DNA of 46,449 nt from positions 1-46,449 of the forward strand of contig JAHJML010000003.1 of assembly GCA_018821365.1 (NCBI GenBank), written 5' to 3'. The translations under genes were made by a program, and so were the position numbers. The notes under the pieces are model-generated. The model was not told where the DNA came from, searched no databases, and was given only the letters and a program-made list of their open reading frames with translations. How positions within the stretch are numbered: the stretch's first letter is position 1; each line of letters starts with the position of its first letter. Source of the DNA: Actinomycetota bacterium (GTDB lineage: Bacteria; Actinomycetota; Acidimicrobiia; Spongiisociales; UBA11373). Positions 1-46,449 of this stretch are shown piece after piece.

Positions 1-486
1 CCCGCCACCGCCGATGTGGTGATCACCCCCCTGCGCCGCGACCAGGGTTGCGACGCAGTCGTTGGGATGGTGTTCGACGGGACGACCGTCCTGACGCTGC
101 TCGCCCCCTTCGACCGCGACGAGATCGCCCACGCTCTCCATCACGGCGCGTTTCCTGCCGACTGGGAGTGGGACTCCGAGCGGATCCTGGCCGCGGCGGT
201 CGCCGCACTCGACGGTGACGTGCTGATCCCATTGGACCCGGCGCGAGCGCTGGCGCCGGGCAACGACACCCATCGGCAGGAGCCGTCCATCGGCGAGGAC
301 GAAGCGGCGTGGCTGGTCGCCCTGTCCCGGGGCGCCACCGTCGTGCGACTGGCCGACGACGCCGGTTACTCGGAGCGAGCGATGTTCCGGCGCCTCGCCG
401 ACCTCTACACACGACTGGGGGCCCGGGGCCGCACCGAGGCGCTGCTCACCGCAGAACGGCTCGGCCTGCTCGACCGCCAACCCTGA
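1..486 (+). CDS. LuxR-type response regulator, C-terminal part (cut by window edge)
   Basis: The frame is open from the first base, so the true start lies outside the window; a GTG at 16 is only an internal codon. About 161 residues are visible. The last 60 resemble a LuxR/NarL helix-turn-helix: a stretch ending in the motif LARG-like ALSRGATVVRLAD, a recognition-helix region YSERAMFRRL, then the usual LGARGRTEALLTAERLGLL tail, which matches the family pattern of a conserved Arg-x-Glu-Ala near the end. The part before it could be the end of a receiver domain, but no phospho-acceptor site can be judged from this fragment. The role is probably DNA binding in a two-component or orphan regulator; the target is unknown. 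The next gene is convergent with a 6 bp gap. Confidence 0.6.
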   Translation, partial: PATADVVITPLRRDQGCDAVVGMVFDGTTVLTLLAPFDRDEIAHALHHGAFPADWEWDSERILAAAVAALDGDVLIPLDPARALAPGNDTHRQEPSIGEDEAAWLVALSRGATVVRLADDAGYSERAMFRRLADLYTRLGARGRTEALLTAERLGLLDRQP

Positions 487-492
487 CCCGGG

Positions 493-753
493 TCAGTCCC
501 CCTTCTGCATCTCCTTCTGGATGGCCTTCTCACTGATCCGTGGCCGGAACGTCTCCCAGGCGTGGATCAGCAAGCCGATCCCCCAACCGCCGATCGGCCA
601 GATCGGCCAGAAGTTGCCGCCGCTGTTGGTGACCCCCCACACCACCACCAGGAAGGCGTTGACGACCACGTAGGCGATGACGTGGCTCCAGAAGTCCCGC
701 TTCTCCTTGAGCCGCCCGATGGCGGCTTCCCGGCGGGCCTGCTCGTCGACCAT
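493..753 (-). CDS. 2TM-domain small membrane protein
   Basis: An 86-residue protein with a charged N-terminus (residues 1-20, rich in Arg, Lys and Glu), then two hydrophobic segments at about 23-43 and 50-68 joined by a short loop containing NSGGNFWPIWP, and a charged C-terminal tail. This layout, with the Trp/Pro-rich turn and an HAWETF-like motif after the second helix, is that of the small 2TM-domain family often found near histidine kinases and LuxR regulators. The start ATG at 753 has a GAGGAG box six bases upstream. It lies 37 bp after the next minus-strand gene (791-1708), so the two may be co-transcribed. The molecular function is unknown. Confidence 0.7.
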   Translation of the reverse strand: MVDEQARREAAIGRLKEKRDFWSHVIAYVVVNAFLVVVWGVTNSGGNFWPIWPIGGWGIGLLIHAWETFRPRISEKAIQKEMQKGD

Positions 754-790
754 GTGATGCTCCTCGTCTCGGCTCCCACGAGGCTACCGA

Positions 791-1708
791 TCACCGCAAC
801 GGGGTGCCGCTGTCGTCCACGTAGACCACCAACGGCCAGCGGTTGCCCAACTCGTCGGCAGCCGACAGCATCACCCGCCACCCACCCGCCACCCGGAACG
901 TCCCCAACAGGCGATGCTCCGACCCCCACCCCGCCGCCTCCCCCATCGCACCATCCACCACCACCTGCGACGGGATCTCCCCCTCCGTCGGCCACGGCTG
1001 CGGGGTGGGGCCCGCCGGCAGCGCCACCGGGGACGGCAGGTCCAGCACCACCGACCCGCCGCTGTCGGACACCGCCACCCGCACCTCGACCGCCCGCACC
1101 GCCAACCGCTGAAACCCCTGCTCCGGCGGCGCCCCCAACAACCGGTAGGCGACCATCACCCGATACGACCCGTCGCCGTCCTCCTCGACCCGCAACGCCC
1201 GAGCCCACTCCACATAGGACAGGCCGATCGCAGCATCCTGGGGCATCTCGGGCAGCACCACCCCCACCGGCAGCGCCCCCCGCAGATCGGCCGTCCCATT
1301 CGGCTCCAGATCCGCCGTGAAGTAATCCGTCACAAACCACTCGGCGCGGGCCACCGCCGCCCGGGCGCCGAGGTCGAAAGGGAACGCCATCAGATCGGCC
1401 TCGGTGTAGAGGACCGGGGCCGGCAGGCTGCTGGTGGTCGTGGTGGGCGGGTCGGTGGCCGGGACCTCCACCACCACCGTGATCGGAGCGGGAGGAACCG
1501 TGGTGGTCGTCGCCTCCGCCACCGCCACCGGCGCCGGTTCCGGCTGGGGAGGCGCCGGCGATGACAGCGCCCTGGTCACCACCACCCCCAGCACCAGGGC
1601 CCCCAGAGCCCCGGCCGCCAGGTACAGGGCCCGGCGCCTCCCGTCGTCGTGAGAGGCGAGCAACTCGCCCCAGGGGATGTGCTCGACCTCTTCGTGGTGA
1701 TCGTCCAC
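791..1708 (-). CDS. Membrane-anchored protein with Thr/Pro-rich linker, unknown function
   Basis: A 305-residue protein. Residues 1-25 are acidic and cytoplasmic, one transmembrane segment follows (about 26-45, LYLAAGALGALVLGVVVT), then a low-complexity Ala/Thr/Pro linker to about residue 100, then a roughly 200-residue outer domain. The outer part has a segment ARAEWFVTDYFTAD that resembles the start of NTF2-like outer domains found in conjugation TcpC-type proteins, but the match is weak and I do not assign a family. I chose the GTG at 1708 because GAGGAG precedes it by about six bases and it places a normal inside-out signal anchor at the N-terminus. The reading frame runs open far upstream opposite the subtilase gene, but that extension is a shadow of the plus-strand gene. 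Confidence 0.6.
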   Translation of the reverse strand: MDDHHEEVEHIPWGELLASHDDGRRRALYLAAGALGALVLGVVVTRALSSPAPPQPEPAPVAVAEATTTTVPPAPITVVVEVPATDPPTTTTSSLPAPVLYTEADLMAFPFDLGARAAVARAEWFVTDYFTADLEPNGTADLRGALPVGVVLPEMPQDAAIGLSYVEWARALRVEEDGDGSYRVMVAYRLLGAPPEQGFQRLAVRAVEVRVAVSDSGGSVVLDLPSPVALPAGPTPQPWPTEGEIPSQVVVDGAMGEAAGWGSEHRLLGTFRVAGGWRVMLSAADELGNRWPLVVYVDDSGTPLR

Positions 1709-1788
1709 AGGTGCTCCTCGGGATGCGGCGGTCGGGGGAAGCGTCCCGAACGTATCGATCCGGAGGCCGCTCGGGAAGGGGTTCGATC

Positions 1789-1829
1789 GGTGGCGAGAGA
1801 ACGGACCCGGCCGGGTTTCTCTCGCCACC
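1789..1829. repeat. 41-bp composite inverted repeat between divergent genes
   Basis: Arms GGTGGCGAGAGAA (1789-1801) and TTCTCTCGCCACC (1817-1829) are perfect 13-bp reverse complements. The 15-bp centre contains a second perfect palindrome, ACCCGGCCGGGT (1805-1816). The element lies between two divergent genes (starts at 1708 and 1940), so it is upstream of both and is not a 3' terminator for either. It could be an operator or a structured leader for the subtilase mRNA. Confidence 0.8.
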
Positions 1830-1939
1830 CGTCCGGGGAGTAGGGTCGTCCCAGGCGTCGGCGGCGCGAGCGCGAGCACTCTCTCCGCTCGGTTCGCACC
1901 ACCGGTAGGTGGTCGAGAGCTGGTCCGATTGGAGGAACC

Positions 1940-4900
1940 GTGCTGCGAAGAACTCTTGTCGTGTTTGGTGCCTTGTCGCTGCTGCTGGCGACCTTGGCTC
2001 CGGGTGCCCTGGCCGAAGATAGGCCGGATGCCGACCTCACGGAGGCGGCGGGCACCGTCCGGTGGGTGTCCGGTTTCGAGGCTCCCAACTTCGCCAAGAG
2101 CGGGCGCAATCTCGTCCCGATCATCGTCAAACTGGACGAGCAGGCCGTCGCATCCTACGACGGCAGCGTCGCGGGGTTGGCGGCGACCAGTCCCGTCCTG
2201 CTCGGCCTCGACAAACTCGATGCCGACTCCGAAGCCGTCGTCTCCTACCGGGCCCACCTGGCCAACCGGCATGCGCTGTTCGCGGCATCGGCCCGGCGGG
2301 TTGCCCCACAGGCCACGGTGACCCACTCGTACGACATCGCCTTCGGCGGCGTCGCCATGATCGTCCCGGCGGACGCGATCACCGCCATCGCCAAACTCCC
2401 CGGGGTGGTCGCGGTGTACGCGGACGTTCGCCAGCAACTCGACACCGACCGGAGCGCCCAGTTCATCGGCACCGGCAGCCTGTGGAAGGAACTCGGCGGG
2501 CGGAAGTCGGCCGGTCAGGGCATCATCGTCGGCGTCGTCGACACGGGCATCTGGCCCGAGCACCCATCGTTCTCGGACCCCGATCCCAGGGGCAAGGCCT
2601 ACGCACCTCCGGTGTGGTCCGGTTCGGGCACCGGTGACGGTTGCGACTTCGGGGACACCGCCTACAACCCCAACGACGCACCGTTCACCTGCAACAACAA
2701 GTTGATCGGCGCCTACGACTTCACCGACACCTACAAGTTGCTCGAAGGCCTGCTGCCCACCGAGTTCGACTCGGCCCGTGACTCCAACGGGCACGGCACC
2801 CATACCACCTCGACGGCAGCCGGCAACGGCGCGGTCACCGCGACGCTGCTGGGCGTGAACCGCGGCAAGATCACCGGAATCGCTCCACGTGCTCACGTCG
2901 TGATGTACAAGGGTTGCGGCGAACTGGGCTGCTACGACTCCGACACCATGGCGTCCATCCAGCAGGCGATCCTCGACGGCGTCGACGTCATCAGCTACTC
3001 GATCGGCGGCGGCGACTCGCCGTATGGCGACGGCGTGTCGCTGTCGTTCCTCGACGCCTACAACGCCGGCATCCTGGGCACGCCCTCGGCCGGCAACGAC
3101 GGCCCCGGTGCGGACACAGTGGGGCACCGCGAGCCGTGGACGCTGACCGTGGGCGCATCGACAACGGACCGATCCTTCATCGGCTCGCTGATGCTCCGGG
3201 CCAACAACGGCGACACCCTCGAAGTCGAAGGTGCCTCCGTCACCGGCGGAATCGGCACGTGGACACCGGTGGTGATGGCCTCCGACCCCGAGTGCCACGA
3301 CACGATGGCGCCCGGGACCTACAGCGGCCAGATCGTGCTCTGTGACCGCGGCGACATCGACCGGGTGTTGAAGAGCTACAACGTCATGGAGGCCGGTGGG
3401 GGGGGCATGGTGCTGATGAACCTGGCGCTCCAGGGTCTCTCCACCGACAACCACTACATCCCGAGCATCCATGTCGAGGTCACCGAGACCAATGCCATCA
3501 AGGCCTTCATGGGCAGCCACACCCTCGTCAAGGGGCAACTCGTCGGGGGAACCGCCACCACGGTTCAAGGCGACCTGATGGCCGATTTCTCCAGCCGGGG
3601 CGGCCCGGGCCAGACCCTTGGGATCAGCAAACCCGACGTGGTGGCCCCCGGTGTGCAGATCCTGGCAGGCAACACCCCGATGCCGGAGACCCCCTCGGGG
3701 GGACAGCCGGGCGAGTTGTTCCAGGCCATCCAGGGCACCTCGATGGCGGCTCCCCACGCCGCCGGGACGGCGGCCCTGCTGCTGGCCGCCCACCCGGATT
3801 GGACCCCGGGCGAGGTCAAGTCGGCCATGATGATGTCGGCGCTGCGCAACGGTGTCGTCCAGGCGGACGGCACCAGGCCGGCCCGGCCGTTCGACCGGGG
3901 CAGCGGGCGGATCCGCCCCTCCGCTGCCGCCACGGTGCCGCTCACCATCTCGGACACGGGCGCCTCCTACCTGGCTCATGAAGACGACCTGTGGAACAGC
4001 AACTACCCGAGCCTCTACGTGCCGAGCCTGGCCGGTTCGATCACGGTGGAGCGGACGGTCTTCAACCAACGAGACACCGACCTCGACGTTACCGTCACGG
4101 CCTCCGGGCCGAACAACCTGGTGGTGACGGTGCAACCCAGCACGTTCACGCTCGGCCCCAACGGCTCGCCCTCGGCGACCCGCACCATCGAGATCACCGT
4201 CGACGCCAGCATGGTGCCGGTCGGCAGTGTCAGGCACGCCGCGTTGAGCTTCGAGGCCGACGAGCAGCGCCTCTTCTTCCCGATCACGATCGTCAAGGGC
4301 GTCCCCGATGTCACGCTCGACAAGACCTGCGCGCCGGCGAGTGTGCCACTCGGTGGCAAGGCCATGTGTGACATCGTGGTGGAGAACTACCTGCTGGACC
4401 CGGTGGAGGTCACGATCACGGATCTGCTGCCCCGCGGCATGATCCTGAAGGGCAACCAACCCGTTGTCGGAGCCGTCAAGGTCACTCAGAAGAAGTTGAC
4501 CACCACCGTGTTGCTCGATGCGGCGGTCCCGCCGCCGATCTTGGTGGCGGTCAACAACTTCGCATCACCGACGGGGTATCTCGACCTCTCCGGGTTCGGT
4601 CCGACGACGGTGAGCCTCACCGATGAGGCAATCGCGAACTTCTCCGTGCCCTCTTTCGAGTACGCAGGAGTGAGTTACGACGCCATCGGGATCGTCTCCA
4701 ACGGGTACCTGGTGCTCGGCGGCGGAACCGCCGCCGACGTCACCTTCATCAACTCGGATCTGCCCGATGCGGCGCTGCCCAACAACGTGCTGGCGCCGTT
4801 CTGGACCGACCTGAACCCGAGTGCCGGAGGGGACGTGTACATCGGACTCCTCACGGATGGATTCGACACCTGGATCGTCGTCGAGTGGCAAGCCGTCCCC

Positions 4901-5323
4901 AACTGGGGTGACGGTGAGCCGAACACCTTCCAGGTGTGGATCGGCCTGGACTCCGATTCCAACCCGTCGCAGGACATCTCCTTCACCTACGGGGCGGTCT
5001 CCGACGGCGACGGTGGGTTCCTGACGGTGGGGGCCGAGAACTACTCGGGCACCACCGGCGGCACCACCTACCTCGACGGCGCCGGCGCTCCGCCGGCACC
5101 TTCGTTCGGCGGAGGATCGGCCGCCTGCGACGGGGCATGGCCCGCCCCCCCCTGCTACGAAGTCGCCGTGACGGCGGGAGTGGGCGCCGCCGGCGGGACC
5201 CACACCATCAGCTTCATGGTCCGAGGCACCAGGGTGGGCACCTGGACCAACTGGGTCACCATGACCGGTGGGGACCTGGTCGGCATCGTGACCGACGGAT
5301 TCGACTTCGAGGTCACTCCGTAG
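1940..5323 (+). CDS. Secreted subtilisin-like serine protease (peptidase S8) with PA insert and long C-terminal region
   Basis: A large exported endopeptidase of 1127 residues. A Sec signal peptide covers about 1-26 (basic start, LLLATLAPGALA cleavage region). An inhibitor-I9-like propeptide follows to about 165. The S8 catalytic domain carries the triad Asp201 (VVDTGIWPEHP), His285 (NGHGTHT) and Ser601 (GTSMAAPHAAG), with the oxyanion Asn386 in SAGNDGPG. The gap of more than 300 residues between His and Ser holds a protease-associated (PA) domain at about 420-530, as in plant and actinobacterial subtilases. After the protease come a fibronectin-like domain, a DUF11-like segment beginning with CAPASVP near 795, and a beta-rich domain with FWTDLNPSAGGDVY resembling those of other large bacterial subtilases. 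No LPXTG or membrane anchor is visible, so the product is probably released. The GTG start is preceded by GGAGGA; the gene ends at a strong hairpin. Confidence 0.92.
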   Translation: MLRRTLVVFGALSLLLATLAPGALAEDRPDADLTEAAGTVRWVSGFEAPNFAKSGRNLVPIIVKLDEQAVASYDGSVAGLAATSPVLLGLDKLDADSEAVVSYRAHLANRHALFAASARRVAPQATVTHSYDIAFGGVAMIVPADAITAIAKLPGVVAVYADVRQQLDTDRSAQFIGTGSLWKELGGRKSAGQGIIVGVVDTGIWPEHPSFSDPDPRGKAYAPPVWSGSGTGDGCDFGDTAYNPNDAPFTCNNKLIGAYDFTDTYKLLEGLLPTEFDSARDSNGHGTHTTSTAAGNGAVTATLLGVNRGKITGIAPRAHVVMYKGCGELGCYDSDTMASIQQAILDGVDVISYSIGGGDSPYGDGVSLSFLDAYNAGILGTPSAGNDGPGADTVGHREPWTLTVGASTTDRSFIGSLMLRANNGDTLEVEGASVTGGIGTWTPVVMASDPECHDTMAPGTYSGQIVLCDRGDIDRVLKSYNVMEAGGGGMVLMNLALQGLSTDNHYIPSIHVEVTETNAIKAFMGSHTLVKGQLVGGTATTVQGDLMADFSSRGGPGQTLGISKPDVVAPGVQILAGNTPMPETPSGGQPGELFQAIQGTSMAAPHAAGTAALLLAAHPDWTPGEVKSAMMMSALRNGVVQADGTRPARPFDRGSGRIRPSAAATVPLTISDTGASYLAHEDDLWNSNYPSLYVPSLAGSITVERTVFNQRDTDLDVTVTASGPNNLVVTVQPSTFTLGPNGSPSATRTIEITVDASMVPVGSVRHAALSFEADEQRLFFPITIVKGVPDVTLDKTCAPASVPLGGKAMCDIVVENYLLDPVEVTITDLLPRGMILKGNQPVVGAVKVTQKKLTTTVLLDAAVPPPILVAVNNFASPTGYLDLSGFGPTTVSLTDEAIANFSVPSFEYAGVSYDAIGIVSNGYLVLGGGTAADVTFINSDLPDAALPNNVLAPFWTDLNPSAGGDVYIGLLTDGFDTWIVVEWQAVPNWGDGEPNTFQVWIGLDSDSNPSQDISFTYGAVSDGDGGFLTVGAENYSGTTGGTTYLDGAGAPPAPSFGGGSAACDGAWPAPPCYEVAVTAGVGAAGGTHTISFMVRGTRVGTWTNWVTMTGGDLVGIVTDGFDFEVTP

Positions 5324-5352
5324 GGCCGTCCTGCCGAGCGGCATAGACAGGG

Positions 5353-5380
5353 ATCGGGGGCCGGGCGACCGGCCCCCGAT
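5353..5380. terminator. Bidirectional hairpin terminator
   Basis: A perfect 12-bp stem, ATCGGGGGCCGG (5353-5364) with CCGGCCCCCGAT (5369-5380), and a GCGA tetraloop. It lies 30 bp after the subtilase stop and between convergent transcription units, so it can serve both. There is no T-tract, which is common for actinobacterial hairpin terminators. Confidence 0.8.
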
Positions 5381-5401
5381 ACGCGTCATCGGCCGCCGGC
5401 C

Positions 5402-5584
5402 TCAGCGGGCAGCAGTGGAGGCGCACCGGGCGGCCACCATCCACACCGGCATCGGTGAGGAACATGGGTGCGAGACCGCCCAGGTCCCCCCGAGTCGGAT
5501 CGGGGGAGGCGGCATCGTCGCCGGCGCGGCCGCGGCCGGCCAGACGCTCAACAGGATCAGCAGTGGGCAGAACAGGCGTCGCAC
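5402..5584 (-). CDS. Possible small secreted peptide (60 residues)
   Basis: Not a recognised family. The frame starts with GTG and encodes a textbook signal peptide: MRRLFCPLLILLSVWPAAAA, with a cleavage site likely after the Ala run near residue 20-22. The predicted mature part is about 38 residues, with a PPPP stretch and two cysteines 14 residues apart. It lies 41 bp downstream of the folK-folE stop on the same strand and ends just before the shared terminator at 5353-5380, so it would sit at the end of the fol operon. Against it: no clear ribosome site precedes the GTG, and a short frame like this can occur by chance in GC-rich DNA. Confidence 0.35.
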   Translation of the reverse strand: MRRLFCPLLILLSVWPAAAAPATMPPPPIRLGGTWAVSHPCSSPMPVWMVAARCASTAAR

Positions 5585-5625
5585 CGCGGCAACCTACGCC
5601 CGCCACGATGTGGAGGGAAGGCCCT

Positions 5626-6753
5626 CTACTGCTTGGCGATCAGATCGAGGAACTCGGAACGGGTCCGGGTGTTGTCCTTGAACGATCCACGCATTGCCGA
5701 GGTGATCATCGACGAACCCTGCTTTTGGACCCCGCGCATCATCATGCAGAAGTGGGAGCCCTCCATGACGACGCCCACCCCGTGAGGGTCGAGCACCTCG
5801 GCGACGGCATCGGCCACCTGAGAGGTGAGGCGCTCCTGCACCTGGAGGCGGCGGGCGAACAGATCGACGATCCTGGCGATCTTGCTCAAGCCGATGATGT
5901 GGCGGTCGGGAACGTAGGCCACGTGCGCCCTGCCGAAGAACGGCAGCATGTGGTGCTCGCACAGCGAGTAGAACTCGATGTCCCTGACCAGCACCATCTC
6001 ATCGGTGTCGGCCTCGAACACCGCGTTGTTGACCACCTGCTCCAGGCTGCCGGTGTACCCACTCGTGAGGAAGTCCATGGCCTTGGCGACCCGCAGCGGA
6101 GTGCGGAGCAGGCCCTCGCGCTCGGGGTCCTCGCCCAACTCGATCAACTGGGCGCGAACGGTCCGTTCGTAGTCGGCGTCGTACACCTCGTTGGGGGTGA
6201 CCTCCTCCATCCGCCCCTCGAGGGCGTAGCGAGAGGTCTTGTTGATCGGGGCGATCTCGTGGGTCATCGGTCGGATCTCCTGCTCTGCCGCCAGACGGTC
6301 GGCGATCTGTCGGAGGGTGAAACCCGTCGAGGGCTCCGGCCATTCCGGGGCGATGTCGGCCATCGGCACGGCCAGATGTGCGAACCGGGCGACATCGGGA
6401 TCGGGGATGCCGGCCCCCTCGATCTCGGTGGCCATCCCCTCGATCATCACGATGTCGAGGTCGATGGTGCGGGGGGCGTACTTGTCGCCGGCTCGGTTCC
6501 GGCCCAGCACCGCCTCCACCCGGCGCAACTCGGTCCGCAGCGCCAACGGTTCGAGACCGGTCTCGATGAGGACGGCGGCGTTATGGAACTCGGCCTGTCC
6601 GGCGGGCCCCACCGCGGCACTCCGGTAGACGCGGCTGACGGCCAGGACGTTGAAGCACTCGTCCTCTTCGAGGAGTTCAATGGCGGCCGGGATGTGGTGG
6701 GCGGGTTCGATGTTGCTGCCCAGCGACACCAGCACCCGGTGCGAGGGGGTCAT
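5626..6753 (-). CDS. folK-folE: FolK-FolE fusion: HPPK plus GTP cyclohydrolase I
   Basis: One uninterrupted 375-residue frame encodes two folate enzymes. Residues 1-162 are 6-hydroxymethyl-7,8-dihydropterin pyrophosphokinase: LGSNIEP near the start and the signature [12 protein letters not shown]. Residues 163-375 are GTP cyclohydrolase I: zinc and active-site motifs [31 protein letters not shown] and the final [17 protein letters not shown] cyclohydrolase makes dihydroneopterin triphosphate from GTP, and HPPK activates hydroxymethyl-dihydropterin, so the fused steps are not consecutive. Met163 (ATG at 6267) is preceded by AGGAG at a good distance and would give a normal 213-residue FolE, so both a fusion and free FolE may be made. 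The start ATG overlaps the folB stop (ATGA). No folP is in the window. Confidence 0.93.
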
Positions 6754-7112
6754 CCCTCGTCCCGCCTGCGCCGGATGACCACCCCGACCGAGCGGGCGAA
6801 CCGCAGCGCCCCCGGTTTCTCGACGGCCACCTCCACCTCTGCGACCCTCTGATCGGCGTCGAGACAGATGCCGGCGATCTCGGCCACCAGGCGCTCCACC
6901 AGCATCGGATCGCCTGCTTCGATGTGGTCGATGATCGCCTTGGCGATGGTGCGGTAGTTGACGGCATCCTCGATGTCGTCGCTGACCGCCGCCGGGCGGG
7001 TGTCGGCCCACATGGTGACGTCGACGAGGATGTCCTGCGGTTTGGTGCGCTCGTCGGGATTGATGCCGACGATGCCGCGCACCAGCAGGCCGCGGATGAC
7101 GATCTGATCCAT
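6750..7112 (-). CDS. folB: Dihydroneopterin aldolase
   Basis: A 120-residue protein of the FolB/DHNA-epimerase family, which cleaves 7,8-dihydroneopterin to hydroxymethyl-dihydropterin and glycolaldehyde. It begins [20 protein letters not shown] (family GxxGxxxxER-like region), and has [16 protein letters not shown] (the Y-R and Glu of the active-site helix) and a [19 protein letters not shown] ending, where the KPxAL and final basic strand match FolB. The length is normal. The stop overlaps the folK start by four bases, so the two are translationally coupled. No Shine-Dalgarno sequence precedes the ATG; instead TACATT (minus strand, 7124-7119) ends six bases before it, as in a leaderless promoter. 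Confidence 0.9.
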
Positions 7113-7124
7113 GTCGCCAATGTA
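7113..7124 (-). promoter_or_regulatory. Predicted leaderless promoter -10 box for folB
   Basis: On the minus strand TACATT is followed by six bases and then the folB ATG at 7112. The spacing puts the expected transcription start on or next to the A of the ATG, and there is no ribosome site. Confidence 0.45.
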
Positions 7125-7163
7125 CCGGGGTGCGGACGGTGCGGCGTGCCATGATCACCGGAC

Positions 7164-7982
7164 ATGCTTCTCATGGCCCAAGGCTTCCAAACCGATCCCG
7201 GCGTAGCCGGCGTGTGGGACTGGCCGGTCGTAGCTGCCTCCCTCTCCCTGGTCGCCGGGGCGATCTTCCTGTCCCGGTGGTTGGGTCTGGGGGTGGAACG
7301 ATCTCTGATCTGGGCCTCGCTGCGCGCCGCCGTCCAGTTGCTCGCCGTCGGTGCCCTGCTGGCCTTCATCCTGCGCTCCACCCTGCCCGACCTGTGGGCG
7401 TGGGCGTGGGTGGCCGTCATGATCGGTGTCGCTTCGTTCGTGATGGTCCGGCGCATGCCGTCCGCCCCGGGGGTCTGGGTTCCGGCGACCACCGCGGTGG
7501 GGTTGTCTACCGGGGCCGGCTTGGCCGTCGTCTTCGGATTCGGGGCAATCCCCTACGACCCCATCTCGGTGGTGGTGTTCGCCGGCATCACCATCGGCAA
7601 CGCCATGCCCCACGGCGTCCTTGCCGCCAAGCAGGTGATCGCCCAGGCCCGCGACCGTCCGGGCACGATCGAAGCACTGCTGGCAATGGGCTTCGATCGC
7701 GGCGGCATCGTCCGCTTCCTGGCCCCTGAGTCAGCGCGCATGGCCCTGATCCCCCAGATAGAGCGCACCAAGGTGGTCGGGTTGATCGCACTACCGGGGG
7801 CCATGACCGGACTCCTCCTGGCGGGCGTCGATCCGGTCGATGCCGTTGTCGTGCAGTTGCTCGTGATGTACCTCGTGCTGGGTGCTGCCGCAATCACGGT
7901 CATAGTGATGGTGCTGGCGGTGACCAGGTCCACGATCACGTCGCGGCTGCAGGTGGCCGACTGGGTGAGGCCCGGCGGATAG
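7164..7982 (+). CDS. fetB: FetB-like ABC transporter permease (UPF0014)
   Basis: A 272-residue polytopic membrane protein with about seven hydrophobic segments. The long conserved motif around residues 190-225, [18 protein letters not shown] followed by [20 protein letters not shown], is diagnostic for the UPF0014/YbbM/FetB family. In enterobacteria FetB pairs with the ATPase FetA to export iron. Here no ATP-binding partner is next to it: the following gene is a convergent SDR. A start at ATG 7164 gives a hydrophilic N-terminus of about 15 residues; ATG 7173 is an alternative. The substrate is inferred from the family only. Confidence 0.88.
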
Positions 7983-7985
7983 CCG

Positions 7986-8714
7986 TCAGCGCAGGTGGGC
8001 GCCGCCGTCGATGCGGACGATCTCCCCGGTGATGAAGTCGTTGCCGAGCAGATGGAGGACGGTGGCGGCCACCAATCCCGGATCGCCGACCCGCCGCAGC
8101 GGTATCTCCTTGGCGAGCGCCTTCAGGTAGGCCGAGTCCCTGCCCGGCGGCGGCAGGATCGCCCCCAGCGCCACCGCATTCACCCGGATCCGGGGAGCCA
8201 GGTGCTCGGCGGCCGCCGCCGTGAAGGTGTTGATCGCCCCTTTGGCCACGATGTAGGAGAAGTGGTCCGAATAGGGGCGGGCGGTCCGCCAATCGGTGAC
8301 GTTGACCACCGCCCCGCCGAGATCGGCCGGGAGCGCCGCCGCAAACGCCTGGGTGAGGAACACCGGTCCGGTCAGGTTGACGTCCAGGGTCTGCCGCCAC
8401 CCCTCCGGGGTCACCCCGGTCAGCGAGTCTGTGGCGAACACGGCGGCGCTGTTGACCAGCACCCGCACCGGGGCCAGTTCACCGGCGCCCGCCACGATCG
8501 CGGCGGCGGCCGACGGTTCCGAGAGGTCCGCTCCGACCAGGGCCACCCTGCGCCCCATCGCCTCGATCTCGTCGGCAGTCTCCCGGGCGGCGCCTGCCGA
8601 AGATCGGTAGTGCAGCACCAGATCACAACCGGCTTCGGCCAGCGCCAACGCGATCCCCCTCCCGACCCGGTGGGCGCCGCCGGTGACCAGCGCAGTAGTG
8701 CCTGAGAGTTCCAT
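7986..8714 (-). CDS. Short-chain dehydrogenase, pteridine-reductase-like
   Basis: A 242-residue classical SDR. The cofactor motif TGGAHRVGRG (residues 12-21) has the Arg after the glycine loop that is usual in NADPH-dependent pteridine reductases (PTR1/FolM) rather than the plain TGxxxGxG of most SDRs. Asn and Ser follow in VLVNSAAVF, and the catalytic YxxxK is YIVAK within a helix near residue 150. The likely reaction is reduction of dihydropteridine or dihydrofolate-type substrates, which fits the nearby folB and folK-folE genes, but a general oxidoreductase role is not excluded. The ATG has no ribosome site; TACTCT lies eight bases upstream (8723-8728), suggesting leaderless transcription. 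Confidence 0.75.
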   Translation of the reverse strand: MELSGTTALVTGGAHRVGRGIALALAEAGCDLVLHYRSSAGAARETADEIEAMGRRVALVGADLSEPSAAAAIVAGAGELAPVRVLVNSAAVFATDSLTGVTPEGWRQTLDVNLTGPVFLTQAFAAALPADLGGAVVNVTDWRTARPYSDHFSYIVAKGAINTFTAAAAEHLAPRIRVNAVALGAILPPPGRDSAYLKALAKEIPLRRVGDPGLVAATVLHLLGNDFITGEIVRIDGGAHLR

Positions 8715-8763
8715 GACCGCCGAGAGTAGCCCCGCGACGAGCCACCTCGCCCGGTGAAGCGAC

Positions 8764-8769
8764 TACCGT
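8764..8769 (+). promoter_or_regulatory. Predicted leaderless promoter -10 box (TACCGT)
   Basis: TACCGT is followed by seven bases and then the GTG start at 8777. No Shine-Dalgarno sequence is present. Confidence 0.4.
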
Positions 8770-8776
8770 TTCGTCC

Positions 8777-9421
8777 GTGTCACGTAGCGATCCCAAACAC
8801 GGCAGGTGGATCCTTCCGCTGATCATCGGCGGCATGGTGCTGCTCACCTACACCTTCGTGAGCACCCTGGAACCCACCGAGAGCGTCGACGTGACGGTGA
8901 CCACCGTCGACGAACCGCCCTTCCCGACCACCCCATCCTCGTCCACTTCGACGCTGCCACCTGATCTGGCCGCGTTCATGGTGACGGTGGACGTCTTCGA
9001 GACCCAGGCGACCGGGTTCGGCCAGCAGATCGTCGACATCAACGACGACTGGGAGGCCCGCTCGATCCAGTTCAACGAGGCCCGCACCAACTTCAACAAC
9101 GTCAGGGCGACCGTCGAGTTGTGGGAGCAGCAGGTGACCGATGCGGCCGCTGATGCCCCCGCCGCGCTCGCCGAGGAGTATGTGACCTTCGTCACCTCCA
9201 CCGCCGACCTGGCGCTGGCCATCGAGGACATCGTCCTGGGCCTCGAGGCGTCCGACGACGGCACTCTGCGCCGGGCCGCCGTTGCGGTGTACGCCGAAGA
9301 GATCCAGGACGTGCTCGACGCCATCCAGGCGATCCGGGACGCCGCCGATGCGGCCGCCGCCCCCACCGAGGACAGCACCGACACCACTGCGACGACTACC
9401 GGCGACGGCAGCAGCACGTAG
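8777..9421 (+). CDS. Membrane-anchored helical protein, unknown function
   Basis: A 214-residue protein with a basic N-terminus, one transmembrane segment (about 11-29, WILPLIIGGMVLLTYTFV), a Thr/Ser/Pro-rich linker to about 60, and then a mostly helical, acidic outer domain to about 195 followed by a Thr-rich tail. The helical part is rich in Ala, Glu and Gln with heptad-like spacing, so a coiled coil or helical bundle is likely. I recognise no family. It probably faces the cell wall. The start is GTG at 8777, seven bases after a TANNNT box; the next gene is convergent. Confidence 0.6.
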   Translation: MSRSDPKHGRWILPLIIGGMVLLTYTFVSTLEPTESVDVTVTTVDEPPFPTTPSSSTSTLPPDLAAFMVTVDVFETQATGFGQQIVDINDDWEARSIQFNEARTNFNNVRATVELWEQQVTDAAADAPAALAEEYVTFVTSTADLALAIEDIVLGLEASDDGTLRRAAVAVYAEEIQDVLDAIQAIRDAADAAAAPTEDSTDTTATTTGDGSST

Positions 9422-9468
9422 CAGCGCATTTCGCCACGGGATCGGCCCGGGCGTTCCCCATCCCGCCG

Positions 9469-9590
9469 TCAGGCCGAACGAGGGATCGCTTCGGCGATGA
9501 CCACCCGGTTCCGCCCCGCGCTCTTGGCCTGGTAGAGCGCTCGATCGGCAGCGAGGATCAGGTCCTCGAGGGATCCGCCGTGATCCGGGA
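9469..9590 (-). pseudogene. Out-of-frame 3' end of the diguanylate cyclase gene
   Basis: In a different minus-strand frame this stretch encodes PDHGGSLEDLILAADRALY followed by QAKSAGRNRVV. This is the usual last helix and strand of a GGDEF domain, including the ADxALYxAKxxGRN signature. It continues the protein encoded at 9591-11333 if one base is restored near 9588-9591 (a missing base in a Phe-type codon before PDHGG). So it is the displaced tail of the neighbouring gene. Confidence 0.85.
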
Positions 9591-11333
9591 GGCCGCAATG
9601 CCGGCCGAAAGGGTGATGTGGCCGAGTTCCCGATCGGCGTGCCTGAGGCTCACCTCCGCCAGGGCCTCCCGAATCTGCTCGGCGCGCTGGGCAGACTGCT
9701 CGAGCGTCGCATCCGGGAGGATCACCGCAAACTCCTCGCCCCCGTAGCGACACGGGATGTCCTCGGCCCTGACCAGGGTTCGCAGCAGCCTTCCGAGGGC
9801 GCTCAGGGCAGCATCCCCCGCCCGATGGCCGTAGGTGTCGTTGAACTCCTTGAAGTGATCGAGGTCGAGCATGATCACACCCAGCGAAGTGCCGCGTCGT
9901 TCGGCGCGAGCCATCTCCCGTTCGAGGGACTCCTCGAGGTACCGGCGATTGAAGAGGCCGGTGATCGGGTCCCGAATCGACTGGGTCTGCAGCGTGTCGC
10001 GCAGCCGGAGGTTGGCGAGCGCCAGGGCGAGGTGGTCGGCGAAGGTGGCCGACAGTTGGTGAACCCGGGGCCAGGCATCCATCCACGACGGCCCGGCATC
10101 CGAGGACACCATGGTCAGCACACCGAGGTTCTCCCCCTGGGCGAGGAGCGGCAGGCACATCGACTGTCGGGGATCCACCGACTCCAGGTGCGGGCAGATC
10201 ACCCGCACCGCGTCGTCACCGAGGAAGTGGGGCTTGCCGCGGCGGAGCGCCCAGCAATCGGCCGGGTCGAAGACTGCAGCCCCCACCTCGCCGGCCCCCC
10301 AGACAACGACGTTCTCTGCGAGGTTGCGGGATTGGTTGATGAGGCCCACCGCTCCCACCCCCCTCGAGAACAGACGGCCGGCAAACGATGCGATCACCCG
10401 ATGGGCCTCGGCGGCGCCCTGAGAGGCCTGGAGCATCTCGCCCATCTCGCTGATCAGATCGGCCTCCTGCCCGAGCGCCTGGAGATCCTGGACCCGGCTC
10501 TCGAGCATCTGGTTGGCCTGCACCAGTTCGCCCTGGATTCGATGGTGCTCGCTCATGTCGATGATGGTCGCCGAGACGTGCACCCCGTCCCTGCCGGGGA
10601 GGGACGACAACCCGACGGCGGCGGGGAATCGAGTGCCGTCACGCCGCTGGCCGGTCAGGTTGCGATCCACTTGCAGCTGCCTCGTGCCGGCATTCCTCAT
10701 GAATTCGTCCCGCATGCGCACATGGGCCTCGCGGAACTCCTCCGGGATCAGGATCTCGATCGACTGGCCGAACAGTTGCTCCTGGGGGTAGCCGAACAAC
10801 TTCTCGGTCATCTGGTTGGCGAGGGAGATCGTTCCCTCACTGTCGATGATGACGATCCCGTTCGGGGCCGTCTCCACCAGCGTCCTGAACCACTCCTCCG
10901 ATCGCTGCAACCCCTGCTCCTTGAGCCTGCTGCGGGTGATGTCCCGGCCCACGATGTAGACCTGCTGCTCGGAGACATGGGCGGTCGCAGTCCAACTGAT
11001 CCACCGATGGGAACCATCCTTGTGGACGAGCCGATTGGCGAACTGGATGATCTCGCCGCCCGCTTCGATCCCCGAGAACGCCCCGACTGCCTCGTCCCGG
11101 TCGTCGGGATGGACGAGTTCGGAGAACCGGAGGGCGTAGATCTCATCGAGTGGGTAGCCCGTGGTCGTCTCCCAAGCCCGGTTCACCAGGCGGTGTCGGC
11201 CGTCGAAGCCGGTGATCGAGAGCAGGTCGGGTGACAGTTCGAAGAAGGCCGAAGGGTCCGGCGCGGTGGGTACCCGCCCGGGGGTGGGGCGGCGGGTGAA
11301 GGCAGCGATGTCGATGTTCGTCAGTTCGGTCAC
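9558..11333 (-). CDS. PAS-PAS-GAF-GGEEF diguanylate cyclase, frameshifted near its 3' end
   Basis: As it reads, a 591-residue protein (numbering from the GTG at 11333). Order: PAS domain about 25-140 (PDLLSITGFDGRHRLVNRAW), second PAS about 150-275 (APNGIVIIDSEGTI), short coiled coil, GAF-like domain about 300-435, and GGDEF domain from about 445. The catalytic motif is GGEEF (about residue 530), preceded at the correct distance by RAED, an RxxD inhibitory c-di-GMP site. The family reaction is 2 GTP to cyclic-di-GMP. The frame changes after LSAGIAAS and stops early; the missing C-terminal part lies in another frame at 9469-9590. That is either a sequencing or assembly error or a recent inactivation. 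I prefer GTG 11333 (AAGGA eight bases upstream) to GTG 11366, which has no ribosome site. Confidence 0.88.
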   Translation of the reverse strand: MTELTNIDIAAFTRRPTPGRVPTAPDPSAFFELSPDLLSITGFDGRHRLVNRAWETTTGYPLDEIYALRFSELVHPDDRDEAVGAFSGIEAGGEIIQFANRLVHKDGSHRWISWTATAHVSEQQVYIVGRDITRSRLKEQGLQRSEEWFRTLVETAPNGIVIIDSEGTISLANQMTEKLFGYPQEQLFGQSIEILIPEEFREAHVRMRDEFMRNAGTRQLQVDRNLTGQRRDGTRFPAAVGLSSLPGRDGVHVSATIIDMSEHHRIQGELVQANQMLESRVQDLQALGQEADLISEMGEMLQASQGAAEAHRVIASFAGRLFSRGVGAVGLINQSRNLAENVVVWGAGEVGAAVFDPADCWALRRGKPHFLGDDAVRVICPHLESVDPRQSMCLPLLAQGENLGVLTMVSSDAGPSWMDAWPRVHQLSATFADHLALALANLRLRDTLQTQSIRDPITGLFNRRYLEESLEREMARAERRGTSLGVIMLDLDHFKEFNDTYGHRAGDAALSALGRLLRTLVRAEDIPCRYGGEEFAVILPDATLEQSAQRAEQIREALAEVSLRHADRELGHITLSAGIAASRITADPSRT

Positions 11334-11415
11334 GGGCCTGTCCTTGCCGGAGAGGGCGGCAGACACCAGGAGTCTGTATCGGCTCCTTCGGCGATTCCTT
11401 GAACCTCGCCGGATG

Positions 11416-11700
11416 TGTTCTCCCCCGCTTGCGGGGGAGACGCCCCCGCAGGGGGCAGAGGGTTACGAAGTGTTCTCCCCCGCTTGCGGGGGAGATGCCC
11501 CCGCAGGAGGCAGAGGGGGAGCACAAGCCTTCTGGTGGCGCGCCGTGTTCTCCCCCGCTTGCGGGGGAGATGCCCCCGCAGGGGGCAGAGGGAGAGCACA
11601 AGCCCCCTGGTAGCGCGCCGTGCGCGCCTCTGGATGAGCACCGCCCCCCTCTGGCCCCGGCCTGTTCGGCCGGGCCCATCTCCCCCGCTACGCGGGAGAG
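11416..11700. repeat. Hairpin-repeat array A (3' of glnA1)
   Basis: This fills most of the gap between the cyclase start and the glnA1 stop (11334-11711). A unit starting TGTTCTCCCCCGCTTGC occurs at 11416, 11471 and 11546. Each copy has a long hairpin, CTCCCCCG-CTTG-CGGGGGAG, then a second one, GCCCCC-GCA-GGGGGC. A related hairpin with a TACG centre lies at about 11677-11700, after a CCGGCC/GGCCGG hairpin. Short frames predicted through it are products of the repeat, not genes. The array sits just beyond the glnA1 stop and may act as its terminator or mRNA 3' stabiliser. Confidence 0.85.
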
Positions 11701-11711
11701 AGAAGAGCCGC

Positions 11712-13133
11712 CTACAGGTCGTAGTAGAGCTTGAACTCCCACGGATGGGGGCGGAGACGGATCGCATCGACCTCGTGGCGGCGCTTGTAGGCGATCCAGT
11801 CTTCGATCAACTCCTCGGTGAAGACCCCGCCGGACAACAGGAACTCATGATCGGCCTCGAGGGCGTCGAGCGCCTCCTCCAGCGATCCGGGCACCGACGG
11901 CACCTTGGCCAACTCGGCGGGCGGCAGATCGTAGAGATCCTTGTCGACCGGGGCGCCCGGGTCCAGGCCGTTGGCGATCCCATCCAGACCGGCCAGCAGC
12001 ATCGAGGCGAAGGCCAGGTAGGGGTTGGCGGAGGGGTCTGGGCAGCGGAACTCGGGCCTCTTGGCGCCCGGTTTCTGCGAGTAGGTGGGGATCCGCACCG
12101 CCGCCGAGCGGTTGCGCTGGCTGTAGACGAGATTGACCGGCGCCTCGTAGCCGGGCACCAGGCGCCGGTACGAGTTGGTGGTCGGGGCGGCGAAGGCCAG
12201 CAGCGCCGGGGCGTGAGCCAGCAACCCGGCGATGTACGACCTCGCCAGGTCGGAGAGGCCCGCATAGCCGGACTCGTCGTAGAACAACGGCTTGCCCCCG
12301 CTCCACAGGCTCTGGTGGACGTGCATGCCTGAGCCGTTGTCCTCGAAGATCGGCTTGGGCATGAAGGTGACCGTCTTGCCGGCCGCCCAGGCGGTGCTCT
12401 TGACGATGTACTTGAACAGAGTCACCCGGTCGGCCGTCTTCAGCATCGTGTCGAAGCGGATGTCGATCTCGGACTGTCCGGCCGTGCCCACCTCGTGGTG
12501 CTGCACCTCGACGGGGATGCCGGCCTCGATGAGCCGCTTGGTCATCTCGGAACGCAGGTCCTGGAAGTGGTCGGTGGGCGGGACCGGGAAGTAGCCCTGC
12601 TTGTAGCCGGGCTTGTAGGCCAGGTTGCCGCCCTCCTCGTCCCTTCCGGAGTTCCAAGCCCCCTCGATGGAGTCGATCTCGTAGTAGGCCGAGAACTGGT
12701 TCTGATCGAACCGGGCAGAGTCGAAGATGTAGAACTCGGCCTCAGGGCCCCAGTAGGAGAGGTCGGCGATCCCGGTGGTCTTCAGGTAGGCCTCGGCCTT
12801 CTGTGCCACGTAGCGGGGATCCTTGTCGTAGGGCTGGCGGGTGAGGGGGTCCTTGACGAAGCAGTAGAGGATCATCGTCTTGTGGTCCCGGAAGGGGTCT
12901 TCCACCGCCGTGTCGGGGTCGGGAACCAAGATCATGTCCGACTCCTGGATCTCCTGGAAGCCCCGAATCGAGGAGCCGTCGAAGCCGTAGCCCTCGTCGA
13001 ACCCCTCCTCGCTGAGTTCCGAGGCGGGGATGGTGAAGTGCTGGACCTGGCCGGGCAGATCGCAGAACCGCAGGTCGACGAAGTCGAACCCGCCCTCATC
13101 GATGAGGGTGAGGACGTCGTGGGGCGAGGCCAT
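11712..13133 (-). CDS. glnA: Glutamine synthetase type I (GlnA1)
   Basis: A 473-residue GSI enzyme: glutamate + ammonia + ATP to glutamine. It has the N-terminal [10 protein letters not shown] and [12 protein letters not shown] loop, the metal/substrate region [10 protein letters not shown] and [18 protein letters not shown], and the ATP-site motif [11 protein letters not shown] (here with [10 protein letters not shown]). Tyr401 lies in LYDLPPAE, the adenylylation site of GSI-beta enzymes, so control by an adenylyltransferase (GlnE) is expected, though glnE is not in the window. The start at ATG 13133 has AGGAG seven bases upstream; the frame runs open beyond it but without homology. It is divergent from glnA2. 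Confidence 0.96.
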
Positions 13134-13278
13134 GGGGAAACTCCTGTTCGGTGTCACGTCGTTTCTACCCGATGGCGGTTTCCCGACGATTGCCGCCGTG
13201 TGAACAGTGTGTTTCGGACCCGGTTGCACCTTCCCGGCGGAGGAGGCCTCCCGTACCATGGGCGGCCGGAGGTCATCC
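13134..13278. promoter_or_regulatory. Divergent glnA1/glnA2 control region with repeated GTTTC motifs
   Basis: These 145 bp separate the two glutamine synthetase starts and are less GC-rich than the genes. GTTTC occurs at 13161-13165, 13178-13182 and 13211-13215, and GTCAC at 13153-13157. GlnR sites are built from GTNAC and GAAAC half-sites, so these are candidate operators, but the spacing (17 and 33 bp) does not match the classical 11-bp step. The glnA2 ribosome site GGAGG is at the right end. Confidence 0.35.
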
Positions 13279-14607
13279 ATGGCGAAACAAGAAGACTATG
13301 TGCTGCGCACCGTCGAGGAACGGGGCATCCGGTTCATCCGGCTCTGGTTCACCGACGTCCTCGGCTACCTGAAGTCGTTTGCGATCACCCCCGCCGAACT
13401 CGAGACGGCCTTCGAGGAGGGGATGCAGTTCGACGGGTCGGCCATCGACGGGTTCTCCCGGGTCCAGGAGGCCGACATGCTGGCCCGCCCCGATCCGACC
13501 ACCTTTCAGATTCTTCCGTGGAAGGGCGAGCACGCCGGGGTGGCCCGGATGTTCTGCAACCTGGTCACCCCCGACGGCGAGGCCTTCGAGGGCGACCCCC
13601 GCTCGGTGCTGGCCCGCAACCTGCGGCGTGCCGCCGGACTGGGCTTCACCTTCTTCGTCGGGCCCGAGGTGGAGTACTTCTACTTCCAGGACTCCGGCCC
13701 CGAACCCCAGGTGCTCGACCGGGGCGGCTACTTCGACCTGACCCCGCTCGACATCGCCCAGGAGTACCGGCACCGCACCATCACCGCCCTGGAGAACCTT
13801 GGGATCCCGGTGGAACTGTCCCACCACGAGGTCTCCCCCAGCCAGCACGAGTTGGACCTGCGCTACACCGACGCCCTCAGCATGGCCGACAACCTGATGA
13901 CCACCCGCCTGGCCGTCAAGCAGGTCGCCATGGAGGCGGGCATCTACGCCACCTTCATGCCCAAGCCCCTCGAGGGAGTCGACGGCTCCGGCCTCCACCT
14001 GCACCTTTCGCTGTTCGAGGGTGATCGGAACGCCTTCTACGAGGCGGGCGGCGAGTACGGCCTCTCCACGGTCGGGCGCGGCTTCATCGCCGGATTGCTC
14101 ACCCACGCCAGGGAGATCACCGCCGTCACCAACCAGTGGGTCAACTCCTACAAGCGGTTGGTCTCCGGTTTCGACGCCCCCACCTCGGTGGCGTGGGCCC
14201 GCAACAACCAGTCGGCTCTGGTGCGGGTGCCGACCCCCAAGAGCGGCAAACCGACCAGCACCCGCATCGAGTACCGCTCCCCCGACGGAGCCTGCAATCC
14301 GTATCTGACGTTCTCGGTGATCCTGGCCGCCGGCCTGGCCGGCGTCGAAGGCGGCTATCAGTTGCCCGCCGAGATCCCCACCGACATCGGCGCTCTCACC
14401 CGTCAGGAGCGGGCGGCGGCCGGGATCCGGCGCCTCCCCGACAACCTGGCCGAGGCGCTCGACGTGATGGAGGAGTCCGAATTGGTGGCCGAAGCCCTCG
14501 GCGAGCACACCTTCGAGTGGTTTCTCCGCAACAAACGGCAAGAATGGGCCCGGTACCAGCGCCATGTTTCGCGCTACGAACTGAGCGAATACCTGCCGAT
14601 CCTGTGA
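13279..14607 (+). CDS. glnA2: Glutamine synthetase, GlnA2-type
   Basis: A 442-residue GSI paralogue. The N-terminus ([19 protein letters not shown], then VLGYLKS) and the end (FFLRNKR-like [12 protein letters not shown] with a YELSEYL tail) are very close to what I recall of Mycobacterium GlnA2. It has the same catalytic elements as GlnA1 ([46 protein letters not shown]) but lacks the LYDLPP adenylylation motif, so it is not expected to be adenylylated. The start is ATG 13279 with GGAGG about nine bases upstream; a longer frame begins at 13207 but has no support. The stop TGA overlaps a possible GTG of the next gene. Confidence 0.93.
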
Positions 14608-14609
14608 CC

Positions 14610-15260
14610 ATGTACATTGCCGTCCACCCCGACCGGCCGTCACCCTCGCTCATCGAGGGTCTGCTGAGCGCCGGGTTCCGCCCGATCCCGGTGGTCGACG
14701 TCGCCGCCCTCGCCGAGCAGGAACCGGAGGACGGCTGGGCGGCCCTGGTGGTCGAGTTGGGCGAGGACCCGGCCCCATCGTTGGCCCTGGCCCGCCGCGC
14801 CAGGGAGGCAATGGACCTGCCGACCCTGGTGGTGGCCAGTCGGGCCCTGACCGCTTCGCTCCCCGACGGCGCCGAGTTCGACGACTTCGTCCTCACCCCC
14901 ATCGACCACCACGAACTGAGCTTGCGGGTGCGACGGATGGCATCCCGCCCCGCCGGCATCCCCGCCGACGAGCGGATCGACTTCAAGGACCTCACTCTGA
15001 ACCTCGCCACCTACCAGGCGACACTGGGGAGCAACCCCCTCGACCTCACCTACATGGAGTACGAGTTGCTGCGCTTCTTCGTCACCCACCCGGTCAGGGT
15101 GTGGAGCCGGGAGCAGTTGCTGGAGCGGGTGTGGGGGTACGACTACTTCGGCGGCGCCAGGACCGTCGACGTCCACGTTCGCCGTCTGCGGGCCAAACTC
15201 GGGGAGGAGCGGGCGTCGTGGATCACCACCGTCCGCTCGGTCGGCTACCGCTTCGGGTAG
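14610..15260 (+). CDS. glnR: GlnR-like orphan OmpR-family regulator
   Basis: A 216-residue DNA-binding regulator. Residues 125-216 form a winged helix almost identical in its core to actinobacterial GlnR: DLTYMEYELLRFF, the recognition region VWGYDYFGGARTVDVHVRRL and TTVRSVGYRF. The N-terminal receiver is degenerate: the usual acidic pair is missing and the phospho-acceptor position appears to be Glu49 (ALVVELGED). GlnR controls nitrogen-assimilation genes such as glutamine synthetases; its place right behind glnA2 supports this. No kinase gene is nearby. I chose ATG 14610, two bases after the glnA2 stop; GTG 14604, overlapping that stop, is equally possible. No ribosome site, so translation is probably coupled. 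Confidence 0.85.
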   Translation: MYIAVHPDRPSPSLIEGLLSAGFRPIPVVDVAALAEQEPEDGWAALVVELGEDPAPSLALARRAREAMDLPTLVVASRALTASLPDGAEFDDFVLTPIDHHELSLRVRRMASRPAGIPADERIDFKDLTLNLATYQATLGSNPLDLTYMEYELLRFFVTHPVRVWSREQLLERVWGYDYFGGARTVDVHVRRLRAKLGEERASWITTVRSVGYRFG

Positions 15261-15976
15261 GCCTCGCCGGCCCGCTCGGGGTGGTTGCGGCGATCCTGCT
15301 GACCGGGTGCGGGGGAGGAGCGGCCCTGGAGATCACCACGATCCCGGCGACCGCCACCACAACGACATCGACGACCCCTACCACGACCACCACCACGGTT
15401 CCTGCCACCAGCACCACGACGTCGACGACGACGTCGACCACCAGCACCAGCACCACCACGACCACCATGCCCCGCGAGGCGTGGCAGGTCGACGGCCGGG
15501 CCTACTACTTCCCGATCCAGCCGCCCGAGGTAGCCGCCTACAGCGGCAGCCATCACGACTACCCGGCCACCGACATCTTCGCCCCCTCCGGGTCGACCGT
15601 GGTGGCGGTGACCAACGGGGTGGTCGACGAGTTGCGGCGCGACGACCCTTGGGATCCGGCCGCCGACGACCCCGCCGAGCGGGGCGGACGGTTCGTCAGC
15701 ATCATCGGCGACGACGAGGTGCGCTACTACTGCTCGCACCTGGAATCGGTTGCCGAGGGCCTCAGCGAAGGCGACCGGGTGGTAGCGGGCCAGGTGCTCG
15801 GAGCGATCGGCAACAGCGGCAACGCCGCCACCACCAGCCCCCACTGCCACTTCGGGATCTCCCGACCCACCGGACCAGGCGACTGGGAAGTCCGCCGCGG
15901 CGAGGTGGGGCCCTATGACTATCTGCAGGCCTGGACGAGGGGAGAGGACCTCACCCCGGTGCTCCCCGAGGGGTAG
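15218..15976 (+). CDS. M23-family (LytM-like) lipoprotein peptidase
   Basis: A 252-residue lipoprotein. The GTG at 15218 lies inside the 3' end of glnR and has GGAGGAG upstream. It gives a basic N-terminus and hydrophobic segment ending in the lipobox LTGC with Cys31. A Thr-rich linker of about 45 residues follows. The catalytic domain (about 95-240) has the M23 pattern: HHDYPATDIF supplies the first His and Asp and PHCHFGIS is the HxH motif. All zinc ligands appear present, so it can probably cut peptidoglycan cross-links or act on cell-wall peptides. It overlaps glnR by 43 bp and would be co-transcribed. A partial second copy of its 3' end is at 18302-18400. Confidence 0.85.
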   Translation: MDHHRPLGRLPLRVGLAGPLGVVAAILLTGCGGGAALEITTIPATATTTTSTTPTTTTTTVPATSTTTSTTTSTTSTSTTTTTMPREAWQVDGRAYYFPIQPPEVAAYSGSHHDYPATDIFAPSGSTVVAVTNGVVDELRRDDPWDPAADDPAERGGRFVSIIGDDEVRYYCSHLESVAEGLSEGDRVVAGQVLGAIGNSGNAATTSPHCHFGISRPTGPGDWEVRRGEVGPYDYLQAWTRGEDLTPVLPEG

Positions 15977-15981
15977 GCGGA

Positions 15982-16854
15982 CTACGCCCCAGCCGCCAGG
16001 ACCAGCAGCGCGTCGATCCCGGCCCGCAAGGCCGGCCAGTGCTCGGCAGCGGTGCGGAGGCGGCTCATCTCGACGGTCACCACCCCGATGCCGAGCGTCT
16101 TCCCGTAGTAGGTGCCCAGCGACCCCGGCGTCGGATACGGCACTTCCGGCTCGACGCGCCACTCCGAGTCGATGACGCCCGCCGCGGCGGCGAAGGCCTC
16201 CGCATACCGCTCCGCCGGTCCGTCGTAGTTGGCAAACGGGCCGTTCCATTCGCAATGGAGGGTCACGATCAGATCAGGGGCGAACGCGGCGATGTCGGCG
16301 AACAGGGCGGCACTCTCCGGTTCCGACAGCGGGTATTCGCCGTGCTCGCCGCCCGGTTCGAAGTCGTCGGTCGGGAAGCTGCGATTCAGATCGACCCCGG
16401 CCCCGTTGACCCTGGTGGCGGCAACGACCCCGTCCGGGTTGGCGTTGGCGAGGTAGCGGATCGTCACCCCCTCGGGGACCCCGCCCTGCAACCAGTGTTC
16501 TACCAGCAGAGGCCCGGTGTCGACCGCGGCCCTCTCGTCCCCGTGGATCCCCACCATCACGTAGACCCGGGTGGGGCCGTCGCCGAAGGTGGTGGCGAGG
16601 ATGTCGCGGCCCAAACCGGAGACGCCGACGACGGTGTACACCGCTTCGGTGGCGGCGGGAGGGATGGTGGTCGACGCCTGCAGGGTCGTCGAGGGCACAG
16701 AGGCAATCGTCGTCGGCGCGGTCGCCGCAGCGGGCGGGCCATCGTCCCCCACCATGATGGCGACCGCCACCGCCAGACCGGCGATCGCCACCGCCATCAC
16801 CGACAGCGCCCAGCGCATCCACGCCGGGGCAGGACTCCTGGGTTGGTGACTCAA
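15982..16854 (-). CDS. Membrane-anchored M14-family zinc carboxypeptidase
   Basis: About 290 residues. After a short basic start there is one transmembrane segment (about 13-35, ALSVMAVAIAGLAVAVAIMV), a Thr/Pro linker, then an M14 domain. Zinc ligands are in VGIHGDERAA (HxxE) and in IVTLHCEWNG (second His). The substrate-binding DLNRSFPTDD matches the Asn-Arg motif, and TVEMSRL supplies the late Glu. It probably trims peptides in the cell wall, as murein peptide amidases do. Start choice: TTG 16854 follows GGAGG by four bases and fits better than the upstream GTG at 16905, which lacks a ribosome site; both are in frame. It is convergent with the M23 gene. Confidence 0.78.
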   Translation of the reverse strand: MSHQPRSPAPAWMRWALSVMAVAIAGLAVAVAIMVGDDGPPAAATAPTTIASVPSTTLQASTTIPPAATEAVYTVVGVSGLGRDILATTFGDGPTRVYVMVGIHGDERAAVDTGPLLVEHWLQGGVPEGVTIRYLANANPDGVVAATRVNGAGVDLNRSFPTDDFEPGGEHGEYPLSEPESAALFADIAAFAPDLIVTLHCEWNGPFANYDGPAERYAEAFAAAAGVIDSEWRVEPEVPYPTPGSLGTYYGKTLGIGVVTVEMSRLRTAAEHWPALRAGIDALLVLAAGA

Positions 16855-16980
16855 TCGACCTCCGCTCCCGGCCAGCCGACAGTACCAAGGCGACACCGTT
16901 CCCACGCCCCGCCGGGAGGGTGGTGGCGGTCCGCTCCTCTCGGGGACACCCCCCGCCGAGTCAGTGACTCCGCCCGGTGT

Positions 16981-18234
16981 CTACCCGTTCACCCGCCGTC
17001 CGTAGATGACGGTGGATCCGGTAGCGGACCACACGACCAGGAACTCGTGGGCAGCCGAGTTGTAAGCGACGGACGGTTCCTTGTCGTCGTCGCGAGTGCC
17101 GGCCACCCGCTTGTCGGCGCCCATCGGCTGCCCGCTGCCCCTCACCCTCCGGGCGTAGAGCTCGATACCGCGGTCCCCGTAGCCCAGAACCTCCCAGGCC
17201 ACGAGGTATCGGTCGGCAGCGGGGTCGTATGCGAGAACAGGCTGGTGCTCATACTCCTGGGGCGTGGGGTTGCCGCTGACACGGACGTCTCCCCCAAGCG
17301 GCCGACCTCTGGCCTTCACCCGCCGCCCGTAGATGTCGTGCATCGTCGTGGTGTAGTTGCGGAGGTCCTCCCATAGGACCATGTACTGGTTGCGGATCGA
17401 GTTGTAGGCGACGGCCGGTCTCTCGCCGTTCGCCACTCCCGAGTCATCTTCGTTGACCATGAAGTCGCTCCCCGCTGGGATGCCGCTCTTCTTGATTCGC
17501 CTGCCGAACACGTCGTAGGCCCACGGGGTGGGCCCGTTGCGGGAGTCCTTCCAGACGACGAAGTAGTACCCGGTGGCGGTATTGCACACCACTTCGGGCG
17601 AGAACTGGTTGCCGGCGACCGCGTCTCCACTGATGCGAAATGCCCCACCGACCAGGGCACCAGTCGCATTGATGCGCTGCCCGTAGATTGCCCCTGCCCT
17701 CCAGACAACCAGGTACTGGTTGGTGACCGGGTTGTGAGCAACCGCCGGATCACTGGCCACATCGCCGTTGATGCGGAACTCCTTGCCTGCCACCTTCCCG
17801 TTGGCCTTGACCCGCCGTCCGTAGATGTCGTACCCCCCATCGCGTTCGTCCTGCCACACCACCAGGTATTGGTTGGACACGGAGTTGTACGCCACCGCCG
17901 TCGGATACTCCGGTCCGGTAGCGCCGGGTCCGCTGATGCGAAAGTTGACCCCGATGAGCGTCCCATCGCCCTTCATCAGTTGCCCGTAGATGTCGTTCTG
18001 ACGGGTGGCGGAGTTGCGCTGGTCCGACCACACCACCAGGTACTGGTTGTTCCTCGAGTTGTAGGCCACCACCGGGACCTCCACGCCACTGACAACAGCA
18101 AGGTCGGTGATCCGGAACCGCGTCCCTGCAAAGGCGTCGCCCAGTTGAGGGGTGCCCGCTGCCGCCGGCACCAGCGAGGCCAGCAGCACCGCGACCCCCA
18201 CTGCCGTGATGCCGATACCGTTCCGAGTTCCCAT
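16981..18234 (-). CDS. Secreted seven-repeat protein, probable beta-propeller
   Basis: A 417-residue exported protein with a signal peptide at 1-27 (ending VPAAAG). The rest is seven repeats of about 50 residues, each with a core like VAYNSxxNQYLVVWxDxR followed by DIYGRRVKAxG and an FRIS strand. Seven four-strand repeats with conserved aromatic and Trp positions suggest a seven-bladed beta-propeller. I recognise no enzyme motif. It could bind a ligand or a surface component. The ATG at 18234 has GGGAG six bases upstream. It lies between two genes with plus-strand orientation and is flanked by related copies of the M23 3' end, which hints that this block arrived with a duplication. Confidence 0.75.
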   Translation of the reverse strand: MGTRNGIGITAVGVAVLLASLVPAAAGTPQLGDAFAGTRFRITDLAVVSGVEVPVVAYNSRNNQYLVVWSDQRNSATRQNDIYGQLMKGDGTLIGVNFRISGPGATGPEYPTAVAYNSVSNQYLVVWQDERDGGYDIYGRRVKANGKVAGKEFRINGDVASDPAVAHNPVTNQYLVVWRAGAIYGQRINATGALVGGAFRISGDAVAGNQFSPEVVCNTATGYYFVVWKDSRNGPTPWAYDVFGRRIKKSGIPAGSDFMVNEDDSGVANGERPAVAYNSIRNQYMVLWEDLRNYTTTMHDIYGRRVKARGRPLGGDVRVSGNPTPQEYEHQPVLAYDPAADRYLVAWEVLGYGDRGIELYARRVRGSGQPMGADKRVAGTRDDDKEPSVAYNSAAHEFLVVWSATGSTVIYGRRVNG

Positions 18235-18301
18235 CCCATGCTCCCGACTTGGAGGACGTTGCCAGCCTACGCCTCCCGGAACGGCCCCCGTCGTCGGGGA
18301 C

Positions 18302-18400
18302 GGCGACTGGGAGGTCCGCCGCGGCGAGGTGTCACACTTCGACTACCTGCAAGGCGTGGACGGGGGGCGAGGACCTCATCCCGGTGCCTTCCGAGGGACA
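18302..18400 (+). pseudogene. Decayed copy of the M23 lipoprotein 3' end
   Basis: The stretch from GGCGACTGGGAGGTCCGCCG onward matches the end of the M23 gene (about 15878-15976) base for base at most positions. The encoded GDWEVRRGEV is intact; then a one-base insertion shifts the frame and GGEDLIPVP continues in another frame (original: RGEDLTPVLPEG). The upstream part of the gene is missing. It is a broken partial duplicate. Confidence 0.8.
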
Positions 18401-18425
18401 AGACAGCACCGCAGCGCCCGGCCCT

Positions 18426-19943
18426 ATGACAATGCCTCTGATGCAGACCCGCCCCGCCGCCACCCCACAGGACCCGTCGAGTCCAGGCACCCACCGACAT
18501 GGGGTGGTCACCCGCCTCCGCCGGGTGACCGTGTGGCAGTGGGGCCTGGTGGTGCTGGTGGCAGTCCACACCTGGTACTTCACCCGGGCCGGGTTGCGCA
18601 TCCACCACGGCCTGGGTACTTCGTCCTACGACTTCGGTCTCTACGACCAGGGCGTGTGGCTGATGTCCCGCCTGAAGGCGCCGTTCGTCACCTTGATGGG
18701 ACGCAACCTGTTCGGCGACCACACGTCGTTCGTGCTGCTACCCCTGGTCCCCTTCTACATGGTGTGGCCCGCCGCCGGGGTCCTGTTCTTCGCACAGTCG
18801 GCCGCCATCGCGGCGGGGGCGATTCCGGTGTTCCTCTACGCCCGGGGCCGCCTGGAGAGTGAAGCGGTGGCGCTGCTGCTGGCCGCCGTGTACCTGGTCC
18901 ACCCCGCCGTGCAGTGGACCAACCTGGAGAACTTCCACCCCGACGCCTTCCTCGGGGTGTTCGTGGGCACGGCCATCTACGCCGCCCTGCAGCGGCGATG
19001 GCGCCTGTACGCCGTGTTCGTGGTGCTGGCGCTGCTGGTCAAGGAGGACGCGGCGCTGGTGGTGGTGCCGCTGGGCATCTGGGTGGCGATGCGCCGCCAC
19101 CGGCGCATCGGCCTGCTCACCGTGGCCGGCGGCATCTCGGCGGTGCTGGCGGCGCTGTTCCTGGTGATCCGCCCCCTGCGGGGCACCGCTTTCCCCAACT
19201 CGTGGCGGTTCCCCTTCGGGGGGATGGGCGGCCTGATGGCCGAGGCCTTCCGCCGCCCCTGGAACGTCCTCCAGCACCTGTGGAGCGGCGACCGCCCCTG
19301 GTACTTGTTCCAGATGGCTGCCCCTCTCCTGGGCGTGTTCACCCGTTTGCCCGACGTGGCCCTCATCGGGTCGCTGGCCCTGGCCTCCAACCTGCTGAGC
19401 ACCTTCACGTTCCAGCACCAGATCGAGTACCACTACTCGCTGGTGGTGGTGCCTGCCCTGGCGCTGGGCACCGTGCACGCCCTGGGGGTGATCCGGGGCC
19501 GGGTTCGGGCGGCCCTACTGGGGGCGATGGCGGTGGCGGCGATCGCCGCTGCCTCGGTGTGGTGGCCGCTGCCGTTCTCGGCCAACGCCCCCGACTACTG
19601 GCCACCCGACCACCCCGCCGCCGTCGACGCCCGCGAGATCCTCGAAGACATCCCCGACGACGCCGTGGTCTCTGCGTTCCACCGCCTCACCGCCCACCTC
19701 GCCCACCGCCAGGAGATCTACGCCTTCCCCTCGCCGTTCCGCACCACCCCCTGGTGGGGCAACGAGGGGGATCTCTCCGGAGTGCGGATCCCCGCTGCCG
19801 ACCGGGTGGAGTACGTGGTACTGCCGGTGGACAAGACCATCGAGGACCTGGCTGGGCCCTGGGCCGAGGTCGAAGACGAGTTCCACCTGGTGCGCACCGT
19901 CGGCCAATGGGAGTTGTACGTACGGGTCCCCGGCGGGGAGTGA
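18426..19943 (+). CDS. DUF2079 polytopic membrane protein
   Basis: A 505-residue integral membrane protein with about ten hydrophobic segments. The N-terminal outer loop has TSSYDFGLYDQGVW and GRNLFGDHTSF, and later LLVKEDAALVVVPLGIW, all hallmarks of DUF2079, a family related in layout to GT-C glycosyltransferases and mannosyltransferases. The C-terminus is a soluble domain of about 120 residues (VSAFHRLTAHLAHRQEIY). A transfer function in cell-surface glycan synthesis is an inference from layout and from neighbours at 19957-23489. The start is uncertain: ATG 18426, 18432 and 18441 are all in frame and none has a good ribosome site. The frame is open further upstream through the M23 remnant, which I exclude. 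Confidence 0.82.
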   Translation: MTMPLMQTRPAATPQDPSSPGTHRHGVVTRLRRVTVWQWGLVVLVAVHTWYFTRAGLRIHHGLGTSSYDFGLYDQGVWLMSRLKAPFVTLMGRNLFGDHTSFVLLPLVPFYMVWPAAGVLFFAQSAAIAAGAIPVFLYARGRLESEAVALLLAAVYLVHPAVQWTNLENFHPDAFLGVFVGTAIYAALQRRWRLYAVFVVLALLVKEDAALVVVPLGIWVAMRRHRRIGLLTVAGGISAVLAALFLVIRPLRGTAFPNSWRFPFGGMGGLMAEAFRRPWNVLQHLWSGDRPWYLFQMAAPLLGVFTRLPDVALIGSLALASNLLSTFTFQHQIEYHYSLVVVPALALGTVHALGVIRGRVRAALLGAMAVAAIAAASVWWPLPFSANAPDYWPPDHPAAVDAREILEDIPDDAVVSAFHRLTAHLAHRQEIYAFPSPFRTTPWWGNEGDLSGVRIPAADRVEYVVLPVDKTIEDLAGPWAEVEDEFHLVRTVGQWELYVRVPGGE

Positions 19944-19956
19944 TTCCGTCAGAGGC

Positions 19957-21162
19957 CTACCCGGCGGTCATGCCTCCGGCGCCGGCCACCAGGGAGCACA
20001 TCTCGCGTTCGAGGTCGTCGAAGTGCTTCTCCCAGGACCACTTCTCGACGATGAAGGTGCGGGCGTGGGCCCCGATCGTGGTGCGCATCGCCTCGTCATG
20101 GAGCAGGGTGACCACGGCGGCGGCGAACTCCTCCGGGGTGTCGGCTACCAGCAGATCGCGGCCCGGTTGGGCACCGATCCCCTCGTTGGCGACCGAGGTG
20201 ACCACCATCGGCAGGCCCATCGACATTCCTTCCAGGATCTTGTTCTGGAGGCCCGCCCCCACCCGCAGCGGGTCGATGGCCACCCGGGCCCCGTCCAGGT
20301 AGGGGCGCAGGTCGGAAACCCGTCCGGTCACCTCGATGATGCCGTCGGCGGCCAACGCCAGCACCGACGGAAGGGGGTCGGCGCCCACCACCGTCAAGCG
20401 GGCATCCGGCACCTCCCGGCGCACCAGGGGGAGGATCTCCTCCACGAACCACGCGACCGCGTCGGCATTGGGCGGGTAGGCCATGTTCCCGGTGAAGACC
20501 AGGTGCCCGTCCCGTTCGGCACCCGCCCCGGTCGAAGAGAAGAAGCGGGAATCGACGCCGTGGGGGTTGATGAAGACGTTGGCCGGCCGGGGGGTGCCGA
20601 GGGCCGCCACGTCGTGCTCGGAGATGAGCAAGCAGCGGTCGAAGCGGCGGGCGATCTTCGGCTCGTACTTCCCCGCCCACCACGCCTCGACCCGGTAGAC
20701 CAGCCTCCGCACTGCACTCCTGTGGAACCGGGCGAGCCGGCCGTAGTTGAGCCGCATCGAGATCTGCATCGCCAGCACCTTGGGGCGGGGGTCGCCGGCC
20801 AGGTACTCGGCCATCCGAATGGTGTGGGAGTAGACGATGTCGGGCCGGAACTCCTCGATCACCCGGGCGACGGTGCGGCGCATCTGCGACGACGAGTAGT
20901 AGCCCACCTGGAGCGGCCTTCCCCGCAGCATGCCGAGGACGGCGCGCACATAGGAGCGCCACCGCGGCAGCGGCACCGTGTCGATCCGGGCGGCGGCGTC
21001 GTCGAGGTGGCGGCGATCGGCGGGGTCCTGGCCGGGTTCCAGGAAGGTCACCAGCGCCACGTCGTGGAGGCGCGAGAAGTGCCGGACCAGGTTGAAGACG
21101 GTGAGCCGGTCGCCCTTGTCCAACGGGTAGGGGAATCGGGGGGCCAGGACGAGGATCCTCAC
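19957..21162 (-). CDS. Glycosyltransferase, GT-B fold (group 1; exopolysaccharide type)
   Basis: A 401-residue sugar transferase. It begins RILVLAPRFPYPLDKGDRL, the opening seen in the group-1 transferases linked to exopolysaccharide or exosortase systems. The C-terminal nucleotide-sugar domain has VFTGNMAYPPNADAV, VVGADPLPSV, and IDPLRVGAGLQNKILEGMSM, where the Glu-containing helix binds the donor sugar. It acts on the cytoplasmic side, adding a sugar to a lipid-linked or peptide-linked acceptor; donor and acceptor cannot be told. It starts four bases after the stop of the nucleotide-sugar dehydrogenase gene, so they form an operon. Confidence 0.88.
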   Translation of the reverse strand: MRILVLAPRFPYPLDKGDRLTVFNLVRHFSRLHDVALVTFLEPGQDPADRRHLDDAAARIDTVPLPRWRSYVRAVLGMLRGRPLQVGYYSSSQMRRTVARVIEEFRPDIVYSHTIRMAEYLAGDPRPKVLAMQISMRLNYGRLARFHRSAVRRLVYRVEAWWAGKYEPKIARRFDRCLLISEHDVAALGTPRPANVFINPHGVDSRFFSSTGAGAERDGHLVFTGNMAYPPNADAVAWFVEEILPLVRREVPDARLTVVGADPLPSVLALAADGIIEVTGRVSDLRPYLDGARVAIDPLRVGAGLQNKILEGMSMGLPMVVTSVANEGIGAQPGRDLLVADTPEEFAAAVVTLLHDEAMRTTIGAHARTFIVEKWSWEKHFDDLEREMCSLVAGAGGMTAG

Positions 21163-21166
21163 CCCA

Positions 21167-22483
21167 TCACCACGAGATGCCCCGGTAGCCCGGCCCGAAC
21201 GACGACGGATCCTCCCCCACCCGGATCAGGTCGACCACGACGATCTCGCTCCCGAGACGGGCGGGGATGGCGGCGAAATCAGGGTCGGCGGTGCCGATCA
21301 CCACCACCTCGGCCCCGCCGATCACCTCGTCGATCTCATCGGACATCAGCGAGGCGATGTGAGGGATGGCCGTCTCGATGTACTCCTTGTTGGCGCCCAC
21401 CAGGCGAGCCAGGGAGACGTCCCTGTCGTAGATCTTGAGATCGAACCCCTTGCCGAGCAGCGCCTCGACCAGCATCACCATCGGACTCTCCCGCAGGTCG
21501 TCTGTGCCGGCCTTGAACGAGAACCCGAGGATGCCGACCTTCTTCTTGCCGGTCTCCACGATCATCTCGACACCCCGCCGCAGGTGCGCCTCGTTGCCGG
21601 GGAGGATCGAACCGAGCACCGGGAGGTCGAGGTCGTGGCTCTTGGCGGCGTGGAGAGCAGCCCTCAGGTCCTTGGGCAGGCACGACCCCCCGAAGGCGAA
21701 GCCGGGGCGCAAGTAGGCGCCGCTGATGTTGAGCCGGGTGTCCATCTTGAAGATGTCGAGCACCGAATAGGGGTCGACCCCCAGGCTCCGCAGCAGCACT
21801 CCCATCTCGTTGGCGAAGGAGATCTTGAGGGCGTGGAAGATGTTGCTGGCGTACTTGACGCCCTCCGCGACCCGCACCTCGGTTCGCACCAGGGGCGCTT
21901 CGATCTTCCGGTAGAGACCGGCCAGCGTCTCGCCGGAGCGCTCGTCGAACTCTCCGATCAGCGTGAACGGCGGGTTGGTGAAGTCGCGGACCGCATCGCC
22001 CTCCCGCAGGAACTCGGGGTTGACGGCCACCCCGAAGTCGGGGCCTGCCCGCTTGCCGCTGGCCTCCTCGAGGACCGGGACGACCTGCTCTTCGAGCGTC
22101 CCGGGCAGCATCGTGCTGCGGACGGCCACCACGTGGTAGTGCTCGACGACTGCCAGCGCCTCGCCGACCGTGCGGGTGGCGGCCAGCAGGTGCTCGAGGT
22201 CGAGGCTGCCGTTGGCCCGCGACGGGGTCCCCACGCAGATCAGCGAGATCTCGGTGACGGCGACGGCGTCCGCCGCCGATCCGGTCGCCCGCAGGCGCCC
22301 GGCGGCAACCGCCTCCGACAACCGCTCGGTGATCCCCTCCTCGATGATCGGCGACTCCCCCCCGCCGATCATCTCCGCCTTCAGCGGGTTGACGTCCACT
22401 CCGACGATCTGGTGGCCTGCGGCGGCCAGGCAAGCAGCAGTGGTGGTCCCCACGTAGCCCAGACCTATGACGGCGACACGCAT
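21167..22483 (-). CDS. UDP-glucose / GDP-mannose-type 6-dehydrogenase
   Basis: A 438-residue NAD-dependent nucleotide-sugar dehydrogenase, oxidising a hexose 6-OH to the uronic acid in two steps. The Rossmann motif is VIGLGYVGTTTAACLA at the N-terminus. NPEFLREGDAVRDFTNPP and the catalytic Cys in FAFGGSCLPKDLR follow, and there is a C-terminal half with GFSFKAGTDDLRESP. The NPEFLREG and phrase FxFGGSCLPKD are shared by UGD and AlgD, so I do not choose the substrate. The start at ATG 22483 has GGAGG upstream; the frame runs open beyond, opposite the neighbouring plus-strand gene, and that part is a shadow. Its product likely feeds the downstream glycosyltransferase. Confidence 0.9.
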   Translation of the reverse strand: MRVAVIGLGYVGTTTAACLAAAGHQIVGVDVNPLKAEMIGGGESPIIEEGITERLSEAVAAGRLRATGSAADAVAVTEISLICVGTPSRANGSLDLEHLLAATRTVGEALAVVEHYHVVAVRSTMLPGTLEEQVVPVLEEASGKRAGPDFGVAVNPEFLREGDAVRDFTNPPFTLIGEFDERSGETLAGLYRKIEAPLVRTEVRVAEGVKYASNIFHALKISFANEMGVLLRSLGVDPYSVLDIFKMDTRLNISGAYLRPGFAFGGSCLPKDLRAALHAAKSHDLDLPVLGSILPGNEAHLRRGVEMIVETGKKKVGILGFSFKAGTDDLRESPMVMLVEALLGKGFDLKIYDRDVSLARLVGANKEYIETAIPHIASLMSDEIDEVIGGAEVVVIGTADPDFAAIPARLGSEIVVVDLIRVGEDPSSFGPGYRGISW

Positions 22484-22547
22484 CCTTCGGAAACCTCCGT
22501 GGCGCGAGCGTAGCGGGGCGGGGTATGAGGAAGACAACGGTCCCGAA

Positions 22548-23489
22548 ATGGAGGAAGATGGGGACGACCAACATGTGGGAGAGGTGGTGGACAGAGCGAC
22601 CTTCGTGACTCTGGCCGAACCGGGTACCGGCGCCCTGCAGGCACTCCTGCTTGCCAGGAGCATCCGCGAATTTGGTGGAACCGTGGCCCAGGAGCCGATC
22701 TGGGCACTGGTCCCCGACGGGGGCAGGCGCATCACCCGTCTGGTCGCCGCCGAATTCGAGGAGCTCGGGGTCCGACTCCAGCCGTTCCCCATCGACGCCA
22801 GGGGTCGGGAGATCCCCTTCGCCGTCAAGGCCGCCGCCGCCGCCCATGCCGAGGCCCTGGTGGACACCGACCTCCTCGTCTGGCTGGACCCCGACGTGCT
22901 CGTCGTCGGCGGCGCCGGGGAGTTCCTGATCGGCGACAACACCGCACTCGGGTACCGGCCCGTCCATCATCGGCTCATCGGGATGGATGCCGACGCCCCC
23001 ATGGACGGGTTCTGGGACCTCGTCCTGATGGAGTGTGGGGTGTCCGAGAACCGCCTCTTCCGCATGTACACCAACGTCGGTGAACGGATCAAGGCCTACT
23101 TCAATGCCGGCGTCTTCGCAGTGCGTCCCGAGCGCGGCTTGCTGCAGACGTGGAACCAGACGCTGCTCACGCTGGCGCGGCAACCCGCCGTCACCGCCTA
23201 CACCCGCCACGAGACCATCTACGAGACCTTCCTCCACCAGGTGGCGTGGACCGCCGTCCTGTTGCGGCATCTGGAGCGCTCCGAGATGACCGAACTCAGC
23301 CCCGCCATCAACTACCCACTCCATCTCCACGAGCAGATCCCCGCCGGTCGGCGGGCCATGTCGCTGCAGCGCCTGGTCGCGGTGCGCACCGAGAACATGC
23401 TGCTCGACCCCGAATGGCAGGAGCGAATGCCGATCCTTGGACCGTTGGCGCCGTGGTTGCAGACGCAACCCTTGCTGGCGTCGCGGTGA
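22548..23489 (+). CDS. Putative GT-A-type glycosyltransferase-like protein
   Basis: About 313 residues. The middle part has LVWLDPDVLVVG, an Asp-x-Asp-like metal/nucleotide-binding motif, and YFNAGVFAVRPERGLLQTW, a phrase typical of GT8-like nucleotide-diphospho-sugar transferases. It begins RATFVTLAEPGTGALQALLL, as in many GT-A proteins with a first Rossmann strand. I am moderately sure of the fold and do not know the sugar. The start is uncertain: ATG 22548 gives an acidic leader of 13 residues before RATFVTL, and GTG 22587 is a good alternative with a purine-rich stretch just before it. Divergent from the dehydrogenase gene, whose start is at 22483. The stop overlaps the start of the next gene. 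Confidence 0.6.
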   Translation: MEEDGDDQHVGEVVDRATFVTLAEPGTGALQALLLARSIREFGGTVAQEPIWALVPDGGRRITRLVAAEFEELGVRLQPFPIDARGREIPFAVKAAAAAHAEALVDTDLLVWLDPDVLVVGGAGEFLIGDNTALGYRPVHHRLIGMDADAPMDGFWDLVLMECGVSENRLFRMYTNVGERIKAYFNAGVFAVRPERGLLQTWNQTLLTLARQPAVTAYTRHETIYETFLHQVAWTAVLLRHLERSEMTELSPAINYPLHLHEQIPAGRRAMSLQRLVAVRTENMLLDPEWQERMPILGPLAPWLQTQPLLASR

Positions 23490-24934
23490 CCACCTCGGAC
23501 CCCGCCGGACCATTCGGCATCTGCGCCGATTGCGGCGCCATCGTCCCCGGAGATAGGCAGCGGTGCGCACTCTGCCGGAGTGACCCCCTTCCGCAGCCAG
23601 ACCCTGCCACCGGCGACATCCCCCACCCGGGGCTGCGGCACCCCTACCGGCCCGCCGGGACGCTGGCGATCGCCCTCCGGATGATGTTCTCGGCATGGCT
23701 GATCCTGGAGGCGTTTGCCGTCGGCTCGCTGATCGTCCTCTACCGGGTCGTCGATGCCCTCGCCGCCAACCCCTTTGCATACGCCTTCGAGACCTTCGAT
23801 CGGCAACTCGGCATCTGGGATTCGATTTCAGTCGTCGAGGTCGGTTTCACGGTGGTTCTCGCCTTCCTGTTCATCAGTTGGATGTTCCGCGCCTACGGCA
23901 ATCTGCCGGCTCTAGGGGCGCTCGATCCGAGCTACGTCCGCGGCTGGGCGATCGGTGGTTGGTTCATCCCAATCGGCAATCTATGGATACCAAAGAGGAT
24001 CGCCGATGACATCTGGCGGTCTTCGGGATCCGACGTGCGGGCGGGTCGCGGCTGGCGACTCGAACCGGTCGACCTGCGAGTCCACCTGTGGTGGGTATCG
24101 TTCGTGGTCGGCCGCATCGTCCTCTCGGTCGCAAATGCCAGCGTCGACGATGGGGCGACTCCGGGAGCAATACGCAATGCCCTCGTGTGGTTGCTGGCCG
24201 GGGTGGTGCTCGAAATGGCGGCGGCGGTTCTGGCGATCTGGCTGGTCTGCACCGCCAGTGCCCGCCAGGCCACCCGGGTGGCCGCCACCGGCCGGTCGGT
24301 GGCCGATCGCCGGCCGACCAGGCGGCTCGGTTGGCACCTGGCCGCCACCCCGATCACGGCCGCCGCCATCGCGTTCGCCGGGTACCTGGTCTTCGACATC
24401 GGCGCTCCGGTGGCGTCGGCCGGGGCGGCGCAGGGGGATGGAACGGCCCGATACGAGGGGTACGGGATCTCCTTCGCATACGACGACTCGTTCACCGCCG
24501 TCGAACTGGGCCTCATCGGCGACACCCCCAGCGAATCTGAGGGATCGGTGATCATGGCGACACCCGATCAGAGCACGGTCGCAGTGGTGACCTGGGTCGA
24601 GATACCCGCCGGCCGATTCGATCCCGAGAGTGCCGTCGACCTGATCATCGACAACGCCGCCGACATGCTCGGAGACGATCCGTTGGTGGTGAGGGGCGCC
24701 GCCGTCGAACTCACCGGGGGGCCGGCCACCTTCCTCGCCAAGACCTTCCGGGTCGACGGCGACCTCGGGTTCCTCTCGGGCGCGGTGGCGGCGGGGACCT
24801 GCGCCGGGGATCGACGGGGCATTCAGATGGCTCTGCTCGAGGACGGGGTCATGCACATCGACGCTGCCGGGGAAGAGGGCGCCAACCCGCACCTGCAGGA
24901 ACTGAGGGCAATCCTGGCGACCCTCGACTGCTGA
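23486..24934 (+). CDS. Zinc-ribbon plus DUF4328 membrane protein
   Basis: A 482-residue membrane protein. Residues 13-30 form a small zinc ribbon with two CxxC pairs (Cys13/Cys16 and Cys27/Cys30). Four or so transmembrane helices follow, with FLFISWMFRAYGNLPALG and GWAIGGWFIPIGNLWIPK, the conserved core of DUF4328. A further hydrophobic segment at about 285-305 leads to an exported C-terminal domain of about 180 residues starting TARYEGYGISFAYDDSF, which looks like a PsbP/DUF1795-like lipid-binding fold; that last point is inference. The function is unknown. The GTG start overlaps the previous stop (GTGA), and the gene ends two bases before the convergent VOC gene. Confidence 0.72.
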   Translation: MTTSDPAGPFGICADCGAIVPGDRQRCALCRSDPLPQPDPATGDIPHPGLRHPYRPAGTLAIALRMMFSAWLILEAFAVGSLIVLYRVVDALAANPFAYAFETFDRQLGIWDSISVVEVGFTVVLAFLFISWMFRAYGNLPALGALDPSYVRGWAIGGWFIPIGNLWIPKRIADDIWRSSGSDVRAGRGWRLEPVDLRVHLWWVSFVVGRIVLSVANASVDDGATPGAIRNALVWLLAGVVLEMAAAVLAIWLVCTASARQATRVAATGRSVADRRPTRRLGWHLAATPITAAAIAFAGYLVFDIGAPVASAGAAQGDGTARYEGYGISFAYDDSFTAVELGLIGDTPSESEGSVIMATPDQSTVAVVTWVEIPAGRFDPESAVDLIIDNAADMLGDDPLVVRGAAVELTGGPATFLAKTFRVDGDLGFLSGAVAAGTCAGDRRGIQMALLEDGVMHIDAAGEEGANPHLQELRAILATLDC

Positions 24935-24936
24935 GG

Positions 24937-25422
24937 TCAGAGCGACCCGGTCGACACGCCGTCCCAGCGGCTCACTTCGGCCGCCAGATCGAGCGGTTCG
25001 ACGATCGCCTTATGTTCGTGCTCGCCCCAAGCGTCCCGGGGCAGCAGCCACATGATCTCGAACTCGTTGCCGTCGGGATCGGCCCCGTAGAGGCTCTTGG
25101 TGGCTCCGTGGGAGGACTCCCCGGTCAGCGCCCCGGCCTCGAGGAGTGTCCGCCTCGCCTCGACGAGGCCGCCGATGGTGTCGACCTGCCAGGCCAGGTG
25201 GTAGAGGCCGATGCCGCCGCGGACCTTCGGTGCAGCCGCCGGCCCGACACCGAACAACCCGAGGTCGTGGTGGTTTGCGGAACCGGGCGCCCTCAGGAAG
25301 GCGGCGTTGGCGCGCGGTTCGGTGGCAACGACTTCGAACCCGAACACCGATCGGTAGAAGCCCAGTGACTCCTCCAGGTCGCTGACGAACAGGACGGCAT
25401 GGTTGAGACGGGTGATCTGCAC
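24937..25422 (-). CDS. VOC-family protein (glyoxalase / extradiol dioxygenase fold)
   Basis: A 161-residue protein with two beta-alpha-beta-beta-beta modules. It starts ITRLNHAVLFVSDLEESLGF, with the first metal-ligand His in LNHAVLFV, a second in GLYHLAWQV, and the Glu in DPDGNEFEIMW, the set expected for a metal-dependent VOC enzyme such as a catechol 2,3-dioxygenase-type or a glyoxalase-type protein. The substrate cannot be named. GTG at 25422 has GAGGAG six bases upstream. There are no clear partners; the next gene upstream on the same strand is a glycosyltransferase 53 bp away. Confidence 0.82.
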   Translation of the reverse strand: MQITRLNHAVLFVSDLEESLGFYRSVFGFEVVATEPRANAAFLRAPGSANHHDLGLFGVGPAAAPKVRGGIGLYHLAWQVDTIGGLVEARRTLLEAGALTGESSHGATKSLYGADPDGNEFEIMWLLPRDAWGEHEHKAIVEPLDLAAEVSRWDGVSTGSL

Positions 25423-25475
25423 GGCTCTCCTCGGGTCGCCCCAACCTCAACCCCCGGGCGGGGCGTGCTGTTCCC

Positions 25476-26537
25476 TCAGGCCCCCGCCAGGCCGAGGTAG
25501 AAGGCCCGGACCTCGCCGGCCGGCCAGACCAGGCTCCCGGCGATCTCGGCGGCGTGCTCCCGGGCGGCGGCCCGGATGCCGGCATCGGCGGCGATCTCCT
25601 CGATGGCCCGGGCCGTCGCGGCGGCGTCGCCGGGCGGCACCAGGCGGACCGCCTGGTAGCCCTCCATGGCCGCCTCGATGCCGGGCAAGCGGGAAGCCAC
25701 CACCGGGACCCCGATCCCGAGGTACTCCCACAGCTTGGTCGGCTGCGACCAGCGGTTGTTGGGGACGTCGGCCATCAGCGCAAGACCCACCGTCCCGGCC
25801 GCGGCGATCTCCATCGCCTCCCGATGGGGTAGCGGGCCGGTGAGCCGCAGTTCGACGCCGAGGCGGAGCGCACGTGCCTGCAACTCGGCGGTGGCGGCGC
25901 CGGTGACCCTCCCCACCATGACCAGGGGGAGAGGACGCTCCATGGCGCCGGCCGCCTCCACCATCAGCGCCGCCCCCCGGTACTCGTTGACCACCCCCAC
26001 GTAGGCCAGGTAGCCACCGTCGCCGGCCGGGGCCGGGAGCGCCCCCTCGGCCGGGTAGTTGGGGAACACCGGGTGCTGCTCCCGGAACAGCACCCGGTAT
26101 CCGTCCTCGGCCAGCGTCACCACCAGGAACCGCTCGGCCAACCGCAGGAAACGGTGGGCCAGCCAGGCGACCGGGCGTCGCAGCGGCCTCCACACCCAGT
26201 CCTTGTGGAGGATCTGCCCGGGCACGTGCTCGTGGACGTCCACCACCACCACCCGTCTCCGCAGCAACCGGGCCAGCAGGGCGGCGGGGATCAACTCGGG
26301 GTCGTGGATCGACACGACGTCGTAGACCCCCGACGACATCAAGCGCAGCCCCCGCCACCACCGGCGGATCCGGTTGCCGGGCAGTTCGATCCAGGTGTGA
26401 TCGTCCTGCCGGGCCGGGCCCGGCGCCCGCGTCGCGTAGTCCACCTCGAACACCTCGGCGAGCGACGCCAGGGTGCGCTCCCTGACCCGGGGATCGTCCG
26501 GGTCGTGGATGGTGGTCAGCACCAGCAGGCGCTTCAT
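25476..26537 (-). CDS. Glycosyltransferase, GT4-like
   Basis: A 353-residue GT-B glycosyltransferase. Residues 1-170 hold the acceptor half (RLLVLTTIHDPDDPRVRERT, VSIHDPELIPAALL and a DVHEHVPG motif). The donor half has YLAYVGVVNEYRGAALMVEA, LTGPLPHREAMEIAA and the binding segment SQPTKLWEYLGIGVPVVAS. The pattern IHDPE...HE is seen in GT4 enzymes of capsule and glycolipid pathways. It follows the ALDH7 stop by three bases, so it is in the RidA-ALDH7 operon, an odd combination. It may belong functionally with the surface-glycan genes at 19957-23489. Confidence 0.86.
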   Translation of the reverse strand: MKRLLVLTTIHDPDDPRVRERTLASLAEVFEVDYATRAPGPARQDDHTWIELPGNRIRRWWRGLRLMSSGVYDVVSIHDPELIPAALLARLLRRRVVVVDVHEHVPGQILHKDWVWRPLRRPVAWLAHRFLRLAERFLVVTLAEDGYRVLFREQHPVFPNYPAEGALPAPAGDGGYLAYVGVVNEYRGAALMVEAAGAMERPLPLVMVGRVTGAATAELQARALRLGVELRLTGPLPHREAMEIAAAGTVGLALMADVPNNRWSQPTKLWEYLGIGVPVVASRLPGIEAAMEGYQAVRLVPPGDAAATARAIEEIAADAGIRAAAREHAAEIAGSLVWPAGEVRAFYLGLAGA

Positions 26538-26540
26538 CGG

Positions 26541-28067
26541 CTAGCCGAACTCGATGCCCTGGGCGAGGGGGAGGTCGGTGCTCCAGTTGATGGTGTTGGT
26601 CTGGCGGCGCATGTAGGCCTTCCAGGAGTCCGACCCGGACTCGCGGCCGCCGCCGGTCTCCTTCTCGCCGCCGAACGCCCCTCCGATCTCGGCGCCCGAG
26701 GTGCCGATGTTGACGTTGGCTATGCCGCAGTCGGACCCCTCGACGCTCAGGAATCGCTCGGCCGCCCGCATCGAGTCGGTGAAGATCGACGACGAGAGGC
26801 CCTGGGCCACTCCATTTTGGACCGCGATCGCCTCGTCGAGGTCGGCTACCTCGATCACGTAGAGGATCGGCGCAAACGTTTCGACGCGGGTGATCTCGGC
26901 GTCCTTGTCGATCTCGATGATGGTCGGTTCGACGAACCACCCGTCGAGGCCGGCGACCTCGGCCCTCCCCCCGCCGGTCAGCACCCTGCCGCCCTGAGCC
27001 CTGGCGGCGTCGACGGCCGCCATCATGGTGTGGACGGCCTGCTCGTTGACCAGGGGGCCCATCAGGACGCCCGGTTCGAGGGGGTCGCCGATCTCGACCT
27101 GCCGGTAGGCATCCACCAGACGCCCGACCACCTCGTCCTTGATGCCCGACTGGATGATGAGACGGCGGGTGCTGGTGCAGCGCTGCCCGGCCGTCCCCAC
27201 CGCTCCGAACAGCACCGCCCTGGTGACCATGTCGACATCGGCATCGTCGAGCACGGTGACGGCGTTGTTGCCCCCCAACTCCAGCAGCGACCTGCCGAGG
27301 CGCTTGGCAACCGCCACCCCCACCTTCTCGCCCATGTTGCACGACCCGGTGGCCGAGATCAGCGGCACCCTCCGGTCGTTGATCAGCCGATCGCCGATGG
27401 TGCGCCCGCTGCCGACCAGCAGGTTGAAGACGCCCTCGTACCCGGTCCCCGCCATCACCTGATGGGCGATCCTGGTGACGGCGATCGAGGTCAGCGGCAC
27501 CTGGGAAGAGGGCTTCCAGATGTTCGTGTCGCCGCACACCGCCGCCAGGAACGAGTTCCACGACCAGACCGCCACCGGGAAGTTGAAGGCCGAGATGATC
27601 CCGACCGGACCGAGTGGGTGCCACTGCTCGTACATGCGGTGGCCGGGACGCTCCGAGTGCATGGTCAGGCCGTACAACTGGCGGGAGAGGCCGACGGCGA
27701 AGTCGGCGACGTCGATCATCTCCTGGACCTCGCCCTCCCCCTCGGCGGCGATCTTGCCCATCTCCAGGGCGACCAGGGCACCGAGCGCCTGCTTGTTCTC
27801 CCGCAAGGCGTTGCCGATCTCGCGCACGTAGCCGCCCCGCACCGGGGCGGGAACCGTCCGCCACCGCAGGAAGGTCTCCCGACTGCTGGCGACGATGCGC
27901 TCGTAGTCGGCCTCGTCGGCCGTCTTCACCGTGGCGATGATCCCGGCGGTCGCCGGATTCTCGACGGTGAGTTCGGGGCCGGAACCGTCGAGCCACCCGC
28001 CGGCAAACGCCCCCGAGTTGACGTCTTCGAGGCCGAGGGCGCTGAAGATCTCATCCCGTTGCATCAT
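26541..28067 (-). CDS. ALDH7-family aldehyde dehydrogenase (alpha-aminoadipate semialdehyde / piperideine-6-carboxylate type)
   Basis: A 508-residue NAD-dependent aldehyde dehydrogenase. The catalytic Cys297 lies in GTAGQRCTSTRRL and the general base Glu in LLELGGNNAV; ISAFNFPVAVWSWN binds cofactor. The C-terminus KETGGGRESGSDSWKAYMRR with TNTINWSTDLPLAQGI is diagnostic of ALDH7 (human antiquitin, bacterial AmaB). That group oxidises alpha-aminoadipate semialdehyde, in equilibrium with piperideine-6-carboxylate, to aminoadipate during lysine breakdown; some members act on osmolyte-linked aldehydes. No other lysine-degradation gene is in the window. ATG 28067 has AGAGGAG just upstream. It lies 10 bp after ridA. 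Confidence 0.9.
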   Translation of the reverse strand: MMQRDEIFSALGLEDVNSGAFAGGWLDGSGPELTVENPATAGIIATVKTADEADYERIVASSRETFLRWRTVPAPVRGGYVREIGNALRENKQALGALVALEMGKIAAEGEGEVQEMIDVADFAVGLSRQLYGLTMHSERPGHRMYEQWHPLGPVGIISAFNFPVAVWSWNSFLAAVCGDTNIWKPSSQVPLTSIAVTRIAHQVMAGTGYEGVFNLLVGSGRTIGDRLINDRRVPLISATGSCNMGEKVGVAVAKRLGRSLLELGGNNAVTVLDDADVDMVTRAVLFGAVGTAGQRCTSTRRLIIQSGIKDEVVGRLVDAYRQVEIGDPLEPGVLMGPLVNEQAVHTMMAAVDAARAQGGRVLTGGGRAEVAGLDGWFVEPTIIEIDKDAEITRVETFAPILYVIEVADLDEAIAVQNGVAQGLSSSIFTDSMRAAERFLSVEGSDCGIANVNIGTSGAEIGGAFGGEKETGGGRESGSDSWKAYMRRQTNTINWSTDLPLAQGIEFG

Positions 28068-28077
28068 GGTGCTCCTC

Positions 28078-28458
28078 TCAGCGGGCGGCGATCACTTCGA
28101 TCTCGACCAGGAAGCCGCCGGGGAGGGCCCCGACTTCGACCGTGGACCGAGCAGGCGGGGCGGCCGGGAAGTAGCCGCCGTACACCTCGTTGACGACCGG
28201 GAAGTCGGCCATGTCGTCGAGGAAGATGGTGGTCTTGACGATGTCGTCGTAGCCGAGGCCGAGATCCCCGAGGATGCCGCCGAGGTTGTCCATGATGCGG
28301 GCAGCCTGAACACCCACGTCACCGTCGACGCGGCTGCCGGTGGCGGGATCGATCGCCACCTGGCCGGAGACGAATACGAGGCCGGCGGCTTCGGTGACCG
28401 TCGAGTAGGGACCGAGTGGCGTGACGCCACTGGGTACGGGGGGAACCAGTTTGGGCAT
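28078..28458 (-). CDS. RidA/YjgF-family imine deaminase
   Basis: A 126-residue RidA-family protein. These trimeric enzymes hydrolyse reactive enamines and imines left by PLP enzymes, or related intermediates. It has LGPYSTVTEAAGLVFVSGQV near the N-terminus, DNLGGILGDLGLGYDDIVK in the middle, and the ligand-binding Arg in PPARSTVEVGALPGG, so it is probably active. ATG 28458 with GGAGG five bases upstream is a better start than GTG 28470. It is followed at 10 bp by ALDH7, whose substrate cyclises to an imine (piperideine-6-carboxylate); that makes a joint role attractive but unproven. Confidence 0.87.
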   Translation of the reverse strand: MPKLVPPVPSGVTPLGPYSTVTEAAGLVFVSGQVAIDPATGSRVDGDVGVQAARIMDNLGGILGDLGLGYDDIVKTTIFLDDMADFPVVNEVYGGYFPAAPPARSTVEVGALPGGFLVEIEVIAAR

Positions 28459-28535
28459 GGGGGCCTCCACGGGCGATGGCGGTGCGCCTTCAGGGTAATC
28501 CGTGCCACCGAGCGCTCTCTGTCCCCACCGGTTCG

Positions 28536-28910
28536 CCTCTCTCCCGCGCAGCGGGGGAGATGGGTCCGGCCGAACAGGCCGGAGCCAGAGGGGGGCGGTT
28601 CTCTTCCAAAAGCACCCTCACCGCGCCACCCCCACCCCCTCTGCCCCTCCGGGGCATCTCCCCCGCCCCAGGGCGGGAGAGAAGGGAAAGCCGTCCGATG
28701 AGCGAGCCGGGCGGTCTTCCTCTCTCCCGCGCAGCGGGGGAGATGGGTCCGGCCGAACAGGCCGGAGCCAGAGGGGGCAGCCGGAGCCAGAGGGGGCAGC
28801 CGGGGCCAGGAGGGCACCCTCACCGCGCCACCCCCACCCCCTCTGCCCCTCCGGGGCATCTCCCCCGCCCCAGGGCGGGAGAGAAGGGAAAGCCGTCCGA
28901 TGAGCGAGCC
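28536..28910. repeat. Hairpin-repeat array B (between erpA-like and ridA genes)
   Basis: This fills the 462-bp gap 28459-28920. Two large copies start CCTCTCTCCCGCGCAGCGGG at 28536 and 28719. Each contains the hairpin CCGGCC-GAACA-GGCCGG. A 97-bp tail beginning GCACCCTCACCGCGCC occurs at 28612-28708 and again at 28814-28910, identical by eye, and contains CTCCCCCGCCC/GGGCGGGAG. A short tandem, GGAGCCAGAGGGGGCAGCC, is doubled at 28764-28801. It shares hairpins, some inverted, with arrays A and C. No gene is supported here. Confidence 0.85.
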
Positions 28911-28920
28911 GCCAGAGGGC

Positions 28921-29280
28921 TTAGGAGAAGGAGTTGCCGCAGCCGCAGGCGCGGCTGACATTGGGGTTGTTGATGGCGAATCCGGCGCCCTGCAGACCGT
29001 CCTTGTAGTCGATCTCGGCGCCGTCGAGCATCGTCATGCTCTCGGCGTCCACCGCTACCGAGACCCCGCCGAACTCGCTGATGATGTCGTCGTCGTTGCG
29101 CTCGGTGTCGAAGAACATCTCGTAGGAGAATCCCGAGCACCCGCCGGGACGCACCCCCACCCGCAGCATCAACGAGGTGTCGCCCTCGGCCTCGATCAAC
29201 TGGGCCACCTTGGCGGCGGCGGCATCGGTGAGCGTCACCATGGGGTCGGCCTTGCGAGTGGTGATCGAGATCGGCTGCAT
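28921..29280 (-). CDS. erpA: Iron-sulfur cluster carrier, HesB/IscA/ErpA type
   Basis: A 119-residue A-type carrier that receives Fe-S clusters and passes them to target proteins. The three conserved cysteines are present: one in PGGCSGFSYEM (about residue 48) and two in ACGCGNSF near the C-terminus. Phrase RVGVRPGGCSGF and FAINNPNVSRACGCG are typical. The choice of ErpA over IscA rests on the overall look and is not firm. ATG 29280 has GAGGAG eight bases upstream. It is divergent from an Mrp/ApbC-type ATPase, another Fe-S factor, which supports a shared task. Array B begins right after its stop. Confidence 0.88.
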   Translation of the reverse strand: MQPISITTRKADPMVTLTDAAAAKVAQLIEAEGDTSLMLRVGVRPGGCSGFSYEMFFDTERNDDDIISEFGGVSVAVDAESMTMLDGAEIDYKDGLQGAGFAINNPNVSRACGCGNSFS

Positions 29281-29390
29281 GGGGAAGGCTCCTCGGACGG
29301 TGTGGGCAGCGAGTATATCTCCATCGACCCGGTAGTTACCACCACGGTGTTAGTGGGAATCATTTCGGCTAGGGCCCGGAGCGCTCTACG

Positions 29391-30551
29391 GTGCCCCTGA
29401 TGCCCGAGACCACCACCCAGACCATCGAGTCCGCCCTGGGCGGGGTCCTCGACCCCGAACTCGGAGTCGACATCGTCGAGTTGGGCATGGTGCGCGGCAT
29501 CGAGATCGACGGGACCGCCGCCACCATCCACATCGCCCTCACCATCGCCGCCTGCCCACTCCGCACCCAGATCGAGGGCGATGTGGTCCGCAAGGTGATA
29601 GCCCTCCCCGGGATCGACTCGGTGGATGTGCAGGTGACGGCGATGACCGACCGGCAGCGCTCCGAGTTGATGGGCATCGCCCGGCGCAACGCTCGCGACA
29701 CCGCAGCGCCCACCATGGTCAACCCGATGACCCGGGTGATCGCCGTCGGCAGCGGCAAGGGCGGTGTCGGCAAGTCGTCGATCAGCGTCAACCTGGCGGT
29801 CGCCATCGCCGACACCGGCTACCGGGTGGGCCTGCTCGACGCCGACATCTGGGGGTTCTCCATCCCCCGCATGCTCGGCATCACCGGGCGGCGCCTCGAG
29901 GCAGGCGACGACCGCAAGATCGTTCCGATGCAGGCAGCCGGCATCCAGGTGGTCTCCACCGGGTTGATGCTCGACGACGAGCAGACCGCCCTCATGTGGA
30001 GGGGTCTGATGCTCTCCAAGGCCCTGGAGCAGTTCCTCCACGACGTCGCCTGGGACCGTGATCTGGACTACCTGGTCATCGACATGCCGCCCGGCACCGG
30101 CGACATCCAGATGGCGCTGGCCCGCCTGCTGCCGCAGGCCGAGATGGTGGTGGTCACCACCCCGCAGAAAGCGGCCCAGAAGGTCGCCGCCCGGGTGGCC
30201 GACATGGCCCGGCGCTCGTTCCTGCCGGTGGTGGGGGTGGTCGAGAACATGGCCGGGTTCACCACCGATGACGGCACCCACTACGACTTGTTCGGCAAGG
30301 GCGGCGGCGAGGAGTTGGCGGCCGAATTGGGGGTGCCGCTGATCGGGAGCATCCCCCTCGACCCCTTCGTGGTGGAGGGGGGCGACGACGGCGCCCCGGT
30401 GGTGAGGGCCCATCCCGACGCACCTTCGGCGCGGGCCGTCGCCGGGGTGGCCGCCCGGATCCTGGAACTGGTCCCCCCGGCCGCCGACGAGACCTGCACC
30501 GCTCGCATCGCCGTCCTCATGGAGCAACTGGGGCAGGACGCGGCCGGTTGA
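29391..30551 (+). CDS. mrp: Mrp/ApbC (NBP35-type) Fe-S carrier ATPase with N-terminal DUF59 domain
   Basis: A 386-residue protein. Residues 5-95 are a MIP18/DUF59 domain (LGGVLDPELGVDIVELGMV with IAACPLRTQIE). The rest is a deviant-Walker P-loop ATPase: GSGKGGVGKSSISVNLA, DADIWGFSIPRMLG, DYLVIDMPPGTGDIQMAL and VENMAGF. Such proteins bind and deliver Fe-S clusters in the cytoplasm. GTG 29391 is preceded by GGAG at a usual distance; ATG 29400 is in frame and possible. It is divergent from the ErpA-like gene with 110 bp between them. The gene ends before array C. Confidence 0.92.
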   Translation: MPLMPETTTQTIESALGGVLDPELGVDIVELGMVRGIEIDGTAATIHIALTIAACPLRTQIEGDVVRKVIALPGIDSVDVQVTAMTDRQRSELMGIARRNARDTAAPTMVNPMTRVIAVGSGKGGVGKSSISVNLAVAIADTGYRVGLLDADIWGFSIPRMLGITGRRLEAGDDRKIVPMQAAGIQVVSTGLMLDDEQTALMWRGLMLSKALEQFLHDVAWDRDLDYLVIDMPPGTGDIQMALARLLPQAEMVVVTTPQKAAQKVAARVADMARRSFLPVVGVVENMAGFTTDDGTHYDLFGKGGGEELAAELGVPLIGSIPLDPFVVEGGDDGAPVVRAHPDAPSARAVAGVAARILELVPPAADETCTARIAVLMEQLGQDAAG

Positions 30552-30644
30552 CGCTGCTCCGGCTGGTAGGAACCTCTTCCCCGCTGGTGGGGAGCGGTGC
30601 CAACACCGCATATGCGCGTCGAGGTCGTTGCTTCCTTATCTCCC

Positions 30645-31018
30645 CGCTCCAAGGGAGGAGCCCTCCCGGCGCCGTCAGGCTCCGGGAGGGAGGGGGGTGC
30701 TTCGACCAGGGTTCCCTACGCACCCCCTCCGCCTCGCTTCGCTCGGCACCTCCCCCTTGAGGGGGAGGAAAAGAATGGGTGGATGCTCTCGTGCGAGGAT
30801 GCCCCCGCTGTCGCCTTCGGCGACATCTCCCCCGTGCCGCGCCACCAGAGCGTCTGCTCTCCCCCTCTGTCGCCTCCGGCGACATCTCCCCCGCAAGCGG
30901 GGGAGAACACGACCTCCCCCTCTGTCGCCATGGGCGACATCTCCCCCGCTACGCGGGGGAGAACACGACCTCCCCCTCTGTCGCCATGGGCGACATCTCC
31001 CCCGCTTCGCGGGGGAGA
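30645..31018. repeat. Hairpin-repeat array C (between mrp and an M23 gene)
   Basis: This occupies most of the 471-bp convergent gap 30552-31022. The right half is a regular tandem: CCCCCTCTGTCGCC at 30861, 30916 and 30972 (period 55-56 bp), with a partial copy near 30801. Each unit has hairpin TGTCGCC-nnn(n)-GGCGACA then CTCCCCCGC-centre-GCGGGGGAG; the centre gives TACG, TTCG or a CAAG variant. The left half has other hairpins: CCCTCCCGG/CCGGGAGGG (30661-30690) and CCTCCCCC-TTGA-GGGGGAGG (30749-30768). It is related to arrays A and B. Confidence 0.87.
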
Positions 31019-31022
31019 ACCT

Positions 31023-32120
31023 CTATCTACAGAGTTTGACCATCAACTGGTAGGGGTTGGTGAGCGGGCCGCCGCCGGGTTGGTAGCCGAGGTGGAGGTG
31101 GGGGGTGCCGGTGGCATTGCCGGTATCACCCACATACCCGATGAGTTGCCCCCTGTCGACCCGCAGTCCCTGCTGCAGGCCGGACGCAAACGCCGAGAGG
31201 TGGGCGTAGTAGTAGATGTCCCCGGAATTACCCCTGACGTAGATGCCGAGGCCGCCCAGGTAGTGGGACGACATCGACCAGATGTACCCGCTCTCGGCGG
31301 CCACCAGTGGCGTGCCCATCGCCGCGATCATGTCGACGCCGTGGTGCTGGCGTCCCCCGGAGCGGGGTTCCAGCCAGGAGTCGCGGAAGGAGTTCGCTCC
31401 GGCCACCGGGCAGGTCCTGCCGGCCGGCGACACGTGGCCGCTGGAGGAGTGGTTGGAGGCAGCCGCCGCCGCAGCCGACGCCGCCGCCGCGGCTCGCTGT
31501 CGCTCGGCCTCCTCACGGGCGCGACGCTCGGCCTCCTGCTTCTCCCACTGCTGGTAGACCACCTGATACTCGTTGTTGGCGATCTCCAATTCGGCATAGA
31601 TCTCGGCCGAGGAGTCCTGGAGCCGTAGGGTCTCGTCGGCCTGCTCGGCGACCAGGCGCTCCAACTCCGCCTCCAGTCGCTTCGAATCGTTCTGGAGAAA
31701 GAGCAGGTCGTTGACCACATCACGCTGCTGGCCGGACAGGCTGTCGAGGTAGGCGGATCGGGCTCCCACCTGGGAGATGTCCTGCACGTTGAACAGCGAG
31801 TCCTGGCTGCTGCCGCCGGCGTTCATGTACATCGCGCTGGCGCGTTCCTTGGCCTGGAGTTCCATGATGACGAGTTCGCGCTGCCGGTCGAGCAACTTCT
31901 GCTCGATGGCGTGGATCCGCTCCTCGTAGGAGGCCTGCATCCCGATCGATTGGTCGAGTTCGGTGAGCCTTCCCTCGAGGCGGCGGGACACCTCGCGGAC
32001 CTTCTCCTGAGCGGCATCGAGTTCCGCCCGCGTGACATCGGCCAGTGCCGTCGCCGGTGTCAAGGCGACGATGCCGACGGCAATCACCAAGGCGAGCGCC
32101 TTACGCAGGGTGCGTCGCAT
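31023..32120 (-). CDS. Coiled-coil M23 peptidoglycan hydrolase
   Basis: A 365-residue secreted protein: signal peptide 1-27 (ending ALA), then a long coiled coil (about 30-215), rich in Glu, Gln and Arg with heptads, an Ala/Ser linker, and an M23 domain from about 245. Catalytic motifs are HHGVDMIAAMGTP (first His and Asp), YYAHLSAFA and the HxH motif TPHLHLGY, all intact. The layout is that of EnvC/RipA-side factors, in which a coiled coil controls or positions the LytM domain at the divisome or cell wall. It is a paralogue of the next gene upstream (32164-33417), 43 bp away, same strand. The stop lies five bases from array C. Confidence 0.88.
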   Translation of the reverse strand: MRRTLRKALALVIAVGIVALTPATALADVTRAELDAAQEKVREVSRRLEGRLTELDQSIGMQASYEERIHAIEQKLLDRQRELVIMELQAKERASAMYMNAGGSSQDSLFNVQDISQVGARSAYLDSLSGQQRDVVNDLLFLQNDSKRLEAELERLVAEQADETLRLQDSSAEIYAELEIANNEYQVVYQQWEKQEAERRAREEAERQRAAAAASAAAAAASNHSSSGHVSPAGRTCPVAGANSFRDSWLEPRSGGRQHHGVDMIAAMGTPLVAAESGYIWSMSSHYLGGLGIYVRGNSGDIYYYAHLSAFASGLQQGLRVDRGQLIGYVGDTGNATGTPHLHLGYQPGGGPLTNPYQLMVKLCR

Positions 32121-32163
32121 GTGCCCCTGATACTACGAAGTCCCCGTATTTGCGTCGAACCGG

Positions 32164-33417
32164 TCAGCAGAGTTGCCGGACGATCGGGTAGGGGTTGGCG
32201 TAGTAGGCGCCGCCCGGCAGGTAGCCGAGGTGCAGGTGGGGGATGCTGGCGTTGCCGGTCATGCCGACGTAGCCGACCAACTGCCCGGCGCTGAGCCGCA
32301 CCCCGGTCCTGATGCCCGAGGCGTACGAATTCAGGTGGGCGTAGTACCACCGGTCTCCGCTATCGCCCTGGATGTAGAGGCCGTTCCCCCCCGCGTAGTG
32401 CCACGACATGTACCAGATGTAGCCGTCCTCGATCGCCACCAGCGGTGTTCCCGTGACCGCCACCATGTCGGTCCCGGTGTGGCTACGGCCGCCGGGCCGG
32501 GGCTCTCCCCAGGTGTCGGAGAAGGTCACGGCCCCGTCCACCGGACACACCCTGACGCCGGGATTGGGCGGCAGGGTGGTCGTGGTCGTGCTCGGCGGGG
32601 CGGTGGTGGTCGTCGCTCCCGGTTCGGTCGTGGTGGTAGCACCGGGTTCGGTCGTGGTGGTCGTCGCTCCCGGTTCGGTCGTGGTGGTAGCGCCCGGTTC
32701 GGTCGTGGTGGTCGTCGCTCCCGGCTCGGTCGTAGTGGTAGCGCCCGGTTCGGTCGTGGTCGTCGAAGGCGCCAGGGTCGTGGTGGTGGATGTCGCCAGC
32801 CACTCCTGGTACCTCCGCTCCTCCTCCTGCTGGTCCCACTGCTGTTTGACCGCCTGGTACTCGGTGTTGGCGGCCTCCAACTGGGCGTAGATGTCCCCGA
32901 GGAGACTCTCCATCTCCTGGCGAACCACCTCCTGTTCGGCCACCGTCTCCTCCAGCAATGCCTGCTGGCGTTCGTAGCCGAGGCGGGCGGCGTCCAGTTG
33001 GACGACCACCTCCCGATCGGATTGAGCTACCGAGTCGAGGTAGGCCTTGCGGGCGGGCAACTCGGAGAACTCGCCGGCGGCGAGCACCCGCTTGTCGTCG
33101 GCGGCGCCGGCGATCATGTACATCTCGGCGACCCGGTCGTGGGCCGTCCGGCGGGCGAGCGCCAGTTCCCGCTCCCGGGTGGCGAGATCCACGACGATCC
33201 GATCCAATCGATCCTTCAACTCCACCTCGCGCACCACGGCGGCGTCGTAACCGGCCACCTGCTCCGAGAGGCGGTCGTTGACCTCCCGGAGGCGGGCCCT
33301 GGCCTCCTCGACCTGCTGGGAGGTGACATCGGCGAAAGCGGGCAGCGTCACGAAGAGCAGGCCTGCCGCCATGGCGGTGACGACCAGCAGTAGGGCGGCC
33401 CGTCGTCTCCTCATCAC
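32164..33417 (-). CDS. Coiled-coil M23 peptidoglycan hydrolase with TTTTEPGA repeats
   Basis: A 417-residue paralogue of the downstream gene. Signal peptide about 1-29 (ending PAFA), coiled coil about 30-210, a low-complexity stalk of repeated TTTTEPGA, then an M23 domain from about 300 with HTGTDMVAVTGTP, WYYAHLNSYA and the HxH motif IPHLHLGY. Zinc ligands are present. The stalk is encoded by three 51-bp DNA copies (see the separate repeat entry), so its length may vary between strains. The start ATG overlaps the stop of the MBL gene (ATGA), so it is translated from the same mRNA as the Nudix and MBL genes. Confidence 0.88.
   Translation of the reverse strand: MMRRRRAALLLVVTAMAAGLLFVTLPAFADVTSQQVEEARARLREVNDRLSEQVAGYDAAVVREVELKDRLDRIVVDLATRERELALARRTAHDRVAEMYMIAGAADDKRVLAAGEFSELPARKAYLDSVAQSDREVVVQLDAARLGYERQQALLEETVAEQEVVRQEMESLLGDIYAQLEAANTEYQAVKQQWDQQEEERRYQEWLATSTTTTLAPSTTTTEPGATTTTEPGATTTTTEPGATTTTEPGATTTTTEPGATTTTEPGATTTTAPPSTTTTTLPPNPGVRVCPVDGAVTFSDTWGEPRPGGRSHTGTDMVAVTGTPLVAIEDGYIWYMSWHYAGGNGLYIQGDSGDRWYYAHLNSYASGIRTGVRLSAGQLVGYVGMTGNASIPHLHLGYLPGGAYYANPYPIVRQLC
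32611..32763. repeat. 51-bp tandem repeat coding for a Thr-rich stalk
   Basis: The phrase CGTCGCTCCCGG recurs at 32611, 32662 and 32713, giving three 51-bp units inside the M23 gene. Each codes for 17 residues, TTTTTEPGATTTTEPGA, on the minus strand. Confidence 0.85.
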
Positions 33418-34208
33418 TCGTCTTCGTGTGCCAGTGGGAACACCACCCGGGACGACCAGTCGGACGATCCATGCGGAAGTTCGACCAGGCCTTCGGTCAC
33501 CAGTTTGCGGAGGTGGGCGCCCACCGATCGGGCCGCCATCAGGAAGAAGATCGGATCGACGTCCAGGTAGCAGGCCTCGACGATCTCCCCCACCGTCCGC
33601 GCTCCTCGTTCGAGAGCGGCCAGGATCTGTCTCTCACGCTCCAGGCGATGCTCCACATACCATTCGATGACCTCGTCGGGGTCCTCCATGGGCTCGCCGT
33701 GCCCGGGGTAGAGCATGGTCACGCCGATGCCGCGCAGCTTTTCCAATGAGGCCAGGTACTCGATCATGTGCTCCACGATCACGGAACTGCCCCCCATGAT
33801 GTGGTCACCCGTGAACAGGGCGTCGCCGGCGCGGTAGCAGAGGTGATACGGCGTGTGTCCCGGTGTGTCGATGACCTCGATGGACACCTCGCCGACGACG
33901 ACGACATCTCCATCGGCAAGCACCCGATCCGGCTTGAAGGCGGGCCCGGGACAGGCACCCAGCGCCGCCGCCCGGAAGCGGCGGGCGAGGGCATTGGCTA
34001 TCTCCACATGGTCCAGGTGGCAATGCGTCACCAACACGGCAACCGGCTTGGCGGTGCCGATGGCGGCGACGATGGCCTCCTCGTGCTGCTCGAGGGAGGG
34101 TCCCGGATCGATCACGGCCACCTCGCCGGCAGATTCGACCAGCCAGGTGTTGGTGCCCTGACCGGTGAACATACCCGGGTTGCCTGCGCGGACTCTGGTG
34201 ATCTTCAT
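33414..34208 (-). CDS. MBL-fold metallohydrolase (LACTB2-like)
   Basis: A 264-residue metallo-beta-lactamase-fold hydrolase. The metal-binding motif is THCHLDHVE (HxHxDH with the usual spacing); further ligands are in DTPGHTPYH, FTGDHIMGG and YPGHGEP. A C-terminal helical region of about 70 residues (after VEHRLERERQILAALERG) resembles the winged-helix tail of the LACTB2/glyoxalase-II-like subgroup. The substrate is not known; members act on thioesters or nucleic acids. The gene is chained by ATGA overlaps to the upstream Nudix gene and the downstream M23 gene. Confidence 0.85.
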   Translation of the reverse strand: MKITRVRAGNPGMFTGQGTNTWLVESAGEVAVIDPGPSLEQHEEAIVAAIGTAKPVAVLVTHCHLDHVEIANALARRFRAAALGACPGPAFKPDRVLADGDVVVVGEVSIEVIDTPGHTPYHLCYRAGDALFTGDHIMGGSSVIVEHMIEYLASLEKLRGIGVTMLYPGHGEPMEDPDEVIEWYVEHRLERERQILAALERGARTVGEIVEACYLDVDPIFFLMAARSVGAHLRKLVTEGLVELPHGSSDWSSRVVFPLAHEDE

Positions 34209-34939
34209 GCGCCGACCTCTACGTCGTAGTCCGAATCGCCGGGGATCGAGACCTTGTATTCACCATTGTCGCCGATCACGATCCTTGGCAGAACACTCTG
34301 GACCTCCGAGATCGAATCCGCGTAGTCCAACACCGCTCCGATCGAGTCGTGCCGCGCCAGCATCTCGAGGTGCCACCGGGTCGGAAACGGGACCTCCCAG
34401 GACCCATCGTCCCCCTGCGCCAGCGCCCGGCGGGGGTCGACCCAGGTGTCGTCGAACACTTCGACTCCGTCGGCCGCCGTCCCGTCCCCCTCCCCCACTG
34501 CGGCGACGAAGAACCTGGTGTCGAAGCGGCGGGGCAATCCCTCGGGGGTGATCCACCGGGACACCCAGTGGAGGCGGCCGGCATCCAACTTGCCGCCGGC
34601 GGCCGCCGTCGCCGCGTACAGATCGGCGGTGTCCGTTGGGATGACGAGGCCTTGGGGATCGGTCAGCGTCAGGCCGGCTTCCTCGTGGAGTTCCCTCAGC
34701 GCGGCCGCCCGCCAGGGCAGTTCCTCGGGATCACCGTCCCATTGCAGAGCGGTGGCCGCCTCATCGCGACGGTCCCGGTCGTCGACGGAGCCTCCCGGGA
34801 ATACGAAGGCGTTGCCCATGAACTCCGACCCGGCCGCCCGGCGCACCATCAGGACCTCGAACCCGGAGGAAGCCGGCCTCAGGGCGAGGACGGTCGACGC
34901 AGGACGCGCCCGAACCAGTGGGCCAGGAAACTCCACCAC
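34205..34939 (-). CDS. Nudix hydrolase, NUDT19-like
   Basis: A 244-residue Nudix protein. The box is split by an insertion, as in the NUDT19/RNR group: AFVFPGGSVDDRD is followed about 25 residues later by AALRELHEEAGLTL, which carries the REx2EE metal site. That group cleaves acyl-CoA or other nucleoside diphosphates. The C-terminus has a helical tail and ends in an acidic stretch. The start is GTG 34939; a second GTG is adjacent. TATCGT on the minus strand (34951-34946) ends six bases before it, with no ribosome site, so a leaderless mRNA is likely. The stop overlaps the MBL start. Only 36 bp separate it from divergent selA. Confidence 0.82.
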   Translation of the reverse strand: MVEFPGPLVRARPASTVLALRPASSGFEVLMVRRAAGSEFMGNAFVFPGGSVDDRDRRDEAATALQWDGDPEELPWRAAALRELHEEAGLTLTDPQGLVIPTDTADLYAATAAAGGKLDAGRLHWVSRWITPEGLPRRFDTRFFVAAVGEGDGTAADGVEVFDDTWVDPRRALAQGDDGSWEVPFPTRWHLEMLARHDSIGAVLDYADSISEVQSVLPRIVIGDNGEYKVSIPGDSDYDVEVGA

Positions 34940-34945
34940 GATCCC

Positions 34946-34967
34946 ACGATACCGGGGTCGGTAGTCT
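34946..34967. promoter_or_regulatory. Back-to-back leaderless promoters for the Nudix gene and selA
   Basis: In a 36-bp gap, minus-strand TATCGT (34951-34946) lies six bases from the Nudix GTG (34939), and plus-strand TAGTCT (34962-34967) lies eight bases from the selA ATG (34976). Both fit -10 boxes of leaderless transcripts. Confidence 0.45.
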
Positions 34968-34975
34968 GAAGAACC

Positions 34976-36307
34976 ATGTCCCCCCGCCCACCTTCGGTCG
35001 ACGCCCTGGCCGCCTCCCTCGATGACGGCCGCCTCCCCCGCGCCCTGCTGGTGGAGATCGCCAGGCAGGCCGTCGAGACCTTCCGCCGCGATCCGGGCGG
35101 CCGCTCCGCCGAGGAGGTGGCCGCCGAGCAGGCCGGGCGCCTCGCCGCACGCCGTCCCGGCAAGGTGGTCAACGCCACCGGAGTGCTGCTCCACACCAAT
35201 CTGGGAAGGGCGCTGCTGGCATCGGAGGCCGCCGAGGCCGAGCGGATGTCGTCGGCGGGTTACAGCGCCCTCGAGTTCGACCTCGGAGAGGGCAGGCGGG
35301 GAGGACGGGGGTCCTATGCCCATGACCTGCTGCGGGCGGTCACCGGGGCGGAAGCCGCCCTCGCCGTCAACAACAACGCCGGAGCGCTGTTCCTGACGAT
35401 CGCGGCGCTGGCCGGGGCCCGCGCCGCGGTGGTGTCGCGGGGCGAGTTGATCGAGATCGGCGGGTCGTTCCGTCTCCCCGACCTGATGGGATCGACCGGC
35501 GCCCGACTGGTCGAGGTCGGCACCACCAACCGCACCCGCCTCAAGGACTACCGCAAGGCGGTCGGACCCGACACCGGGATGATCCTGAAGGTGCACCCCT
35601 CCAACTACCGCATCGAGGGCTTCACCGAAGAGGCCGCCTACCGGGATCTCGCCGCCCTGGCGGCCGAAGGGGGGATCCCTTTCGTCGCCGATGTCGGCAG
35701 CGGCCTCCTCGACGCCCGCACCCCCTGGCTCGACGGCCCGCCGCCCGCCTGGCTCTCCGACGAACCGGCGGTCCGTCAGACCCTGGAGGCCGGCGCCGAC
35801 CTGGTGCTCTTCTCGGGCGACAAACTGCTCGGCGGCCCGCAGGCCGGCCTGATCGTCGGCCGGGCGGGGCTCATCGAGGAGATCCGGTCCCATCCCATCG
35901 CCCGGGCGGTCCGCATCGGGGGTGGCGCCCTGGCAGCGCTGGCGGTGACCCTGGAGATGTATGCCGCCGGGCGAGCCGGTGAAATCCCGTTCTGGAAGAT
36001 GGCCTCCCTCCCCACCGCCGGCCTGGAGGCCCGCAGTCTGGCGGCCGCCTCCACCATCGGCCCCGCCGCCTCCGTCGAGCAGGGCCTGTCACTGCCGGGG
36101 GCCGGTTCGGTGCCGGGCAAGGGCATCCCGGGGCCGATCGTCGTCGTCGGGAGCCCTCCGGCGACTGCATGGGGGCGCCTCCTGGCGGCGGCGCCCCCTA
36201 TCGTCACCCGCCGTGAGCCCCGGGGACTGGTTGCCGATCTCCGCACCGTCGACCCCGGCGACGATGCCCACGTCGCCGATTCCATCGCCCGCGCATGCCG
36301 GTCGTAG
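34976..36307 (+). CDS. selA: L-seryl-tRNA(Sec) selenium transferase
   Basis: A 443-residue PLP enzyme that turns Ser-tRNA(Sec) into Sec-tRNA(Sec) using selenophosphate. It has [16 protein letters not shown] in the first third, [16 protein letters not shown], and the PLP-binding Lys283 in [13 protein letters not shown]; length and order match bacterial SelA. Downstream selB starts 13 bases before its stop, so the two form an operon. The tRNA gene selC and selD are not visible in the window. A TANNNT box eight bases from the ATG, with only a weak purine stretch between, suggests a leaderless or very short leader. Confidence 0.94.
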
Positions 36308-38124
36308 GCACCGCCGGCCACGTCGACCACGGCAAGTCGACGCTGGTCCAGGCCCTCACCGGCCGCGACCCGGACCGCTGGGAGGAAGAGAAGCGGCGGG
36401 GCCTCACCATCGACCTCGGGTTCGCCTGGATGACGCTCGACGACGGCACCGAAGTGGGCTTCGTCGACGTCCCCGGTCATGAGCGGTTCATCAAGAACAT
36501 GCTGGCCGGGGTGGATGCCATCGACGCCGCCCTCTTCGTCGTGGCCGCCGACGAGGGTTGGATGCCGCAATCCGAGGAGCACCTGGCGGTGCTGGACCTG
36601 CTCGGGGTGGCCTCGGGCGTGATCGCCCTCACCCGCTGCGACGTGGTGGAGGAGGAACTCGCCGATCTCGCCGAACTCGAAGTGCGGGAGCAACTCGCCG
36701 GCACCTCACTGGCGGATGCCCCGATCCTCCGCACCGGGGCGCCGGCCGGGTTGGGGGTGGAAGCCGTCAGGGAGGCTCTCGCTGCTGCGCTGGGCCATGT
36801 GTCGTCGGGAGCGATCGGCCGGCCCCGGATGTGGATCGACCGATCGTTTACGATCGGCGGGGCGGGAACGGTGGTCACCGGCACTCTCCTCGACGGCCCG
36901 GTCGCCGTCGGCGACACGCTGGCCGTGTGGCCGGGTGCCCGGCCGGCCCGGGTCCGCAGCGCCCAGAGCCACGAGCAGTCCCACGACCGGATCGAACCGG
37001 GGACGAGGGTGGCGCTCAACCTGGTCGGCCTCGAACGGGGCGAGGTCGCCAGAGGCGCCATGCTGGGCCGGCCCGACGAGTGGCGCACCACCACCCGGTT
37101 CCTGGCCGACCTCAGGACCGTCCGCAGCCTCGACGAGCCGCTGCGGGACCGGGGCGCCTTTCATCTCCACGTCGGGAGCGGTTCGTTCCCGGCCCGCATC
37201 CGACTGGTCGACGACGCCGTGCTCGAGGGTTCCGGGGCGGCGGTCATCAGCGTCGACGAACCCCTGGCCCTCAAGACCGGCGATCGGTTGATCCTGCGCG
37301 AGGTGGGGCGGCGGGCGGTGGTGGCCGGCGGCACCGTGCTGGATCCCCAACCCCCGCAACGGGGCCAGCAGGTGCGGGCGGCGCTCCCCCGGCTGCGGGG
37401 GGCGGGCCCCTCTCCCGACGGCAAGGCCGATGCACTCCTGTCGGTGCGCGGCAAGGAAGATCTGGCCGATCTGGCTGCCGACACCGGTGGCGGCCGCCCC
37501 ACCGACGCTCTCATCATCGGGAGCATCGCCGTCTCCCGCGTCGAGGCGATCGGTCTCACCGACCGGGCGGTGGCCGGGGCGCAGCGGTTCCAGGAAGCCA
37601 ACCCACTCCGCCCCGGGATCCCCAAGTCGAGCCTCGCCGAGCAACTCGGCATCGGCCTCCCGATCCTGGAGGCTCTCGTCGAGGCCGACGATCGACTGGC
37701 AGACGATGGGCCGGTGGTCCGCACTGCCGGCTTCTCAGGTGGGCTCGACCAATCGGCGCAAGACTCCTGGGAGGCGGTCCGGTCCGACCTGCTGGCGGCG
37801 GGTTGGGGGGTTCCCCGCCGCAGCGAACTGGGACTCGACCCCGAGGTGGTCCATGCCCTCCTCCGCGACGGGACCCTGGTAGCCGTCGACGAGTTCGCCT
37901 ACCTGCCCGAGCAGTTGGACCGATTGGTGGAGCGGGTCATGGGGATGAGCGACGGCTTCAGCGTTGCCGACTTCCGCGACGAGTTCGAGGTCACCCGCAA
38001 GCACGCGGTGCCGCTGCTGGAGTGGCTGGATCGCAACCGGGTCACCCGCAGGGAGGGCGACCGGAGGGTGATCAGACGTTTGCCGCCCGGCGAGCCAGCA
38101 CCTGGCGGCGCTCCGTCTCGGTGA
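36295..38124 (+). CDS. selB: Selenocysteine-specific translation elongation factor
   Basis: A 609-residue GTPase that carries Sec-tRNA(Sec) to the ribosome at UGA codons marked by a SECIS hairpin. G1 is [12 protein letters not shown] at the N-terminus, G3 is DVPGHERF, and G4 is TRCD. The EF-Tu-like domains II and III follow to about 340, then winged-helix modules (about 390-600) that read the SECIS RNA; the last ends [20 protein letters not shown], the typical SelB finish. The start overlaps selA by 13 bp. The 3' end overlaps the convergent whiB gene by 53 bp. Confidence 0.94.
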
Positions 38125-38344
38125 GGGCCCCCCAGATGCCGTAGGGTTCGCGAATCTCGAGGGCGAACTCGAGGCACTCGGACTTCACCGGGCACACGTT
38201 GCAGATGGCCTTGGCCTTGTGCTCACGGCGTTCCCGTTCCTCCTTGCGCTCCACCGTGCTCGGAGGGAAGAAGAGGTAGGAGTGGTTTCCCCGGCACAGG
38301 CCGGTCCGCTGCCAGGAACGATCCATGGGTGCCAGACCCGCCAT
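38072..38344 (-). CDS. WhiB-family Fe-S transcription factor
   Basis: A 90-residue WhiB-like protein, a family restricted to actinobacteria and their phages. Four cysteines bind a [4Fe-4S] cluster: Cys17, then Cys48, Cys51 and Cys57 (CxxCPxxxxC). The turn is GIWGAL rather than the usual GVWGG, followed by a basic tail ([13 protein letters not shown]) that contacts DNA. ATG 38344 is preceded by GGAGGAG at six bases and is preferred to the longer frame at 38371. WhiB proteins act with the sigma factor; the target genes are unknown. Its 3' end overlaps selB on the other strand. Confidence 0.93.
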   Translation of the reverse strand: MAGLAPMDRSWQRTGLCRGNHSYLFFPPSTVERKEERERREHKAKAICNVCPVKSECLEFALEIREPYGIWGALTETERRQVLARRAANV

Positions 38345-38410
38345 GTCCTTCTCCTCCGTGGGAAGCCGCAAGGGCGAAGCTACCAGCCGCCTCCGGAGAC
38401 CGCCAGGAAT

Positions 38411-39682
38411 TTACTGGGAGACCCTCGGCGCCCGCTCCACGTCGAGGATCACCCCGCGGACACCGATCACCGTGACCGGGTCCCCTTCGGCGATCTCGGC
38501 GGTCCGCCGGGTGATGGCCCGCCACCTGGCTCCATCGACCTCCACCAGGCCCTCGGGGTCGAAGGCACCGACGGCCACGCCGCTGGCGCCCACCAGGTGC
38601 TCCCGGCCGATGGTCGCCGTCGAGAAGCGCGACCTCGAGAGGGTGGTGAGAGCGAACCCGAAGAACAAGGCCGCCCCCACGGCCGTCACGACCACCGGCC
38701 ACCAGACCACCGGCATCTGCTTCCCGCCGTCGATGAGCGCCAACCCTCCCCACAGCAGCAGGCCGGTGCCGGCCAGGCTGGCGATCCCCAGGTCGTTGCG
38801 CTGGAAGTCGAAGACGTACAGCAGCAGGCCGAGGACGGCAATGGCGGCCGCCCACCAGTTGGTGGGAAGCACCGCCAACCCGTAGGCGGCCATCGCCAGC
38901 GAGATCGCCCCGACCGCGGCGGCGACCCCGGGACCGGCCGCATAGATCTCCAGCACGATCATGGCGATCCCCATCACGAGGAACAGGAAGGCGGCTTCGG
39001 GGCGAATTGTGATCCGCAGCGTCCTGGTCGCCATGCCCGGTTCCAGGAAGCGCACCTCGCCCGCCGGGGTGACGACGTCGGCGCCGTCGATCGTCTCTGT
39101 GGCGGCGGTGTCGAGGACGACCATCTCGCCGCCCACTTCGACCGTGGTCCCGTCGAGGCCGGTCACGAACTGCCCGATCGAGGGACTGACGATGTCGACC
39201 AGGCCGGGGATGGGGCGGTCGATCCGGACACGGCCGCCCATCAATGCGGCCGGAGCGGCTTCGAAGCGGGCGGCGACCACACCGGCGTCCCCGGCCGAGC
39301 CGATCACGGTCGGCGACAGGTATCCGATCAGCGTCCCCGGTGCCGCTCCCCGCAACCGGGCGGCCAGCAGCAACTGAGCGGCGCCGCCGTGGGCCACCGC
39401 CGGGGCAGGTCCCACCCACACCGCCACCGGGACCGGCGGGTCGGCCACCAGGGCCAGCAGTCCGTCGATGCCAGCGTCGAGCACCGCCGGAGCATCGACC
39501 TGCAGCACCACCAGTGAGGCCTCGCTGGTGGTGATGACGTCCTCCACGAAGTCGATCAGCCTGCCGTCGATGGGGCCGCTGATCTCCACCACGTCCACCG
39601 CAGCGGCGTCGGCGAGGGCCGGCGCCGCCCCCGACAGCAGCGCCGTGGCGACCAGCAGCAGTGGGAAGAAGGAACGTCGCAT
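38411..39682 (-). CDS. NfeD / membrane ClpP-class protease-like protein, catalytic serine apparently lost
   Basis: A 423-residue membrane protein: signal peptide 1-24, a ClpP-like outer domain to about 215, four transmembrane helices (about 235-340), and a C-terminal OB-fold (NfeD) domain. AAPGTLIGYLSP matches the MAPGTxIG motif of active members. The usual Ser-Ala-Gly nucleophile motif before it is not seen: the segment reads VAHGGAAQLLLAARL. So the protease part is probably inactive, although the alignment is by eye. NfeD proteins assist stomatin-type membrane proteins; no stomatin gene is in the window. ATG 39682 fits the signal peptide; the longer frame does not. Confidence 0.82.
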   Translation of the reverse strand: MRRSFFPLLLVATALLSGAAPALADAAAVDVVEISGPIDGRLIDFVEDVITTSEASLVVLQVDAPAVLDAGIDGLLALVADPPVPVAVWVGPAPAVAHGGAAQLLLAARLRGAAPGTLIGYLSPTVIGSAGDAGVVAARFEAAPAALMGGRVRIDRPIPGLVDIVSPSIGQFVTGLDGTTVEVGGEMVVLDTAATETIDGADVVTPAGEVRFLEPGMATRTLRITIRPEAAFLFLVMGIAMIVLEIYAAGPGVAAAVGAISLAMAAYGLAVLPTNWWAAAIAVLGLLLYVFDFQRNDLGIASLAGTGLLLWGGLALIDGGKQMPVVWWPVVVTAVGAALFFGFALTTLSRSRFSTATIGREHLVGASGVAVGAFDPEGLVEVDGARWRAITRRTAEIAEGDPVTVIGVRGVILDVERAPRVSQ

Positions 39683-39749
39683 CGGCGTGCGGCATGTTAG
39701 GGAAGCCGGGGAGCCACTTCCCCCCCGCCGACTACAGTCGTCCCTGACC

Positions 39750-40130
39750 ATGAACATCCTCGTTGTCGCCGACGAAGCCTGGGTTCACCAGGAGGTGACC
39801 GCCGCCCTCGCCGAGGCGCGCTACCAGATCACCGCCGCCACTGATCCCTCCACGGTGGTCGATGCCTGCCGGGAAGCCGGAGCGGACGCCGTCATCACCG
39901 ACCTCCAGGTGGGTGCCATGGGCGGCATGGCCGTCATCCGCAACATCCGGGCCGCCATCCACGCCGGGGATCTCCCCCCCACCCCGACGGTGCTGCTGCT
40001 CGACCGGGGGGCGGACGTCTTCATCGCGGGCAGGGCAGGCGCCGACGGCGCGCTCCGCAAGCCGTTCGGTGCCTTCGAACTTCGCAGCATGCTCGACGGC
40101 CTCGTCGCCGCCGATGCCACCTCCTCATGA
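39750..40130 (+). CDS. Single-domain response regulator (CheY-like)
   Basis: A 126-residue receiver domain with no output domain. It has the acidic pair near the N-terminus (ILVVADEAW), the phospho-acceptor Asp in AVITDLQVG, a Thr/Ser-equivalent before the LLLDRG region, and the Lys in GALRKPFG. So phosphorylation is likely. No kinase is adjacent. TACAGT lies 11 bases before the ATG; the mRNA leader is probably short. Divergent from nfeD. Confidence 0.87.
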   Translation: MNILVVADEAWVHQEVTAALAEARYQITAATDPSTVVDACREAGADAVITDLQVGAMGGMAVIRNIRAAIHAGDLPPTPTVLLLDRGADVFIAGRAGADGALRKPFGAFELRSMLDGLVAADATSS

Positions 40131-40176
40131 GAGCGCCCACGGAGCCTCCGAGACCTGATCCCCCCGGGGAACCTCG

Positions 40177-41433
40177 ATGACCAACCTGGAGATCGCCTAC
40201 CTGATCATCCTGGCGTTCTGCATCCTCGGGTCGGGCTTCTTCTCCGGTTCGGAGACCGCCCTGGTCTCGGTGCCCCGGGAGCGGGTGCTCCAGTTGCTCG
40301 AGACAGACAAGCGGGCAGCCCGGGTGGCGAACCTCATCGCCGATTCGGACCGCATGCTCAGCACCCTGCTGGTCGGCAACAACCTGGTCAACATCCTCGG
40401 CGCCTCGGTGGCGACCGTCCTGTTCATCGACCTGCTCGGTGAGGACTGGGGCCCGTGGGTGGCAACCGCGTCGGTCACCTCGGTGGTGCTGCTGATCGGC
40501 GAGATCACCCCCAAGAACCTGGCAACCCGGTTTCCGGAGAAGATCTCGCTGCTGGTGGCGCCGACGATCTGGAACCTCAGCAGGGTGCTGCACCCGGTCA
40601 CCCGGTTGTTCCTGGCCATGAGCCGGGGCCTGTTCCGACTCTTCGGGGTGGATCCCAGCAGCGGGCCCGCCCCGATCACCGAAGACGACATCCGGGTGAT
40701 GGCGGCCCTCGGCGAACGGGAGGGTGACATCGAGGCCGCCGAGCGCGACATCATCCACGCCGTCTTCGTGCTGGCCGACCGGCAGGTCCGCGAGGTCATG
40801 ACACCGCGCACGGACATCGTCACCCTCGACGACCCGGTGTCGATCGCCGACGTGCGGGCGGCCGTCTCGGCGAGCGGTCACAGCAGATTCCCGGTCATCG
40901 AGACCGACCTCGACGACGTGGTGGGGGTGCTCCATGTCAAGGATCTGCTCCGGATGCCCGGGGAGGCGTCGGAGGCCGACATCCGCCGGGCGCTGCGGGA
41001 GCCCACCTACGTCCCCGAGACCAAACCGCTGATGGAACTGCTCCACGAGATGCGGGCCCGCAGGAGGGCCTTTGCGCTGGTGCTCGACGAGCACGGCGGC
41101 GTCGAAGGACTCATCACCATCAAGGACATCGTCTCGGAACTGGTCGGCGAACTCCGGGATGAGTTCGACCCATCGGTGCCCGCCGTGGTCGCCACCGCCA
41201 CCGGCCACTGGGCGGCGGACGGACGGGTGCCGGTCGACGACCTGGACGCCGAACTGGGGGTCCGCTTCCCCGAGGGCCCCTACACCACCGTCGCCGGCCT
41301 GGTGCTCGACCTGGCCGGCCGAATCCCTCAGGAGGGAGACGCCGTCGAGAGCTGCGGGTACCGCTTGACGGTGACCGCCATGGACCGCAATCGGATCGAT
41401 CGGGTGCAGATCGAGCGTCTGCAGGACGTGTGA
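40177..41433 (+). CDS. CorC/HlyC (CNNM-type) membrane protein with CBS pair
   Basis: A 418-residue protein in the CorC/CNNM family, proposed to export or sense magnesium and other divalent cations. Residues 1-185 are the DUF21 membrane domain (GSGFFSGSETALVSVPRERV, and SVVLLIGEITPKNLATRFPE). Two CBS domains cover about 205-325 (REVMTPRTDIVTL; LDEHGGVEGLITIKDIVSE). The last 85 residues form the CorC_HlyC domain (VPVDDLDAELGVRFPEGPY). It is complete and has no obvious defects. Upstream GGGGAA serves as ribosome site. It follows the response-regulator gene by 46 bp and may share its transcript. Confidence 0.92.
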   Translation: MTNLEIAYLIILAFCILGSGFFSGSETALVSVPRERVLQLLETDKRAARVANLIADSDRMLSTLLVGNNLVNILGASVATVLFIDLLGEDWGPWVATASVTSVVLLIGEITPKNLATRFPEKISLLVAPTIWNLSRVLHPVTRLFLAMSRGLFRLFGVDPSSGPAPITEDDIRVMAALGEREGDIEAAERDIIHAVFVLADRQVREVMTPRTDIVTLDDPVSIADVRAAVSASGHSRFPVIETDLDDVVGVLHVKDLLRMPGEASEADIRRALREPTYVPETKPLMELLHEMRARRRAFALVLDEHGGVEGLITIKDIVSELVGELRDEFDPSVPAVVATATGHWAADGRVPVDDLDAELGVRFPEGPYTTVAGLVLDLAGRIPQEGDAVESCGYRLTVTAMDRNRIDRVQIERLQDV

Positions 41434-41465
41434 CCGCCGCCGCCGGGTAACATGGCCGCCCCACA

Positions 41466-41539
41466 CGGGACGTGGCGCAGTTTGGCAGCGCGCAGCGTTC
41501 GGGACGCTGAGGCCGCCGGTTCAAATCCGGCCGTCCCGA
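41466..41539 (+). tRNA. tRNA-Pro (anticodon CGG)
   Basis: A complete cloverleaf of 74 nt can be drawn: acceptor stem CGGGACG/CGTCCCG, D-arm with GCGC stem, anticodon stem CAGCG/CGCTG around loop TTCGGGA (anticodon CGG, reading CCG), five-base variable loop, T-arm GCCGG-TTCAAAT-CCGGC, and discriminator A. CCA is not encoded. The loop and acceptor are those of Pro tRNAs. Confidence 0.96.
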
Positions 41540-41542
41540 CGG

Positions 41543-41570
41543 AGGCCGGGCTCAGGCCCGGCCTTCTTCG
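41543..41570 (+). terminator. Hairpin terminator after tRNA-Pro
   Basis: Perfect 9-bp stem AGGCCGGGC (41543-41551) and GCCCGGCCT (41556-41564) with loop TCAG, followed by a T-rich TCTTCG stretch. It lies three bases after the tRNA. Confidence 0.85.
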
Positions 41571-41676
41571 CGTGGCGGGGGTCTCGGTGGACGTGCCCTA
41601 TCGCTTGCCGCGGTGGTACGGGGACATCCGGCCTCTATGCCGACGGCGACCTCGATGCCCCCATCACTGCGTCCCT

Positions 41677-42351
41677 CTAGCTGCGGGTCGGCGGCAGTTG
41701 GCTGATGATCCAGGAGATGAAATCACCGCTGCTTCGGGTCTGCATCCATACCCGCCCCGGCCCGGTGAAGTCGGTCACGAGGCCCTCGGCGCCCAGGATG
41801 GTCGACTTCCAACTACCGGCCTTGCGCACCGAGTACTGCACGGTGTCGTCGAAGGCCACGACGTGGCCGGTGTCGAGCGTGATCACCTCGCCCGCTCCCA
41901 GCGACTGCTGCAGGATCGCCCCGTAGGCCGAGATCAGCACCTCGCCGGATCCGGAGCAGCGCAGCAGGATCAGCCCCTCGCCGCTGAAGAACATCTTGCT
42001 CCCGCCCCACGTGGCGTCGACCTCGATCGACGGATCGGAGGCGATCCACGAGCCCGACTGCACCAACAGTGCCCCGGAACCGCCGATGGTGGCCAACGCC
42101 ATGTCCCCCGGCAGCGCCGGTGCGACGGCCACCGTCCCGCCCGTGGAGCTGCCGAAGTCGTTGACGAAGAAGCTCTCACCGCCGAGGCTGCGCTTGAGCC
42201 CCTTCAAGAAGCCGCCCTGCGTCGAGGTGCTCATCTGCACGTCGCCGCGGGTCATCGCCATGGCGCCCGCCTCCACCCTCACCGAACCGCCCGGAGGCAG
42301 CGTGATCTCACCGAACGCGAATGCCGGACCAGCCTTGATGTCTACTTGCAT
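41677..42351 (-). CDS. AIM24-family protein (TIGR00266 type)
   Basis: A 224-residue all-beta protein of the AIM24 family. It begins VDIKAGPAFAFGEITLPPGG, has VEAGAMAMTRGDVQMST and GGESFFVNDF, all as in family members, and ends with WMQTRSSGDFISWI. The biochemical function is not known. The ATG has no ribosome site; minus-strand TAGTCT (42363-42358) ends six bases before it, a leaderless layout. The gene is convergent with the tRNA unit and separated from it by a terminator. Confidence 0.9.
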   Translation of the reverse strand: MQVDIKAGPAFAFGEITLPPGGSVRVEAGAMAMTRGDVQMSTSTQGGFLKGLKRSLGGESFFVNDFGSSTGGTVAVAPALPGDMALATIGGSGALLVQSGSWIASDPSIEVDATWGGSKMFFSGEGLILLRCSGSGEVLISAYGAILQQSLGAGEVITLDTGHVVAFDDTVQYSVRKAGSWKSTILGAEGLVTDFTGPGRVWMQTRSSGDFISWIISQLPPTRS

Positions 42352-42363
42352 GATCCGAGACTA
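42352..42363 (-). promoter_or_regulatory. Predicted leaderless promoter -10 box for the AIM24 gene
   Basis: Minus-strand TAGTCT, six bases, then the ATG at 42351. No Shine-Dalgarno sequence. Confidence 0.45.
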
Positions 42364-42537
42364 CGCGGCGCGGACCGGGGCTGTTGTCGGCGCTTCTCGG
42401 AGAGCCTTCGGTGGCAGAGGCAGACCGCCCGCCCCGCCGGGAGGCCCGCCGCGGTCACCAGGCCACCCGACGCCTCCCCCCGGTGCCGCCCCGGTTTTGG
42501 TCGCATCGACACCAACCGTGGTAAGGTATACGTCAGA

Positions 42538-43281
42538 ATGACCAGTACCCCTCCATCAACCCCATCCGATTACGACCCCTCGCGCTTTCCCGCCTTTGCC
42601 GTGACGGTGGACATCGTGATCCTCACCATGTCGAGTGGGGCGCTCCACGTGCTACTGGTGCGCCGTGGTGAGGCGCCCTTCTGGGGCAGGTGGGCGGTCC
42701 CGGGCGGCTTCAAGCGCCCCTCCGAGACACTCGACGAGGCGGCTCGGCGGGAGTTGACGGAGGAGACGGGTGTCGACGCCGCCAGCGTGCTCAGGCAGTT
42801 CGGCGCCTACGGCGACCCCGGGCGCGACCCCCGCATGAACGTGGTGACGATCGCCTATGTGGCGGTGCTGCGTGACGTGGGGGCGATCGTGGCCGGGTCG
42901 GATGCTGCCGACGCCTCGTTGATCCCTGTGTCGGCGATACGGGACGGGGCCGTCGACCTGGCGTTCGATCATCTACGGATCGTCGGCGATGCCATAGAAC
43001 GGGTTCGCCTCGAACTCGACACGACCGGCATAGCCGCCGCCTTCGTGGGACCGACCTTCACCCTCGCCGAACTGCGCGCCGTCTACGAGGCCGTCTGGGG
43101 CGTGCAACTCGACGCCGCCAACTTCCGGCGCAGCATCGTCGGCCGGGATGAGTGGGTGATCCCCACCGGCAACCGCGCCCGGCCCGGGACCGCCGGTGGA
43201 CGGCCCGCCGAACTGTATCGGGCCGGCCGGGCGTGGGCCCGGGGCGGCCCCATCCATCGAACATCCAACGACAGGAAGTGA
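42538..43281 (+). CDS. Nudix protein with C-terminal winged helix, NrtR-like regulator or ADP-ribose hydrolase
   Basis: A 247-residue protein. Residues 20-150 are a Nudix domain with an intact box, GFKRPSETLDEAARRELTEE, then TG; so catalysis is possible. Residues 165-235 form a winged helix: PTFTLAELRAVYEAVWG and LDAANFRRSIVGRDEW match the DNA-binding part of NrtR, which senses ADP-ribose and controls NAD genes. Regulator and enzyme versions look alike; I cannot separate them. The ATG has no ribosome site; AT-rich TAAGGTATACG lies just upstream. The next gene (MDR oxidoreductase) starts five bases later, so they are co-transcribed. No NAD-synthesis gene is near. Confidence 0.83.
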   Translation: MTSTPPSTPSDYDPSRFPAFAVTVDIVILTMSSGALHVLLVRRGEAPFWGRWAVPGGFKRPSETLDEAARRELTEETGVDAASVLRQFGAYGDPGRDPRMNVVTIAYVAVLRDVGAIVAGSDAADASLIPVSAIRDGAVDLAFDHLRIVGDAIERVRLELDTTGIAAAFVGPTFTLAELRAVYEAVWGVQLDAANFRRSIVGRDEWVIPTGNRARPGTAGGRPAELYRAGRAWARGGPIHRTSNDRK

Positions 43282-43285
43282 CCCG

Positions 43286-44263
43286 ATGACGATTCCATCC
43301 ACGATGAAGGCGGCGGTCAGTGAGCGCTACGGGCCGCCGGAGGCGGTTCGGATTCAAGACGTGCCCGTGCCGGTGCCTTCGGACACCGAGTTGCTGGTCC
43401 GGGTCCGCGCCACGACCGTCAACCGGACCGACTGCGGGTATCGCGGCGCCAAGCCGTTCCCGATCAGGTTCTTCAGTGGGTGGCGACGGCCGAAGCGTCC
43501 GATCCTCGGAACCGAGTTCGCCGGCGAGGTGGCGGCGGCCGGCAGTGAGGTCACCCGCTTCGAGGTGGGTGACCGCATCTGCGGCTACTGCGAAGGCACC
43601 TTTGGAGCGCACGCCGAGTACATGACGATCGGCGAGAAGAGGATCATCGCCAGGATCCCTTCCCACCGCAGCTTTGCCGAGGCAGCGCCCAGCACCGAAG
43701 GATCCCACTACGCCCTCGGAATGCTGCGCCGCGCCGGGGTGCAGTCGGGAGATGCCGTGCTCATCAACGGCACCACTGGGGCCATCGGTTCGGCCGCGGT
43801 TCAGATCGCCAAGCGCATGGGCCTGATGGTCACCGCGGTGTGTGACACCGCCCACGTCGAGATGGTGAGGGGCCTCGGGGCGGACCGGGTGATCGACTAC
43901 CTGAAAGAAGATTTCACCAAGGACGGGCAGCGCTACGACCTCGTCCTCGACGCCGTCGGCAAGAGTTCGTTCCGCCGCTGCCGGCGCCTCCTGAAGCCCA
44001 AGGCGATCTACACCTCTTCGGATGTGGGCTTCATGTGGCACGGGCCGCTTCTGGCGCTCATCACCCCGCTGTTCCGCGGCCGCAAGCAGATCTTCGTGGT
44101 CCCCAAGCCGGACCCCGAGGGGATCCTCTTCCTGGTCGGCCTCATCGAAGCGGGCGAGTTCACCCCGGTCCTGGATCGGGAGTACCCACTGGACCGGATC
44201 GTGGAAGCGTACCGGTACGTGGAGACCGGCATGAAGGTGGGGAACGTCGTAGTGGTGGTGTGA
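43286..44263 (+). CDS. MDR-family NAD(P)-dependent oxidoreductase
   Basis: A 325-residue medium-chain dehydrogenase/reductase of the quinone-oxidoreductase/zinc-independent type. N-terminal VRATTVNRTDCGYRGA and GTEFAGEVAAAGSEVTRFE, then the NAD(P)-binding GTTGAIGSAAVQIAKRMG and DRVIDYLKEDF. The zinc-site cysteine pattern of alcohol dehydrogenases is absent, so reduction of quinones or enones with NADPH is likely. AGGAAG precedes ATG 43286. It is probably under the same promoter as the Nudix gene. After its stop the sequence character changes. Confidence 0.88.
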   Translation: MTIPSTMKAAVSERYGPPEAVRIQDVPVPVPSDTELLVRVRATTVNRTDCGYRGAKPFPIRFFSGWRRPKRPILGTEFAGEVAAAGSEVTRFEVGDRICGYCEGTFGAHAEYMTIGEKRIIARIPSHRSFAEAAPSTEGSHYALGMLRRAGVQSGDAVLINGTTGAIGSAAVQIAKRMGLMVTAVCDTAHVEMVRGLGADRVIDYLKEDFTKDGQRYDLVLDAVGKSSFRRCRRLLKPKAIYTSSDVGFMWHGPLLALITPLFRGRKQIFVVPKPDPEGILFLVGLIEAGEFTPVLDREYPLDRIVEAYRYVETGMKVGNVVVVV

Positions 44264-44402
44264 CCGTGACCGGCAACAGGGGGCCGGGAGAGCCGACGGT
44301 CGGTGCGCTAGACCCTTCCTGGTGCATCAAGCCCTGGGCCTCTGCCGAGTGATTGTCAGGGCAGGATCGAGAAGATGGGTCGTAGATCTCGGTGGTGTAC
44401 CG

Positions 44403-45020
44403 ATGCGGGATGCCGTAGGTCTCGTTCCGGACATCGATTCCGGCTCCGACCATCACACCCGACAGTCGTCTGATGAGTACAGTGAAGACAGTCAAGGGGG
44501 AGGCTCTATCGAGACTGCTGCCCCGGGTCCCCTGCCGGTTCCACGACGTTCCTTCCTGAAGGACTTTCTGTGGGCGGGAGCATTGGGTTGGCTTGTCTTT
44601 GGCCCCGGTTTCTCGTGGCTCGCAGCCAGTTCAAGGCCCTACGAGAGCTTCGGAGAGACCCTACGCACGGTGGGGGTGTGGTCGGGGTTGATGTTCGGTG
44701 TGATCCTGGGGTTGGCGATTGCGTACCTGATGAGGCCCATCCGGCGTTCTTTCCCCATTGAGTCGCCAGAGGCCTTCCGCACCAGCCTGCAGGAAGCACT
44801 GTCACCATCACCCGGGAAGCGCCGGGTCCCGTTTGCCCTCAGACAGGATGCCGGTAACGAGATCCTGCTCTGCAGCACTTCGGGCAAACTCGGGAATCGC
44901 ATCCAGGAGGACACTCTCCTGATCCGGATCTCGGGGGATCAGGTCACGATCTTCGGCGCGAGGTTCAGCCATTCGTGGCTCAGGAAGACGCTGGGCAAGA
45001 TCAGGACGAGATCGCAATAG
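44403..45020 (+). CDS. Membrane protein of unknown function
   Basis: About 205 residues. The N-terminal 50 residues are polar and acidic (Ser, Asp and Gly rich). Two transmembrane segments follow, about 55-75 (LWAGALGWLVFGPGFSWLA) and 88-110 (LMFGVILGLAIAYLM), then a cytoplasmic-type basic domain with LLCSTSGKLGNRIQEDTLLI and a KTLGKIRTRSQ tail. I recognise no family. The start is uncertain: ATG 44403 lacks a good ribosome site, and the frame is open from 44322. Codon use looks less GC-biased than in the genes before 44263, which suggests recent arrival. Confidence 0.5.
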   Translation: MRDAVGLVPDIDSGSDHHTRQSSDEYSEDSQGGGSIETAAPGPLPVPRRSFLKDFLWAGALGWLVFGPGFSWLAASSRPYESFGETLRTVGVWSGLMFGVILGLAIAYLMRPIRRSFPIESPEAFRTSLQEALSPSPGKRRVPFALRQDAGNEILLCSTSGKLGNRIQEDTLLIRISGDQVTIFGARFSHSWLRKTLGKIRTRSQ

Positions 45021-45122
45021 GTCCCGCTGCGGACGCCATGAAGGGTCAAGCAGCGAGACGCCTGGCCGGCAAGGCCGTCCTGCGGCCGCTGGGGAGCCGC
45101 TTCGGCCGGGGAGGTTGACAAG

Positions 45123-46025
45123 ATGGCAGCGTGGACGTCACCGGTGCACCAGCTGTCGGTTGGCAGTTGGGGGGCTCGCGACGGCGAGCTAGACAGGCCG
45201 TGCGGGCTCACCGTCGACAGATCTGGCCTTCTCTACGTTGCCGATGCCGGCAACGGACGAGTGCAGGTGTTCGGCCCTGAGTTGAGCTTCCTCAGGAAGT
45301 TTGGCCAGGGAGAGGGGGGACGGTTCAAGAAGGTCGGCAGGTTGGCCACGCCAGCTGGGGTCGCCGTCGATCGGGCCGGCACCTGCTATGTGAGCGACGT
45401 GAAGGGAGGCATCCTCAAGTACGACGGTGCTGGTCATTACCTCGGGGAGTTTGTGGCCAGGGGGAAGGGTAAGGGTCAACTGGATTATCCGCGCGGCATC
45501 TACTTCAACCAAGACGGCAACCTGTGGGTCGCGGATTCGCACAGTGACCGCCTACAGCTGTTCGATCCGCAGGGGCTGCTGTTGCTCGTATTGGGGGGAC
45601 CGGGCAGCGATCCCGAGGGGCGTGGCCAGTTCCAGCGCCCCAGCGGCCTAGCCATCGATTCTGCGGGGTGCCTGTACATCACGGACACGCTCAACGACCG
45701 CGTGCAGAAATTCGACCCGGGTGGGGGTTTCCTCGGGAAGTTCGGGGCGACCGGTCGCGAGGAGGGCAAGCTCTGGCGTCCGCGCGGCATAGCCATCGAC
45801 ACATGGGACAGGGTTTACGTCGTGGAGCGGATGAACCACCGGGTTCAGGTCTTCGATCCCGACGGTCACTCGCTGGGTGCCTTCGGTGGCGAAGGGAAGC
45901 GAGACGGGCAGTTCAGGGAACCCTACGGGATTGCCATCGATGAGCAATCGTGGGTCTACGTGTCGGACAATCTTGGCAATCGCGTCCAGTCGTTTGCCCT
46001 GTCGGCACCTTCGCCCAGCAGCTAG
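45123..46025 (+). CDS. NHL-repeat beta-propeller protein
   Basis: A 300-residue protein built of six NHL repeats, for example LDRPCGLTVDRSGLLYVADA with NGRVQVF, and RPSGLAIDSAGCLYITDT with LNDRVQKF. Six repeats give a six-bladed propeller. No signal peptide is visible, so it is cytoplasmic as read. NHL propellers bind proteins, RNA or sugars; the ligand is unknown. ATG 45123 has GGGAGG eight bases upstream. It follows the membrane-protein gene by 102 bp and lies upstream of a recombinase remnant. Codon use is less GC-rich than in the core genes. Confidence 0.82.
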   Translation: MAAWTSPVHQLSVGSWGARDGELDRPCGLTVDRSGLLYVADAGNGRVQVFGPELSFLRKFGQGEGGRFKKVGRLATPAGVAVDRAGTCYVSDVKGGILKYDGAGHYLGEFVARGKGKGQLDYPRGIYFNQDGNLWVADSHSDRLQLFDPQGLLLLVLGGPGSDPEGRGQFQRPSGLAIDSAGCLYITDTLNDRVQKFDPGGGFLGKFGATGREEGKLWRPRGIAIDTWDRVYVVERMNHRVQVFDPDGHSLGAFGGEGKRDGQFREPYGIAIDEQSWVYVSDNLGNRVQSFALSAPSPSS

Positions 46026-46170
46026 GCGTTGCCCAGGGAGCAGCGGAATCCATCCGCTGAAACGCCACGGTCCAAGCGGACTGGGATTGGATTCGGCCGA
46101 CCCGGCATGACTGGAGTCCGCCCCCGACAGGTCCGCACCAGAGAAGTCCTCAGCCACGACAGTCCAGTAG

Positions 46171-46359
46171 AAAGGCGCCCTCCGCAGATCAGCGCCAGCG
46201 ACCGACCTGCTCGATGAGATCCGGCTCTATTCGGATCACCTGGAGGTCACGGTGTCGGGAGCGCCCCGGATGACCGTGCTGCTGGAAGAGGTCGGGCTGA
46301 TGCGGAAGCCCCCTCTGTCGCCTGCGGCGACTGTGAGGATGGTGTCCGCCGGTCGGTGA
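46171..46359 (+). pseudogene. C-terminal remnant of a large serine recombinase
   Basis: The frame after the stop at 46168-46170 encodes LLDEIRLYSDHLEVTVSGAP followed by RMTVLLEEVGL, which resembles the C-terminal end of resolvase-type recombinases (pattern VxVYxDHLxVxVxGAPxxxVLxxEVGL). The catalytic and zinc domains are absent. A CCCCTCTGTCGCCTGCGGCG stretch related to array C follows inside the frame. No start codon or ribosome site supports expression, so it is a remnant. Confidence 0.5.
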
Positions 46360-46449
46360 TGCTGATCGGCAGACTGTGGGCTGGTGGCAGCGGGCGTGAC
46401 TCTTGCGGCGACCGGCTCCTTCGGGGATGCCTTGGAGATGATTTGTCCG

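Follow-up and report, generated by a model that had tools for sequence, protein, structure and literature searches.

Introduction

Short palindromes repeated between genes are known from bacteria as REP/BIME sequences, and the described superfamilies are recognised by small tags beside the hairpin. GTAG-superfamily REPs carry the tetranucleotide GTAG or GTGG 0–2 nt 5′ of the hairpin foot (PMC6006769), and those of the CGTC superfamily have a CGTC, TGTC or CCTC tag, an 8–9 bp stem starting with two A-T pairs, a 4–5 nt loop and a CCA tail (PMC3733652). For the latter, the spread of palindromic repeats without a RAYT transposase was stated as an open point, and Di Nocera et al. took the position of REPs near stop codons as a sign of transcription (PMC3733652). 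Rhizobia have an intergenic repeat named RIME (PMC2573895). Two other systems also come close: the whalefall-1 RNA (RF01762; PMC2864571), with two consecutive hairpins, and the extraordinarily stable DNA mini-hairpins, in which a GNA or GNNA loop sits on G-C pairs (PMC4686876).

We analysed a window of 46,449 nucleotides from an Actinomycetota genome (contig JAHJML010000003.1), in which the spacer between two convergent genes holds an array of two-hairpin units. The array is probably a REP/BIME-like, non-autonomous palindromic interspersed repeat that is kept as a DNA hairpin and was amplified locally in tandem.

Results

The array in the mrp–M23 spacer

The array extends over 30802-31020 and consists of a two-hairpin unit (hp1, hp2) in four copies, one of them truncated. 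Its parts and neighbours are the following:

29391..30551, plus strand: mrp-like P-loop ATPase gene, the left convergent neighbour (from reading of the translation; orthologues adjoin the M23 gene in relatives)
30802..30834, plus strand: copy 1, truncated; CCCCCGC, hp1 at 30809-30825 (loop TTC, GAA on the minus strand) and the left arm only of hp2
30838..30910, plus strand: copy 2, a complete family-A unit, 95% to the family query; head CGCGCCACCAGAGCGTCTGCT, then CTCCCCCTC, tail AACAC; hp1 at 30868-30884 (loop TCC), hp2 at 30885-30906 (loop CAAG)
30914..30966, plus strand: copy 3, a headless unit; hp1 at 30923-30939 (loop ATG), hp2 at 30940-30962 (loop TAC, GTA on the minus strand)
30970..31020, plus strand: copy 4, a headless unit; hp1 at 30979-30995 (loop ATG), hp2 at 30996-31018 (loop TTC, minus strand GCGAAGC)
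31023..32120, minus strand: M23-type peptidase gene, the right convergent neighbour (from reading of the translation), with its stop TAG at 31023-31025

Direct-repeat copies start at 30802, 30861, 30916 and 30972 (spacings 59, 55 and 56), and TRF reports a period of 56 with 2.9 copies and a 94% match over 30859-31020, which confirms the regular two-hairpin units that the original prediction had placed at 30861, 30916 and 30972. The core pattern has seven matches in the window and none in window shuffles (0 expected). The predicted unit length of 55–56 bp holds as a local period, but a complete family-A unit measures about 73 bp, including a 21-nt CGCGCCACCAGAGGGCCTGCG head, and the shorter period is a local variant without that head. 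Copies 3 and 4, both headless, differ from each other by one loop base.

The prediction that stems are kept and loops vary is borne out. In the three full units, the stems are identical (hp1 TGTCGCC/GGCGACA; hp2 TCTCCCCCGC/GCGGGGGAGA) and the hp2 loops are CAAG, TAC and TTC; hp1 loops read TTC, TCC, ATG and ATG from copy 1 to copy 4. Copy 1 retains hp1 and lacks the right arm of hp2. The loop types, however, had been misread: TACG and TTCG closed by C-G were taken for UNCG tetraloops, but RNA and DNA fold predictions alike pair the full hp2 stem and leave a 3-nt loop (or CAAG). When all 10 bp of the stem form, the G of “TACG/TTCG” is itself base-paired, with the C just before it; a C(UUCG)G loop could arise only in a shifted register, at the cost of the stem. 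We reject UNCG tetraloops in the array.

The spacer is convergent, as predicted, and spans 471 bp; the final hairpin ends at 31018, 4 nt ahead of the minus-strand TAG of the M23 gene. The same spacer contains two more palindromic repeats within 30656-30770, CCCTCCCGGCGCC... at 30661-30690 and CACCCCCTCCGCCTCGCTTCGCTCGGCACCTCCCCCTTGAGGGGGAGG at about 30719-30768. A 51-bp tandem repeat (32569-32799) lies within a second M23-type gene (32164-33417, minus strand), where it encodes a TTTTEPGATTTT linker.

A dispersed family with sharp ends

The core, CCCTCTG followed by hp1 and CATCTCCC, occurs in 78 copies in the window's own genome (reversed control 0), and this is a lower bound, since many copies lie at contig ends. 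BLAST with the 60-nt unit as query gives 89 matches in the genome, and the full unit gives 31. Aligned complete copies yield the family-A consensus CGCGCCACCAGAGGGCCTGCG-CTCCCCCTC-TGYCNCC nnn GGNGRCA-T-CTCCCCCGC aa GCGGGGGAG-ARCAC. The unit has sharp ends: in 28 copies, information content is high from about GCGCGCC as far as ARCAC, and on either side conservation drops to background. At other loci, arrays have periods of about 75 bp or 57–58 bp. Families B, C and D are related units with other stems, and they are directly observed with family A in inverted, BIME-like mosaic clusters. Further family loci in the window are:

11410..11618, minus strand: second family-A array, three copies at spacings of about 75 and 55 bp
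about 11622-11707, in opposite orientation to that array: family-C/D unit beside it
28604..28905, plus strand: sister family-B and -C units with the same core and different stems, two direct copies 202 bp apart

A 19-bp tandem repeat (28761-28814) lies within the last of these loci.

In a 246-genome sample of the phylum, the strict core was found in the window's own genome only. A scan of the GTDB collection gave no match to the strict 7-bp core; a looser core matches at least 118 stretches there, in records of Rhizobiales, Chloroflexi, Anaerolineales, Bacteroidales, Gramella, Gillisia, Phycisphaerae and Clostridia. In Mesorhizobium and relatives, the core takes the form CCCCCTCTG, hp1, CATCTCCCCC and hp2, often in inverted pairs about 122 bp apart; a single Mesorhizobium genome accounts for more than 200 core matches. 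The Rhizobiales loci of the scan (L050-L167) are mostly inverted pairs, as in L050 (2445 plus, 2569 minus), and some genomes hold more than 100 copies. The rhizobial copies, which have the same core as the units described here, are possible counterparts of intergenic repeats such as RIME; their head, tail and hp2 loop differ from those of our units. Phage records gave no match to the element, on which ground a phage origin is rejected, and plasmid matches are confined to short stretches of Neorhizobium records.

Gene context and orthologous spacers

Gene context was read with a home-made, hexamer-based gene finder run on retrieved stretches of the genome. Among 28 clusters with both neighbours, 12 lie in convergent, 16 in tandem and none in divergent spacers, against 30, 118 and 32 for all spacers of the same DNA; a bias towards gene 3′ ends is therefore directly observed. 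The elements have no clear preference for either orientation with respect to the genes beside them.

Relatives of the same family retain the convergent mrp-M23 pair. In four related genera (G002, G004, G005 and G008), the spacer is tens of bases long and has no array, and in G003, G007 and G009 it holds other, unrelated sequence. The array is missing from these orthologous spacers and so is not ancestral to the gene pair. Divergence of the relatives (74% identity for the protein from the same genus) is too great for an exact empty site or a target duplication to be seen. In the same-genus genome G001 (L177 1-65, G001:C53), the contig ends 65 bp past the M23 stop in a different repeat, CGCCACCCCAGGGTGACG, which likewise occurs close to arrays in the window's genome. 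Repeats seem to be drawn to the mrp-M23 spacer.

Stems covary across copies and phyla

The original prediction would have fallen if stem positions mutated without compensation across copies. Within the genome, 27 distinct copies have 99.1% of pair cells standard, versus 94.5% after shuffling and 50–63% with partners slid; three pairs changed on both sides, which go back to a small number of events, namely two hp1 subfamilies and a single hp2 change. Across several phyla, 34 distinct 7-bp hp1 sequences are 96.2% paired, versus 81.0% shuffled and 21–59% slid. The third hp1 pair, left free by the search pattern, is complementary in 96.6% of 176 matches. One Chloroflexi genome has 69 copies, and the 15 distinct hp1 sequences listed from it are all perfectly paired, with six stems. 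The stems covary across copies and across phyla, and hence the structure is maintained. In one genome of genus g12 (G016), many hp1 sequences are TGCCTCGAAGACTCGGCA, with the inner three bases unpaired, beside paired versions TGCCGAGAGGACTCGGCA; the former looks like an inversion of the inner arm.

Constraint on a DNA or an RNA hairpin

On the G-rich strand, distinct hp1 triloops follow GNA in 40 of 57 cases with a free middle base (A 15, T 9, C 9, G 7), their closing pair is C-G in 54 of 57, and distinct hp1 tetraloops follow GNNA in 26 of 36. RNA-type loops are scarce among the same 36 tetraloops (six GNRA, no UNCG). Hairpins with 3-nt loops in the same genome have GNA/TNC loops in 18 of 22 family cases versus 42 of 266 in coding regions, and G-T-type and A-C-type stem mismatches are about equal. 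The parity of mismatches gives no hint that G-U pairs are tolerated on one transcribed strand. The p-values for loops and mismatches are inflated and indicative only, as distinct sequences are not phylogenetically independent. In copies 3 and 4, the hp1 loop ATG departs from the GN(N)A rule, as does CAAG, the commonest hp2 loop.

In the family and its relatives, hp1 has the features of the stable DNA mini-hairpins: a GNA or GNNA loop, C-G closing and at least two G-C pairs. On the minus strand, hp2 reads GCGTAGC in copy 3 and GCGAAGC in copy 4, resembling the d(GCGAAGC) mini-hairpin (PMC4686876), and C-G-closed GN(N)A loops recur in hp1 across phyla. Those mini-hairpins were synthetic oligonucleotides, whereas here the rule is read from the sequence of a natural repeat family.

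The selection on RNA structure that the original prediction proposed is upheld as regards a maintained structure, but its RNA level is unsupported. A structured RNA, with the array transcribed in the 3′ UTR of mrp and/or M23 and the hairpins terminating transcription, stabilising 3′ ends or binding protein, is in our judgement unlikely. It would fit the covarying stems, the prediction of strong RNA folds for both strands (z −10.7 and −5.8) and the position near stop codons in convergent and tandem spacers. Against it stand GN(N)A loops that are neither UNCG nor GNRA, the lack of a G-U excess over A-C, the lack of a clear strand or orientation preference and the orthologous spacers without the array. 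A search of 30500-31100 for a G+C-rich hairpin with a U-tract found none, and an intrinsic (Rho-independent) terminator is rejected. For the constraint on the hairpins, single-stranded DNA is a better explanation than RNA; a secondary effect on the mrp and M23 transcripts is possible.

A neutral origin we regard as rather improbable. Hairpin-templated repair (template switching) may keep GC-rich palindromes perfect and make compensated changes in one step, such that selection is not needed, with slippage expanding the array. Compensated changes with few intermediates (C-G to G-C, for example) and the high similarity of the tandem copies agree with this. It does not, however, predict fixed loop ends around a free middle base, sharp element ends, 3′-end placement or CCCTCTG...CATCTCCC flanks that are shared by several phyla.

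Mobilisers and known systems

No Y1 transposase (IS200/RAYT; PF01797) was found in the window's own genome or in 58 relatives (0 of 59 genomes of the order), in searches whose positive controls matched in E. coli and others. No TnpB zinc-ribbon domain was found in this genome, and both RAYT/Y1 and TnpB zinc-ribbon (IS200/IS605) mobilisers are rejected. Among 13 distant genomes that bear the core, six have a Y1_Tnp match, so Y1 does not track the element.

In the broad sense, the repeat resembles REP/BIME (Di Nocera et al. 2013, PMC3733652): many short, extragenic palindromic copies, mosaics of inverted units, a preference for gene 3′ ends (convergent and tandem spacers, close to stop codons), and variable stems and loops. 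It differs in its two-hairpin unit with C-tracts, the lack of a GTAG or CGTC tag as described, GN(N)A loops and an order without Y1 transposase. A GTAG/GTGG tag is absent on both strands, the flanks of hp1 and hp2 being CCTC, CGACA, GGAGA and GTGTT. Compared with CGTC REPs, CCTC does precede hp1, but its 7-bp stem opens with T-A and G-C, its loop measures 3 nt and its tail reads TCTC. A canonical GTAG/CGTC REP mobilised by a RAYT (TnpA-REP) missing from the assembly would account for clusters of extragenic palindromes, arranged as mosaics at gene 3′ ends, and for CCTC, a reported CGTC-tag variant, ahead of hp1, but it is very improbable given the absent GTAG/GTGG tag, the dissimilar stem start, loop length and tail, and a Y1_Tnp absent from 59 of 59 genomes, our own being 99% complete.

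The array also resembles the whalefall-1 RNA in its two consecutive hairpins, the first with a C-rich/G-rich stem, followed by a GGGNGAGG tail, and in copies 3 and 4 it is the minus strand that aligns with the model. Membership is rejected at 19.7–20.3 bits (19.7–19.9 for copies 3 and 4) versus a gathering score of 37. The top score, 20.3 bits, belongs to the palindrome at about 30719-30768, the minus strand of which also has GCGAAGC. Whalefall-1 was the sole Rfam match, below threshold; six further loci, at E up to 0.5, gave nothing relevant. A CRISPR array is likewise rejected: what varies here are loops within the repeat itself, and the CRISPR-DR10 match reaches 12.8 bits versus 39. Searching the literature by sequence string yielded unrelated papers only.

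Discussion

The element is a REP/BIME-like interspersed repeat, of a variant without the known tags or transposase. We suggest that a discrete unit, about 73 bp long and made up of head, C-tract, hp1, C-tract and hp2, was copied into many 3′-flanking intergenic spacers, and that one such unit would have been inserted between the convergent mrp and M23 genes and then duplicated in tandem on the spot. We infer that recognition or propagation as a single-stranded DNA hairpin is what preserves the element's stems and loops, with single-stranded DNA transposition, replication-fork hairpins and cruciforms as candidate routes. A role as a two-way transcription barrier or as a protector of 3′ ends would be secondary, if any.

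Much more tentatively, and with some doubt on our side, the units may belong to an as yet unnamed class of interspersed repeats of the form CCCCCTCTG, hp1, CATCTCCCCC, hp2, with free stems and GN(N)A loops, which would spread as single-stranded DNA hairpins without a resident Y1 and include at least Alphaproteobacteria, Chloroflexi, Bacteroidota, Planctomycetes (Phycisphaerae), Clostridia and the present phylum.

Covariation in a repeat need not imply a functional RNA, and this calls for caution wherever repeats are read in that way. With a core found in several phyla and a loop rule by which constraint on DNA hairpins can be told from constraint on RNA hairpins, the question “DNA or RNA?” becomes testable from sequence alone.
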